Positions 1 through 64,000 of a DNA stretch of 64,000 nucleotides are shown here, one piece after another. A program made the translations under genes and the position numbers. The notes beneath the pieces were generated by a model, which worked only from the letters and a program-made list of their open reading frames with translations, made no database searches and was not told where the DNA came from. This DNA comes from Nymphaea colorata (Eukaryota; Streptophyta; Magnoliopsida; Nymphaeales; Nymphaeaceae). The stretch is from assembly GCF_008831285.2 (NCBI RefSeq), contig NC_045145.1, forward strand, positions 3,824,723-3,888,722, written 5' to 3'. The number at the start of each line of letters is the position of its first letter. The first letter of the stretch is position 1.

Positions 1-2190
1 TATTTCTTGTTGATATGTCCCGTTAGGAAACCTTGCAAAGAAACAATTGGTTTGACAGTTCTGAAACACTTGTTCCTAGGTTCTAGGGACCCCCACCTTT
101 TCATCTAGGCTGGGCCATGGCGCATGTATGTGTCTAAGTTAAACAAAAAAAAAAAAAAGTTTCAGAAGTTCTCTCCTATTTTCTTCCTCTAACTGCATCT
201 TTTTCCATTAATTTCTTCTTTTTTTATCCCTTTTTTCTTCTCCTTCTTCATCCTCATCTTTTTTCCTTTCATATACTGTTTTTGGGTTGCCAGAGTGCCT
301 GCTTAGGCCTTTTTGTAATTCCACTGTTTAGGCCCACGAGGTGCTTTTGGCAACTAACTTTGTACTTCTCTTAATCCGGTTCCTTGGGGTTTAAGTCCAT
401 AGACCTCGTTCCAAGTTGAAAGGGATATCCCTTGTTGAACCCAAATCCTGAATAATTAATAGATATTGACCTTTGTGGGAACAACTTTCTGATTTGATTT
501 ATTCATGCTTTGTTTCCTTTTAGACTGGCCCGTGCAGTGAGACATTTTGAGATCAGAAATAAGAATCATGCTTGTTTCCCTTTTTCTGCAATGGTTAGAA
601 TAATTTGGTTTATATGGTTTTAGAACAAAAGGCATGGTCAGCTGAGTGTAGCTAAAACTTTTGGTTCTAGAAGGTGAACTACCTGTACCTGTTGTGAGGC
701 TGCCTAATCGAATTTCTTTCTTTTGTTCTTCTCCATTCTTAGTTTTTTTTGTTCCTAAGTAATTTGTTCATGTTATTGGAGATGCTCATGTTTACAGAGC
801 TCATGTTAGACTGCCAAACCTGCCGAAGGCCATCCCCAGTGTGCGATCCTTAAGTTCCAGTACATTGTTGTGTTCATTCTGTCCCTCCTTGCACTGCTTC
901 CCTTCCAAAAGTTAGAATAGGCCTATACATGATAGTGCTAATTCTACCATAACTTCGTTTCTTGTTCATATGGAAGAGTGGCAAGTTCCTTTTTTATGGT
1001 ATTGCTCGTTTTGGTAGGATTTGAAGATAAATCCTGAGAAAAAGGTCATTGATTCTTTTGTTGTGGTCACTTTTGAAGTTGTTGGATATGGTCCCTACAA
1101 AAGAAAATAAGAATCTAAATGGAAGCTTGATGAATGAATGTTCTAATTCAGCACTTGGGACAAGTTGGTGTCTTCATTTTATAGTAAGGCTGGCATTTCA
1201 TAAGCCATGCCAAATGTTTATAGATTGTTTGTATTTTTCTGTGGCTGAAGAAATAATCTTAGAATGTTTACATTGATTTTCTGGAGCTTGCTGGTGTTTC
1301 ATAAGCCATGCAAAGTGAGGTGTGCCAAGCGATTAGCAGTTGGTTTGTGTTTATGGATTGTTTGTGTTTCATAAGCCATGCAAAGTGAGGTGTGCCAAGC
1401 GATTAGCAGTTGGTTTGTGTTTATGGATTGTTTGGAGTATGTTTATGGGGAAGAAGTAATTTCAGAATGCTTACGTTGATTTTCTAGAGTTTGTGTTCAT
1501 CAGTAGCTTGTTTGGTTGCTATTCTTGAAACAGCTGGAACCGGTCCATTTGATCTCATTAGATGATCCAGAAAAGTGGTTGTTGCGACCAATACTTCAAT
1601 CTAGAGACCCGATATGACACAACACTTGTTTTGTCTTAAGGAATAGAAAAGCAGTCAAGCGTACAGAAAAAGAACCTTTCTCTCCCTGGCATATGCATAC
1701 ACAACAAAAGATTATTTACTCTTTTTTGCAGATATATTCATGATAACATTGTCCTTAAAAAAATTTGTAAGCAGTGCATGTCGGGGAAATATTTTTAGCC
1801 ACAAATTGACTGGATGCAAGAAAGTTGGATTCATAGGATGGATCAGGGCAAAGTCAGTATTGAGTATTCTATGTGTAATAGGCTAAAGAATGTTACCATC
1901 CTTAAAGCAGCTTTACAATGTTTTTCCACTGTCATTGCCATTACCATGTCGCCTTTTCAATTTCTGCGAGAGTTGGCAATTTAACTCAGTATATTTTTCC
2001 AAGAAGCAGGTAAGGTTAATTTTGCGTCCCTGTTAACGTGATTGTACAGATGGGTGTGCCGCTCGAGAAGGACCAGCCAATGATATCCAACGGGACAGAA
2101 TTAAGTTGACCGCATAGCGCAATGGATTAACAGGACTGAATTAAGCTTCAAATCTGCAGCGCGAACTAACTATTTTTTAGCTCTGGTAAC
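1..2190. other. Non-coding stretch, no gene recognised
   Basis: AT-rich DNA with T-rich runs and no long open frame. The only longer frame (75 codons near position 1049) has no recognisable similarity. It could be intron or 3' flank of a gene outside the window, but I see no splice-joined exons. A local duplication lies at about 1194-1490 and is listed separately. Confidence 0.5.
1294..1433. repeat. 70-bp tandem duplication inside a larger diverged duplication
   Basis: A 70-bp unit beginning TGTTTCATAAGCCATG occurs twice in direct tandem; the start of that motif recurs exactly 70 bp later and the two units are almost identical. A more diverged third copy of its left part lies near 1196. The following sequence (ATTTTCTGGAG near 1275) reappears near 1480 as ATTTTCTAGAG, so a segment of roughly 200 bp was duplicated first and the 70-bp unit amplified later. 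Confidence 0.85.
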
Positions 2191-2852
2191 CAATGTTGTA
2201 AAAAGCATATTGTAAGTCGTATCGGTTTGGTTTTAAGATACGTTGTATCGTAAAATATCATAACTGTATCATTTTTTTAATAAATTAAAAAAAATAAAAA
2301 AAAATAAAAAAAAAATCAATAAAAACAAGAATAATATGTTTTTTATAAAAAACACATATTTATAAGTCATAAAGTCTATGAGATGTAAAAAGTTTTAGAT
2401 GTTATGTATTACATCACAAGATAATGAAATTGTTAAAATGTTCAATGTCAATACATATAAAATGAAAGCACTTTCGACTTTCATTCATAATCTTCATCAT
2501 ATTCATTCTCATCATCATCTCCATCTTCTTCTTCATTTTTATCTTCATGATTAAAAAAAATCTCTTTCCTCCTAATGAGAATCAGCTATCCACGTACAAA
2601 TTCATGGTTTAATGGATGATTTAATGATGAAAATCAATAATTTCCCTCCACGGTAGCACAATATCTAGGTTAAAAATGAAGAAGGGTTGAGTTTTTATAA
2701 AAAAAAAAAGCTCGAAAAGGGGGGTTCCAGCCTTCATTTTTTGAAATCAACCTGTATCGTACCATACGAAGTGTGTATCGTATCGTATTTTGTAAAAGAT
2801 ACATATGATATCGTGCGTATCAACCTCATATTGTACGTATCGTACAACATTG
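2191..2852 (-). mobile_element. Non-autonomous hAT element of the CAATGTT/CGTATCG family (662 bp)
   Basis: The ends are inverted: CAATGTTGTA on the left and TACAACATTG on the right. Both subterminal regions are full of CGTATCGT-type words, as in the elements at 39469 and 40791. On the minus strand near 2553-2489 a short frame encodes an Asp/Glu-rich tail ending in a stop. This resembles the acidic C-terminus encoded at the matching position of the larger element, so it looks like an internal-deletion derivative. The flanking 8 bp (CTGGTAAC and ATGCATAG) do not match, so no target duplication survives. Confidence 0.75.
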
Positions 2853-3175
2853 ATGCATAGCTTTTCTGCTCTTCTATATCCACTATGATGCATGCACATT
2901 ACCCATTAATATCCAAGTTGCCTGACATGGTTGTCGCAAGGAGTGAGTGCATCAGGTTCAACCTCAATGTTTCTATGATCGGGAAGACTCTGCATTGTTT
3001 CCTTTAGCCGACATAGTTCTGCTCAACGGAGAATTTCATCCTTCCATTAAGTGTTTGACTGCACTTCAGGCCATAAAAGGATCGGGCTCTATGTTTTACC
3101 GGCGTGACTAATGGCTTCAGTAATCTTGATCAGCACACAAAGGGGACAAATAGTCATGATTTCACAAAGAAATTA

Positions 3176-3711
3176 GGCACTGTTTGATTGCCGGGGTAAA
3201 ATTTGATGAGCGGGTGAAAACTGCGACGACGAAGAGAATTTTCAACCGGTTTAAGATGAGTGCATCAAATGCCAAAACAATTAACGCGCAAAAGTTTGTG
3301 CGACTCAGGAAAAGTTAACGCGGAAAAAAGTCAGACCTCTTCATGTCTGACTTTTTTGCACGGACAAATTTGAAAGCTATTAGGGCTCTCTCCTTTTGTC
3401 CTTTTTTTCTCGTCTTTCCCGTTCCACCGAAGCCCCCTTCTCCTCTGTCGCTGCCTATTCCTCTCTATTGCTGCCTCTTCCTCTCCGTCGAAGGCTTTCG
3501 TCTGCCTCCTGAAGCTGGCAATCTAAGCTCTCCATCTCTGTGTCTTCCTCTTTGTCGAAGAGGAGATCCCCTCTGTCGCTGCCTCTTCCTTTTTATCGCT
3601 GTCTGTTCCTCTTTTGGAGCTGTTGAAGCCGTCTTTATCTTCCTCTTCCTTCTTGTGCATCAAATACGATTAATTTTATTTTACAAAAAACTTCCTGCAA
3701 TCAAACAGGGC
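3176..3711. mobile_element. Tourist-like inverted-repeat element, copy A (about 536 bp)
   Basis: The ends GGCACTGTTTGATTGC and GCAATCAAACAGGGC form an imperfect terminal inverted repeat. Near 3329-3357 lies the palindrome GTCAGAC...GTCTGAC followed by TTTTTTGCA, which this copy shares with those at 17809 and 34496. The interior 3380-3650 is C/T-rich and carries an open frame of 148 codons of low complexity (Leu/Pro/Ser). I regard that frame as a consequence of base composition, not a gene. The flanking trinucleotides do not match. Confidence 0.6.
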
Positions 3712-6250
3712 ATCGAATCTGAAAAGGGTAAAATTTTATCCTGTATTTTTTTTTCAAAAAAAATTATCATAATAAATTTACCACGTTAAATTCTTTCTTA
3801 CAATCGAAGAGGGTCAATATGAGTATCCATTTCAACTTCTTCCTTTCAACGTATCCTCGTGTATTTGGTCGGGATATGAGAAACATATTCATCTTGCGTA
3901 GATCATATTTGTTTTCTCGTAAATGAATCTTTTTCGGGACAATAAACATTTCATTCTTCTCAACTCGAAATGCAGCTATCCCGATCTTCTCATATACATG
4001 CCTTTCACTTTTATATCCCGATCTACTATTGCATTTTTGTAGAAAGGCCTGAATACGCTTAGATTGAACGATGACAGCTATCCCGATCTTCTCATATACA
4101 TGCTTTTCATTTTTAATTCACGCTTTCTTATTCACTTTACACCTCAACGCTCTTCCTGATGTGCAAGGGGTATGCTCCATTTGTGAAAGAGGATTCAATC
4201 TAATTTTCATCCTCGATCCAGGTGGAACCTGTCACATTTGAATCATCTACAAGCCACGTATAGATTAGGAGCTAGGTAGTTTATGTTCCATTCGTCTCAA
4301 TAATAAACAAGGTTTATCAGGCATTAATGGCTTCAATTGGAAACAACTATGTATCTGAGTTTCGTATTGCATAACTCGGTTTCTCATTTTGTTGTGAACC
4401 AATGGCAGGAGGAGAGCCCACCACACTGGTATGTGATCGTGATCATGGTACTGGACCAGTTGTTTGTTAGTCCTTTCTCTTAATGCACAGTAGTCAGTAC
4501 TAATTGTTTCCTTAATTCAATCTCTCTTAGTCCAAATCCTTATTCTAATGGTTTCATTGAAAGCCAGATAGAATCTTTGGGTACTTAGTTGGAGGAAGAT
4601 ATTTGCATTTTCTTTGTTCATACAACGCACACACACACACACACACTCAGAGAGAGAGAGAGAGAGAGAGACTTGGGTACTAATGCCTTTCTTGCAAAAA
4701 TGCAGTAGTAGGAAAAAAAATTTGAAAACAACGTAACATGAAAGAACTGAAACTTCTACGGAAGACTCAAATAATTTAGAATAATATCATAATAGAGCAC
4801 ATTATTTTCCTTCTTTCTGTGATGTGCCGAACATATTGAGATATTCTGCCGATATATTATTGATTGGCTGTGAAACGACGACAATATCACGTATTTTCAA
4901 AATATAAGATTTCTTTGTGACGTCGATCCTTTTGTTTAACAAATTAAAGAAGTCTTCTTGCTCGTTCAGTCGTTCTCTGCCTTTCTTTTTCTGTCAGAAT
5001 TGATTTATATCAGTTTGTGGGCAAAAACAAAATTGTCGATTCCGTCTTTTCTGTCATTTGGGTGTCAAACCCAGCTTTAGTTAGTAGCAAAAACCTGGTT
5101 CATTGTTTCTTTTTTTTGGCTGAAATAATAAACAAGCGTTCAATTAACCTGGTTCTTTCTTTGTTTGGCTGATAAGGAACGAAGTTACATAACTTGGGGA
5201 GCTTTCAGTTTTTGCGCTTTTTTACAGCTGACAGCCACAGCACTCCTCAACCCCCGTTCGCCCTTTCCATTTCCAGCCACTTCAAGTCCACATGCTAGCC
5301 ATTAATGGCCTCATAGTGAGGCCCTCCAGTTTAGGCGATGCCAATCTGGTCATCTTCCCATACTTCACAGTAACTCACTGAACCCAGGAAAATCTTGAGA
5401 ACATGAATCATCAAGAAAACATAAAGCTGCTGCAAGTTGGTGAAGTTGGTAAATTAGTGCATATCCAACCAACTTTATGAATGGATTATTTTGTATTCCA
5501 TGTCTGCCTCCAAACTCGCTGTATGAGATCATACATCCGGTGAAATGAACTTCATTTGCACCATTTGATCTCGTCTGGTATTCATGGAATCTAGGCTCCA
5601 GCCTTTGAAGTTTAAGACTTAAGCTTTCAAGTTGAAACATCTACTTTTCTGTATCTATGATGGATTACAAGCTGATGCAAGTAGTAGAGTTCTGTTCAAT
5701 ATTCAAACCAGATCAAGAAGTTGCCCTCATGCATCAAAAGACGGTTGGCACACTGTTCTTTAGGTTCATGCAATTTTATGACAAGATCTTTTGAAACCCA
5801 ATATAAATTATTTCAGATTATCACGATATTAATGCAATATAAAGTTTTACAGTTTCGTGTGTATCTGTGTATTTTTTTCCTATATATTTTTATATTTTTC
5901 TTACATTTGAATAAGCTAAGTCCAACATTTCCATCAGAAAATCACATTCTTAATCTACCAGAAGATTTCCCTTACCTGGGAGTAAGAGAACATGGCAGGA
6001 TTCACAAGGCCAGGGTCACATGTTTTAACCACCGACTTCCAGGAGTATGAAGATTGTTGGTCTTAAAGGGCTTAACCGTTAACGGTCCAGGCGATAGGGA
6101 TCTAATGCTCTAAGAGAAAAATTTACAAGCCAGTAAACAGATACTCATACCATTGTTTAGTGAAAAACTAGTGCAATTGATAAATTGCAACCCTTTGAAA
6201 GGTCATTTCATTGTATGGGAAACAAAAGAAAAGGAAACTGCAGCAAGGCA
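3712..6250. other. Intergenic stretch, no gene recognised
   Basis: I see no supported gene. It contains a diverged direct duplication of a segment with CTATCCCGATCTTCTCATAT (about 3973-4012 and 4075-4114, 102 bp apart) and a compound CA/GA microsatellite. A 91-codon minus-strand frame at 5365-5640 matches no family I know and has no visible partner exon. Confidence 0.5.
4627..4671. repeat. Compound (CA)n-(GA)n microsatellite
   Basis: About eleven CA dinucleotides are followed by about ten AG dinucleotides. Confidence 0.9.
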
Positions 6251-6381
6251 GGCAAAAGCTGAACGCGAGGAGGCAACACTCAAAGAGAAACAATAGCCAA
6301 AAGAGGCGTAGAATAGCAAATCAAATGCCCTGTCTGAAATGAATATCATCCTAGAGTGTACTACTACTTCCATTCTTCACT

Positions 6382-7824
6382 CTATGCCATAACAGGCATG
6401 TCCTTGAGCCATGGATCCAGCGGCTTGCCAATTGAGTAAACTATGAAACCAATGTTCCTCAGGTGCTCAGTGTCAACAACATTTCGGCCATCAAACACGA
6501 ATGCAGGCTTCTGCATGTTATCATAGATCTTTTGGTAATCTAGGTTCTTGAACTCATCCCACTCAGTTAAGATGCAGATGGCATGTGCATCCTTTGTTGC
6601 TTCATATGCATCCCACACAACACTCACCTGCTTGACGGCAGTGGGGCTTCTTGGCTGCAGATGAATTGGATGGTCCCAGTCAAATTTCTTCATGGAAAGG
6701 TCCCTTTGGATCTGATCCTCAGTCACTTGAGGATCATAGATGCTGACGTTTGCCTTGTCACCAAGAAGGCCATTGCAGACATCAATTGCAGGTGTCTCCC
6801 TGGTGTCTCCTGTGTCTTTCTTGAATGCAAAGCCGAGAACCGCAATTTTTTTACCAGCAACAGTGTTGAACATGGACGAAACTACCCGGTTAACGAACCG
6901 GCTCTTCTGGTAGTCATTGATCTTGATGACCTGCTTCCAATAATTAGCAACCTCAGGCAAGCCGTTGCACTCACAGATGTATACCAGGTTCAGGATGTCC
7001 TTCTGGAAGCATGATCCACCAAATCCAACACTAGCATTCAAGAACTTCGGACCAATTCTTGAATCCTTCCCCACAGCATGGGAAACTTCTGTAATATCTG
7101 CTCCTGTGGCTTCACAAAGTGCAGACATTGCATTCGTAGAGGAGATCCTCTGTGCCAAGAAGGCATTGGCAGCCAGCTTAGTCAACTCAGCTGACCACAG
7201 ATTGGTGGTGATGATCCTATCTTCAGGGACCCAGTGCGCATAAACTTCTTTGAGAGCCTGCACGGCTTTCCTGCCATCAGGTGTCTCCCGCCCACCAATC
7301 AGCACCCTGTCAGGCTGAAAGAGATCTTGAATTGCTGTGCCTTCTGCCAGAAATTCAGGGTTTGAGAGGATCTGAAAGTTTATGCCTTTGCGATTGTGGG
7401 TGAGGATCTTCTCGATTGCTTCTGCAGTCTTAACTGGCACTGTTGATTTCTCAACCACAATCTTGTCAGATGTTGAGACATCAGCTATCATGCGAGCAGC
7501 ACTCTCCCAGTATGTGAGATCAGCTGCCTTGCCAGCTCCAAGACCTCTGGTTTTTGTAGGTGTATTGACAGAGACAAATATTATGTCAGCTTCGGAGATA
7601 TGCTTCTCTATGTCAGTGCTGAAGAAAAGGTTCCTCCCCCTGCAACTCTTGACAACATCGTCAAGGCCTGGCTCATAGATCGGAAGTTGATCAGAATTCC
7701 AGGCAGATATCCGAGCTACAGATATATCAACTACAACCACTTCAATTTTTGGGCACTTCAGGGCAATCACGGCCATGGTTGGGCCACCAACATAGCCAGC
7801 ACCAAGGCAGCAGATCTTCACCAT
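6382..7824 (-). CDS. UGD: UDP-glucose 6-dehydrogenase, complete single-exon coding region (480 aa)
   Basis: This cytosolic enzyme oxidises UDP-glucose twice with NAD+ to UDP-glucuronate, the entry point for the UDP-xylose, arabinose, apiose and galacturonate used in hemicellulose and pectin. The protein opens with the Rossmann motif [10 protein letters not shown] (residues 7-16). It contains [10 protein letters not shown] (155-164), the central-helix lysine in [10 protein letters not shown] (213-222), and the catalytic cysteine in [10 protein letters not shown] (Cys272, with Asp276). The UDP-binding C-terminal domain follows ([18 protein letters not shown]). The length of 480 residues equals that of most plant isoforms, and the start is the only sensible one. 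The coding region has no intron, but the 5' leader does. Function is secure; which paralogue it represents cannot be told. The sequence is very well conserved with no break, so it is likely active. Confidence 0.98.
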
Positions 7825-7833
7825 TTTGTTGAT

Positions 7834-9563
7834 CTATAAGATGAACAAAGACACAAATTCACAAGAACAGTCACTATAGAAATTCAACAAAGGGAATTTC
7901 ACAAAAACCGTTAGTACATATTAAGGAGTTTGCAAACATGCAGTATAGCCGACAACAAACTAAATTAAGAGTTACAACATTTACCTTGACAAAGATGCAG
8001 GTAGATACAGTAGATATTAAACTAATAAATAGATTCCAAACTAGCTTAACTAATTAAAATTTTGATTTTGTAACAAAAAAAAACCTACCATGGAAGATGA
8101 AAGCATGGCAATTTTCATGCTTCAGGAGAAGGTCAACGATAGAAATAGATCCTTGCTCAAAGGACCATGGTGAATAACAGTTTCTTTGAAGGCAACTGTT
8201 CCTTGAGTTCAGATCTCTGTTTTTGAGATTTGATGAAGGCCAACATTAAAATTGACATTCCTTTGGCAGAAAGGAGAAGGGCAATTGATAGAAGTAATTC
8301 AAGAGAGAAATGAGAACAGAAGTTTGAACAGAGACAATGACGCCAAAATTCTTTTTTTTCTCAAAGAACAAGAATCCAAGCAACTGTATCGTACGGCCAA
8401 CAAGGCACCTCTTAGCCCGTTGCTGGGACGCCTGAACCATCAGGATCCTTCATTTCATAAAAAAAAAGTATTAAAAAACCAAATAGGAATATAGAAGTTT
8501 ACACAGTTTTATTTTTTACCAAGATGAGAAACCTACACTTTGATACTAAGAAGAGGGAGAGGGAGGGATGAGGAGATGCTGAAAAATAAATGAGCATTCT
8601 GAAAAGTGATAAGGGTTCGATATGGAAGGTTGTTCCGTCCGTCCTGGTTGCAAATGAAAGAGTGCTAATGTCTGAATCTGGTAAAACATAGCATATCTAC
8701 CAAAACGCGCGCTAGAAAATGCAACGGAAGTTTTATGAAGTGAAATAAATACAATAAGAAGTCGCACGAATCACGATCATTAGAAAGCGGATGACAGACC
8801 TAACTAAAACAAACAAGCAGCAGGGGATAAAGGAAGCAGATCTGAAACAGATCTTCGGTCACCAACATAAAAGAGATTGCTACCTAAACAATTTTAAAAA
8901 TCAACAGGTAAAATGCAGTAATGGCATTTATCATCTCCGCAACAATAATCTGAAAGATCTCAATGGATCATAGAGAAGAGCATGATCTCGAAAAGGATCA
9001 GAACGAGTGCAACAGGGAAAAAAAACGAATTAGCCAGGGTCGAAATGCATTCAACTTGACTTTCGTTTTTCAGCTTCAAATATGTGAAAGACGTCGTGAA
9101 AACACCAGATCCGGCTACATATTATGAAACTCGTTGATGAATCGATCAAAATCTTCAGATCTCCCAACATGGTTGCCAGGAAAATCTCATAGCAACACCA
9201 CTATATAAAAGAACAACCCAGATGGTAAAATCAGCAATTTATTCATCAGCGACGGGGAGAAAATAATCCGACCCAAAACCAAATAAAATATATTCCTCTA
9301 CCAACAAATTCGAAAAGAAAACAACCCCACGAAGCACACGTAAAATCAGAGAACAGAAGCCGAGATCCGAATCACAAGCTCACAGCAAAGGCCAAATTAA
9401 GGGACCAACAACACAAACCAGTGCCACCAAAATCAATGGAGCAATAGAGTCACCGCGCTGCCGCTAACTCCTCTTCCCGGAAGATCAAAAGCTGGAAGTT
9501 CCTAAGAACTCCAGAATTCACATGCACATAAGAAGAACAAGAAAAAGATCAAGAAGACCTTAC
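7834..9563 (-). other. Intron in the 5' leader of the UGDH gene (about 1,730 bp)
   Basis: On the minus strand a donor TGCTTAG|GTAAGG lies at 9564/9563. An acceptor TTATAG|ATC lies at 7834/7833, nine bases upstream of the start codon. A long leader intron just before the ATG is a known arrangement in plant UGD and other highly expressed genes, where it often raises expression; that role is inference here. I see no gene inside the intron. The small frames at 8246-8973 are not supported. Confidence 0.75.
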
Positions 9564-9646
9564 CTAAGCACAGAAAGGGCAGAGAGGAAAAACCAGATCT
9601 TCTGTATGCTCAGAGATCTGGAGGCACTCGACCCCTTATATACAGA
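9564..9646 (-). promoter_or_regulatory. UGDH core promoter: TATA box and first leader exon
   Basis: On the minus strand TGTATATAAGGGG (about 9644-9632) is a good TATA box. Transcription would begin roughly 25-35 bp downstream, near 9605. That leaves a short non-coding exon (about 9605-9564) before the leader intron. Confidence 0.65.
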
Positions 9647-9649
9647 ACG

Positions 9650-11678
9650 CCCACCTGAGATCTAACCCCTCCCCTCCCCGTAAATCTTTTTTTACCTTCT
9701 TTAACGAACAAACGGTTTAAGGGGGACCCATTATTATTCTATGATCAAAAAAAGAAAGCAGGAAGAGCAAATGCACGACATGTAGCGCGCTAATCGAAAC
9801 CACATATCATGTCAGCAAAAACTAGAAAATCCCACATTATAAAATGCATAAGCAAAAAACCACATAAAATAATGAGCAAGATCTAGGAAACCCCACATTG
9901 AAAAAACCAGAACCTTTTTGTTTGAGATATTATTACGTCGGGCTATTCACCATAAGATCTTCTTCTTCTTCTTCTTTGTTTTAACCTCTTGCCCAAGCAG
10001 TTAATTTTGTTTTACTTTTTATGTGTTGATGAAGAGATTGCGGGTCATGTGGAGCATCTACCACCCTGAAGCCTTTGGCCAGAAGGAAGGAAATTTCAAT
10101 GGTTGGTGTCGGCTCTGTTGGGTAAATGAGTAAAAAGAAAGCAAAGAAAGAAAAAAGAAGCTTTGAGTATGCTATGTGTGAACGGTTGATTTGTCAACGA
10201 GAGGAAGATGCATGGGAAAATGGCATAGAAAAGGAGATGTGGACCGACTCCATACGTTTCAATCAGGGGGAGAAGAACATGGAACTCATTTACAAATAAA
10301 AACAAAACAAAAGTTGTTTCTTCAATAATACAAATTAGTACCAGAAATGACCAAGAATTTGAAAAAGTGTCTGTCTTGAATTCTATCTTTCAAATAGATG
10401 TCGCAATAAGATTTACTACCTTGTCTAACGTCTTGTTTGATTTTTATTGATAGGAACTAGGAAGTTTAAGTAGGGATGTCAATACTCAATATATCTGATT
10501 TGGATCGCTATCTTTGGCTGAACCATTCTGGAAAATCAGATATGAAAAAAAAAAGTTGATATCCAATTAAATATTTTATTTGATTAAGATTCTAATCAAA
10601 TTTAATTTTAAATAAATATCTTATGTTCAGTGCTCTTACATTTTTGAAAATCGGCCAGATTTGGTTTAAAACTCGGATTCTGATTCAGATATGAATGTAA
10701 AATTGAAATGAGAATTGTGAAACAGATTTCAGGTTTGGATTCGGATATGACTTTTCTTTATTCGTATTTGATCCGAAAAATTTTGATATATATACTTTAA
10801 GATTATTTAATATTTACTTTGTTATATATAAGTGCCCCCTTCGAGTATACAAATCTGTAAATTAATGTTTCTCCAAAAAAAAATTCTAGCTCTGTCATTG
10901 ACTTAGACTCTGCTGCAGTAAAGAATGGCCTTTGCCGGACCTTCTTATTGCAGGTATTGACATGCAAAATAATAGGTTTTGCCAGTGTTAATTTTCTTTT
11001 TTCTTCAAAATTGGACCCAATTTTTAAAGAAATCAATAAATTTGTTTTGAAAATGTGGCAGGAATTCATGAAATCATGGATAGGGGTGCATTATATTATA
11101 TTATGCATGCAAATTATAGGCAACGGTGCATTGAAAATCCCAGATCTTATGGGGAGCCACCCTAAAAACCGACTCCTTTTATGAGGACGTCTCAGCAAAG
11201 CATTGAAAGGCCACATCGGGTGTAAGATGGCAATAAATAGCAAGTGGGCATCTGATGCTTCAAACTGAGGGCTGTAAAGGCGTTGGATGCAGTTCAGCTC
11301 CAGAAATAATCCACTTGTTGTGACCACAGACCACCAAAACTGGATCTGGACACCAGGAAATCAAATTTTCACAACTTTAGTTTAATCTATATAAAAAATT
11401 TTGAAAAAAATATAGTTTGATCCCTATTAAAATTTTAAAAATATAGTTTTGACTCCTACAACCAAAAAAAAAAATCTACCTCAACCCCTCACTCAAGTAT
11501 GTGGTTTGAACTTTATAGTCGTTGTTATGCTCTAATGTGGTAACTTTTTTGGGTTATATTCGATAAGTGTGACACTCGAGTTGAATGATGTATGATGTAA
11601 TTTAGGTTAACTCAGGCTCCCAAACAAGCCAAAACTTTTGAGGCATAAGGGCATGAACTTGGAATGGTTTCCCATAAG
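9650..11678. other. UGDH upstream region and intergenic DNA
   Basis: No gene is recognised. From about 10474 to 10790 the strand is rich in GGATTCGGATATGA-like words and begins with TAGGGATGTCAAT, the left end of the element type delimited at 19224; the right end is not clear here. The short frames at 10096-11327 have no recognisable product. Confidence 0.5.
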
Positions 11679-11876
11679 CAGGGGCGAACCCAAGGTAGGG
11701 ATCGCATGGGCCCTAGCCCCACCTCAAAAAAAAAAAAAAATTACATGTGAATTTATGAAAACTTCATTTATTTTATATAAAAGTTTTGAAAAATGATATT
11801 TAAGCCATAGTCAAAATTTATAAACTTTAAATCGGCTTTCTTCATGAAAAATGAAAAATTTCTGGCTCCGCCCCTA
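11679..11876. mobile_element. Small hAT-type MITE, AGGGGCG...CGCCCCTA family (198 bp)
   Basis: The element starts CAGGGGCGAACCC and ends GGCTCCGCCCCTA. It is flanked on both sides by the identical 8 bp CCCATAAG (11671-11678 and 11877-11884). An 8-bp duplication with TA-GGGG type ends is characteristic of hAT transposition. No coding capacity. Confidence 0.85.
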
Positions 11877-11884
11877 CCCATAAG

Positions 11885-13429
11885 TATAAATTAAATAAAA
11901 AAAATGTGTACCTCATTAACTCTTTAATTTTTATAGTTTGGAGTGCTGTTCTCGAATTATTATAGCTTCCACTTAGCCTTCGAGGGACTAAGCTGTCAAG
12001 AAAATATTTTTTTTTCACTGACTGGGTTCAGCCAGATGCTTAGAACAGGTGACTGACTTCAAAACTCTCACAACTTTGTGTGAAAACCCGTGTTTGGTTT
12101 CCTACAACTTGATCAAGTGTAACTTTTTCTTCGTTTGAAATTGCAGGGACCTTTTGTCGTCATGTTTTTGGAGAAGTGAGGAAATCATTAGGTTTCAGAA
12201 TTTCCATAAGATATTCATTTAAGATGGATGTCGTGGCCCTTTTAGCACTTGTGACAAGTTTTCCCAGCGAAAAGCTTTGCTACCAAGATTTCTGATGACG
12301 GTTTAAGATTCGATAGGACTTTAGTTAATTTGAAGGTAAAAGAAGTCTAGGAAAAATTTGTAGCATGAGCTACTGCCCAACAAAAAGGCCGAAACCTCTA
12401 ACCTTCCTTCCTTGCATGAGATTTTCAAGCCTACCTCATTTCTAAGTGGCCATAAGTTTATTCCCTCCACCCGTCATTTGTTGTTGCATTCCTTTCAATT
12501 TTCCCTATGTGGGGATTAAGCAAAAACCCTAATCTACATCACGGATCCAAACCACTTGCACCCCTACTCAGGAGCAAAGCCAGGATTTTCTTCAGGGGTG
12601 GGCCGACAGTCCAACCTCTAGATCTGGATAGGGCCAAATTGAATTCTAATTCAAAAATTACATGACGCAATTAAAAATCAACCCCCCTCCCTGCCCACAT
12701 AAAATCAACCTGATCTAGACATAGATTTTCGACAGTGTATTCATGTGATAAAACATAAAATTTTCGATGTTTGAAATGTATTATTCTTTGTATTGAACAG
12801 TAGTATAGTCCTTTTCCTTTAAGGCTGTATTTGTTTCAACACGGATCTCAGTTTCTTGGTGATTTAAGACCCTTAAGATCTCAGATCCGTGGGTTGAACA
12901 CTTTATCTTTCATTTGACCATAAATTCATGGTTTTTAACATGTAACATAGATTTAAAATTGATGCTACTGAGATCTTGAGTTTAAACTCTCAAAATATAC
13001 TTTTTTATGCAGTCTTGAATTTAAGATCTAAAGCTACCAAACACAACCTAATCAGACTCGAACTCAATTCTAGCTTACATTTTTTCTAGCTTACATTTTT
13101 AATTTAGTAGACTATAGATTTTACCGGACCATCTTTTACTGAGTACTCGTCAATGAAAGCATACGAACATCATATCTCTAGATCTAAAATCTCGAGTAAA
13201 CAAACACCCGCATGGAATGGAGGGAGACTTGGATGTCATACCCAAGTTGGACAGTGACAGACATGGACAGGTGGTCTACGAAGCTTGGCGATGTACACAC
13301 CTTTCAAACGGAAACGACACAAAGTATGTTGATATCATACACAATTACCAAAACAACCTTGATATTTTTGTCTTTTCTTTTGCACATCATCGGCCGACAC
13401 CCCGCTCCGAGCTTGGCTTGCAATTAAAC
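11885..13429. other. Intergenic stretch with repeat remnants, no gene
   Basis: It contains the left part of another AGGGGCGGAGCC-type element (AGGAGCAAAGCCAGGATTTT near 12570). It also holds a segment at about 12825-13050 that starts TGTATTTGTTTCAACACGGATC and ends ACCAAACACAACCT, a probable Tourist-like remnant related to those near 19710 and 27290. Nothing coding is supported. Confidence 0.5.
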
Positions 13430-13770
13430 TTTGGCATGGGGCCAGGCTGCTGTCGACTAGGGCACCGGCTCCAGCCCAAAAAAAAAAAGAGATCTAGGCT
13501 GGCCCTATAAGTATAGGTGGGCCTCATAATTAGTTTTTATTTTTTTTTATTAATTTGTATATATATTCATAATTTTTTATTATGAGTAATTATATTTATA
13601 TATTATTTTATATTTAAAAAATAATTTTTAATTTACTCGGGCCGAGCTCTGGTTTTTCGAGTCGGGCAGAGCTCGGGATTTCAAAGTCGAGCCAGGCCTG
13701 GGTTTTCGATGTCGGGTAGGCCCAGGCCCGACTCGTTGCCAGGCCGAGCCAGCCCGATGCCGAGACTTAC
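13430..13770. mobile_element. GGGCC-rich hAT-type MITE, diverged copy (approximate ends)
   Basis: GC-rich margins built of GGGCC, GGCCCGA and CCGAGC words flank an AT-rich core (13535-13635). This is the same layout as the better delimited copies at 15696, 17035 and 21536. The right end GCCCGATGCCGAGACTTAC matches the family end. The left boundary and the duplication were not resolved. Confidence 0.6.
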
Positions 13771-13809
13771 TTGCAACCACCTCATCAATGTCTTCTACCT
13801 CATATTTGA

Positions 13810-14170
13810 GGTTGGATTAAGGATGTCAATGTACGCCATTTAAATCATATATTTAACCAAACCAGATGTTACCTGAAAAATCTGACCCATTTCAGATTTA
13901 AGAAATGACATGTGATCATAATCAGATTTGGATTTACATAAACATCCAACGCTCTTATATTTTGAAAATCGATCAAGTTCAGTTTAAAATTTAGATTCGG
14001 ATTTGGAGATGAATATAAAAAACAAATTTAGATTCGAGAGTGCTAACATTTGAAAAGTGGATCTGATTAAGAATAGATCTGATCGATCAAATTCAACTTA
14101 ATCCGATTTTATGTAATTGGATTTGGATCATGTGTTGTGAAAATGAATTCAGATCCGAGTAGCACAAGTT
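13810..14170. repeat. GGATGTCAAT-type repeat, diverged copy
   Basis: It starts AAGGATGTCAATG and continues with repeated ATTTGGATTC / AATCAGATTTGG words, as does the element at 19224. The right end is not resolved. No coding capacity. Confidence 0.45.
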
Positions 14171-14619
14171 CCGCATGACAGAAAGAACCCAAGGTTAGGA
14201 GATTTAAGGTGTTGTGAATATTACCCTGGTTACCATATTGTTTGCTTATTGATAGATTGTATCATCTCATGTGTATCATTGTGCATTGGCTCGTATTACT
14301 CTAAAGATCTTAAACTTGAAAAATAGTGAAAAAGGCAAAAAAAATATGTTTACTTGTACGGCCTCTATCTGCTGATACGTATCATATCAGCCTTATGTGC
14401 AATATTTTATCAACACATTTTTTGTTTACGTATGAAATTTAGTCTTGCATTTAAGATTGTGAGTAATCTTGCGAGTTGCGAGACTCATAAGGGGTTAAGT
14501 AGTTCTTAATATACTTGTGATGTATGAACCAGTGCTACTAAGCGGGTTGGGATCCACCAGACAGAGGGGTCCGAGCTTACTGCAGGAGATGCCATTCTCT
14601 TAAGGGCTCTAGATCTTAA

Positions 14620-14894
14620 GGCCTGTTTAAATCTATGGAACTTTACTATAGAGCCGAAACGACAGAAAGTTCCAGTTGCAGACAAACACAGAACTTTAGT
14701 GTTTGGAGGAATTTTTATACTAGGAGGAATTTTTTGTCCATCAACTTTTCAATACCCAAACAAAAGTTCCATGAAATCAAACAAATAGAGCCAATGGAAA
14801 GTACAACAAAAATTCTACCAAAAAAAAAATGTCTGGTATTAAATACCCAGTAGTTTTAAGTCCAGGTATTTAGGTTTATGTATTCAAACGGGTC
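14620..14894. mobile_element. Tourist-like (PIF/Harbinger-type) MITE (about 275 bp)
   Basis: The left end GGCCTGTTTAAAT is preceded by TAA and the right end is ATTCAAACGGGTCC. The ends are inverted apart from a few mismatches. The TAA flank and GGNCNGTTTGAAT end resemble the elements at 17809 and 25013. The right flank does not match TAA, so the right boundary may be off by a few bases. Confidence 0.5.
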
Positions 14895-15565
14895 CGACTT
14901 AGGTTGGTATCTGAATCTATATAGAAACTTAAGCAGAATTGACAAGGAAAAGAAAATGCAAATCCCTTACTTTTTAATAAACTTCTCATACTTTGTGGCT
15001 CCATAGCGCTACCATCGACGTAACTTGCATTTAATGCCTCATAAATTTGACCGGCAATTTAAGAGTTATTGTTCGTAATAGGAATCTGAAAAAACTCCAA
15101 GACAAATTTAAATAGGGGATTCAGAAAATATATCTTCGGACTCGCATTAACCATGCAAAAATAGATCCGAATCCCATCAGGCCCACATGATCCAACTATT
15201 GCGGAGGGTCGTGCTTGAGTTAGAGATCTATAAACCAAGATTTATCAAATAAGGAAGCAGTTATTCAGGAAAAACCTGACCTCCTTAATATTTGAAAGCA
15301 GACATTCCTATGGATCTAATTCTTGAGCAATTTGTTGCTATTTCATGAACCTACTCTGGAGCAAAACAAATTCATGAAACAATATAACATAGTGTTCTTT
15401 ATAAAACAGACTTTTTCCGCTACCAACATCCCCTCAAAAGACTGTTAAACAGCATATAAACACTGTATTAATCCTTTTCAGACACTAGATTGTAGTGTCC
15501 TATGAATATGTCCTATTCATTGATATCTTTAAGACATATTTATGGAAACTAATATAGTGTTCTTG

Positions 15566-15566
<1 letters not shown>

Positions 15567-15625
<59 letters not shown>
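15567..15625. repeat. (TA)n microsatellite
   Basis: About 59 bp of uninterrupted TA repeat. Confidence 0.95.
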
Positions 15626-15628
<3 letters not shown>

Positions 15629-15695
15629 AAGTTAGGTTCTACCTTCAATCACAAGCAAAAAGGAAAGAGGAAAAGAGAGCATGCGCTCTTGGGAG

Positions 15696-15944
15696 GAGGG
15701 GTGCGCATCGGGCCAGGCATGGACGCTTGAAGAAATCAGGTTGGGCCTGGCCTGGGCCCAGTAATTTTTTTTATTTTTTATTATATTTTAATACATATTT
15801 CTATGTAAATAAATATGTATATATATATATTTAATTTTTTTTAAGTAAGTCGGGCCTAAGGGAAAACCGGGCCAACAAAATGGGTTTCAGGCCGGCCCGA
15901 GCCTGACTCCCAATTGAGCCGGCTCTTACGGATGTTCACCCCTA
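15696..15944. mobile_element. GGGCC-rich hAT-type MITE (249 bp)
   Basis: The ends are GAGGGGTGCGCATCGGG and GATGTTCACCCCTA. Eight-bp flanks CTTGGGAG (15688-15695) and CTTTGGAG (15945-15952) differ at one base. Layout: GGCC-rich arms around a poly(A/T)-rich core. No coding capacity. Confidence 0.8.
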
Positions 15945-15952
15945 CTTTGGAG

Positions 15953-17034
15953 TTGAAACTAGGGTCAGTTGGCTTAAATACAAATATTGTAAGTATCATA
16001 TACTAAAATGAGATCCTTAAACTTCATCTAATTTTTTAGCATACTTAAGAGAAGATAGTAAGGTAGAGAAGTCGATCGCTCTCTCGTCCGTTAAATTCAA
16101 AGTGAATTTCACGAAGAAACTCGACTGAACTGATACTAACTACTAAGTTGTTCAATTATCCTAAATTGGTATTTTTCAAAACAATTTTTAATTTCAAAAT
16201 TTCAGAAAAAATAACGTCGTTCTAAAACTCAGTCAAATTGATGCGAATCCAATTGAGCGCCCCCTGACGATATCATGTCTGGTTTTTTTTTATTTATATA
16301 AAAATTTAAAATATTTTAAAAATTTTCAAAAAAAATTAATGTAAGAAAAGTCTGATACAGTCGTATGTGAGTCAACCGATACAGCTCCAATACCGATACT
16401 AACAACCTTAGAATCACCCAATTGTCTCGGCCGACACTGCTTCCAACTCGCTTTGCATTAAAAACTCGTGGAAGTCATAAAGGTTGCCGAGGATATTGCC
16501 TATTGGTTCAGTTGAATTTTCTATTCACCTACCCTTTTGTTCTTATTCTCTATTGGCTTTTCTCAATACTGACAGAAATCATCTAATTTTTTTAAATTTT
16601 ATTTTTCTACCCATGTGCTGGTTCCTTCTTAGATAGATTATTTTTATTAATAAGCAACGAGAATTCAGCTGTCCGAATTATGGATTATAAACTATACTAT
16701 AGATTATTATTTTAAAATTGCAAAGTCCATATGTTTATGAGGTAGGTAGCAAGGGGAGCATAAATGCATGTGGTAGAGGGAAATAAATATTTAAGTAAGC
16801 AAAAAAGGCGCATTTAATCTAAGAGCTTCAGTTTTTTCCACTTTATCTTACTAGTTTTTTCTACTTTATCTTACTTACATTGACAAGAATAAGAGTTTAC
16901 TTCAACCGTTGCTTCATATTTAATTTGTCCGAATGAAATGGCAGCACTACGCACTGTTTTATATAAAGGGCAAAAACAACACACATTTTAACTGAAAAAT
17001 TATAAAAAATTTGAAGTTTCATGTGCCTCAAATG
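15953..17034. other. Intergenic stretch, no gene
   Basis: AT-rich DNA without supported frames or clear element boundaries. Confidence 0.5.
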
Positions 17035-17335
17035 TAGATCTGGGCATCCGGCTGGCCCGGCCCGATAAGTGTGGGCTTCGGGTCCACCCGACGCTCGGAA
17101 CCTGAGCCCCGGCTTGGGCTCGATAGCCGAGTTTTGGGTTTGGCCTGATTAAAATAAAAAATATTTTTAAAATATAAAATAAAAGTTTTTGAATATAAAG
17201 TACAGTTTTAATAATAAAATGTGTATTATTATTAATTAAAAATCATAAAAAAAAAACTAGGCCCGATCGGGCCGGTGCGGGTCGGTTTTTTCAAACCCGA
17301 TCGGGCTGGGTACGGAGGCCCATTGCCCAGGCTTA
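17035..17335. mobile_element. GGGCC-rich hAT-type MITE (301 bp)
   Basis: It begins TAGATCTGGGCATCCGG and ends GCCCAGGCTTA. The flanks are the identical 8 bp CTCAAATG (17027-17034 and 17336-17343). One caution: the right flank of the related copy near 33470 also reads CTCAAATG, so part of that string could belong to the family's right end. Confidence 0.75.
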
Positions 17336-17808
17336 CTCAAATGATAGGTGGACAACGGGTTAGGCCGGGTCTGCTTGAATGAGGACCTGCCAGACCGGAT
17401 TTGGTATTAGGCCTGAGTTGGACTCGAACCATATCAAGATGGGCACACTTTTTCAGGCAATGACAATTGATAATATAACAAGGATTCACAATTGCATCAC
17501 TTCAGAAAATGTCGGGAACATTCACTTTGAAAAACAAACCTGGAGTAACCTCAAGAAGATGTCAATTTTTCCTTTCAATCACTATGTTCTGTTGTGAAGT
17601 ACTAACACCAATAAACTGATCATCTATACCATTTCTTCTTTCTAACACCTCAATCTAAGTGTTCTTATATTCTATGCCATTGTCGGATTTTAACATGTTG
17701 ATATGTTTCCATACACATTGTCAAAATCTTAAAACTTGTTGTTTGATACATGTGTAATAACAACTTGATCTATGCCATGCACATTTTTAAGACTAGTATT
17801 GTCCATAA

Positions 17809-18042
17809 GGCCCCGTCTGATGGCAGATAAAAATTTGGAACCGTAAATTTATCATGAAAAAAAAAATCCATGGTAAAAAGACAGACCTCAAAAGGTCCGA
17901 CTTTTTTGCAAGATAAAAATCATCCTAATCTATCTATTTCAGCGGGATAATTTTTCTTGTATTTGATTTGAAAGTAAAAAGCCGTACAAAAACGGCAAGT
18001 TCTCCGGATGCACAGTAAAATCCTTGTGCATCAAACGGGGCC
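17809..18042. mobile_element. Tourist-like MITE, copy B (234 bp) with TAA target duplication
   Basis: The left end is GGCCCCGTCTGATG and the right end CATCAAACGGGGCC, near-perfect inverted repeats. Both are flanked by TAA (17806-17808 and 18043-18045), the PIF/Harbinger signature. Inside is the short palindrome CAGACC...GGTCCGAC followed by TTTTTTGCA, shared with the copies at 3176 and 34496. No coding capacity. Confidence 0.85.
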
Positions 18043-18045
18043 TAA

Positions 18046-19223
18046 TTAACAAACACATGTGCTCTAGAATCGATAATCCAATTTTTTGAATAATAAGAAA
18101 AAATAATATGTGAATTCGATATATGGAATCAAAGTGGATGCAACCATAGCGGTGTTATATTTTGCTTGCAGGCATTTTGAATAATCTTGGTAATGATCTT
18201 GTACTAAGTAGTAAGACCAAGGGAAGTAGATTCAACAAGCTGATTGAATGGTGCAGCAACATGATTATAGGAGCGGCTCTATTTGAATGCTTCCTTTGAA
18301 CGATCTACTACCTGTAAAAGACAGGATTTACCATGTTAGATCCAACGTTTTATAAAAGGTGTAAATTAATTTTAGATTTGATTTCTTTTTTATTATAGCT
18401 GGTCCATGGTTTTCTTTTTTAGTGTAAATGGTAGCATAAGTTGCTTTTTCAGTATTAAATGCATTAATATCGGCATTAAAAACTGTCTTTTTAGACGTTT
18501 CACTAGAATGGGTTGCATGCATTGGATGTTGTTCCATATTCACTACTTTGCAATGTATTTCTTCCCTCCTATAATGAAGCATTTGTTGGTATCACATGCC
18601 AAGTTGGTACCAAGGAGTATTTAGCTATGAACATGTTCAAATTTGTTCACAAGTCCAGCCAATAACTGCTTTCATTTTCATGCGATTTTTTGAACAAGAC
18701 AATATGAGTATATGTGGAATTTTACGATTCATTTTCATCGCACAACGGCTTCATTTTGCAAAAATAATAAAAAAAAAATAAAAAGAGCATCCTTCTTGAG
18801 ATTATGAATTTCATATTATTTAAATGATACATTGGGCGGGTGTTGAATTGCTCATTGTAGATCTCACGGCCCTGATTTTTTGAGCAATATTTAAGAACAA
18901 GAACCCCCCGGCAATTCACATAATTTCATTCAATTGAGAAATCAAGACATAACAAGATCATTAGATGATCTCCACTCGTGATGCTTTGTAACATTAATGC
19001 CCAGCTTGGTACTTTCACCATCAACGTAACCGAGTTTTGAGCTGCCACTAAGATTAAAAGATAATAATAACAAATTTGGACCAAAAGAGATAATTTTTTT
19101 CCATTCAGCAAAATAGATGTGATTATAGTGTTGGGTCTGTGTTATTCGATCAATATTCCCTCAACCCCGCCATTCAACAAGCTAGCGATTGATTTGTCCA
19201 TAACGAGTTATCATCACTAGCGG
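18046..19223. other. Intergenic stretch, no gene
   Basis: Short frames at 18328-19111 overlap on both strands and show no recognised similarity. No element ends were found. Confidence 0.5.
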
Positions 19224-19658
19224 CTAGGGATGTCAATGAATCGGAATCAGAAATACTCAGCCATATCGGCTTTTTCAGATATTCATATACTCAAATTCAA
19301 ATACATATGAAGAAAATTTATATTTGAATCTGAATATGAAATTGAAGTTCACAATTTCAGTCTGGTTTGAATTTGATTTTTACATTCATGTCTGAATCTG
19401 AACCCGAATTTTAGACTGAAAATGACCATTTTGAAAATGTAAGAGCATGGAATATGGGATGTTTATTTAAAACTAAATTTGATCTCAATCTGAATTTCAT
19501 CTAATATTTAAGTATATCCAAATCTGATCAGATGTCATTTTTTAAATCCAAATTTGATCTGATATCTTAAACATATATTGGTTTTTTTTTTTCATATCTG
19601 ATTTTTTGGAACAATTCGACCAAATTTCCAATTCAAGTTCAATATATTTACATCCCTA
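19224..19658. mobile_element. TAGGGATGTCAAT...TTTACATCCCTA element (435 bp)
   Basis: Inverted ends TAGGGATGTCAATG and ATATTTACATCCCTA enclose a tract made almost wholly of diverged GAATCTGAATTTGGAT-like words in both orientations. This is a common plant hAT-type MITE layout. The adjacent 8 bp (CTAGCGGC and CTTGCTAT) match only in part. Confidence 0.7.
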
Positions 19659-20070
19659 CTTGCTATAACTGATGAGGATAGAAGCCTCTATTGTGATACC
19701 ATGAGGTCGTGTTTGATAGCCTTAAATCTTAGTTTGGGAGGTGGATTTTAAATCCCTTAATCCTGATAAATGTTAGAGTCACATATTTAAGATCATGGGT
19801 GTGGGAAGGTGAGGGCGTTGGTGGTCCGGAATACCTTAAATCCATGGATCTGAGCCAGATCCGTGGTGAAGCAAACACAAGGAAAGATCACAAAACAAGG
19901 AAGAACTAGTATTCCTGTTGTTAAGTCATTCAGGCTTACATGTGCAGCCAACAACTCCTCAATCTCTTTTGTTGCATATTAATTTTGGTTTCAATGATAG
20001 GCCAAATTTTTCTCAACTTCAGTAATTGCCATAAAAAAACACAAAATAAGGAAATTTGTCATGCGAGTAT
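19659..20070. other. Intergenic stretch with a Tourist-like remnant
   Basis: About 19708-19876 runs from GAGGTCGTGTTTGATAGCC to CCGTGGTGAAGCAAACACA, an imperfect inverted pair suggesting an old Tourist-type element. No gene is seen. Confidence 0.45.
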
Positions 20071-20252
20071 GTAGGGGAGGAGCCAGGATTTTTTTCAGGG
20101 ACGGGTCAAACGGTCTGCGGGTCAAGCCAAGAGGGGCGACAGGTCAGGCCAAGATGAGCGACGGGTCGGGCCAAAGTAAAAAAAAATTGTTTTTTTCGCT
20201 ATAAAAAAAATCCTGCACTCACCCGGGTCACGGCCCAAGCTCCCCTCCCCCA
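20071..20252. mobile_element. Small hAT-type MITE, AGGGGAGGAGCC family (182 bp)
   Basis: It begins GTAGGGGAGGAGCCAGG and ends AGCTCCCCTCCCCCA. It is flanked by the exact 8-bp duplication GCGAGTAT (20063-20070 and 20253-20260). Same family as 11679-11876. Confidence 0.88.
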
Positions 20253-21164
20253 GCGAGTATTGGTAATTGCCATGTTCCAATGGTTGATTTACCAAAAAAA
20301 AAACATCATATAAGCACAAAAGCATAGTGATAATGGAGGGAATTGCTGGTGATGCAATATTATTGATACAATGACACCCTAACGCACACAGGTATGCGTG
20401 ATATGCTCATGTACCAGTGTCGGTACATGGGTTTGGTGACACGGGTACGTGGGTATAGGTATATTATAAAGGTTAAAAAGTTAAGTTGTCAAACTCAATA
20501 TTTTTTTTAATTTAATTATTCGCTTCTTTTTTACCTCTCTTCCATCAAGATCCTATATTTTCCTCTCATTTTCCTTTAATTTTGAGAATTTTTGTAGACT
20601 ATTATGTCTATAATGTACATATTTTCATATACACTCTATTATTACCTTGTACCTAAATTTTTACCCATAACCACATTCACCCTGTACCTAAAACCCATCT
20701 GCCTCATATAAGGGAAGGACTATAGATTTCCTTTTTGCATAAAAAAAAAGGAAATTAGCAGCTCTTCTATATTGTGAAAAAATACATATGAATAATGCAG
20801 ACCACAAGAAAAAGAAGGGAATGACCTCAACCAGTAGAATCGTTTCATATTGGAGAAAACCAGGTGAACAAACATCCCTGAAGGACATGCATGTGCCAAT
20901 GAAATTTGATGTTGCATGTATAGCTTGCGAAAGACAGTGAACAATAATCTCTTCAAAAGGACACACATGTACCAATGAAATTAGAAGTTGCATGTTATAT
21001 GATGAAATTAGTCCCCTTGTTATTGCAGAAGACATATATATATATATATATATATATCATTTAAGTTATTCTCATGACACTTTTTCATCTTCTAGAAATC
21101 ATTTATCCTACATAAATTAGTTATTGCTAGAAATTAGTTATTCTCAGTACACATTTTCGTCTTA
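20253..21164. other. Intergenic stretch, no gene
   Basis: It contains a short stretch of the GTGTCGGTACATGGG type near 20415-20455, probably one end of the GTGTCC hAT family delimited at 60345, and a TA microsatellite at 21032-21057. Confidence 0.5.
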
Positions 21165-21195
<31 letters not shown>

Positions 21196-21330
21196 AAAAG
21201 AGGTGTAGAAGGTGAAATATGATGTCACGAAGAAGCCCAAATAGGTAACGAGAAGTCACATCGATAGACACACTTTTGGCATGAAAATGAGGGAAGATGT
21301 AAAACAAATGAAATAAGATAAACACTAAGC
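21165..21330. repeat. (GA)n-anchored dispersed repeat, copy 1
   Basis: An AG microsatellite is followed by about 140 bp that recurs at 24857-25012 with roughly 85-90 percent identity (both contain TGATAGACACACTTTT-like and GGGAAGATGTAAAACAAATG words). The boundaries coincide with the microsatellite on the left and the word CACTAAG on the right. No coding capacity; the class of element is unknown. Confidence 0.75.
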
Positions 21331-21535
21331 GACAATGTGGAACTCGATCTCAAAAAACTTTACATTTCCATTCAGAGTGAGCGGCAATCTGACAGGTCTT
21401 CTATCAAAGAATGGTTGTGGCGGTTCGCATCCCCAAAATTTGTTGTTTTTTGAGTGCTCCAGAAAAATGAGTTTTGCTTTGAAAATGAGAGACAAATGGA
21501 CTCGCCTGTTGGTACAAAGATCGACCGTTCCTGGT

Positions 21536-21864
21536 TAAGGCTGGGCGTCGGGCCGACCCACCGCCGAGCTGGCCCGGGCTTGGGCCGGGAAAAACCGGGC
21601 CCGGGCCCAATAGGCAGGCCCGGGTCAGCCCGGCCCGTTTAGATTAAAAAAATATTTTTTAATTTTTTATTTTAATAATATATATTTATTATTAATAAAT
21701 ATATTTTATATTTAGAAAATTATTTTATAATTAAAAAATTATTTTTAAATTTTAAATGGGCCGGGCCGGGGCCGAGACCCGGGCTAATGGGCCGAGCTCA
21801 CCGGCCCATCGGGCCGAGACCTGGGCTATCGGGCCGGATCGGGTCGGCCCGATGCCCACTGTTA
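21536..21864. mobile_element. GGGCC-rich hAT-type MITE (329 bp)
   Basis: It begins TAAGGCTGGGCGTCGGGCC and ends GCCCGATGCCCACTGTTA. The flanks TTCCTGGT (21528-21535) and TTCTTGGT (21865-21872) agree at 7 of 8 positions. GC-rich arms surround an AT-rich core (21640-21750). The frames read across it (21404-21642) are artefacts of the GC-rich arms. Confidence 0.85.
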
Positions 21865-22689
21865 TTCTTGGTATTTTTACCGGGGGTAATCAATCCAACG
21901 GTTATATTTATTATTGATTCAATTCATTTTGGCTTAAACATCTCTTCATTATATATGTTCATTATATATGTGGTGTAGTGTTTGAGAAAAATATTAAAAG
22001 TTTAATGTTTCAAACTTTTAAAAGAATGATTCAAGAATTACTTGAGAATGTAAAACATTTTGGAGAAAACTAAAATTGAGAAATCTTTATAAATATTATT
22101 TGGAAAGCTTGGGAATCATTTTGAAGTCACTTTAGTGTTCTCTTAAGACTTTAAGTAGGTTTGAGATTTTGCTCTAATTTGGTTACTACTTATTTAAAGT
22201 CTCATCTCATCTTGCTTAAGTTCTTTAGATAAGTAATTGTCATCATAAGTGATATTAAGTGAGGCATATGATTATAAGAAAATAATTTTTTCCTACCACA
22301 ACATTCATCTACAAACATTTCTACCATAGCATTCATCTAAAAACATTCATACCATAACATACATCTAAGATTTTTGTTTTCATAATTATCATACATAAGA
22401 TGAAAAGATTTTTGAAAATAGATTGGAGTTGCAGATCATCAAACATGAATCCAATATTTGGTCATTACTTGAGTTTTGGTCTTGATAATGTCGGTAAAAG
22501 AGAACGATCTTGAAAAAAAATATGTTCAAAAGAATGGGAAAGGTAGAGGCTTGTTCAAAAGAGAAAAATAGAGAAAGAGAAAAAGAAAAAGAAAGATTTT
22601 GAATATCACTAAATGAGATATTTTTAAAAAGGAAGAAATACATATTTTTGTATGTATTTTATATGTACATACATACTTGTATATGTGTA

Positions 22690-23110
22690 AACGTATGTAT
22701 GTAAAAACTTTGAAAAATGAAGTATTAACTTAAATAGAGAAAAAAAAAAGAAGTTCTTAGAAGAAAGAGAGAAAGAAAGAAATGCACAATACGTGTATAT
22801 ATTGTCACACATACACGTATATGAAAGTTTATAAAAGAAGGTATTGATTGGAAGAGAAAGAGATATTTTAGAGGGAAAAAAATAGAGGAATATATATATA
22901 TATATATATAATTTATAGGAAAAGACATTTAACTTGAATAGAGAAATAAAAGATTTTAGAGGGAGAAAAGAAAACACATGTATATATGCATTTATGTATA
23001 TGTGAAAAGATGTAAAATAGAATATGTAAATCTAAAAAGAGAAGAATGAAGAAAATCATTATGTGCACATATATATACATAACATGTATATACGTATGTG
23101 TCTTCATGAG
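22690..23110. repeat. Diverged purine-rich / TATA-rich tandem array
   Basis: A unit consisting of a GTATATG-rich part, then GAAAA..TATTAACTTAAATAGAG-like sequence, then a GAAAGA tract occurs about four times, starting near 22690, 22815, 22905 and 23000. Spacing is uneven and identity low. The minus-strand frames across it (22389-23107) are Phe/Ser-rich by-products. Confidence 0.5.
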
Positions 23111-23296
23111 AGAGACTTAAAACATCCGACTTCAAGTTTGATGTAGGTCAGAATGAATATTGAACTCATTGCAAGAACTTAAGGTAAGTCTCCAAAACCA
23201 CATTAGAAAATGTTCTTTTGAAAATATTTTGAAAAACATGGTTTCAAACATTTTTATCTATGAACATAAAACATAGTTATCTCACTTGTTATAAGG

Positions 23297-23338
23297 AAAT
23301 ATGTTTTTTCCACCGTTAATATGTTTTTTCCACCGTTG
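23297..23338. repeat. Short tandem duplication (about 20-bp unit, two copies)
   Basis: ATATGTTTTTTCCACCGTT occurs twice in immediate succession. Confidence 0.85.
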
Positions 23339-23592
23339 GATATGTAAGAAAATCAAACCACATGATAAGGCGTTCATTAGGTTTCTTAATTGAATGATTA
23401 GAAGGAAACTAACGCAAAATGACATGAAAATGCATATTAATATGTACATATTTGTGAGGGTACAAATCTCAACCTCAAAAATTAACATAAAAATAAAGAG
23501 TCTCAAACCACACTTTCATTCCCGTTGTGCATTCACATATATGAATAGAAAAATTAAGCAACTATGCATGAACAATATCTTCAAAATAAAGT

Positions 23593-23945
23593 AATATTCA
23601 AGTAATAGAAGGAACTTGTTCAATCATAAAATGCAATATCATCTCATCTTCTCATGCTCGCGATGCACTCAAGCATAGCTTCTTGACTCTAAAAGAAAAA
23701 GTTGAAAGTTATCTCATATGGTCATGGGGACATTAAGAAGAGAGGAAACAAGGAAACCACAACAAGACTATATTCAAGAAAAAAGAGAGCATGATTCAAT
23801 CATAAAATGAAATATCATCTCATCTTTTCATGCTCCCTGTGCACTCAAGAATAGCTTCTTGACTTTAAAATAGAGATTTGAGAGTTATCTTATATGGCAA
23901 TGAGGAGATGAAGAAGAAAGGAAAGAGAGAAAACAATGAAATGAA
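23593..23945. repeat. 176-bp direct duplication, diverged
   Basis: CAATCATAAAATG at 23621 recurs at 23797. The following 120 bp (ATATCATCTCATCTT, AGCTTCTTGACT, GAGTTATCT-like words) align throughout with scattered substitutions. Non-coding. Confidence 0.8.
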
Positions 23946-24071
23946 TGAAATAAGATGTTGATTACATACCTCTAATGAAAATGATTTTAGAAAAAAAAAG
24001 AAAAAACCTTGCTTGGAATGATCTTAGATCCCCTTGAGTAGAACAACTAAGGGTAGAATAATGAAGAGGAT

Positions 24072-24117
24072 GCCTCTAAGGAATCTCTTCGTGCTCCTCT
24101 AAGGAATCTCTTCGTGC
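24072..24117. repeat. 22-bp tandem duplication
   Basis: CTAAGGAATCTCTTCGTGCT is present twice head to tail. Confidence 0.85.
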
Positions 24118-24783
24118 TCCCTTAAAGAGTTGAAACTTGCTCCAAAGTTGGAAAAGAAAAAGAATGAGAAGGAAAGAGGAAGAGAGAAATTTGATAGAAA
24201 GCTAGGGAAAAACTCTAAGTCTTCAAATGAAAATGCACTAGAATTTCTCCAATGACTAGCTCATGCCAAAAGGAATGATTGTGGGGGTATTTAAAGAAAG
24301 TTTTTGAACCAAAACTCAAAATTAATTTGTTTTTCTCTTTCACAATATTTTCATGCGAATTTAAAATAATTTTAAATTATTACAAATTTTTTTAAAAAAA
24401 ATAGGTTTTGATTAAGTTGGATTGACCATTATCCTTGCAAACACCCCTTTGGGGTGTGGGCAAGACTATTGCCCACCCAAAGGAACCAAAACCGCCCCTT
24501 GGGGGCGGTTTTTGCAAGAGAAGGGGGGCATGCATTGTTGCAGGACCCGACTGGTTGCACACTAGGCGCAACTGTGCTCGGCGCTTATAGCACCAGACTT
24601 TTTTGATTTGAACTCGATTTTTTATTTTGAGTTTGAAATGATTGATTTGGTTTTAATTTTGAGTTTCAGATCTAATTTGGTTATGAGAGTTGGGTTTTTT
24701 AATTGAATCTTGCGTCTAATTTGGGTTTTGTGCTTGTGTAAAATAATGTAGTCTTTTGAAAAAATTTGAGGTGATTACAGTGG

Positions 24784-24784
<1 letters not shown>

Positions 24785-24877
<93 letters not shown>

Positions 24878-24878
24878 G
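24785..24878. repeat. (TA)n-(GA)n compound microsatellite
   Basis: About 70 bp of TA repeat is followed directly by about 22 bp of GA repeat. The long Tyr/Ile tracts in the frames here are microsatellite artefacts. Confidence 0.95.
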
Positions 24879-25012
24879 AAAAAAGAGGTATAAAAGGTGA
24901 AATATGATCTCACCAAGAAGCCAAGCAGGTAACAAGAAGTCACATTGATAGACACACTTTTTGGATGAAAATGAGGGAAGATGTAAAACAAATGAAATAA
25001 AATAAACACTAA
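24857..25012. repeat. (GA)n-anchored dispersed repeat, copy 2
   Basis: It matches 21165-21330. It ends at CACTAA, exactly where the PIF/Harbinger-like element at 25013 begins. Copy 1 reads CACTAAGCGACA at that place, which suggests what the insertion site looked like. Confidence 0.75.
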
Positions 25013-26235
25013 GAGGTCGTTTGATAATTGTTTCATTAGACAGAACGGATATGACATCTTGTCCACCACACCACTGCCCTATCTTTCTTGTCAATAGTGT
25101 CTTCTATCCACTGTTTGATAGTTTTAAGAACAGAAAACTATGTCCTTTCTGTCTAGCATTTGAATTGTATCAATTTGTTTTAGTGTTTGTTTTTTATTTT
25201 GTTTTTTCTTTTTGTTCCACCCATTGTTTGTGCCTTTAATACCTCAATTTTTTTGAACCAATGCTAGTGAGCATGCATGCACATGTTTGTGTATATATAT
25301 ATATATATATATATATAAAGAGAGAGAGAGAGAAAGAGAGATTAAAAAAATAACACAAATTCTATATTGATAACTTGTTGATCACACGACTAAAAGAATT
25401 AACTTATTACAGTCATTCATCAAACATACAACAAAATTCATGATCCATCAACTAATTAGCTTCAAAACCCCGAACTAGACAATGCAAAAGGAAGGAAAAC
25501 AACTGGTGTTGGTTATAATGTTACCTGAAAAACTAATCATAATTTGCTCCAAATTTAACAAATACAGACGAAATCAAGAGCTTTAGGAGCTTCACATTCC
25601 CAACACCCCTCTCTTGCCACTGATTTCCCTCTTTACTGAACCGATAAAGCTTCGCCTTCCTGAAAAAGACAACCAGATCAGCATAAAACCCTTACGCTTG
25701 AAGAGACCTCAAGCCCAAACAAACGACCAGAAGCCTCCCTTCACTTACATATTGAGAAGAACTTCTTCGTCCTCCTCAAGCTTGACAATCGGCTGCACGA
25801 CTGCTGCGGTGTCCTTGTCGTCTCTCATGGCCTCTAACGTCACCTGCTCCAGCCCATTCCTCTCCGGATCCTCGGTGTCATGGATAACCGGTCAATCGTG
25901 TGAGGCAAAGAGTTGAGGGCAAGAGTGACGGAGTGAGTTCCTCGGGAGAGATGAGAAAGAGGAAGCGGCAAAGATTATTCCTAGCTCAAAACAGCGAGAG
26001 GGGGAGAGAGCGCAGCGGGAGAAGTTGAGGGAGGGAGAGAGGACAGTAAGAAGAGTCGAGTCAAGGGAGATAGAGCCGTGTACTGTCCTCCCCGTTCCTT
26101 GCTCACCCTCGAACACACGGGCGAAATTTATGCCCTTTGTCCCAATGTCCGCCTTGTCTTACGGCCAGCGTTTAATGGTATTTTGAAAAAAAAGGAACTG
26201 GCCGTTTTGTTCCTACTCGTCTATCAAACGACCTC
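25013..26235 (-). mobile_element. PIF/Harbinger-like element with captured gene fragment (1,223 bp)
   Basis: The ends are a perfect 13-bp inverted repeat, GAGGTCGTTTGAT and ATCAAACGACCTC. TAA lies immediately outside on both sides (25010-25012 and 26236-26238), the three-base duplication typical of PIF/Harbinger and Tourist elements. It encodes no transposase. The interior 25580-26110 is much richer in G/C than the flanks and carries the RanBP1 fragment listed next. A TA/GA microsatellite lies at 25292-25340. I infer a Pack-type non-autonomous element. Confidence 0.85.
25581..25903 (-). pseudogene. Captured RanBP1 gene fragment, two exons and an intron
   Basis: RanBP1 proteins bind Ran-GTP and help RanGAP hydrolyse it in nuclear transport. 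On the minus strand exon a (about 25903-25749) encodes an acidic stretch with QPIVKLEEDEEVLLN. A donor TAT|GTAAGT is followed by an 89-bp intron with acceptor TTTTTCAG (25748-25660). Exon b (25659-25581) continues in phase as KAKLYRFSKEGNQWQERGVG then NVKLLK, which matches the start of the Ran-binding domain of plant RanBP1. Homology stops after KLLK, where the parent gene would have its next donor. Several residues usual before the domain are missing, and a stop lies in frame just upstream. About a third of the domain is present, so it cannot make a working protein. It lies wholly inside the transposon. Confidence 0.75.
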
Positions 26236-26238
26236 TAA

Positions 26239-27729
26239 GAATAAAAGGTTAGGTAGAGGTTTCGGCTTTTTATTGGGCCATGAAAAACCTTATTGGGCCA
26301 TGAAAAACCCTACACACCTACGAGTGATCCAACACCCACCTCCCAATTGAAGCATTTGTGCGTCTAATAGCCACTTGATTAATTCTGAAAATCTGATTCT
26401 ATTTCAAAGCATTCAATTTCTTTTGATGACTTATTTTGCAAATGAAAATTTGAACTTAATAGATAACTAATTTGGGAAGACTTCCAGTTCTTTCTTGCCC
26501 AGCTTTTAACCCCGATTTAGAATTTTTAATGGTCATTTTTATGCCTCTATGAAAAAAGCATGTGTATTTAGTAGCTTGCTTTAAACTAAAAAATTTGTGT
26601 CTTTTTTATGGGAAATACTTAAAAACTGTATTAACCTTTAAGAGAAGGAATGAAGCCGCTATTTAGTATCTTAAAAAATAATTATTTTATTTTTTTTCAT
26701 ACAGAAAACCATTAAATGACTGATATAATCCGATTTACCACAACCAATTCAAGCTGATTCTCTACAATTTATTTTGTAATCATTGGCAATGGTAACCTAA
26801 TTATTGCACAATAAGGTCGCATGTTATACATTTAAACCAAAGTATTATGTTTAATGTGTATATGGTTTGACTCATATAATTATATGTCAATGCGTCTGAT
26901 GTTACGTACCCAACATTTAATATGATTACGGATAAAGTAAGAAATAAGGTCCAATATTTAGTTACTGCATCTGATGGACATCCAAATATGATTACATGTA
27001 AAGTTCAAATTCTGTTCTGTATTTTATATATCCAAATCTGAATCAAACTTTGATTCCCTAATAAACAAAATTTTCTTATTTTCTTCATGAATCATTTCCA
27101 AAAAGGACAGCATCGAACCCTTAAATATATAGTAGCGAGTTTAATTGTTTTCCTCAGAATCCTGATCAGTATGACCAAAAAACTATCTAAACATGGATTA
27201 TTTCTTGATCGGCTTGCTTAAAAATAAAAAACTTGTTCCAGGTAGAAAATGTCAAGATAAATTTAAAATGATATATACATGTTCATTAAGTTGTCTTTGA
27301 TTATCGTGGATCTGAGTGATAATCAATTTGATATAACTGTGGATTTCGGCTATCACAGATTTGAAATTCCGCTGCATCTGAGATCCGTGGAGAATCAAAC
27401 ACACCCTTAAAATTGAATTATCCATCCAATTTATTCCATGTTCACATATTCAGAGTTGAACTTGGATTTGAATTTGGATATGAATGAATAAAAGACTTAC
27501 ACCATATCTGGATCTGATTCTTAAATTCATAGTGAGATTCTTATCTGAATCGAACTTTTATTTCACACCAAATCAGAATTCAACTTTTAAACACACAACC
27601 AATTTGAGAACTACATTATGAACAAGCAGATGGGCGTTAAGCCTTGTTTTTGTTTGGCTTAGTTTTTGGTTCTGATGTATCCTTTGATTCTTTTTTCAAT
27701 TCAATAAGTGGCGATCCCAATGTATATAG

Positions 27730-27760
<31 letters not shown>

Positions 27761-28363
27761 TATATATATATATATAGTTATATATATATATAGTTATAGT
27801 TATAGTTATAGTTATAGTTATAGTTATTTATTTAAAATTGAATCTGAAGTTGAATTTAATTCCAAATATATATTTACTTTAAACTAAACTCAAATTCAAA
27901 TTCTATCCGATATCATCTTTTAAATCAGAATGTGATAGGATCTCTTAATTGTTTGTTCTTTTTTTTCCATCTCCAACCTTTTTGAAATATTTCAGTCAGA
28001 TGTCTGATCTGGAATCCAATAACATCCCTAACTTCCATACATATCAATTTTTTGCCTACTGAAAAAAGGTTCAGCCACAAATTGAAAAAGAACCAAATAC
28101 CAGTCTGTCCGTACACCGCCCTACTTGGAACTTGGAAGTTAGAAGGCACTTGATATAGGCAGTTGTTCATATGAAACGTTCATAGAATACTAGCCCTAGG
28201 TAGGATACATATGCTCTTGACGACAATAATGAATTTATAGAAAACTAACGGTTTCCATTATAATCTCGCCGTCAACTAACTTCAAAGCAATTTTGCTAGT
28301 TCCACTATTGGAAAAATATCGTTTCACAAGAAAAAAAAAATGCTATGTTACAAGGGTATAGTT
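26239..28363. other. Intergenic stretch with repeat remnants, no gene
   Basis: A 20-bp unit TATTGGGCCATGAAAAACC is duplicated at 26270-26309. About 27290-27412 is a Tourist-like remnant (GTCTTTGATTATCGTGGATC ... GATCCGTGGAGAATCAAACA). From about 27440 to 28032 the strand has the reversed word content of the GGATGTCAAT family, ending AATAACATCCCTA. No gene is supported. Confidence 0.5.
27727..27830. repeat. (TA)n merging into (TATAGT)n hexanucleotide repeat
   Basis: TA repeats broken by single AGTT units grade into about seven copies of TATAGT at 27789-27830, an apparent microsatellite in transition to a longer period. Confidence 0.9.
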
Positions 28364-28860
28364 AGGGGTGAACACTGGCTTATTAGTCAAGCCCGAGTTT
28401 ACTCAGCTAGAGCTCGGCTCGACCTAGAGAGTAACTCGACTGAAGCAGCCCGAGCTCGACTCGGTAGTTACGTGTTGAGCTTGAGCTCGACTCCATTAAA
28501 GCTGGACAAACTCATTTGATTATATGGACGATTGTTTTGCCATAAATCCAACTCGACTCAATTAAGGCTTGACAAATTTGAAGGAGCTTTTGTAAAAGCT
28601 TACATAATTGATGAACCTCAACATACCTGTTTTTTAATTTTAATTAAAAAACGTGTGGAATATTTAAAAAATCACTACACATCATTTTTGAGCCAAGCCG
28701 AGCTTTAACAGTTCGAGTTAAGTGAACTCGAACTCGTTTCGATTATTTGAACAAGTTGACTCATGAACTCGAGCTTGACTCGTTAAGCAAATGACTCGGC
28801 TCGAACTCGTTTACGAGCCAAGTTTTGAGTTCGAGTAGCTCGACTTGTCGTTCACCCATA
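28364..28860. mobile_element. hAT-type MITE with GCTCGACTCG-rich interior (about 497 bp)
   Basis: Ends TAGGGGTGAACA and TGTCGTTCACCCATA (one base uncertainty on the left) are inverted. The interior is rich in GAGCTCGACTCG / CTCGAACTCG words. The outer 8 bp (GGTATAGT and AGTGTAGT) match at 6 of 8 positions, suggesting an old duplication. Non-coding. Confidence 0.7.
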
Positions 28861-28865
28861 AGTGT

Positions 28866-29766
28866 AGTGAAGTTGGTCGAGCTGGTGGACACTTCTAGTT
28901 ATTAGTTTGATATTTACGAGTGTTACTCCTATGAACTATAAAAAATGGCAGATGTTGACTCTAAAGTAAAAGGAAATAACTTCATTTCAGATTCCGAAGC
29001 AGCTCAAACCCTAAGGAAACGGGTCTTTGGCCTTTTTGAGATATTAACGCAAATTGGTTTTAAGTAAACCGGAATCAACATTTTCAGATTTTGCTAAATG
29101 AAATTTCTGAGAATCTGATTTAATTATTTAAGGAAAGAAGTCTACGGGTTAAATATCTTAAGAGGGCAATTTGGGTTGGTCTAGAAAAAAGACGGGAGTG
29201 TTGTTTACCAAAAAAGAGGACCGTATTTGTCCATATGCATAATAATGTGGGGCCCTACTTGAATAAATATCAAGCTAAATTGCAAACGCTTGAACCAGGA
29301 GGTTGCCAGATTAAAACTAAAAGCATCCAACAAAATCACAAATATAATTTACAGAATAAAATCACATCCGGAACGATACACAAGTATTTATGTGGTCAAC
29401 ACTAAGAATCATTTGCATCTTTATTATAGCAGATACCCAAAATCCGCCGTTCCATTTGTGGCCTAAAGATTATCCGGATAATCAACGATCTTGTTATAAT
29501 TGCAATGCATCCGGACGGCCTCAACTATGGCAAGTCTTCATTCTGGGATCATTTCCAGAGAAACCAGAATAGGCAACTCAAATAAACCGAGTCCCATTCG
29601 TAACCAGAAATGGCGGATGAATCACCATTTCTCTACGGTGGCAGATAAGAAACCTGATAATTAATTCCTTGCAAGTTTTTTTTGGCAAATTGCTCTCTGC
29701 TATTTGGAATGACAGTAACTGCTGCAGCTTGACTGTGGTTAAGTGCAATCGTGACGAAGGAACTGT
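28866..29766. other. Expansin upstream region
   Basis: No other gene is recognised. The 60-codon frame at 29390 has no known similarity. Confidence 0.5.
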
Positions 29767-29774
29767 TATAAATA
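29767..29774 (+). promoter_or_regulatory. TATA box of the expansin gene
   Basis: TATAAATA lies 57 bases before the start codon, leaving a leader of about 30 bases. Confidence 0.7.
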
Positions 29775-29830
29775 TCAGAGGCAGGCAGTGGAGGTGGAGA
29801 GAAGAGCTGCGTCAGCGCGTGCAGAGGAAG

Positions 29831-31815
29831 ATGGCCGATCGGTCTCTTGCTTGGTTGGTGTTGGCCATGGCCGCCGTGGGCTCTTGCATGAGCATGGCGG
29901 TGGATCAGGCGCCGGGTCCATGGCGGCATGCCCATGCGACGTTCTACGGCGACATCAAAGGAGGAGAAACCACAGGTACTGATGCTTCGAAACATACACA
30001 CTCTTTCTCTCTCTCTCTCTCTTTCTATGAAGATATATCATATCACGTCCTTCGTATCACGTCCTTTTTTCTCTATTATATCAGTAGCGGAGTTATGTAT
30101 GGGCTGATGTGGGCAGTTGCCTACCTCAGGAAAGGAAGGAGTTGGATCTGCTCCAGCCCACGGCAAACTCACTTTAATATGCCCCATAAACACCGAACCC
30201 ACTAACATAAGGGCCCCTTTGATAAAATTTTCTGGCTCCGCTACAGATTATGTGCGCGAATCTCATATCCAAATGAGACGTGTCGGATCTCAAAATTTCG
30301 CATTTCATTCATTGTATGGATTTGCAATTTATAGTTTTTAGACTTTCTATTTGTTATATTTTCGGTCTCAAAACCGTGGATTTCATTCGTTTTATGGATT
30401 TGCAATTTATGGTTTTTAAATTTACCATTTGTTATATTTTGGATCTCAAAACCGTGGATTTCAATCTCATTCTTTCATTCTTTTTAATTTACGTGTAGGA
30501 TTTTGGGTCCTCTCCCACCCCCGCAGAGCACAAAGAAATGAGGGCCATGAGAATGGAATTTACGAGTACCCACGCTAACCTTTCAAGGCTGATGCATATA
30601 CGGAAAATGAATATTTTATATTGATTTTTGTTATTCAATCTTATAAAGTTTTTGCTAAAAATGTTAGCGGCTTCCCTCGAAGATGTCTCTCTGATGTAAA
30701 ATACATTATAGAAGGACGATTGTTGGGATTCATGTTCAAGTTTCGTATAAGGGTATTTTGGTCATTTTGACTCTCAACACTGCACTCCCGTGTTCGGACC
30801 CAAACATATGACCAGCTTCTGGTCTGCACGGCCAATCATATGAGTTTTGAGAGGCCGTTGATCTGGCCCTTGATGTGCCGAGCACGCCCACATGGCCCTT
30901 GTAACTGGTGTGGGCAATTGCCCACATCAACTCACAAAAATTACTTTATTTATATATAAAAATTTCATTACTTTTTATTTTATCTTTTTTTTTTAAGTGT
31001 CCCTTGAAATTTGAAGTTTAAACTTAAAGTATTCCTTAATTTTAACTAAAAATTTATGGCTCCACCGATATCAATGTTGGGGGGCTCAGCCATAGAAAGC
31101 AAATCGGGGCTACGAATTTAATCCGCTGACATGTTCCGGTACAATCTGTTCTGGGACTAAGTTGAGGGACAATATTTGTGCTGCAGCTGGTGCGTGCGCC
31201 TACGAGGACGTGTTTGCGAAGGGCTACGGGCTGCACACGACGGCCTTGAGCACGGCGCTGTTCCAGGACGGGGCGACGTGCGGAGCGTGCTACGAGCTCA
31301 TGTGCTACAACTCCACCTGGTGCCTCCCCGGCGCCGGCACCATCAAGGTGACGGCCACCAACTTCTGCCCCCCCAACTGGTCCATCCCCAGCGACGCCGG
31401 CGGCTGGTGCAACCCGCCCCGCCGGCACTTCGACCTCAGCATGCCCATGTTCCTCCGGATCGCCCAGTACCGGGGCGGCATCGTCCCCGTCGCCTACCGC
31501 CGCATCCCTTGCATCCGGCACGGCGGCATCAAGTTCGAGATGGGCGGCAACAACGACTGGACCAGCGTCCTCGTCTACAACGTGGCCGGCAACGGCGAGG
31601 TCTCCGCCGTTGGCGTGAGGACCACCGGCAGCCAGGAGTTCACGCCGCTGAAGAGGAACTGGGGGCAGCTGTGGAACTGGCCGGACTACAGCGGCCACGT
31701 CGGGCAGGGGATGTCCATCCGGGTCACCACCAGCGACGGTATGGTCGTCTACTCCCACAACGTCGTCCCCGCCAATTGGCAGCTCGGCCAGACCTTTGAG
31801 GGCAACCAATTCTAA
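29831..31815 (+). CDS. Alpha-expansin, complete, two exons (257 aa)
   Basis: Secreted wall-loosening protein of the EXPA family, which weakens cellulose-xyloglucan contacts at acid pH without hydrolysis. Exon 1 (29831-29975) encodes a signal peptide (MADRSLAWLVLAMAAVGSC) and the start of the domain (ATFYGD). Exon 2 (31187-31815) encodes the rest. The join ACAG|GT...CAG|CTGG keeps the phase and gives TTAGACAYEDVFAKGYG. Seen next are ALSTALFQDGATCGACYE, the alpha-specific TATNFCPPNW and GGWCNPP, the HFD motif (RRHFDLS), PVAYRRIPC, and the cellulose-binding C-terminal domain with aromatic residues (NWGQLWNW, ANWQLGQTFEG). Length is normal for the family. Exon 2 has nearly all G/C third positions. 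Only one intron is seen; many EXPA genes have two. The RRHFD and SMPMF wording is slightly unusual. The exact EXPA number cannot be given. Confidence 0.96.
29976..31186 (+). other. Expansin intron with two small element remnants
   Basis: The 1,211-bp intron holds a short element at 30082-30246 with near-perfect ends CAGTAGCGGAG / CTCCGCTACAG. It also holds a second related piece at about 30902-31062 (GTGGGCAATTGCCCACATC ... GGCTCCACC). Both belong to the AGGGGCGGAGCC-type group. A 21-bp phrase GATTTGCAATTTATG-like is repeated near 30318 and 30398. Confidence 0.65.
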
Positions 31816-33130
31816 GCTTCCTCCCTTCTCTTCTTACGTGGGGAATGCCCTATGCTTCCTTTTGCTCTTCATTTTCAGCTCTCTTTGGTACTCATTCTGT
31901 GGTTTTTGTAAGAAAAAAACCCCTCTTTTGTTTCTTTCAATCTTTGAATCCCTAAATCTAAATCAACAGGCATAGTATAGTTGGTCCGACCCTAACATGA
32001 CCGATTTTAATAAAAAAAAATTGAAATCTATAAATTTAGTATACAAATTAACATATATCTATCATGTAAAATATATAAAATGTAACAAAAATTTTATATA
32101 TATATATATATATACATATATATGTGTGTATATGTGTGTGCTGTGCCCAACAAATTGTCGAGCCTACGCTAAAATAATGTGAAACATTATATTGGAGTAA
32201 AAACTAGGCTTATATAACAGCATTTAACGTTAGAAGTGGTCCAATAAAAACTAAGTTGCTCGTTTCAACTGTCATAGATCGACAAGGTTTAAGTTGCCAG
32301 TATAAATTTTTGCAGGGCATTTTGATAAGGTCCCTAGTGCCGATCTTAGAGTGGAGAGAAGATACTACGAAGCTGCACCAAATGTCAAGATCCAAAATAA
32401 AACAGAAGACAGTTGGAGGAAAAAGTATGACTGTTTGATACTTTAGTCGCTTACAAAGCAAGCTCTAGATTCCAACCTAAACGTGATCTGCCTTTTAAAG
32501 CTTGGCTGTCTACAAATAGCGGCATATTAAAGCAGATGACACTGGAATCGAGCTAGCTGTCCTTTAGGAGGTTGTTTGAGGGCATCAAAGGTCATGGTGC
32601 CTTAAAAATTGAAATAAATTCATTAAATACTTTCACAAATATTTTGTGAATTTAACTCAATTTTTAGGGCACATACATGGTTTACCAAACAACTTTTATG
32701 AGGTTGTTTGGAAGTAGAGATATTTTGTGAGTGTCTCATGAATTTATCCAAAAGATTGAAGTTGGTTTATCCGATGTTAGAACTATCGTTTTATGAACCT
32801 ACTACAATATTTGGGGCAGATTCGCGAGATACTTACAAAGCGTTGTTGCTGCCAACACTTCGCTCAATTGACTCAAGCTATCGCGAATAACAATACCAAA
32901 CTAGTAACTTCAGATAAAATAAAGCAAAAATGTTAGGATATTATGTTACACAGGACATGGCCAAGCGGATATATAGTGTTTTGATAAGTATGGCAACTAT
33001 GTTGCTGAATTTGCTAACTGGAAGAGGGCAGCATGTCCGATTAGATGTTTCACATCCAAATTAAAAATGCATCACATGAGAAAAAAGGCATGCACCTTAT
33101 TAATCTAGGAATAGCAAGAGGAATTTTAGG
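31816..33130. other. Expansin 3' flank and intergenic DNA, no further gene
   Basis: TA/TG microsatellite at about 32096-32140. At 32573-32710 a short segment starts and ends with AGGTTGTTTG-like words, a possible Tourist remnant. The frames of 60-83 codons show no recognised similarity. Confidence 0.5.
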
Positions 33131-33134
33131 TGTC

Positions 33135-33472
33135 TCAGCTGGGCCCGCCGGGCCGCTGCCAGGTACCCGGTACCTGGCCCGACTTGAGCCTGGGCCCGGG
33201 CCCTTGAAAAAAGGACTGTCGGGCCGGCCCGAATGGGCCCAATAGGCCTGATTTGGCCCCGGTAATTAGTTTTTTAACATTTTTATTAATATATATATAT
33301 ATATATATGTTTATAATATTTTATTACAATTAATTATATATATTTTATTTTATATTAAAAATATTTTTTAAATTTAATCGGGCCGGGCTCGAACTCGAGT
33401 TTTTCGAGTCGCGCCAAGCCCGGGCCCTGCTTTTGAATGTCAGGCTGACCCGATGCCCAGTCTTACTCAAAT
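33135..33472. mobile_element. GGGCC-rich hAT-type MITE (about 335 bp)
   Basis: It begins CAGCTGGGCCCGCCGGGCC and ends GACCCGATGCCCAGTCTTA, with an AT-rich core (33260-33375), as in the copies at 17035 and 21536. The duplication was not resolved. Confidence 0.7.
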
Positions 33473-34495
33473 GAGGTGAGACAATGAACATGATAGGGGA
33501 ACAATGGACATGATAGGGGATGGTTTGCGGCCAATTTTGGTTTCGATTCTTAAGGCATTAACTCTTTTGTGTTATAAAAGGAGTGTCAAAAGGATACAAC
33601 AGCACACTCATAAATAATGCTTGTATCTAGACATCGTGTTATCTTGAGCATAAAAACGAACTAAAATCATCGATAAAATTCATCTTAGCATATATAGATG
33701 TGAGATATGGTGAAGAGTGAAATATAAGGCATATTACAAAATGGTAACTATCTTATTGGTTGGCTTCAAAGATCAAGCCAATAGGGGGCTTTGAAGAGGA
33801 CGTAGAGGATGAGATATAATGTGGCTGTATATAACGAAGAGAAGAAAATGACTGTCATTGTGCATTGCCTTCATTTTTTGCGCAAAACTTCACCATGTAT
33901 ATTAACAATAACTTTTGACATATTTTGATAAGGACCTGGGGCATGCATAATTCAACCTTGGCCAATGTCATTGCATTTAAGGTGTGTAAGTTATAATTGC
34001 CTTGCAATTTATGTAGATGAGATGCCTAAAGTAGGGGTCCATGGGGGCCGTTTGATAATAGTAAGAATTCTATGCATGTAAGCAAAAAATATGTTTGATT
34101 CATTCGACACTTTAAAAAGTGTTCTCACACTTTTGGGGCGAATGCATGCAAGTGCAACAATAACAATATGTTATTGTTTTATGTGCCTGCTAAAAAAATT
34201 AAGCTAAATTTATGAAGCTCTTTAAAAATCAATGAATTGATCACAACTTTTGAGGTACATACATGGATTAGTAATATTCTTATTGTTCTCAAACATGGGA
34301 GATGTTTGGTAACATGGACACTACATGCCTTTTTAGATCTGATTCACATAACAATGAAACTAATGCTATATAATCTAGTTCAATATTTAAGGCAGATTCA
34401 CGAAACACTTGAGAATGTCCATACAACTGGGCGATCCCTTATTATGAGAAAGAAAAGAACGTAGTATGAAAATTTCATGAAAATTTGTTCTTTAA
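33473..34495. other. Intergenic stretch, no gene
   Basis: A 22-bp phrase with GGACATGATAGGGGA is duplicated near 33487-33521. The segment at 34050 starts GGGGCCGTTTGATAATAG, like a Tourist end, but I could not pair it with a right end. No gene is supported. Confidence 0.5.
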
Positions 34496-34730
34496 GGCCC
34501 TATTTGAATGAATGTGAAGAAAAATGCACGGTAAAATTACCATCGTCGTACAGTAGGAAGTTTTTTTGGTGGCAAAGCAAAAAGTCGGATCTAGATAAGT
34601 CCGACTTTTTTCCGTGTGAATTTTTTCCTATTTCAAAGAAAAATGCAGGGTAAAATTTGTCCCACGTAAATTGTACAAACTTGAAAAAAAATCCATCATG
34701 CAGAGTGTTTTTCTTGTGCATTAAAGGCGC
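34496..34730. mobile_element. Tourist-like MITE, copy C (about 235 bp), upstream of SCC2
   Basis: It starts GGCCCTATTTGAATG after TAA and ends TTGTGCATTAAAGGCGC. It carries the same internal palindrome AAGTCGGA...TCCGACTTTTTT as the copies at 3176 and 17809. It lies about 730 bp before the SCC2 start codon, in the likely promoter region. Confidence 0.7.
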
Positions 34731-35462
34731 ATAAAAGTTTGAGGAGTGTAAACGGATCACATAAGATGTACCGGATTCCACTAATTCGTATATTGCTGCG
34801 TTTTCCTGTAAGAAAAGATTGTAAGCAATCGGAGTTGGATTTCTTATCTAATACAATAAACAGGATTCGGGTCCGAATCAGATGTCGGATAATATCCGAA
34901 CTACTGCTACTGCTAGCCACCCGAGTAAAAAAAGTAATTTTTTTTTTTTTAAAGCCAAAACACGAAAAATAGAGGGGGTCGGATTTTTTTGGGAAATTTT
35001 GCCCGCCAAAATTTTCTTCCATTTTCTCTCTTTCCTCATTTCGCCCTCCCGCTTTTGACATATGACACCCAAGCGAAGAGGGGACTCCCTCTTCCTCCAG
35101 TCCACTTCGCGGAGAAAAACCCAATTTCCATGTCTCTCTCCATTGGTTCTTTCTTCGCGCCCTAATTTCTTCTCTGCGTCCATTCGGTTCCTCAATTTTT
35201 CTTCCTTTCTGTGATTCCGCGTCTCCTTTGCCCTAGATCTTCTCCCGCGACGCCATTCGAACCTAGAAATTCCGCTTCAATCGCCTGGAACGAACTCCGT
35301 CGTCCCAATTTCGCGCATTCGCGGCGGGATTCTCCTCTTTTGAAGAAGAAAGATTAGCGCGCTTTTGGTCTGATTGCCTGCTTCTTCGGCCCCAGGGGCT
35401 CCGGTTTTCTTCTTAACATTCCGCCCATGTGCGCCTTCAGATGGTTCTCCGAAGCTTGATCC

Positions 35463-35710
35463 ATGGAGGCTCCTGTCGGAGGGGATACAAAAGGCTTCCG
35501 CCATGACCAGGCGTACCGGCTGTCAAACACTACTTACTCGGAGATTGCCCCGTGCTTGCCGTTGCCTGTATTGCCGGTTTTCTGCGGGGCGGATGATCCG
35601 GAGCTTCGTCTCTTTAATGAGGCGGCGCCCCGGAATCTCAACCGGCCCGAGATTCTAGCTCATGCGGCGAAGGTTGCGGCTCTGCTTAAAACGACTGACG
35701 CCAGCTACTT
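35463..35710 (+). CDS. SCC2: SCC2 exon 1 (start codon)
   Basis: It starts [12 protein letters not shown] and contains the N-terminal segment [20 protein letters not shown] typical of plant SCC2, the region that contacts SCC4. The donor is TACTT|GTAAGT, phase 2. The upstream leader (about 35000-35462) is C/T-rich with no clear TATA box. Confidence 0.9.
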
Positions 35711-38700
35711 GTAAGTGCTCGTGAACATGTAGTGCTCAAATCTCAGAGTGGTCAGTTGCCGCTGGACTGAACATTTCACTGGATATAGTGTCTTTAGAGT
35801 GATTATTACTATTACTGATACTCTGGATTTGAGTATCATGAACATATGATGCATTAAAGTACAGAGACTTATATTACACACTTGGCAACGCCACTTTGCT
35901 ACTGCTACAGCTGGCGCTGCTAAGTGGTGTATAGACCACTGTTACTGCTAGAAAATCGGATGTAGGTTGATACCGCTACTAATATGTAGGCTACTATCAC
36001 TACTGCTAGCTCAATCACTGATGCTGCTGCCTTTCGGCTGTACAGTCATTTCTTGTGAGATATATTGTATAAGCGCAAGCGATTAAGGAATACTTTTATT
36101 GCAGTTCTAGAATGTTTTGTGCTAGAATAAGAATTGAAAGCTTCTTAAGGCAGTGTCTTGGATGCATCCTTGCTAATGCCTTTTCAGAAAGGGAGAACTT
36201 CAAACACAGGAGGAGTGTGGAAAATTTGGAAATACAAGTTACACTTTAGTTAAGTGTAAATTTATATGCTTTTAATAATTAAAGGGCATTAAGAAATTCT
36301 TGCACGTGGAAATATGTTAAGCGTTCTTCATTTAAAAAATTGTAATAAGAAAATGATTATGGAAATAAAATAAGAAACCTTTCGAGAATTTATTGTTACA
36401 AATTTATGCTGGCAAACGAGTAATTTCTGCTGTAGAAACATGAGGCAACATTTTCATGCTTCTGCATGATAGATTGTTTGTGAACCTTGGTGCAAATCCA
36501 TGTACAGCAGATTCCCTTTAGCATGTCCTAAGTTGATTATCACTGAAATCCTTAAGTATCAAGTTGAATAGCCTAGAAATTCTGAAGCTTCATGTTAATG
36601 AAGTAAACATTTTTTCATCTAGTGATCACTATGCCAACCAATTTGATAAATTTTTTGACACACCATACCTGCAGTTCTTCTGTTTGGAAACCTAAGAAGT
36701 TATAAACATTTAACTATAAAATGAACAAGAGAATTGTCAAATGGTTGTTTTTTTAACGTATTTCCTGCAAAAATATAAGAACTAAGAGGTATGTTGTCCA
36801 AATTAGAAGTCGGACACAGTGTATTCCAGATTTAAAAGAACTATTAGGGGCTATTCGTTCTGACTTGGTCCAAGTTGGTTGACTGTAAATAAAAAATATA
36901 TTTATGTAAAAAATAAATGCTGAAAGATGATATATCTATACAAAGAATGCACATATATATTTTTGTGAGAAATTAGTTAGTTGACTAATGATTAGGCTGA
37001 TTAATTGACTAGTTTGAACAACTAATTGCTAGTTTGAAACATAGGTTGGTTGATGATCGACTCAACTGACTAGTCAGCAGATTAGTTTTTTATCCTGACC
37101 ACTAAGACTATGAGCAATCATAAGAGTTGTAAAGAAATTACTGAAATACAAATCATATCTTGTAAATATACATTTTTTTGTGAAGAATCTTGCAAATAAC
37201 TAGTATTTTCTATTATTGGAAAAATATGTAGCTATTCTTTTGTGAAACTTTAAAAATATTTTGGATGTTTTGATGATATTATTAATTGTCTCAAAATCCA
37301 TACAATATTAGGACATTTTCATCATTTTAGAAATCTGTGATGAAGCTTAGAGGAAACTACTATTGCGATTGCTGGTGCATGCTCATGACCTTATGTAGCT
37401 GCAACTAGAGCATTTTGATATATAATCTGCCCCATGTGTTTTTGACAAGATGCAAGATTTTGTTTGTTTGCTTTTATGTTTGTATCTATACTAAAGTGGA
37501 ACAAGCAGCTCCTAAACAAGTTAGAACGTAACCATCTTAATGACTTTAAAAGAACTCTTTGCTTATGTGTTCTTGCTTAACCACAATAATGCCTGTATGT
37601 ATTTCTTCAATATTTACTAAAAAACGTACTGAAGATTAAGTAAATTAATGTAAAATCTTGTCTGTGACCGGTATTGAGATCAACAAGTCATAATTCTAAC
37701 ATCACATATAAACATGAATTATTTGTAATAATTATGAGGTGTCTTCCAAGGAAGCTATAGGCAACAAATGTAAAAGCTCCAATGGATCAAATATCTAACT
37801 ATTTATTTTTCCAAAATTATTTCAAGCATTTATTATGAGACAAATATCTGTCCAGTTATTCCTCACTTTCTCTCTCTCACAGTTTTATATATGTGCACAC
37901 ATGTGGACTACATCTGAATCATAGGCATACCTGTTGCTATGAGCAGTCTTTGGGCAATGAAATGCCTTGGAGGCTGTAAAATTTTGTTTCAGTGGGAAAA
38001 AGTTCGTGATTTGCTTAGATTTTATAGATCCTCATGCATAACTTCTTGTGGTTTGATTGCAAACAAAGAATTCTGTGAAGTAAGGTTGGCCGCTAGGCTT
38101 CCTTTCCTTATATGCATGTTCTTAGTGCATTAAATACGTTGGGGTAGTTTCTGTATCATGCTTTTGGAGCATAAATGGTAGAGTTTTAGGGGTTCTTTAG
38201 TCGTACCAAATTCAGATTGAATCCCTATTGGATTTCATTTCTCTCTTTAATCTGGGCTAGAAGTTTAATTTATTCTGCTTCTGAAATGTTGAATATTTTA
38301 ACAAAAATCCTTATAAGATCTTAATCTTTATGCATGCACATCAATAATCTGATTTGGCATTGGGTTGATCAACACAGCTTTATGGTTCATCATATCTAAA
38401 CTAATTGATGTTTTTCTTTTATGGTCTTAACTGTGGTGCAAATTTATAACATTGGCAATGATGTTTGGCTATGCAGGTCCATCAAAAGGAATTTTGGTGC
38501 TTGTGCTTCTGCAGAGCCTGGTTCTCTTCTGTACGAAGTTCTTCACTATGATGCTGATGGATTTAAATGCTCAACTCCAGGTAACTGTAGCTTATGTTTT
38601 CAGCATTTGCTAGGTTGCTCTAAATATTATTTGCATTTTCTGTCTTGACTTTTGTCATAGCCAGCTCATCTGAAGACAGTTTTTGTTAGTAAATAGTCAT

Positions 38701-41700
38701 CATTATTATAATTGTAACCTCATCTGCAGATGGGTCTGAAGACTCTGAACATTCTCCCCGAACATCTTGTTTGTTAGCCTGTTAGATGATAGTCTTTTCC
38801 ATGAGCTTTCAAGTGACTGTAACCTTTTCCCATGAGCTTTCATGTGACTGAGCTTTCTTATTTGTATCCTACTATTTATATAATTTGATCCCTGTTGTGT
38901 AATCAAGCCACACGGGCATGCCAAAAATGGCGTCATACCTGCTTCGACATGGGTGCAGGTGCTGGTGTGGATTCGCACCGACACAGCTTCCGAGTCGGGT
39001 GCTGCTGACCGCACCCATTCTTTCTTTCTCTTATTTTTTTTCTTTTTTTTTTTCTTTTGCCATGTTTTCTCTCTTCCTTTTCCCCTCTTCGTTCTCTGTC
39101 TTTCTCTCTTACCCCTTTATTCCCTCTTATTTCTCTCTCCCTTTTCCTTTTCCCCTCTTTTTCTCTCTTTCTTTTGAGGGAGAGTTGTTCTGAAAGGGAC
39201 AAGAAACCTGACGTTCCTTTTAAAGGAGATCAAGTTTTATTGGTCCATATTGTACATTTTTTTTTAATGAAGGTTACAGGCCTCGTAGAACGGACCCTTG
39301 TTAATAGACAACTGACTATTGGCTGTCCTCCTTTAAGGAAGACAACCAGAAATCTCATCCTTTCATTATTTTATTGAATAAAATGAGATTAAAGTAACCT
39401 TCATAAAACGATAGAAACCTTTACATCTCTCTCTCTCTCTCTCTCTCTCACACGCACACACACACACACAATGTTGTAAAAGGCATAGCGTAACCCGTAT
39501 CGGTTGGGCCGACCTATACGCTGTATCATAACGTATTGCAAACATAGCGTACCGTATAGTAAAATTAATTTTTTAATTAAAAATATTAAAAAATCAGAAA
39601 AATCAGAAAAAAATCCGAAAAAATAAGCAAAAAAATAAAAAAATGTATTCAATATAAAAAAAATCATCATACATAAGGAACATTCATGTATATCAACAAC
39701 ACATTCAAAAATAAGAAATCAAAGATTCAAAATAACATAATAAGCATTCATCACAATTTTAAACTTGAAAATTTTATAAAATCTTAGGACCTAAAGTCTT
39801 AGGATTTGGAGTCTTAGCCTTTTAGGACTTAGATTACATCACAATTCATAAGTTCAAAACATATATCATCTTTCATGATTCAATAATAATCCTCGTCATC
39901 TGCATCATCGTTTTCATTTTCTTCATTAATTGCTTCTATCCCTGATTCCCTTTTGTTGGAATGTCACCAACATTCCATTGCTCTCCAGCCTCTCCTTCTT
40001 CAAAAAGCTCTGCTGCTTCTTCAATGTTCAGAAAATCAAGATCATCCTCATCAAGGATCGCAAATGGTTCTTCTTCAAAAGAATCTAATACATCAAAATT
40101 GTTAAGGCTGATGGGATCAAATTGAGTGTGATGCTTCTTCGTAGATGCTGCTTTTATTTGCCTGAAGTGCAACAAGAGAAAAAAATAACAAATTGTTAAA
40201 AATTAAAATATACATTAGAATTAACAATTTTGCATAACAAATGTATTTAATTTCTTTTGTCTCAACTTTATATTATAACGAACGAAAACAAGGTCATTCA
40301 ATCTTTTATGTTTCAGCCTATTTCTCTTCTTACCATTGTCATAAAAAACGAGTACGGGTATTAAGAAAAAGACGAGTATAATACGACAAAGTTGTATATC
40401 TCGGGAATAAAATGGAAAAATCTCGGCAATATTTTAACAAATTTAAAACATTTAATAAATCCTAAAAATTATAAAAATAAAAAATCATAAAAAATGTGAT
40501 AAAACGCAAAAAACTGGGTATAATACGCGTTTTTTTTATTTTCTGACGTTTTTTTAAAAGACGGGAATAAAACGGGTATTATACGATTGACTGTGTTTTG
40601 CCGTATTATACGCGTCTTTTTCCAATAAGACGCATTTTTTGTGGTAGTGAATTTCTTACTCTGGATGTGCTGAAATACACTCCAATTTTTTTCACATCCA
40701 ATTGCACTGCATGTTTGGCTAAAGATTCTAATTGCAAGCTTCTTTAATTTTGGGTAATCAAGCCCAAACCTGCTCCACCACAAATCTAATCAATGTTGTA
40801 AAACGCATATCGTAAGCCGTATCGATTGGGCTTTAAGATACGCCGTATCGTAACGTATCATAACTGTATTGTAATTTTTTAAAAAAAATTATTAATAAAT
40901 CATAAAAAAATAAAAAATCGAAAAATTCATAAAAAAATCAGAAAAAATTAAAAATAATTAATTCTTCATAGAAACATGGTTGAGATAATGATAGACTTAT
41001 TATTGCTATAAACTTACGCGTTCAATAATTTGTCATTCATAGACATCAAATTCATAACGATATCATTCAACAAAGCATAAGCCATAAAGTGATAAAACAT
41101 TCAAGTGTTCAACAACCATAGATTCATAACTCTTAAGTCGTTCGATACATATAAAATGAAAGCACTCTTGAGTCTTGACTTGACTCTCAATCATGATTCA
41201 TCCTTCAGAATCTTCATCATCTTCATCGTCAAGAGTTAGAAGATCCTCACCAACATATTCAGCACCAGCAATGCCAGTAGCAGACTCTCCTTCATCAACA
41301 AAGCCTTCTGTTGCTTCAGCTTCAAGGTTGAAGCATTCAAGATCTTCATCATCAAATATTATAGCTGGTTCTTCCTCAATCCACGCACAAATTGACCCTT
41401 TAATCTTCGATTTCATGGCGAAAATCGATGTTCTCACGGTGAAAATTGATGATCTCCCCCCTTGGATGCACAATCCCCACGTTACAAATGAAGAACCCTC
41501 AGACGTTTTAAAGAAAAAGTGGAAAAGGAGGCGTCGGGTGCCTCTTTTTAAAAATTAGCACGTATCGTGCGATGCGGGGCGTATCGCCCCGTATCGCCCC
41601 GTATCGTACAATACGGGCCCTGTATCGCACGATACGTGCGATACAGGGCCGATACACCCCCCATTTACGATACGAGGGGTGTATCGTATCGTAAAACATA

Positions 41701-44129
41701 ATCGATACGATACGTATCGTACGATTTGTAAACATTGAATCTAATAACAAATGGAAAGTAAATACGAAATAGTAAATATATGAGAAGGTAGAAACAACAA
41801 ATAAAATAACAACAAAAAAGTAGATAAGATAAAGTCCCTTTTTCTAATACCTGGATGCAAGGATGTCTTGCATTGAATTGCTGTGTCTCTCCCCATGTTA
41901 CCATAACAAGTATCATATTTGTTCATCGACATATGAACAACTTCTTGTTCTCTATAATCACTTACCAATATCTCAATATAGTCCAACATGCCATACTCGA
42001 CCTCTTTGTCCTTCTTAAAAGTGGGAAGATATCTAATAGCAGGATTTAGGTACTAGGCTGCTACATGAAGGGGGCGATGAAGTTGTCCAAACCTCCTTTC
42101 ATATATGATCTTCCATATAGGCATGTACAACTTTTTTCCCTTCAGATTGTCTGTAATGGCCTTCTTTGCTTTGTCCATAGCCTTATATAAATATCCAATA
42201 GAAGGTCTATCTTCACTGTCAACCATTCTGAGGGCTTTCACTAGAAGTACACAAACTTTCAATAAGTTCACACGTGATTCCCAAAATTCAGCGTTGAATA
42301 TATTATCCACAACTGTCGTGACCTTTCTTTTATAGGCATGTGGATATGCAGCCCAATCATCACTTGAAAACATTTGCCTGAGAGGATTTCTTTGCTTGAC
42401 TATACCCTGCACAGTCAAAACATTTGTGGCAAACCTTGTTTGTGCAGGTCGAATCAATTCAGCCCCATTTGTGAATTTTCTCATCAAGTTCAAGACATAA
42501 GCATGATTATAAATAAACTTCATGATTTCTTGGCATCTTTGAACTGTCCACTTCATATCATCTCTTTCACTGAATCGCCAAGATCCTCAAGCATTAGATT
42601 TAAACAGTGAGCAACACATGAGCTCCAATAAAATGTCCTATATCGTGCTGCCAACATTTCACCTGCAAGTTTTAATTTGTTGCATTATCAGCGATAAATT
42701 GCATGTCATTCTTAGGCCTAATTTCTTGTATAATTTGATAAAAAATCTCACACAAAACATCCACAATCTTTTAGGAGTATCAGACAAATTAATAGATTTT
42801 AAGAACATTGTGCCTATGGGGCAATATACAAGGAAGTTTACCAATGTTTTGTTCTTCATGTCCGTCCACCTATCTGCCATTACACTCCATCTTGTGTCTT
42901 TCCAGCTCAATTTTAGTTCATCACAATATGCCTTGACATCTCTAACTGCATTATTAAAAATTTTGCCTCACAATTTATACCCTCGGCCTACAAAAGCGAT
43001 CACATATGCTATAGGCTGAAAATGAATAGAGTTTGCTGCATTAAAGGGAATGGATGTGTCATAGAACCACCTCTCTATGGTATCATTTGCTGCGGCAATA
43101 ATATCCTTTGAATACATGGCTATATGAATCTCAGGCTGAGCACCTGCATGGCTGCAACCTCATAGTAGGCACACTGCCACCACCAGTTCCAATAGTATGA
43201 CCATGACTCCTGCCACGTTGTCGTGAAATTGTACTTGCACCCCTTCTCTTTTTGGTTGCAACTAAAGAACCACCTCTATGCATGATGCCTTTCCCTTTAT
43301 CTGTTCCCAAACTGACACCAACATCTTCTTCTTCGAGTTCAACACCTTCACCTTCACTTCCTTCCTCTTCATGTGGGTCCCCATATCCTATATTTGCCTC
43401 ATGCATTTCCTTTTCAATCCTCTTTGCTTTCACAACATTAATAAAACTCCAAACACTGGTGATTGACATAGGGTGGCAATGGGTTCTCTTGGGAGCCAGT
43501 GCATTGAGCCACATCGTTGTGTGTACGAGCTATATGGTGTTTAAAGCGATGGATCCCTCTTGATATGATTTGCTTACAAAAATTACACGTAACTTTTAAT
43601 CTATCTTTAGGATTCACCCTTGTACACCACTGCCATGCTGGGTCCGACATTATATCTTCACAAAACAAGTAAAAACCTACGATTAACTGTAGGAAATAAG
43701 AGAAATGAACGATTCAACAGTGAAAATGAGTAATTTTTTACATTCTTGGTGTTATAAACCAACAAACCCTCTTTCTCCAAGCTTCCCACCGTTCCCACTA
43801 CGAGAAAGCTTCTTCACCGGCTAGTAGGCTCTCTCAAATCGTTGAATCCTTTGATTTTTGATGAAAATTGGCAAAATCTCTCCCTCCCACGTCTCTTGGA
43901 GTCTTTAGAAATAAAGAGAGAGGAAGAGATAGAGGAGTTTAGGAATTTTAAAACATAACGCAAAAATGGGCCGTCAAGGACTCGTGCCCCTTTTTCTGTT
44001 TTCCCCCGTATCGTATGATACAAGTGATACGCTTACGATACACTAGCGTATCGTGTATCGTAAGCATACTGTACAGGTTTTTTTGAACCTATACGGTACG
44101 CGTATTGCACGATATGATAACATTGCACG

Positions 44130-44172
<43 letters not shown>

Positions 44173-44947
44173 TCCCTCGTTGCACTCGCACCACATAGTG
44201 ATTAGTGTGTTGAACTGGTCATTTTCCTAGTTTGGTTCTTGATAGAACCAGAGTGGTAGATTAAAGAAGGGAATCGATCTAATCTATTATGTCTTATGGA
44301 ATCCGCTTTCCTGTCGTATCTAACTTTTCTTCCATTGCTGTCACCTTCTTTGCTGTCAATATACATTATTGGGCTTCTAATTATTTGAAAGAATGCTGGC
44401 TTTAGTTTTTTTTTTTTCCCGATAATCCTTAGGTTTGTGATGTTCATTACTTCATTATCTTTTGGTGTTTCCCCTTTGATGATTTACTGGCTTTCATTCA
44501 TTGAATCTGTTGCTGTAATGCATAGTGTTGTCTTGTTAGTTATATTTTGGTGTGCCCTCATATGTCTGTAATTGTGAATAAGGTAGTTCATCATTATTTT
44601 GTTTTGCTATTTCTTTTTTCTCTATTGCTGTTATTTTTGCTGATCAGTTGTTGTTTTGTCAAGTTTCTCAGGTAGTAATAGGGATCCGAATCTTCACAAG
44701 TTGTCTGAAAAGAAACACGTGGAACATATCGTGGAGGATGTTGTCAAGGGACAAAACATGTCAGCACGTTCCCTGACTGACCATTCTGACAGGAAATATA
44801 CTAATGTAAGCTTGCCTATGATGGTTTGGGCTCTGAAATTTTATGCATGTTATTATTTTTTTGGATGAATTTTGAGGCATCTTAGTGGACAACATCATGA
44901 CTAGTCACCTGACTGGTCTGAAAAGTTGGCTGAGTCAGTTGTCAACC

Positions 44948-45039
<92 letters not shown>

Positions 45040-48000
45040 CAGTTATCTCGAGATTAGTCTTTTTAAGGTGTTGGACTCTTGATGACCTTTCTCCAGTTAT
45101 TTTGTCAACTTAGATTTTGACAGGCTATTGCCTTAGTAAAGGATTGCATTACTGTGAAATCTACAAGCTGCTATAGTAGGGTTGACTGGCTGCTTGGTCC
45201 TGTTTAAAATTGGCATCTTGTACCATGTCTTTGTCTGCACTCTATACTGGTTGCACATAGTATGAACTTTTGGTGCGTTGATAGCTGGGTTTTGAATATA
45301 CATTCATCAATGCTTTATTCTGTTCCTCCCTGTTGTCGTTTTACCCATTGTCACAAATATCACCAATTAAAATAAAACTCGAAGAAAGGGAAATGATTGA
45401 AATAAAACTATTGCATCTTTATCACTTTTTTTAATAAAAAATTAACATTTTTAATATTTTTTAAATATTAATAACTATTTTGGTTTTGATCGTTCAAATC
45501 TTTTTGTAAAAAGATTTAGAAATCTTTCTATTATTTTTTTATACTTTTGATTTTTTTAACTCCTGAAATTTTCCTGAGAAAACAAACTTCCTGCTTAATA
45601 CCTAGGAGAACTTTGCTGATAAAACCTGTGAAGAGTATCTGTGACAATGATTCTACCAACTTTCCATTTTTCTCCTGTGCTTTTATGTGCATTGGGAGGT
45701 CAAGTTTGTTTGCTTCGGTGGCTGTTTCAGAAATAGTTCAAGAGTTGTGAATAGAAATAATGAGTTTTATTGGGCTTTTTTCAGAACTATAAAACCACCA
45801 GTGCAGGTGAGAGCTTCAATCTTCTGTTAATATACGTCTCTCCTTTTGGTTCCATTGTTCCGCATTTAGGTGCATGATTGTAGCTTTTCGTTCTTGAAGA
45901 TGCTGCTTAAATACCTTGCACTTGCTTTATTTTTTCTTTTTTGTTAATCTTAGGCAGCATATTATAGTTTCAAGTTCTTGATTTTTCTCATTAGTCATTT
46001 CCGGTTTTTGCTTCTGAAATTTTGTACTTTGAAATTGTAGGATAATCTTGTTTCTGATTCTTCCAAGAAATTCAAAATCAGAAAAGGAGGAAATGAAGAT
46101 ATGCCATCTTTTACTGAGCCAAATCTTGCGGATGTTCATGGTTAGTTTATTGAGTTGTATGAATTTTCACTTTTTCTAATAGTAGCAAATACTTGGTTAA
46201 TGTCTCGAGCTCCTTGTTCAGATTCATTTGTTCGTGGCTTCTGTCAAATGGTGGATGAAATTTGTTGTAGAGCAGAAAATACATTTGGTGATCAGGACGA
46301 CACAGAAAGCACACCTCTTCCTTTATCTGACATGAAGTTTCTCGTAAATGAAATAATGGCCATGCGTGCAAAAAAAATTCTACATTTGGTTCCTGTTGAC
46401 ACTCTTGTGAGGCTTTTAAGTGTACTGGATCGTCAAATCCTTCATGGACATGGTTTATCAATTGAAGAGTCTGAAAATGTATGCATCTCATCCTGTTTCT
46501 TTTGTTCCTGGATATTTATTTTGAAGATACCTTTTTTTTTACTTCCAACCTTGATTGAGGCACATAATATGACTTGAACGTGCGCCATCAACTGTGAAAA
46601 TCCATGATTTTAAGTACTGCAAATTTGATTCGATGCTTATGTGAGCGTAAAAGATGAATGTTGTATGCTGAAGCTGGATCATGACTGACTGGTGCTGTGC
46701 TAGTCTTCAGATTGGGCTTTTTCTGTTTAAAGGGTTGGCTAGTGACTCCATGAGGAGGAGCAACTTTTTTGTTACTAAATATACTTGTATCTCAGAAAGT
46801 GAATGATTGAGTGATTGTATCTTGTTCGTCTTCTTTGTGTAATTCTTTCTATACTAGAAAAATAACCTTGAAAGAAGCTAGGATAAATCTAGGGTTGAAG
46901 TCTCAAGAATGTAATATGCTCATGCTAAGGAAAAGGGTGGCAGGTGACTAGGAGTTAAGAAGTGTTTTTTTATTATTCTAGACCATCAATCCTTGCAAAT
47001 TTGCTAGAATCAGCAGGAAGGCTGTTCTTTCCAAAGATACGATTTTCGTTTTCTGTCGTCAGAAAACATAAGAGAGCATTTTATTTTGGATTTTCAGAAT
47101 ATTTTCATCTGATTCACTCATGTACATAGAATCTGGGAAGCTGCAGATCTTGTATCCTGGAAAGCTTCTCTGAGTCTACTTTTAATGCCTAGTTTTTCTG
47201 GTCAAGGGTGGGTCATACTTTGGGGAGTGTGTAACTGATCTGCTTGAGGAGTCTGTGGTTGGTTGCCTTAGGCATGGTTTAGTTTTTTTAGTGGTTTTGT
47301 CACTTTTCATTAATTTGTATTATTGCCGCTCATTTCAACATGTATCTTTCTTTGCGCTTTGTGGGGAACTTTTACAGACCCAAAGACATTTTGCTGTCCG
47401 GCAATTAACTTCTTGCCTTTCTTTTTGTCATTTATATTTGCAGTGATATGGCTAATGTGTTGCCTTATATGTATGTTTAATTTCTTGGCAGTTTGAATCT
47501 GGCACAATATTGTTGGTTCTTGGTGCTCTAGAGGCCACTCATGCATCACTGGCAATTATGACCTATAAAGATATGCCAAAACAGCTTTATAAAGAAGAAG
47601 TACGGATCTTGTTCCTAAGTTGCCTATGTTTCTGTATGTCAAAGTTATTGTTGTTGTGAAATGCTTGGCTGACAATTTTTAGTTTTCTTTAAGTTAATTG
47701 ATAGAATTATAGACTTCTCAAGACATCAGATAATGGACTGTATGTTGGCCTGTGATCCTGCTTATCGAGCTCTACACAAACCAAGGGATGATGATGCTTT
47801 GGATGGTAAGTTTTTCATGTGGCTGCCAACCTTCCAAATACCGTATACTAGGTTTTATTTTGAGCTGTTGGCAGCTTGTTTCATTATTAGTACAAATGGC
47901 TTTCTGTTGGATATGATGGTAAATCTACATTTCCACTAGCTCCTTGCATATGCTGTATATTGACAACTAGCCTACTCGTTTGTCTTTTTTTTATGCATAA

Positions 48001-51000
48001 TAATGCTGATCTGACTTACTGGTCGTTTTACACCATGCACTTGATTTTTGATAGAATAAATGCATGAAGAGGTTTCTTGTGGGTGTTTTTGCTTGTTAAA
48101 TGTGTTTCCATTTCCTAATGGCAGGACTCTGTGCACGTCATATATACGAGTGATTTTTTGCTTATACATGCTCAAGAATATGAAATTCTTCAGCTTTAGA
48201 CTATCCCATAGACATTTCTCTCCTGACCTGGTATTTTATATTAATTGTCATTTATAAATAGTATATTGTTGGTATTCTCGTGTGTATACATTCTTACTTT
48301 TCTGAGAAATCCTGGTGTATTACATGGTTGTTATTTGCTGTGATGGAATGATATTTGATGTGTTTTGGTCCCCAATGTGTGGTTGACTGATGAGCATGGA
48401 TCATTCATTTGGCTTCTGCTATATACATCCTTGTGGGTGATGCACTTTGTGCCAATTAAACGTCTTCACGGTTCCTTGATGTCTTTTAGCCAATTTTGGT
48501 TTGGTATGGCCCATGAAATAGGCTTCACATATGGCAATTTGCATGCAAAGAGTTGCCAGATATTTTAAATTTTTAATGACTAACCTGTTTATGTTCAACC
48601 TGGATACTTTTGTACTTTTTCATTCTTTCATTATGAGATCTACGTTTTTATGGAATTTTTTGCACTTGATTATCCATTCTTGGTTATTTCCTTTCTTCAC
48701 AAACTCATTCAGGGCAGACTTCGGAATATACTTGTTCTGCTTGAGTGTTGAATGGCTGACTGACTCATTGATCCTTCTGTGTAGGTGATGAAGATGAAAA
48801 TGATGATACTGATCTTGGTTCTGGTGGCAAGAAAAGTCGTCGTCCTTCCAAAACAGTCAAAACTAAGAAAGCAGCTAACAAGTCATGCTTATTTTCCACC
48901 ACTGCTTTGTTACTTTTGCAAACAAGTTTTTTCATTTTTGATGGTAGTACATGGGATTAGTCTGACGTGTTCCTTTGATTGCAGAATCTCCAACACTGTT
49001 AATACAGTGCTGCAGAAGCTTTGTACTATTCTTGGTTCTCTCAAAGATCTTTTGTCTATAGAAAGGCTAGCTGATAGTAGCATTTTACAACTGGTGAAGA
49101 CAAGCTTCACTACCTTCCTTGTAGATAATGTACAGATTTTGCAACTGAAAGCAATCATGTTGATCTCTGCGGTATTCTCCTCGATGAATAAAACTGACTA
49201 ATTCAGTTAAATTCATTCCGCTCTCTGATTTTTGCTGATGATGGCAGGTCTGCTCCTCATACTTGCAACATAGGAAATTTTTGATTGATGAAACACTTCA
49301 AGTACTTTGGAAATTACCTTCAAAGCGTAGTTTTAGATGTTATCATTTATCTGATGAACAAATTCAGATACAAATGGTAACTGCTTTGCTGATTCAGCTG
49401 GTTCAGTGTAGTACCAGCAGTCCTTTTATTTTCCGAGAAACCTTAGCTAGTGATGATGATTCGGTGCTGGAGACTTCAAATGATGCTTGCCAACCTAATA
49501 AGTGTCATGAGGCTGCCACTGAAGCATGCTGTCACTTCTGGAGTAGTATTCTTCATAGATGGACTACCATCAAAACTCAAGATGGGTTAGATCTGAAGGG
49601 AATCATGGAAAACCTTGTTATGGATTTGCTAACCACATACAATTTGCCTGAGTATCCTGCTTCTGCTAATATACTTGAGGTAAGACATCTGTATCTCAGT
49701 TCTTAACAGTTCCGATGGCCATGTTAGGGCGTTTTCGTGGACTTAGGGCATGGTTATGCAGGTTCTTTGTGTATTGCTTCTCCAAAATGCTGTATTGAAA
49801 TCTAAAGATGTCGCAACACGCTGCATGGCCATTGACCTCCTTGGTACAGTAGCTGCTAGGTTAAAGCATGATGCTGCAATTCTCCGAGGGGACAAATTCT
49901 GGGTTTTGGAGGAGTTGCATGGGGAACAGAATGATGACATTCCAAAAGAAGTATGCTGTGTTTGCTTTGGTGGAAGAGGTGGGACTGAAGTAATCACATG
50001 TCATGGATGCCAAAGATGCTTTCACAATGAATGTGTGGGGCTTATAGGAAAGGATACTGTGTCTCGCAGCTGGTTTTGCAGTCTCTGTCTCTCCAGAAAC
50101 CAACTGAAATATTTGCACTCATACTGGAGATCGAAGTGCAAGAGCGAGGAAATCAAGAACCATTCAGCAGGAAATGACCGTGAGGAATCTCCTACAATCA
50201 CAGGATTGGATGTTGTGCGTCAGACACTCTTGAATTGTCTGCAAGCATCTGATTCCGTGGAAAATTTGAACTTGATCATTCGCTGGTTTGTTCTGTCACT
50301 TGGGAGATCCATCATTGTAGGTTTGGGCTGAGATTAGTTTTTCATAAGTTAGCATTGATTCTTTTGCAGGTTTTACCTCTGCCTATGGTACAAAGATGAA
50401 GCAAAGTCTCGGGAGACATTCCTTTACTATCTTATTAGACTAAAATCAAAAGAAATATGGGACGTTGGGGCTGCTGCTTCTATGTTTTCAAGAGAGTTAG
50501 CAAAAAAAGTTTCCTTTGCATTGGGCAGGAACCGATCTTTTGCCCGAGGATTTGATAAAATCTTCGATGTTCTTTTGGTAAAATCCCTTGTTATAACTTA
50601 TAACTTGTTTTGTTTAACAATTTCTGTTAGGATTCTTATGTACTGTTTGTTGTTACAGAAAAATTTGCAGGAAAACTCTCCAGTACTGAGGGCTAAGGCT
50701 TTGCGTGCGGTGAGTATAGTCTTGCAGTTGTGTTTTTTGGGACATCAGATCACTTTTCTGTTCTAAACTTCTTGTTTTCCATCTTAATGTTCAGGTTAGT
50801 GTAATAGTTGAGGCAGATCCTGAGGTTCTTTGTGAAAAGCGTGTTCAGCATGCTGTTGAGGGGAGATTTTCTGATTCTGCAATATCTGTTCGTGAGGCTG
50901 CTTTAGAATTAATTAGCAGATATATTTCCTCTCATCCTGATGTTGCCACTAAGGTACCTTATTATTTTGGAATTTTCTTTGTCATGTACATGTTTGGAAC

Positions 51001-54000
51001 TTGGAGACACTTTTCACAATATTCTTGCTGAAATATGTGCTGTTAATTTCAGTATTTTGAAAAAGTAGCTGAGCGGGTGAAGGATACAGGAGTCAGTGTC
51101 CGTAAACGTGCTATCAAAATTATCAGGGACATGTGTGTTTCCAATGAACACTTCAGTGGGAGCACGAGTGCCTGCCTACAAATTATCACCCGTATTAATG
51201 ATGATGAATCAAGTGTACAGGTGCACCTTGAAATATTCTTGAATTCTAATGTTGGTCATGCTTGGGTCCTGGGATAGTTACTATTTTCCACAATCATCCA
51301 TTATGAGATCTTTGCATTCATCAACTTAGTCAGTGCGAAATGGCAAACAAGTTATCATAACCATCTGATGACTGCCAGCTTCCCAATGGTTGTCATCAAA
51401 ATCTTATTGCCTCTTATCACGATCAACATCATCATTAATTTGTTCTTCCTCCTATATCTTGTCCAACATATACGGGCTCCTCATCATCTTCTTGTATTCC
51501 AGCTTGATGTGTTTAATGTCTTCCTTCTACAGCTCATATGCACAAGAGATCCTCATATACAATTCATAAGGTGGTGGTGATTGCTGGGCCTCGAGGGCTT
51601 TATATAACCCAAATGGAAAGAGAAGATTTAGCCACATCACAGACTCATTCTGTCTCTCTCTCTCTCTCTCTCTCCATTTGTTGCTCATAGTGTTGTATTT
51701 CATCATACTCTACACCATACTAGAATATGTACACCCAAAAGGGCCAAAACACCTACTTAGCACCCCTACGCTAGTTATAGCCAACTTTTAGGATGTTACA
51801 CAACATCCTCCTACTACTTACAATATATATCATAGTGCATCACATGGTAGCATATGGAATGTTAGTCAGTTTTTATAAGTCAGTTTTTATGACAAAAAGT
51901 GATATATGTGATGACTGGGCATGTTTTACAGTTGATACTTTTTCAGAAGAAGATAAAATTTCAACAATGTCACTTGAGCTATATAAAGGTTAAACATTAT
52001 TAATGTAGATTTGCATACATTGAAACTAATGTATGTGCTAATTGACTTTTGGCAACAAATTTGTTAATCCTGAGGACGTTTATCTGGAAATGTATTTTAC
52101 TTTTGGAAGCATATGGAGTATCTCTTCTATCAGAGGTACAATTCTGTGTGCATATACACTTGGATAAAAAGTTGGAGATGCCAATGAGGTGGTGAAGCTA
52201 TTTTGTTTCTGCAATTTACTGTATCATGTGGGCAACTGACTGAGAATGGAGAAAATACTTTCTGTTGTTCTGTGGGTTGGGGATGGATCTACGTGCAAAA
52301 GATATCTAGGCTTGTAGAGTTCTAGAGGTTTTTAGTGCGAGTAGTCATGGGCTGGAGAGGTTGGCTTCAGGCTTAAGAAATGTTCAGACTTGGATCAAGC
52401 ACACTTCTTATCAGATGCTCAAGCTGTTGTTTAAACTTTATTTGGCTTGCCTTCAACGATGTGCATGCGGATATGAAGTGTGATCACCTTTTGTTATTAT
52501 ACTCAAAAGAAAAGCCTTCGATCAAGGAATCTAAGCCTTCATGATTAAGTAGGTTTTATTGATGCATTAAGTAAAAAAAAAATGTTGCATGGACACTTAA
52601 AAAATGTGAGCTGTTGGTGTTGAACACTGATTGACATTGACGTGTGTTGACATGCCTGAGACACTAATTTTTGAAGTATGAAGTGTCAAAGGAAAGACGT
52701 GCACCTCTTTTCAACATGTCTTCAAGAATGAAAAGTTTGAGTTGAATAAGTGTTTGACACGTCTTTTTGAGACATGAAGTGTCCAATACCCCATTTCATT
52801 GTAGGACTCACAGTCTTAATCCTTGCTATTATAGTATAAAGTGCATTAATGGGGGACCTTTGGGAACAAATAGAGAGCATCCACATGTAAATAGAAAAAT
52901 ATCTATATTCTATACTAAATGACATGTTTCGAGAAATTGTTTGAAGATCCAATTGAAAGGCAAGCAGTTAGAAGTGAATATGATATATTTTCTGTTGAAA
53001 TTGGATATTTTGGAAAATGGGGAGTGTAAGCAGATAGATATATGATTAATTTAAGAGAGCTAAACTTTGATTAACCTCGAAAGAATCCCTAACTCCTCTT
53101 TATATAGACTAGAGGAGAGGGATAAGTTACAAGAAAGTCATTAAAAAGAAACATTATTACACAAGTGCCCTCTCAAGCTTAATACTGAGTATAAACACGT
53201 CTTAACACTCCCCCTCAAGTTGGAGCGTATATGTCAAATAAGCTCAACTTGGAACAACAACTTTGGAATGGTCCTCTTGCAAGAGCTTTAGTAAAAATAT
53301 CAGCAGTTTGCCCTGTAGTTGAAATATGGGAGGTACTTACAAACCCCTTTTGAATCATGTCTCTGGTATAGTGACAATCTACTTCAACATGCTTGGTTCT
53401 CTCATGGAAAGCAGGATTATTAGCAATAAACAGAGCAGCTTTGTTATCACCTAACAATTGCATAGGAAGAGGCACTTCCACAGTAAGATCCAACATCAGA
53501 GATCTAACCCACATAACTTCAGCAGTAGCCTGAGCCATAGCTCTATACTCAGATTCTGCACTTGATCTGGCAACCACTGTCTGCTTCTTACTCTTCCATG
53601 TGACCAAGTTGGATCCAATAAACACACAAAACGCAGTAGTGGATTTTCTGTCAAGGTGACATCCCGCATAATCAGCATCAACATACACAGATATAGTGAG
53701 AGATGTACCATTTTGAAAGAAGAGTCCCATTCCTGGTGAATTTTTTAGATACCTGAGAATCATCATGGCAGCATCCCAATGGACTTTCTTGGGCTTATCC
53801 ATAAATTGACTCACTCTGCTGACAGCATAGGCAATATCAGGTCGAGTGACAGTGATATATAGGAGCTTCCCAACAATCCCTCTATATTGTCTAGCATCAA
53901 CATCTTCAGTATCATCATCATACAAGCGAGTATTGATGTCCATGGGTGTAGAGGCAGGTCGACATCCTAGCATACCTGTCTCTTGCAAAACATCAGTAAC

Positions 54001-57000
54001 GTATTTCCTTTGGCACATGATAAGACCCTTCTGATTTCTGGCAAACTCAATACCTAGGAAATAGCGTAGCTCACCAAGATCCTTGGTGACAAAGTGTCGT
54101 CCAAGGACGCCCTTGATGTTGGAAATCCCCTGAATATCATCCCCTGTAACAATGATATCATCAACATAGACAAGAACTATCACTGTACCTGTAGAAGTTT
54201 TCTTGACAAAAAGGGAATGATCAGCCGAAGAACGTCTGAAGCCCTCATTCTCAATATTCTCTGATAATTTTTGGAACCAAGCTCGAGGACTTTGTTTCAG
54301 ACCATAAATTGCCTTTCTCAATCTGCACACTTTCTGACACTCCCCCTCAGCAACAAACCCTGGTGGTTGCTGCATATACACTTCTTCATGTAGGTCACCA
54401 TACAGAAAGGCATTTTTGACATCAAGCTGTGATAGAGACCAATTCTTGCTGACGGCAACAGCGAGAAGAACCCGTAAAGAAGCATGTCGTGCCACAGGAG
54501 AGAAGGTATCATAATAATCAACCCCATAAGTCTGAGTATAGCCTTTAGCAACCAGGCGAGCCTTATATCTCTCAATGTGGCCATCTGCTCTGTATTTAAC
54601 AGTAAATACCCATCGACAACCAACAATAGTTGCATCAGATGAAGGAGTAACTAGTGTCCAGGTGCCTCTAGACTGAAGGGCATCCATCTCTTCTTGCATA
54701 GCTGCGGCCCATTTGGGATCAGAAAGAGCGTCCATGGGAGTCTGTGGAAGAGCTACAGCCGATAGTCCCTTGACAAACTGTCGGTAAGTAGGAGTGAGTC
54801 TAGCCATGGATAAATGACCAGAGAGAGGATGCAAAGTGCAACTGCGTTTGCCTTTCCTTTGAGCAATGGGCATATCAAGGTCATTAATATGAGGACCAGG
54901 TGCATGCTCTGGAGAGTCCCCTGTGTCATCATCACATAAAGAATGGTCAGCAGGATTTGTGTGTTCAGGAAGTACCTTGGGCATGCTGGGCGAGGGCACA
55001 GGAGCACAGGGGGCAGGTTGAACAAGTTTAGTGCAACGTTGGTAGATAGCCCCAAAACGCGAAGCAACGGGTTGTGGATAACTCATGAGAGGTAAAGGAA
55101 GGTGGACTTCATCACTAAATTCAGGCACCCTTAATTGAGTTCCATTTGGAGAGAAATAAGAGGTGGACTCAAAAAATGTAACATCAGCACTCACATAATA
55201 TCGACGAGTAGAAGGATCATAACAACGATATCCCTTTTGAGTGCAGGAATAACCAACAAAGATCGTTTTGATAGCCCGAGGGGATAACTTATCTCTCCCA
55301 GGACCAAGCAACTGAACAAAGGCAACACATCCAAAAATACGAGGTGCAACAGAAAACAATTCTCTGTCAGGAAAAAGAACAGAGAAAGGAATAAGATCTC
55401 CCAACACAGATGACGGCATGCGATTAATAAGATAGCATGCTGTAAGAACAACATCTCCCCAATAAGAATGGGGAACATGGCTGTGTATGATAATGGTTCT
55501 GGCGACATCAAGAATATGGCGGTGTTTTCTTTCAGCAACCCCGTTTTGTTGAGAGGTATAGGCACAAGAAGTTTGGTGAATGATACCCTTATCCCTGAAA
55601 AATTGTTCTAAAGAGGAAGCACAGAACTCAAGAGCATTGTCAGAGCGCAAAATTTTGACACAAGTATCAAACTGAGTCAGAATTTCATTGATAAAATTTT
55701 TGATTACATGACCCGCTTCAGATTTGTGTTTCATAAGAAAAACCCAACTAACACGACTGTAATCATCAACAGCAACAAGATAATACCGATGACCCTGAAG
55801 GTCAGGAGTACGACTCGGGCCCCAAACATCAAAATGAAGTAACTCAAACACAGAGTGGCTACTTCTACTGGACCGCGGAGGAAAGGATGACCGATGGTGT
55901 TTGCCTAACTGACAAGACTCACATTGAAAAGACGACTTAGGAGACAGCTGAGGGAGAACATGCAGCAGTTTCTGAAACGGGAGATGTCCAAAACGTAAAT
56001 GCCAAGTATAAGCCGAGGATGAGGACGACCCCGACGAGGTAGATCCAGCAAAGGGAAAGGAATGCACTAGCCTGTAGAGACCTCCCTGTTCATGGCCACT
56101 GCCAATCACCCTGCCCGTCAGTATATCCTGAAACACAAGAGAGGAAGAGTCAAATATAGCACGACAATTTAATTCTCTGGTAATCTGACTGATAGAAAGT
56201 AGGCTATGGGGGAATTCGGGTGCATGAAGAACGTGCTGCAGCGGCAATGATGAAGTAAGTTGGACCTCTCCATGTCCAACAACTGGGGAATGTTTTCCAT
56301 CGGCTAGAATAACCGAACGACCCGGTGGAGTAGGGACGTAAGAGGTGAATTGCGTCTTATCCCCACAGAGATGTGTCGATGCACCAGAATCAATAAGCCA
56401 ATCTGTAGTGTCAGGAGCAGAGCAGACTGTACAGGCAGAATACATACCAGATGAAGAAGCACTCGCAGCGGTAGAAACAGTAGAAGTGGTCGGACCAGGG
56501 GCTTGATGGGCGCTGTCGCCAATCAAGTGCCTCAACTGAGAGAGAATGTCATCTACATGCAGCTCACTGGAGGAGGTAGTGTGCTGAGGCTTAGGCTGCT
56601 CAGGAGAATCAGTAGATACAGTCTGATTTGCAAAAGCTGGACGGCCATGTTTCTGCCAACACTTATCCACAGTATGACCAATGCGGTGACAAAACTGACA
56701 TACAGGGCGCGAAGGGGTATTGCCACGGCCACGGCCCCCTCGTCCTCTGGCAAAAAAGGGTCCACCTCTGCCACGAGTAGCAAGCATAGCAGAAGTGGTA
56801 TCAGGAACAGTCAATGCAGAGATCGGAATTCTGCTGAGCCTACTGTAAGCTTCATCAATAGGAGGAATCGAGGGACTAGTAAGCATTTGGTTCTTTGCGG
56901 ATTCATAAACAGAGTCTAAACCAGAAAGAAAGACCCCTACCATAAGCATATCTCTGTATGCCTTTTGTTGTTCACACTTGCATGCGGGAAAGTAGCTATT

Positions 57001-60000
57001 CAGTCTCTCAAACATGGATTTGAGACTAGAATAATAAGTGTGAAGAGGTCGGCCATCTTGTCGCATCTGATGAATATCATGATGAAGCTGCATAATGCGC
57101 GTTTCATTTCTCGCCTGTGAATACGTGGCAGCAAGGGAATTCCACATATCCTTTGCACTGTCCTTGTGCAAGACTTCATTTGCAATTTCTTGAGAGAGAG
57201 TACCAAAAATCCATACCATAACCAACGAATTATCTTTAAACCAAGTAGTATATTTTCCTACCTTCTGTACGGGCTCGGGCTCCAATATGAGATGTTCCTT
57301 CTCATGAGCGATCAAGGTTCTTTTTACTTGCATGGCCCACATCTTGTAATTACCCCCATCCATTTTGGTGATAATGCTGGAAAATGGGGAACTCTTCATC
57401 TCTCCCGACGATACAAAGGAAGAGGGATGAGCGCCACTGCTAATTTCAGACATCTTTCAACACAAGGATGAAACCGAGCCACGGAATAGGAAGTGCAGGC
57501 AAAAAGAATACAATCACATATCGAAAGACAACATGCTGATCATGAAGCAATATGCAGTGAACGCATGTAGCAATCCAGAAGTCTGATCGGCGGGAAGAGG
57601 CAACAGCAGAGCTGAACGAAGAGAGATACCAGAGACGGCGCTGAGAAGAAAATCAGCGTGCAGAACCTCGGACAGAGCAGCGGCGGAACAGCGACGGAGC
57701 AGCGTAAAGACGCTGAGAGGAAAATCAGCGTTGAGGCGGCGGCGAAGCAGCAACGGGCGCAGGCGTTCAGTCTGCTGGGCGGAGCAACGGCAGAGTGCAC
57801 ACGCGGCGGCGGCGCAGGCGGACGGGCGCAGGCGGCGCAGGGCGACGAGGGGCAGCAGGGCTGGGTCGGGCGGCAATGGACAGGGCGGGGTCGGGCGACA
57901 ATGGACAGGGCGGCAATGGGCAGGGCTGGGTCGGGCGGCGGCAGCTGACGCCGATCAGGCGGCGGCCGGCGCCGCTCAGTCGGCGACAACTCGCTGAGGA
58001 GGAGACGACTGGTGCTCTGATACCATGATGAATTTAAGAGAGCTAAACTTTGATTAACCTCGAAAGAATCCCTAACTCCTCTTTATATAGACTAGAGGAG
58101 AGGGATAAGTTACAAGAAAGTCATTAAAAAGAAACATTATTACACAAGTGCCCTCTCAAGCCTAATACTGAGTATAAACACGTCTTAACAATATACAACA
58201 GATCTTATTGCATGGTTGGCAAATAATGGTAGTAGTACTCGTTGACTGTAAAAACTTGCTTTTTAGTTGTTTGGACAACCATGTCATCTTGATGTTGTGA
58301 GAGAAATTGGAATATATTTTCTTGTATTTACATTGTCCAAAGGAACAAGATGATGCAAGGGTAGAAGACTTAGTATATGTGCATTCCAATCTTATGTTAC
58401 TTCAAAGGCTATCCAAATGTAAATGTGATAACCTAAGTATTAGGATGTACTTGGAGATGGGTTGATGGTTGATGGAGATTGGAGCCCCATGATTGGAAGA
58501 AGTAAGCATGACACTAGATAAGCCTAACTTGGACTTTTGATTTTTGAAGATGATATAAATGAAGATTGAATCAAGCATGCCACCAAAGATCTTTGTTGAT
58601 TTTTTATGGTTCTTTTGTTTTGAATCCATTAATGAAAGGACAAAGAGAATGTAGTTGCATTAGATTTTGAAAGCCATTAGCATTGTGTTACTTGTTTAGG
58701 TGAAAGATATAGCCTGATTTTCTTTTGTATATACATGTTTGAATGTTTATATCAACATGCTTCGTATAATGTGTAAGTCATTAATTATGTTGCACGTACA
58801 TGGATGTGGGTGTTGGACATGGGTATGAGTGTCGAACACTTGAGCCTCAAAAAGTCACGCTTGGACATGGCTATATATATGTGTGTGTGTAGGAGGTGAA
58901 TCTCCGTGATGTTGTGGGGATTCCTTCCCTTCTCACCTGGATGATGAGTTTATCTGGTGAGTAGGAATGCTTCCATAGTTGGAAAACCCGTAAATCAGGT
59001 TTAGATCAGTTTGCAAGGTGCTATATGCTGAGTGCTGGATTGTAGGTGATGTTCCCTGCTCCTAAGAGAAGAAGAGCAAATAGGTGTATGAAACCCTCAT
59101 CGATTGGCTTCCGTTTGATGAACTGTTTGAATGAATCTCTTGAATTGTTTTAAGTGAAGGGTGAGTTGAAGGTGGTACAAGTGGCTGATATGTCGTCTTC
59201 AGTAAACCAAATTTGGGCGTTTGCAACCTGACCTGACGATTCCGAGTGATTCGGGTGACCTAGACCCTATTCTTCTGAAAATCGAGTGTAAATGGGTAAA
59301 GCCTTGAATCGTGACCTAGTTCTTAGTCAATCCGGGTTGACTAGCCAATTCCCTAGTTGGATTGTCAAGTTTGCCAACTATGAATTCTATGACCATTTTG
59401 GCCTTAGCATTCTAGGCTGGAGCAAAAGGCCTTAGATCACAAGCACTCTAGGAAGACCAGTCTGACTTAAATCTAGCCAGGTAGGCAAGCGTACATGTCA
59501 GCTGCTGGTGACGAAGTCCTTGGCCACAGTATGTCCTTTGCCTCACTGGGGTGTTTTGTCAAACAGGTCAAGTGTGGCATGTGGATTATTGATTCTAGAT
59601 CAACCCTAATTGACATTATTATCCTTAGGATATTATTTTAAAGAACTTTTCTATGTCTGTGTTTCTCTAGAGACATTTTAGCTTCTGTTCTTGAAGTGCT
59701 CATAACATCTGAAACAAATTTTTGATAACTGATGTGACAAGAAATTGCTATGCACACTTAAGCCGAGTCTTGTGGCATAAATATCATAGTCCTAAAATTT
59801 GTGCATTGGCTTTGTTCTAGTACCTTTCGTTCCATCATCCTTTTTTCATAATATTTTTTGTGGAATCTTTATATGGATAGGCTAGTTCCTTTGCTTGTAC
59901 GCCGATACTGATATGTATTAATTTGAGATTGTGTTGTCTTATGGTTGTACTAGTGATAAATTAGAATTGTAATGTTTGTGAATTTTAGTGGAGCTTCTAC

Positions 60001-63000
60001 TAACAAGTAGGATGAAATGACAAGTGACTGATGCATGCAAAATTTGAGTGCTTGCTGGAAATCACCTTAGTCAAAGTAATTAGCAACACCTTAGTGCTGA
60101 CCTATCCTGGACCCTAGACAAAATTAGGGAAAAACTAAAACCGAAGATATTATTTTACGAAAATCAATGTTATAAAACCATCTGACTCGGGACTTGGCTT
60201 GTCCATTATCCACTCGTGACTCGGCGAGTCAACTCAGTGACTTTGACCAAGTTTTCTTAACTATTGTTAGACATGGATTTTCAACTTTTGTTAAACAAAA
60301 TGTTAACATTAGCAAAAATCCAATTGCTTCACAAGCACTATGATCTATGTCACATGGGTGCGGGTACGCGGACACGACAATTTTCAAAATTTTTGGATAC
60401 GTGGACACGACAAATTTTATATTCTAAAAAATTAAAAATGATAAAATAAAAAGTATAAACATGCAGATTTATTTTTGCTATTCCACGAGTAGGGCAAAAC
60501 AACAAAATCTGCAAATCCAAAAAAAAAAAACATATCGCACATGGCATTGAAGAAGAGGATCAAGATCGATGGATTAACCGTCCAATCTTCAAAACAAAAA
60601 CATCCCCAAATCGGCAAATCCAAAAAAAAAAAAAAAACCAAATGAAGAACATGAAACCCTAACTTCTAATATCGAGAAGAAGAAAAAACCACTTACCTGT
60701 CGGTCACCAAGCTCCAGCTGCCGCCGGACACCATAGGACATCGCCGTGGACCGCCGGACCTCGTCGCCATCGCCGTTGCCCGCCATTGTTTCTGAAGTTT
60801 GTTGTCGCCGGTTACAAGCACACTCCGTCATTGCCGGTGTAAGGGTGGAGTGTGAAAAATTTCACGTAAAGAAAGTCGAAGGTTAAATAGCATTTGGGGT
60901 TAGAAAAGTGGTTCGGATTGGGTCTGACCCAGACCCGATCCGATACGTATCCTACCGTGTCCACATGTTGGGATCCGCGTGTCGGAGTGTCGAAGCGGGT
61001 ACGCGGCCCATTTTGCCGTGTCCGTGTGTCGTTGACTATGATAGTATGACTACAATGTCTGCCCTAGCTTCCACCGGTTCATTAATCAAAATCCAATAAA
61101 AATCTATAAAAGACTAACCGAAGCATGGCAAAACACAGATTTTTATTTTGTTTGTTGATTTTCAACCTTATAGTCTTTTGGAACAGTTTCAGTACTTTGT
61201 TTATGTATCTTCCTCGTGATGACCAGAGGCCATCGGTTTTCTCTGTGTGTGTGAGAGAGAGAGAGAGAGAAAGAGAGATGCAGGGAATATGGTCGGAGAA
61301 AATATTGAGAAAGAAAAAAGCAACCATCATAGCTAAATGTGGGTAGCGAAGGAGATGGAAACAGGAAATCCTTGGAGTCCGAGGCCATCAAAAAAGAGAT
61401 AGAGAAAGCGACATCAGAAAAAGAGGCAAACATGCCAAAAATTTGATTGGAATTCATACAAGAAAAGAATGAAATGGTGAAAGAAAAACTAAAAAAAAAA
61501 ACGTAGATGGCATTGGATTTTAGAGACATGCTGGTACAATTACTGGAATAATCTCTCGCTGGTACAACTATTGGAAATCATTGGAAGGATGAAGCTTGGT
61601 TTTCACATGTGAAATGGAACATGTCGAAGTCTTGATGCTCGAAGAAGAAACGAGTGATAGGTTTCTCTTATATTTCACTTCAATCTACTACAAAAATAGT
61701 CTCACTGATACTCTTTTTTTTGCCCACTTACCATTTACCTATTTTAATGAATAGGCTGAAACTCACTGAGTTATAATTAAAGAAACCGATAAATCTCACC
61801 TGAATCTCGTTTTGAGTTAAAAAAGAAAAAAAGTCCCCTTACTGGGTTGACCCATTGGGAGGCCGATCTGGTCCAAGTCAATGAGTTTGCTCAGTGAGTT
61901 TTTAAACATTGACAAAAATAGCACAATCGACAAATCCATATGTATAAAACACTTTAGAAGTTGTATTTGTTTGAACTTTTAACATTACCATAGGTGCTTC
62001 GCCTAGGAGAGTAGAGTGGGTTTTTTAGGTGCCAGTCTTGCACCTAGTGTATCTAGGCATTTTTTGACTCTGTAAAATGTATTTCTCCAATCAATATTTG
62101 ACCTAACCAGCTTGCTAAAAACAATTAAATGTCCCTCTCACTTGGACCCGAAAAGAAGGGAGGGAGTAATATTGGCACCTCAGTCCATAGAGCTTCCTTT
62201 ACCTGACTATAAGAAAAGGAAAGCCTCCAATTCCTTTTAAATAAAATAAAGACCATATGGGGGATGGGGTGTGATTTCTCCCTCATTCCTCTCACCTAAA
62301 GTTATCTTGGGACAGGGAGAATAAAGCTGGACAGCACTTTACCGTTTCTTTTAAGTTTAATTTGACCTGAAGAGAGAGGTTTCAAATGCATTTAGTACAA
62401 GTACTTAAGGTGTTCAAGGAGTGCTCTTTTTAGTGTCACTGTCCAGAACCGTCAGACATTACTATTACATGCTTGTAAAGTGTCGATACTACATTGTATA
62501 CCTACATGTAAAGGAGGTTTAGTGAGCTCTAATTGAGTTCAGTTATTGGTTCAAAAATCAATGTTTTGTCTACATGAGCTTGCTGCCTGGGCTTCACATA
62601 TCTAAGTTGTACCACAGGCTTAAGTGACTTACCCGAGTCTAAGCACCAATTAAGTTTTTAACATCCCCATGTGGATGAGTGTATGTTATATACAGGAACT
62701 CAAAGAGGAATTAGCAATCTACAGAACAAGCCAAGAAGAATGTGATCTACCTAGCTAAGGAGTTAAGACTTGAGACCTTTATGTTGAAGGAGGTCAAGAG
62801 TTCAATACTCAAATCTCTGTTGGCATAAACTGGTAGGTGTTCGGTAACCTCATCTTAGTGCATTAAGAAAAATGTGAATAAAAAAAAGATCAGGTCTGTT
62901 TGCACTTTGCACGCAAGAGAATGGATGATTTCAAGTTATTGCCTTAAAAAACAATGCATAATCAATAGAAAAAGCAAGAAAGGGAAGTTTTCTGTAAAAA

Positions 63001-63781
63001 AAAAAAAAGGAAAATTCTATTTACTTATCATTTTTTGTGTGTATATGTGTGTGTGCTGACAAGCATATGTTTCTTGGCTAATGTGTCAGCTACCAATGTT
63101 TTGCAATTTATGGATTTTTTTTTTATTTCCATTGTCATATGATATGCTTATTTAAATGTTGTCTTGTCAGGATGGTGTTTGCAAAATGTTTTGCCAGTCT
63201 TGTTTGAATAATAGGAATAGTACTTTGATGAGTTGATCTGAATGTTGTCTTGGCAGGATCTTGTTTGCAAAACATTTTATGAGTTCTGGTTTGAAGAACC
63301 TTCTAATATCCCAACACAGTATGTTGGAGACAATAGCTGCATACCTGTTGAGATAGCAAAGAAGACGGAGCAAATTGTTGACATGTTAAGGAAAATGTCA
63401 AATCATCAGCCCTTGATTACGCTTGTTAGACGGACATTGGCACTTGACTTCCTTCCACAGTCATCAAAAGCTACTGGAATTAATGCTGTGTCTCTTGCAT
63501 CAGTGCGTAAGCGTGGTGAACTAATGTGCAAGTGCTTGCTGGAAAGAATTCTGCAGGTGTGATATCTTTGCATTAAAATGTTTCCACATGGCCTTGAATC
63601 GCTTATTCATTTTAAGTTTGTTTTTTAGGTAGAAGAAAATAACAATGAAGAAGTGGAGGTTCGTGCACTTCCATATGTGCTTGCTTTGCATGCATTTTGC
63701 GTTGTAGATCCAACTATCTGTGCTCCACCAGCAGATCCTTCACAATTTCTGGTGACTCTGATGCCATATCTAAAGAGCCAG
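35463..63781 (+). CDS. SCC2: Sister chromatid cohesion protein 2 (cohesin loader), 5' part, 17 exons, runs off the right edge
   Basis: SCC2 (Nipped-B/NIPBL) with SCC4 loads the cohesin ring on chromosomes; plant versions carry a PHD finger. Exons placed by GT/AG sites and continuous phase: 35463-35710, 38477-38580, 44672-44805, 46041-46140, 46222-46478, 47492-47599, 47694-47805, 48785-48881, 48985-49171, 49248-49679, 49762-50285, 50370-50577, 50659-50709, 50795-50953, 51053-51220, 63257-63556, 63629-63781. They sum to 1,114 codons; family members are near 1,800, so about 700 more lie beyond the window. Evidence includes [34 protein letters not shown], the PHD finger, and HEAT repeats. Introns 2 (6.1 kb) and 15 (12 kb) are swollen by transposons. 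An extra 39-nt exon at 38730-38768 would also keep phase. No frameshift or stop is seen, so the gene is likely active. Confidence 0.93.
35711..38476 (+). other. SCC2 intron 1 (2,766 bp)
   Basis: T/A-rich intron. About 36847-37090 contains words of the type GTTGACT / ACTAGTC in both directions, possibly a decayed inverted-repeat element. No coding sequence is recognised. Confidence 0.6.
38477..38580 (+). CDS. SCC2: SCC2 exon 2
   Basis: After acceptor TATGCAG it reads [20 protein letters not shown] then [14 protein letters not shown]. The part [15 protein letters not shown] matches the second conserved N-terminal block of plant SCC2. Donor CCAG|GTAACT, phase 1. Confidence 0.85.
38581..39468 (+). 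other. Left part of SCC2 intron 2
   Basis: It holds a possible 39-nt exon (38730-38768), a GTGTGGATTCGCACCGACAC fragment near 38970 of the GTGTCC hAT group, a long T/C-rich tract (39020-39175), and a small inverted-repeat element at 39267-39404. A CT/CA microsatellite (39428-39468) abuts the hAT element. Confidence 0.55.
39267..39404. repeat. Short inverted-repeat element
   Basis: ATGAAGGTTAC at 39267-39277 and GTAACCTTCAT at 39394-39404 are perfect 11-bp inverted arms, 116 bp apart. Confidence 0.6.
40334..40649. mobile_element. Small inverted-repeat element inside the transposase exon (316 bp)
   Basis: The ends CATTGTCATAAAAAACG (left) and TTTTTTGTGGTAGTG (right) are inverted with transition differences only; further in, AAAAAGACGAGTATAATAC pairs with GTATTATACGCGTCTTTTT. 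The flanks CTCTTCTTAC and AATTTCTTAC share their inner seven bases. Removing the element restores the usual hAT reading [18 protein letters not shown], which fixes its boundaries. A 7-10 bp duplication suggests Mutator- or hAT-type; the class is uncertain. Confidence 0.8.
40791..41737 (-). mobile_element. Nested non-autonomous hAT element of the same family (947 bp)
   Basis: Ends CAATGTTGTAAAACGC and TTTGTAAACATTG. The exact 8-bp duplication AATCTAAT lies on both sides (40783-40790 and 41738-41745). It keeps both CGTATCG-rich subterminal regions of the larger element and, on the minus strand at 41473-41198, a frame with the acidic stretch [14 protein letters not shown], similar to [16 protein letters not shown] near the left end of the host element. 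So it is a deletion derivative that has jumped into its own relative. Confidence 0.92.
44134..44171. repeat. (CA)n-(TA)n microsatellite
   Basis: CA repeat followed by TA repeat, directly outside the hAT right end. Confidence 0.9.
44672..46478 (+). CDS. SCC2: SCC2 exons 3-5 (44672-44805, 46041-46140, 46222-46478)
   Basis: Exon 3 follows acceptor TTTCTCAG and encodes a polar, weakly conserved linker ([20 protein letters not shown]). Exon 4 continues it ([17 protein letters not shown]). Exon 5 enters the conserved part: [18 protein letters not shown], then [20 protein letters not shown] and [20 protein letters not shown], helices of the first HEAT-like block. All joins keep phase. The intron between exons 3 and 4 contains a long AT microsatellite. 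Confidence 0.88.
44806..46040 (+). other. SCC2 intron 3 with long (AT)n
   Basis: An uninterrupted AT repeat occupies 44951-45037 (about 87 bp), the longest in the window. It is flanked on the left by TGACTAGTCACCTGACT-type words. No other feature is seen. Confidence 0.8.
47492..49679 (+). CDS. SCC2: SCC2 exons 6-10 (47492-47599, 47694-47805, 48785-48881, 48985-49171, 49248-49679)
   Basis: Exons 6/7 join as [21 protein letters not shown]; the acceptor is CTTTAAG at 47693, not the later TTGATAG, because only the former keeps phase. Exon 8 is short and charged ([20 protein letters not shown]), a linker with a basic stretch that could act in nuclear import (inference). Exons 9 and 10 encode helical repeats ([40 protein letters not shown]) ending ...[14 protein letters not shown]. 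Confidence 0.9.
49762..50285 (+). CDS. SCC2: SCC2 exon 11, PHD finger
   Basis: After helices [20 protein letters not shown] the exon encodes a C4HC3 PHD zinc finger (about residues 656-705 of the assembled protein): CCVC, CHGC, CFHNEC, then WFCSLC. The pattern is complete. PHD fingers usually read histone H3 tails. A PHD finger inside the HEAT region distinguishes plant SCC2 from animal NIPBL (established knowledge). Donor CGCTG|GTTTGT gives R-W-F-Y across the join. Confidence 0.95.
50370..51220 (+). CDS. SCC2: SCC2 exons 12-15 (50370-50577, 50659-50709, 50795-50953, 51053-51220)
   Basis: These encode [20 protein letters not shown], the joint [20 protein letters not shown], and the core HEAT repeats [20 protein letters not shown] and [20 protein letters not shown], the most conserved part of Scc2/NIPBL proteins. 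Exon 15 ends NDDESSVQ at the last codon before a 12-kb intron, and the protein resumes [12 protein letters not shown] in exon 16. Confidence 0.93.
51221..53042 (+). other. SCC2 intron 15, left part
   Basis: The segment at about 51560-51840 has a TATATAA word, a CT microsatellite and a CACAACATCCTCCTAC word, and may be an old LTR remnant (weak). About 52605-52795 consists of GTGTTGACA / TGTCTTTGAGACA-like words related to the GTGTCC hAT family. No coding sequence is recognised. Confidence 0.45.
53043..53207 (-). repeat. Copia 3' LTR
   Basis: 165 bp, 163 identical to the other LTR. The plus-strand start is TGATTAATTT and the end CTTAACA. Confidence 0.95.
53215..57453 (-). CDS. Copia gag-pol polyprotein, intact single frame (1,412 aa)
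   Basis: This polyprotein copies and integrates the retrotransposon. Domains in order: UBN2-type gag (about 30-200), zinc knuckle [14 protein letters not shown] (252-265), aspartic protease [12 protein letters not shown] (351-362), GAG-pre-integrase with the [13 protein letters not shown] zinc-binding region (about 485-520), integrase core with [17 protein letters not shown] and LRSDNALEF, reverse transcriptase ([35 protein letters not shown], with the catalytic Asp pair) and RNase H ([25 protein letters not shown]). The order protease-integrase-RT-RNase H defines Copia. Gag and pol are in one frame without a shift. No stop or frameshift interrupts it. The start codon is the first Met of the gag domain. 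Confidence 0.98.
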   Translation of the reverse strand: MSEISSGAHPSSFVSSGEMKSSPFSSIITKMDGGNYKMWAMQVKRTLIAHEKEHLILEPEPVQKVGKYTTWFKDNSLVMVWIFGTLSQEIANEVLHKDSAKDMWNSLAATYSQARNETRIMQLHHDIHQMRQDGRPLHTYYSSLKSMFERLNSYFPACKCEQQKAYRDMLMVGVFLSGLDSVYESAKNQMLTSPSIPPIDEAYSRLSRIPISALTVPDTTSAMLATRGRGGPFFARGRGGRGRGNTPSRPVCQFCHRIGHTVDKCWQKHGRPAFANQTVSTDSPEQPKPQHTTSSSELHVDDILSQLRHLIGDSAHQAPGPTTSTVSTAASASSSGMYSACTVCSAPDTTDWLIDSGASTHLCGDKTQFTSYVPTPPGRSVILADGKHSPVVGHGEVQLTSSLPLQHVLHAPEFPHSLLSISQITRELNCRAIFDSSSLVFQDILTGRVIGSGHEQGGLYRLVHSFPFAGSTSSGSSSSSAYTWHLRFGHLPFQKLLHVLPQLSPKSSFQCESCQLGKHHRSSFPPRSSRSSHSVFELLHFDVWGPSRTPDLQGHRYYLVAVDDYSRVSWVFLMKHKSEAGHVIKNFINEILTQFDTCVKILRSDNALEFCASSLEQFFRDKGIIHQTSCAYTSQQNGVAERKHRHILDVARTIIIHSHVPHSYWGDVVLTACYLINRMPSSVLGDLIPFSVLFPDRELFSVAPRIFGCVAFVQLLGPGRDKLSPRAIKTIFVGYSCTQKGYRCYDPSTRRYYVSADVTFFESTSYFSPNGTQLRVPEFSDEVHLPLPLMSYPQPVASRFGAIYQRCTKLVQPAPCAPVPSPSMPKVLPEHTNPADHSLCDDDTGDSPEHAPGPHINDLDMPIAQRKGKRSCTLHPLSGHLSMARLTPTYRQFVKGLSAVALPQTPMDALSDPKWAAAMQEEMDALQSRGTWTLVTPSSDATIVGCRWVFTVKYRADGHIERYKARLVAKGYTQTYGVDYYDTFSPVARHASLRVLLAVAVSKNWSLSQLDVKNAFLYGDLHEEVYMQQPPGFVAEGECQKVCRLRKAIYGLKQSPRAWFQKLSENIENEGFRRSSADHSLFVKKTSTGTVIVLVYVDDIIVTGDDIQGISNIKGVLGRHFVTKDLGELRYFLGIEFARNQKGLIMCQRKYVTDVLQETGMLGCRPASTPMDINTRLYDDDTEDVDARQYRGIVGKLLYITVTRPDIAYAVSRVSQFMDKPKKVHWDAAMMILRYLKNSPGMGLFFQNGTSLTISVYVDADYAGCHLDRKSTTAFCVFIGSNLVTWKSKKQTVVARSSAESEYRAMAQATAEVMWVRSLMLDLTVEVPLPMQLLGDNKAALFIANNPAFHERTKHVEVDCHYTRDMIQKGFVSTSHISTTGQTADIFTKALARGPFQSCCSKLSLFDIYAPT
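58026..58190 (-). repeat. Copia 5' LTR with TATA box
   Basis: 165 bp. On the minus strand it contains TCTATATAAAG, a likely LTR promoter TATA box, pointing against SCC2 transcription. Confidence 0.93.
58196..60156 (+). other. SCC2 intron 15, middle part
   Basis: No coding sequence. Near 58800-58870 a GTGTTGGACATGGGTATGAG / TTGGACATGG fragment of the GTGTCC hAT group and a TA/TG microsatellite are seen. Confidence 0.5.
60165..61911. mobile_element. hAT-type element with CAATGTTATAAAA ends (1,747 bp, contains a nested element)
   Basis: Ends CAATGTTATAAAACC and GAGTTTTTAAACATTG are inverted. Subterminal words are GACTCGGGACTTGG, GGCGAGTCAACTCAGTGA and, reversed, TCAGTGAGTTTTT. The flanks ACGAAAAT (60157-60164) and ACAAAAAT (61912-61919) match at 7 of 8 positions. 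The terminal bases resemble those of the elements at 2191, 39469 and 40791 although the interiors differ. No transposase is seen. Confidence 0.8.
60345..61034 (-). mobile_element. Nested GTGTCC-type hAT element (690 bp) with exon-like GC-rich block
   Basis: The exact 8-bp duplication ACTATGAT lies outside (60337-60344 and 61035-61042). Ends CTATGTCACATGGGTGCGGG and CCGTGTCCGTGTGTCGTTG are imperfect inverts. Inside, on the minus strand near 60840-60700, a G/C-rich stretch reads [18 protein letters not shown] and ends at a donor CGACAG|GTAAGT, so it resembles a first coding exon left from a parent gene. Confidence 0.8.
61920..63256 (+). other. SCC2 intron 15, right part
   Basis: No coding sequence. 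It contains a possible tRNA-derived SINE-like stretch at about 62740-62890 and a decayed copy of the exon 16 acceptor region at 63155-63220, both reported below. Confidence 0.55.
63257..63781 (+). CDS. SCC2: SCC2 exons 16-17 (63257-63556, 63629-63781)
   Basis: Exon 16 encodes [20 protein letters not shown], then the region with [20 protein letters not shown]. Exon 17 encodes [20 protein letters not shown] and [11 protein letters not shown], the next HEAT units. Donor CCAG|GTGCTT. The gene continues to the right. Confidence 0.92.
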
Positions 63782-64000
63782 GTGCTTTTTCTAATGATAC
63801 TAAAATCATTGGTCTGAGAATCCTGTGCAGCGTGGTGATTACAGTCTATTAACTTTTTATGATTTTGAATTTTCTCTTTCCAAAAACATTTGGGGCCCAT
63901 AATGTGTGTGACAGTTTTTAACTTTTAATTTCATGTGGATAAAAATACTGAAAGAAAATGAATTTGTATAGTTAATTCCTTTTATGGAGGCATAGATAAT

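Follow-up and report, generated by a model that had tools for sequence, protein, structure and literature searches.

A Pack-type PIF/Harbinger Element of Nymphaea colorata Carrying a RanBP1 Fragment with Its Intron

Introduction

How DNA transposons gain pieces of host genes is still disputed, the two accounts being fusion after neighbouring insertions and repair synthesis with template switching. The question is raised anew by a locus in Nymphaea colorata, within a stretch of 64,000 nucleotides (C8:3824723-3888722) that we refer to throughout as the window. A preliminary description, made from the sequence alone, had seen here a small PIF/Harbinger-like element with a piece of a RanBP1 gene, still interrupted by an intron, between its ends. 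Is this a true case of gene capture, from where and by what route did the fragment come, and what has become of it since? In Nymphaea colorata, such an event would extend Pack-PIF capture to an early-diverging angiosperm.

Results

Ends, Content, and Superfamily of the Element

The element occupies positions 25013-26235 of the window (1,223 bp) and is flanked on either side by TAA (25010-25012 and 26236-26238), in agreement with the 1.2-kb element bounded by TAA duplications that had been described. Its inverted ends, GAGGTCGTTTGATA at 25013-25026 on the plus strand and the exact reverse complement at 26222-26235 on the minus strand, are perfect, as claimed, but they are 14 bp rather than 13 bp long, with 14 of 14 bases matching. 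The exact 13-mer GAGGTCGTTTGAT is present at only two sites in the window, those of the element; with 3 mismatches allowed there are 19 sites against 16.1 expected, and these looser sites therefore carry no meaning. Across the genome (407,766,735 bases in 783 contigs), a pattern that required TWA next to GAGGTCGTTTGAT gave 266 exact matches (137 + 129), compared with 0 for a control with the pattern reversed. Ends arising by chance were rejected on these figures.

The content of the element consists of the ends, a RanBP1 block and short further stretches. For one of the latter (25985-26200, minus strand) no donor was recognised in a genome search, which returned nine matches, these being the stretch itself, seven other family copies and a single 55-bp match on C13. 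A transposase is absent from the element, as judged by a genome search for DDE_Tnp_4 in which 150 of 307 candidates were scored. The left flank contains a TA repeat, and a 20-bp tandem repeat (26270-26309) lies immediately to the right. Elsewhere in the window the minus strand carries a UDP-glucose dehydrogenase-like open frame of 483 codons (6385-7833) and a copia-type retrotransposon open frame of 1,413 codons (53218-57456).

Transposase sequence is found in other members with such an end. Among the six DDE_Tnp_4 loci that were fetched, selected for their closeness to such ends or for being alike in kind, five (L044, L046, L056, L057, and L058) have a family end with TWA at a distance of 0.95-1.3 kb from the DDE_Tnp_4 match, and the sixth (L045) has no family end within 3 mismatches. 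Pfam confirms DDE_Tnp_4 in L044 and L046, and one member, L057, also has a Myb/SANT-like domain (Myb_DNA-bind_3, E = 2.1e-7). Over its first 150 bp (25013-25162, plus strand), a terminal and subterminal stretch, the window element has 71-76% identity to four of the five transposase-bearing members compared (L044, L056, L057, and L058). With a 3-bp TWA duplication, inverted ends and relatives bearing DDE_Tnp_4, the family with TWA/GAGGTCGTTTGAT ends belongs to PIF/Harbinger, the superfamily initially assigned to it.

The RanBP1 Cargo and Its Probable Donor

The interior had been read as RanBP1-like on the minus strand, and the profile similarity that this reading demands was looked for and is present. 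The two peptide pieces joined together match Pfam PF00638 with an E-value of 2.1e-11, and a longer spliced reading does so with 1.5e-14, over the gathering score, the cargo covering only ∼40 of 122 positions of the domain. The 89-bp intron between the pieces (25660-25748, minus strand) has the junctions AT/GTAAGTG ... TTTCAG/GAA, and the reading frame is continuous across it, just as a GT/AG intron in phase had been predicted. A search for the full host gene, likewise suggested beforehand, led to a full-length-looking RanBP1 gene on C1 (∼2054829-2055391), which aligns with 78% identity over 414 columns and has an intron in the position corresponding to that of the element, its second intron adding 46 matching bases of 54.

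Compared with this gene, the cargo is more than the "two exon pieces" of the preliminary description; both pieces exist, but they belong to a larger block, interrupted by gaps, that takes in 5′ UTR, exon 1, and intron 1 as well as parts of exon 2 and intron 2. Read along the minus strand, a match to the host gene upstream of the ATG (25882-25957), presumably 5′ UTR and ∼20 bp longer in sister copies, is followed by the exon-1 piece (25749-25881), which begins where the host ATG lies and has been put out of frame by the gap of a single base pair. Beyond intron 1 comes the exon-2 piece KAKLYRFSKEGNQWQERGVGNVKLLK (25580-25659), recognised both by Pfam and by the host-gene alignment, and then a stretch matching host intron 2 (25528-25581) that abuts exon 2 after a 95-bp loss. 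Because the block spans from upstream of the ATG to intron 2 and has kept intron 1, which the C1 gene shares, it was captured from DNA and not from mRNA, as had been argued from the intron alone; a retrogene is rejected for the same reason. On this alignment the C1 gene, or its ancestor, is the likely donor, although another RanBP1 gene, since lost, could have filled this role, given that the identity is only 78%. In one copy (L009) the upstream edge of the block maps 23 bases below the start of TATAAAAG in the C1 gene, a position that may be coincidence.

Other RanBP1 sequences were seen in the same genome. Its best match to the domain, on a small contig (L029, C189:17189-17548), covers positions 2-120 continuously with two TAG stops and could be a pseudogene, a retrocopy or foreign sequence. 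Eight of the 15 genome matches to the domain are partial copies on C7 (L034, L035, and L038-L043), four of them sharing ∼99% identity along 1.5 kb outside the exon, and these copies may represent an independent second round in which RanBP1 pieces spread.

Copies of the RanBP1-bearing Element

At least 10 elements in the genome contain RanBP1 sequence, the counts being lower bounds from a search in which 40 of 198 candidates were scored, with 62 matches. The long block is present in the window copy and L009-L014, the exon-2 part in L015, and remnants in L017 and L018. Aligned with the C1 gene, all seven long copies show the same gaps, of 9, 1 (in coding sequence, past the initial ATG), 24, at least 10, and 95 bp, and hence the simplest account is one capture at the DNA level followed by amplification. 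Ends and target-site duplications were checked in 11 copies, the 10 with RanBP1 and L016. Four of these (window, L009, L012, and L017) have both ends and equal TAA duplications, and the other seven show truncation, degeneration or mismatch: in L013 the two ends are present but the duplications are TTA and TAA, L010 has one end with TAA, L011 a degenerate left end and a TTA on the right side, L015 and L016 one end each, and L014 and L018 no end. At positions 485-501 of L013 a second family end, TAAGAGGTCGTTTGGT, adjoins the right end of the copy, with a TAA common to both.

No similarity from flank to flank was found among seven copies, except between the two flanks of a single copy, and the right flank of the window element is single-copy in the genome over 500 bp. 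The copies with the same cargo thus sit at unrelated sites, and the element has been mobile as a unit with its cargo. A longer duplicated host locus lacking the boundaries of the element, which had been named as the observation that would tell against a transposon, was looked for and not found, and on the evidence of the flanks we reject the element as part of a longer host duplication. Because the right flank is single-copy, no empty insertion site could be found by means of it in the same genome. K2P distances among six copies (15 pairs, the six pairs with L014 having been set aside as an unrelated flank was aligned there) range from 0.052 to 0.170, with the window copy closest to L009 (0.077), and both trees group the window copy with L009-L011 (support of 0.96 and 0.99).

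Coding constraint was sought in the seven long copies by divergence, frames, and codon positions, with no sign of it. Mean divergence among the copies is 0.112 for the 5′ UTR, 0.114 for exon 1, 0.094 for intron 1, 0.120 for exon 2, and 0.107 for intron 2, and the corresponding values to the C1 gene are 0.194, 0.209, 0.156, 0.122, and 0.171; the region limits used are misplaced by two bases around the ATG (GGCGCC), which does not affect the comparison. Variable sites by codon position amount to 25 of 70, 17 of 67, and 22 of 70 (p = 0.42), and those in exons to 64 of 207 versus 66 of 258 in non-coding regions (p = 0.21). The host start codon is out of frame in all seven copies, the frame is broken in L010-L013, and the 3′ splice site is gone in L013. 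The cargo has drifted like non-coding DNA and is in decay. In three of the seven (the window copy, L009, and L014) the spliced frame is open over both pieces with GT-AG sites, and a short product could conceivably be made from these.

Kinesin, UGT, and Other Host Gene Pieces in Related Elements

Two relatives, L015 (C6:14665288-14666699) and L016 (C9:9107940-9108882), contain stretches of a kinesin gene (∼365 and ∼295 bp) that include introns and have 87% and 89% identity to C10:10671400-10671762 (Pfam kinesin, E = 9.9e-13). This motor fragment is placed between the RanBP1 piece and one end in L015 and beside one end in L016. The backbone adjoining it in both is also present in the RanBP1-less relatives L070-L073, whereas L009-L014 and L017, which are joined at TGAAA, have neither the kinesin nor that backbone; the loss of the kinesin therefore probably followed the arrival of RanBP1. 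Because L016 is truncated on its RanBP1 side, it is silent on which of the two captures came first. An ORF scan of 10 further end-paired elements, covering 67 of 212 listed ORFs (11 loci) and eight more from L044 and L057, gave a zf-FLZ piece in L048 and L051 and an EXPERA piece in L049 and, weakly (below cut-off), in L047, all on C2; L050 is 95% identical to L048. Since these further members also hold host gene pieces, capture looks habitual in this family. A peptide found in relatives, RWKVMKEKKDGDGGEANYL, has no Pfam match. L047 (C2:10245239-10249460) shares its stretch of C2 with the UGT cluster (10.24-10.54 Mb) and lies within a few kb of a UGT-like match.

The junctions in the relatives are the most informative part of the case. 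In L018 (C7:15839424-15840392) we find 236 bp of a UGT79-like gene, inverted and 92% identical to C2:10308173-10308408, itself in a cluster of UGT79-like matches on C2, and 76 bp of the same piece are kept in L017 (C9:895759-896538). The UGT peptide has no match in Pfam, and in a sequence search of solved structures its best match is 8hzz (E = 3.8e-14). The piece lies inside the RanBP1 block, where it replaces ∼116 donor positions of exon 1. Between the end of the UGT piece and the point where the RanBP1 sequence continues lies AAACCAGCAGCTCATCTT, 18 nt that match the opposite strand of this UGT gene exactly. This patch is exact in L017 and has three extra bases in L018; it occurs in two of five UGT loci checked, and its 14-nt core in none of eight other sources checked. 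The UGT joins are readable with an overlap of ∼4 nt each (AAAC and TCTT), and no end-like remnant is visible at the UGT/RanBP1 junctions inspected in L017 and L018. An inverted piece, a patch from the opposite strand, and a return to the element are what template-switching synthesis would be expected to leave. Comparison of the copies suggests that the UGT piece was added in the L017/L018 line and that the window copy later lost, at 25463/25464, ∼250 bp that are present in L009-L013.

Discussion

Together these data make it very probable that the window element is a non-autonomous Pack-PIF whose ancestor took up genomic RanBP1 with an intron, was amplified by the transposase of the family, and carried a cargo that drifted. 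An ancestral element would have acquired the fragment; transposase from members with the same ends (DDE_Tnp_4, with a Myb/SANT-like domain in one) would then have mobilised it through cut-and-paste transposition into TWA targets, raising its copy number, and presumably acts on the window copy as well; and the cargo would afterward have drifted as non-coding DNA. We infer that capture went by template-switching repair synthesis within the element, an argument drawn from the UGT insert of L017 and L018 and not from the junctions of RanBP1. The wider proposal, that genes are captured in this family repeatedly by in-place repair synthesis with template switching at microhomology, RanBP1, kinesin, and UGT79-like pieces being taken up stepwise and older cargo overwritten, is one for which we see an even chance. 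The relatives show how elements of this sort may assemble parts of several genes one by one.

A different entry for RanBP1 would be the fusion of two neighbouring elements, with their outer ends used together and the host DNA between them taken along, a model proposed for maize Pack-PIF elements (Gisby and Catoni 2022, PMC8903248). Adjacent insertions do occur in this family, as the TAAGAGGTCGTTTGGT end that directly abuts L013 indicates. We nevertheless find fusion possible but rather doubtful, with the UGT piece of L017 and L018 nested inside RanBP1, inverted, in place of ∼116 exon-1 positions and followed by an 18-nt patch of opposite polarity, and with no end-like remnant visible at the junctions inspected. 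Repair synthesis thus fits the UGT step, though not necessarily the entry of RanBP1 itself, better than fusion does. For the UGT junction, ligation of two captured fragments would be the alternative and, the junction being a single event, may be the explanation.

As to what the cargo does, the open spliced frame with canonical splice sites in three copies and the Pfam match above the gathering score are what a functional retrogene or new gene under selection would have. Such a gene is nonetheless extremely unlikely here, with the host start codon out of frame in every long copy, exon and non-coding variation alike, codon positions alike, the frame or a splice site lost in L010-L013, and only ∼40 of 122 domain positions retained. 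That element transcripts yield antisense or small RNA against host RanBP1 is an idea in keeping with the several copies of one RanBP1 block, but the copies differ from the gene by ∼0.12-0.21 per site, depending on region, so that perfect small-RNA pairing would be limited, and we judge such a regulatory role to be very improbable.

In Pack-MULEs, pieces of host genes also lie between inverted ends, as in the window element, but these elements have a Mutator transposase and a longer target duplication as opposed to TWA and DDE_Tnp_4. A limited literature search found no paper on Harbinger transposable elements of Nymphaea colorata. Pack-type PIF elements are already known in maize, rice, and grapevine, and the window element is a convincing instance of them. 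Those of maize and rice are described as non-autonomous PIF elements with TTA/TAA duplications and host gene pieces, maize cluster 18 having taken up pieces of two genes in succession, much like the family studied here (Gisby and Catoni 2022, PMC8903248). In contrast, the elements studied here are of another plant lineage with other ends, have a kept intron, and have drawn on no fewer than three genes within a single lineage (RanBP1, kinesin, and UGT). Pifvine-3 of grapevine comprises PIF elements with grapevine exons and introns common to several copies (Benjak et al. 2008, PMC2528002); uptake of exon plus intron shared by several copies is the same here, whereas the grapevine cargo is in a long 5′ region of elements with transposase regions and ours is in elements of 1.2-1.5 kb without transposase.

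What adds to the known is the nested, inverted UGT capture, since it is not easily produced by the neighbour-fusion model favoured for Pack-PIF elements (PMC8903248), and since the case of plant Pack-MULEs was left open in the animal Pack-TIR study (Nat Commun 2021, PMC8277862). That study puts forward gap-filling/FoSTeST models, in which template switching at microhomology is followed by amplification, and considers it worth exploring whether the route holds for plant Pack-MULEs. The two models of capture can be separated junction by junction in the present family because a single genome still contains its donors along with multiple copies and nested cargo. If our reading is true, the UGT piece nested in RanBP1 with its 18-nt patch would document directly, in a plant PIF element, the gap-filling/FoSTeS-type route, which until now has been advocated chiefly with animal Pack-TIRs in view. 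Both systems have multicopy TIR elements and, on our reading, internal template switching with microhomology, the difference being that the Pack-TIRs are from animals, and L017 and L018 represent one plant PIF case of the signature that the animal model predicts (PMC8277862).
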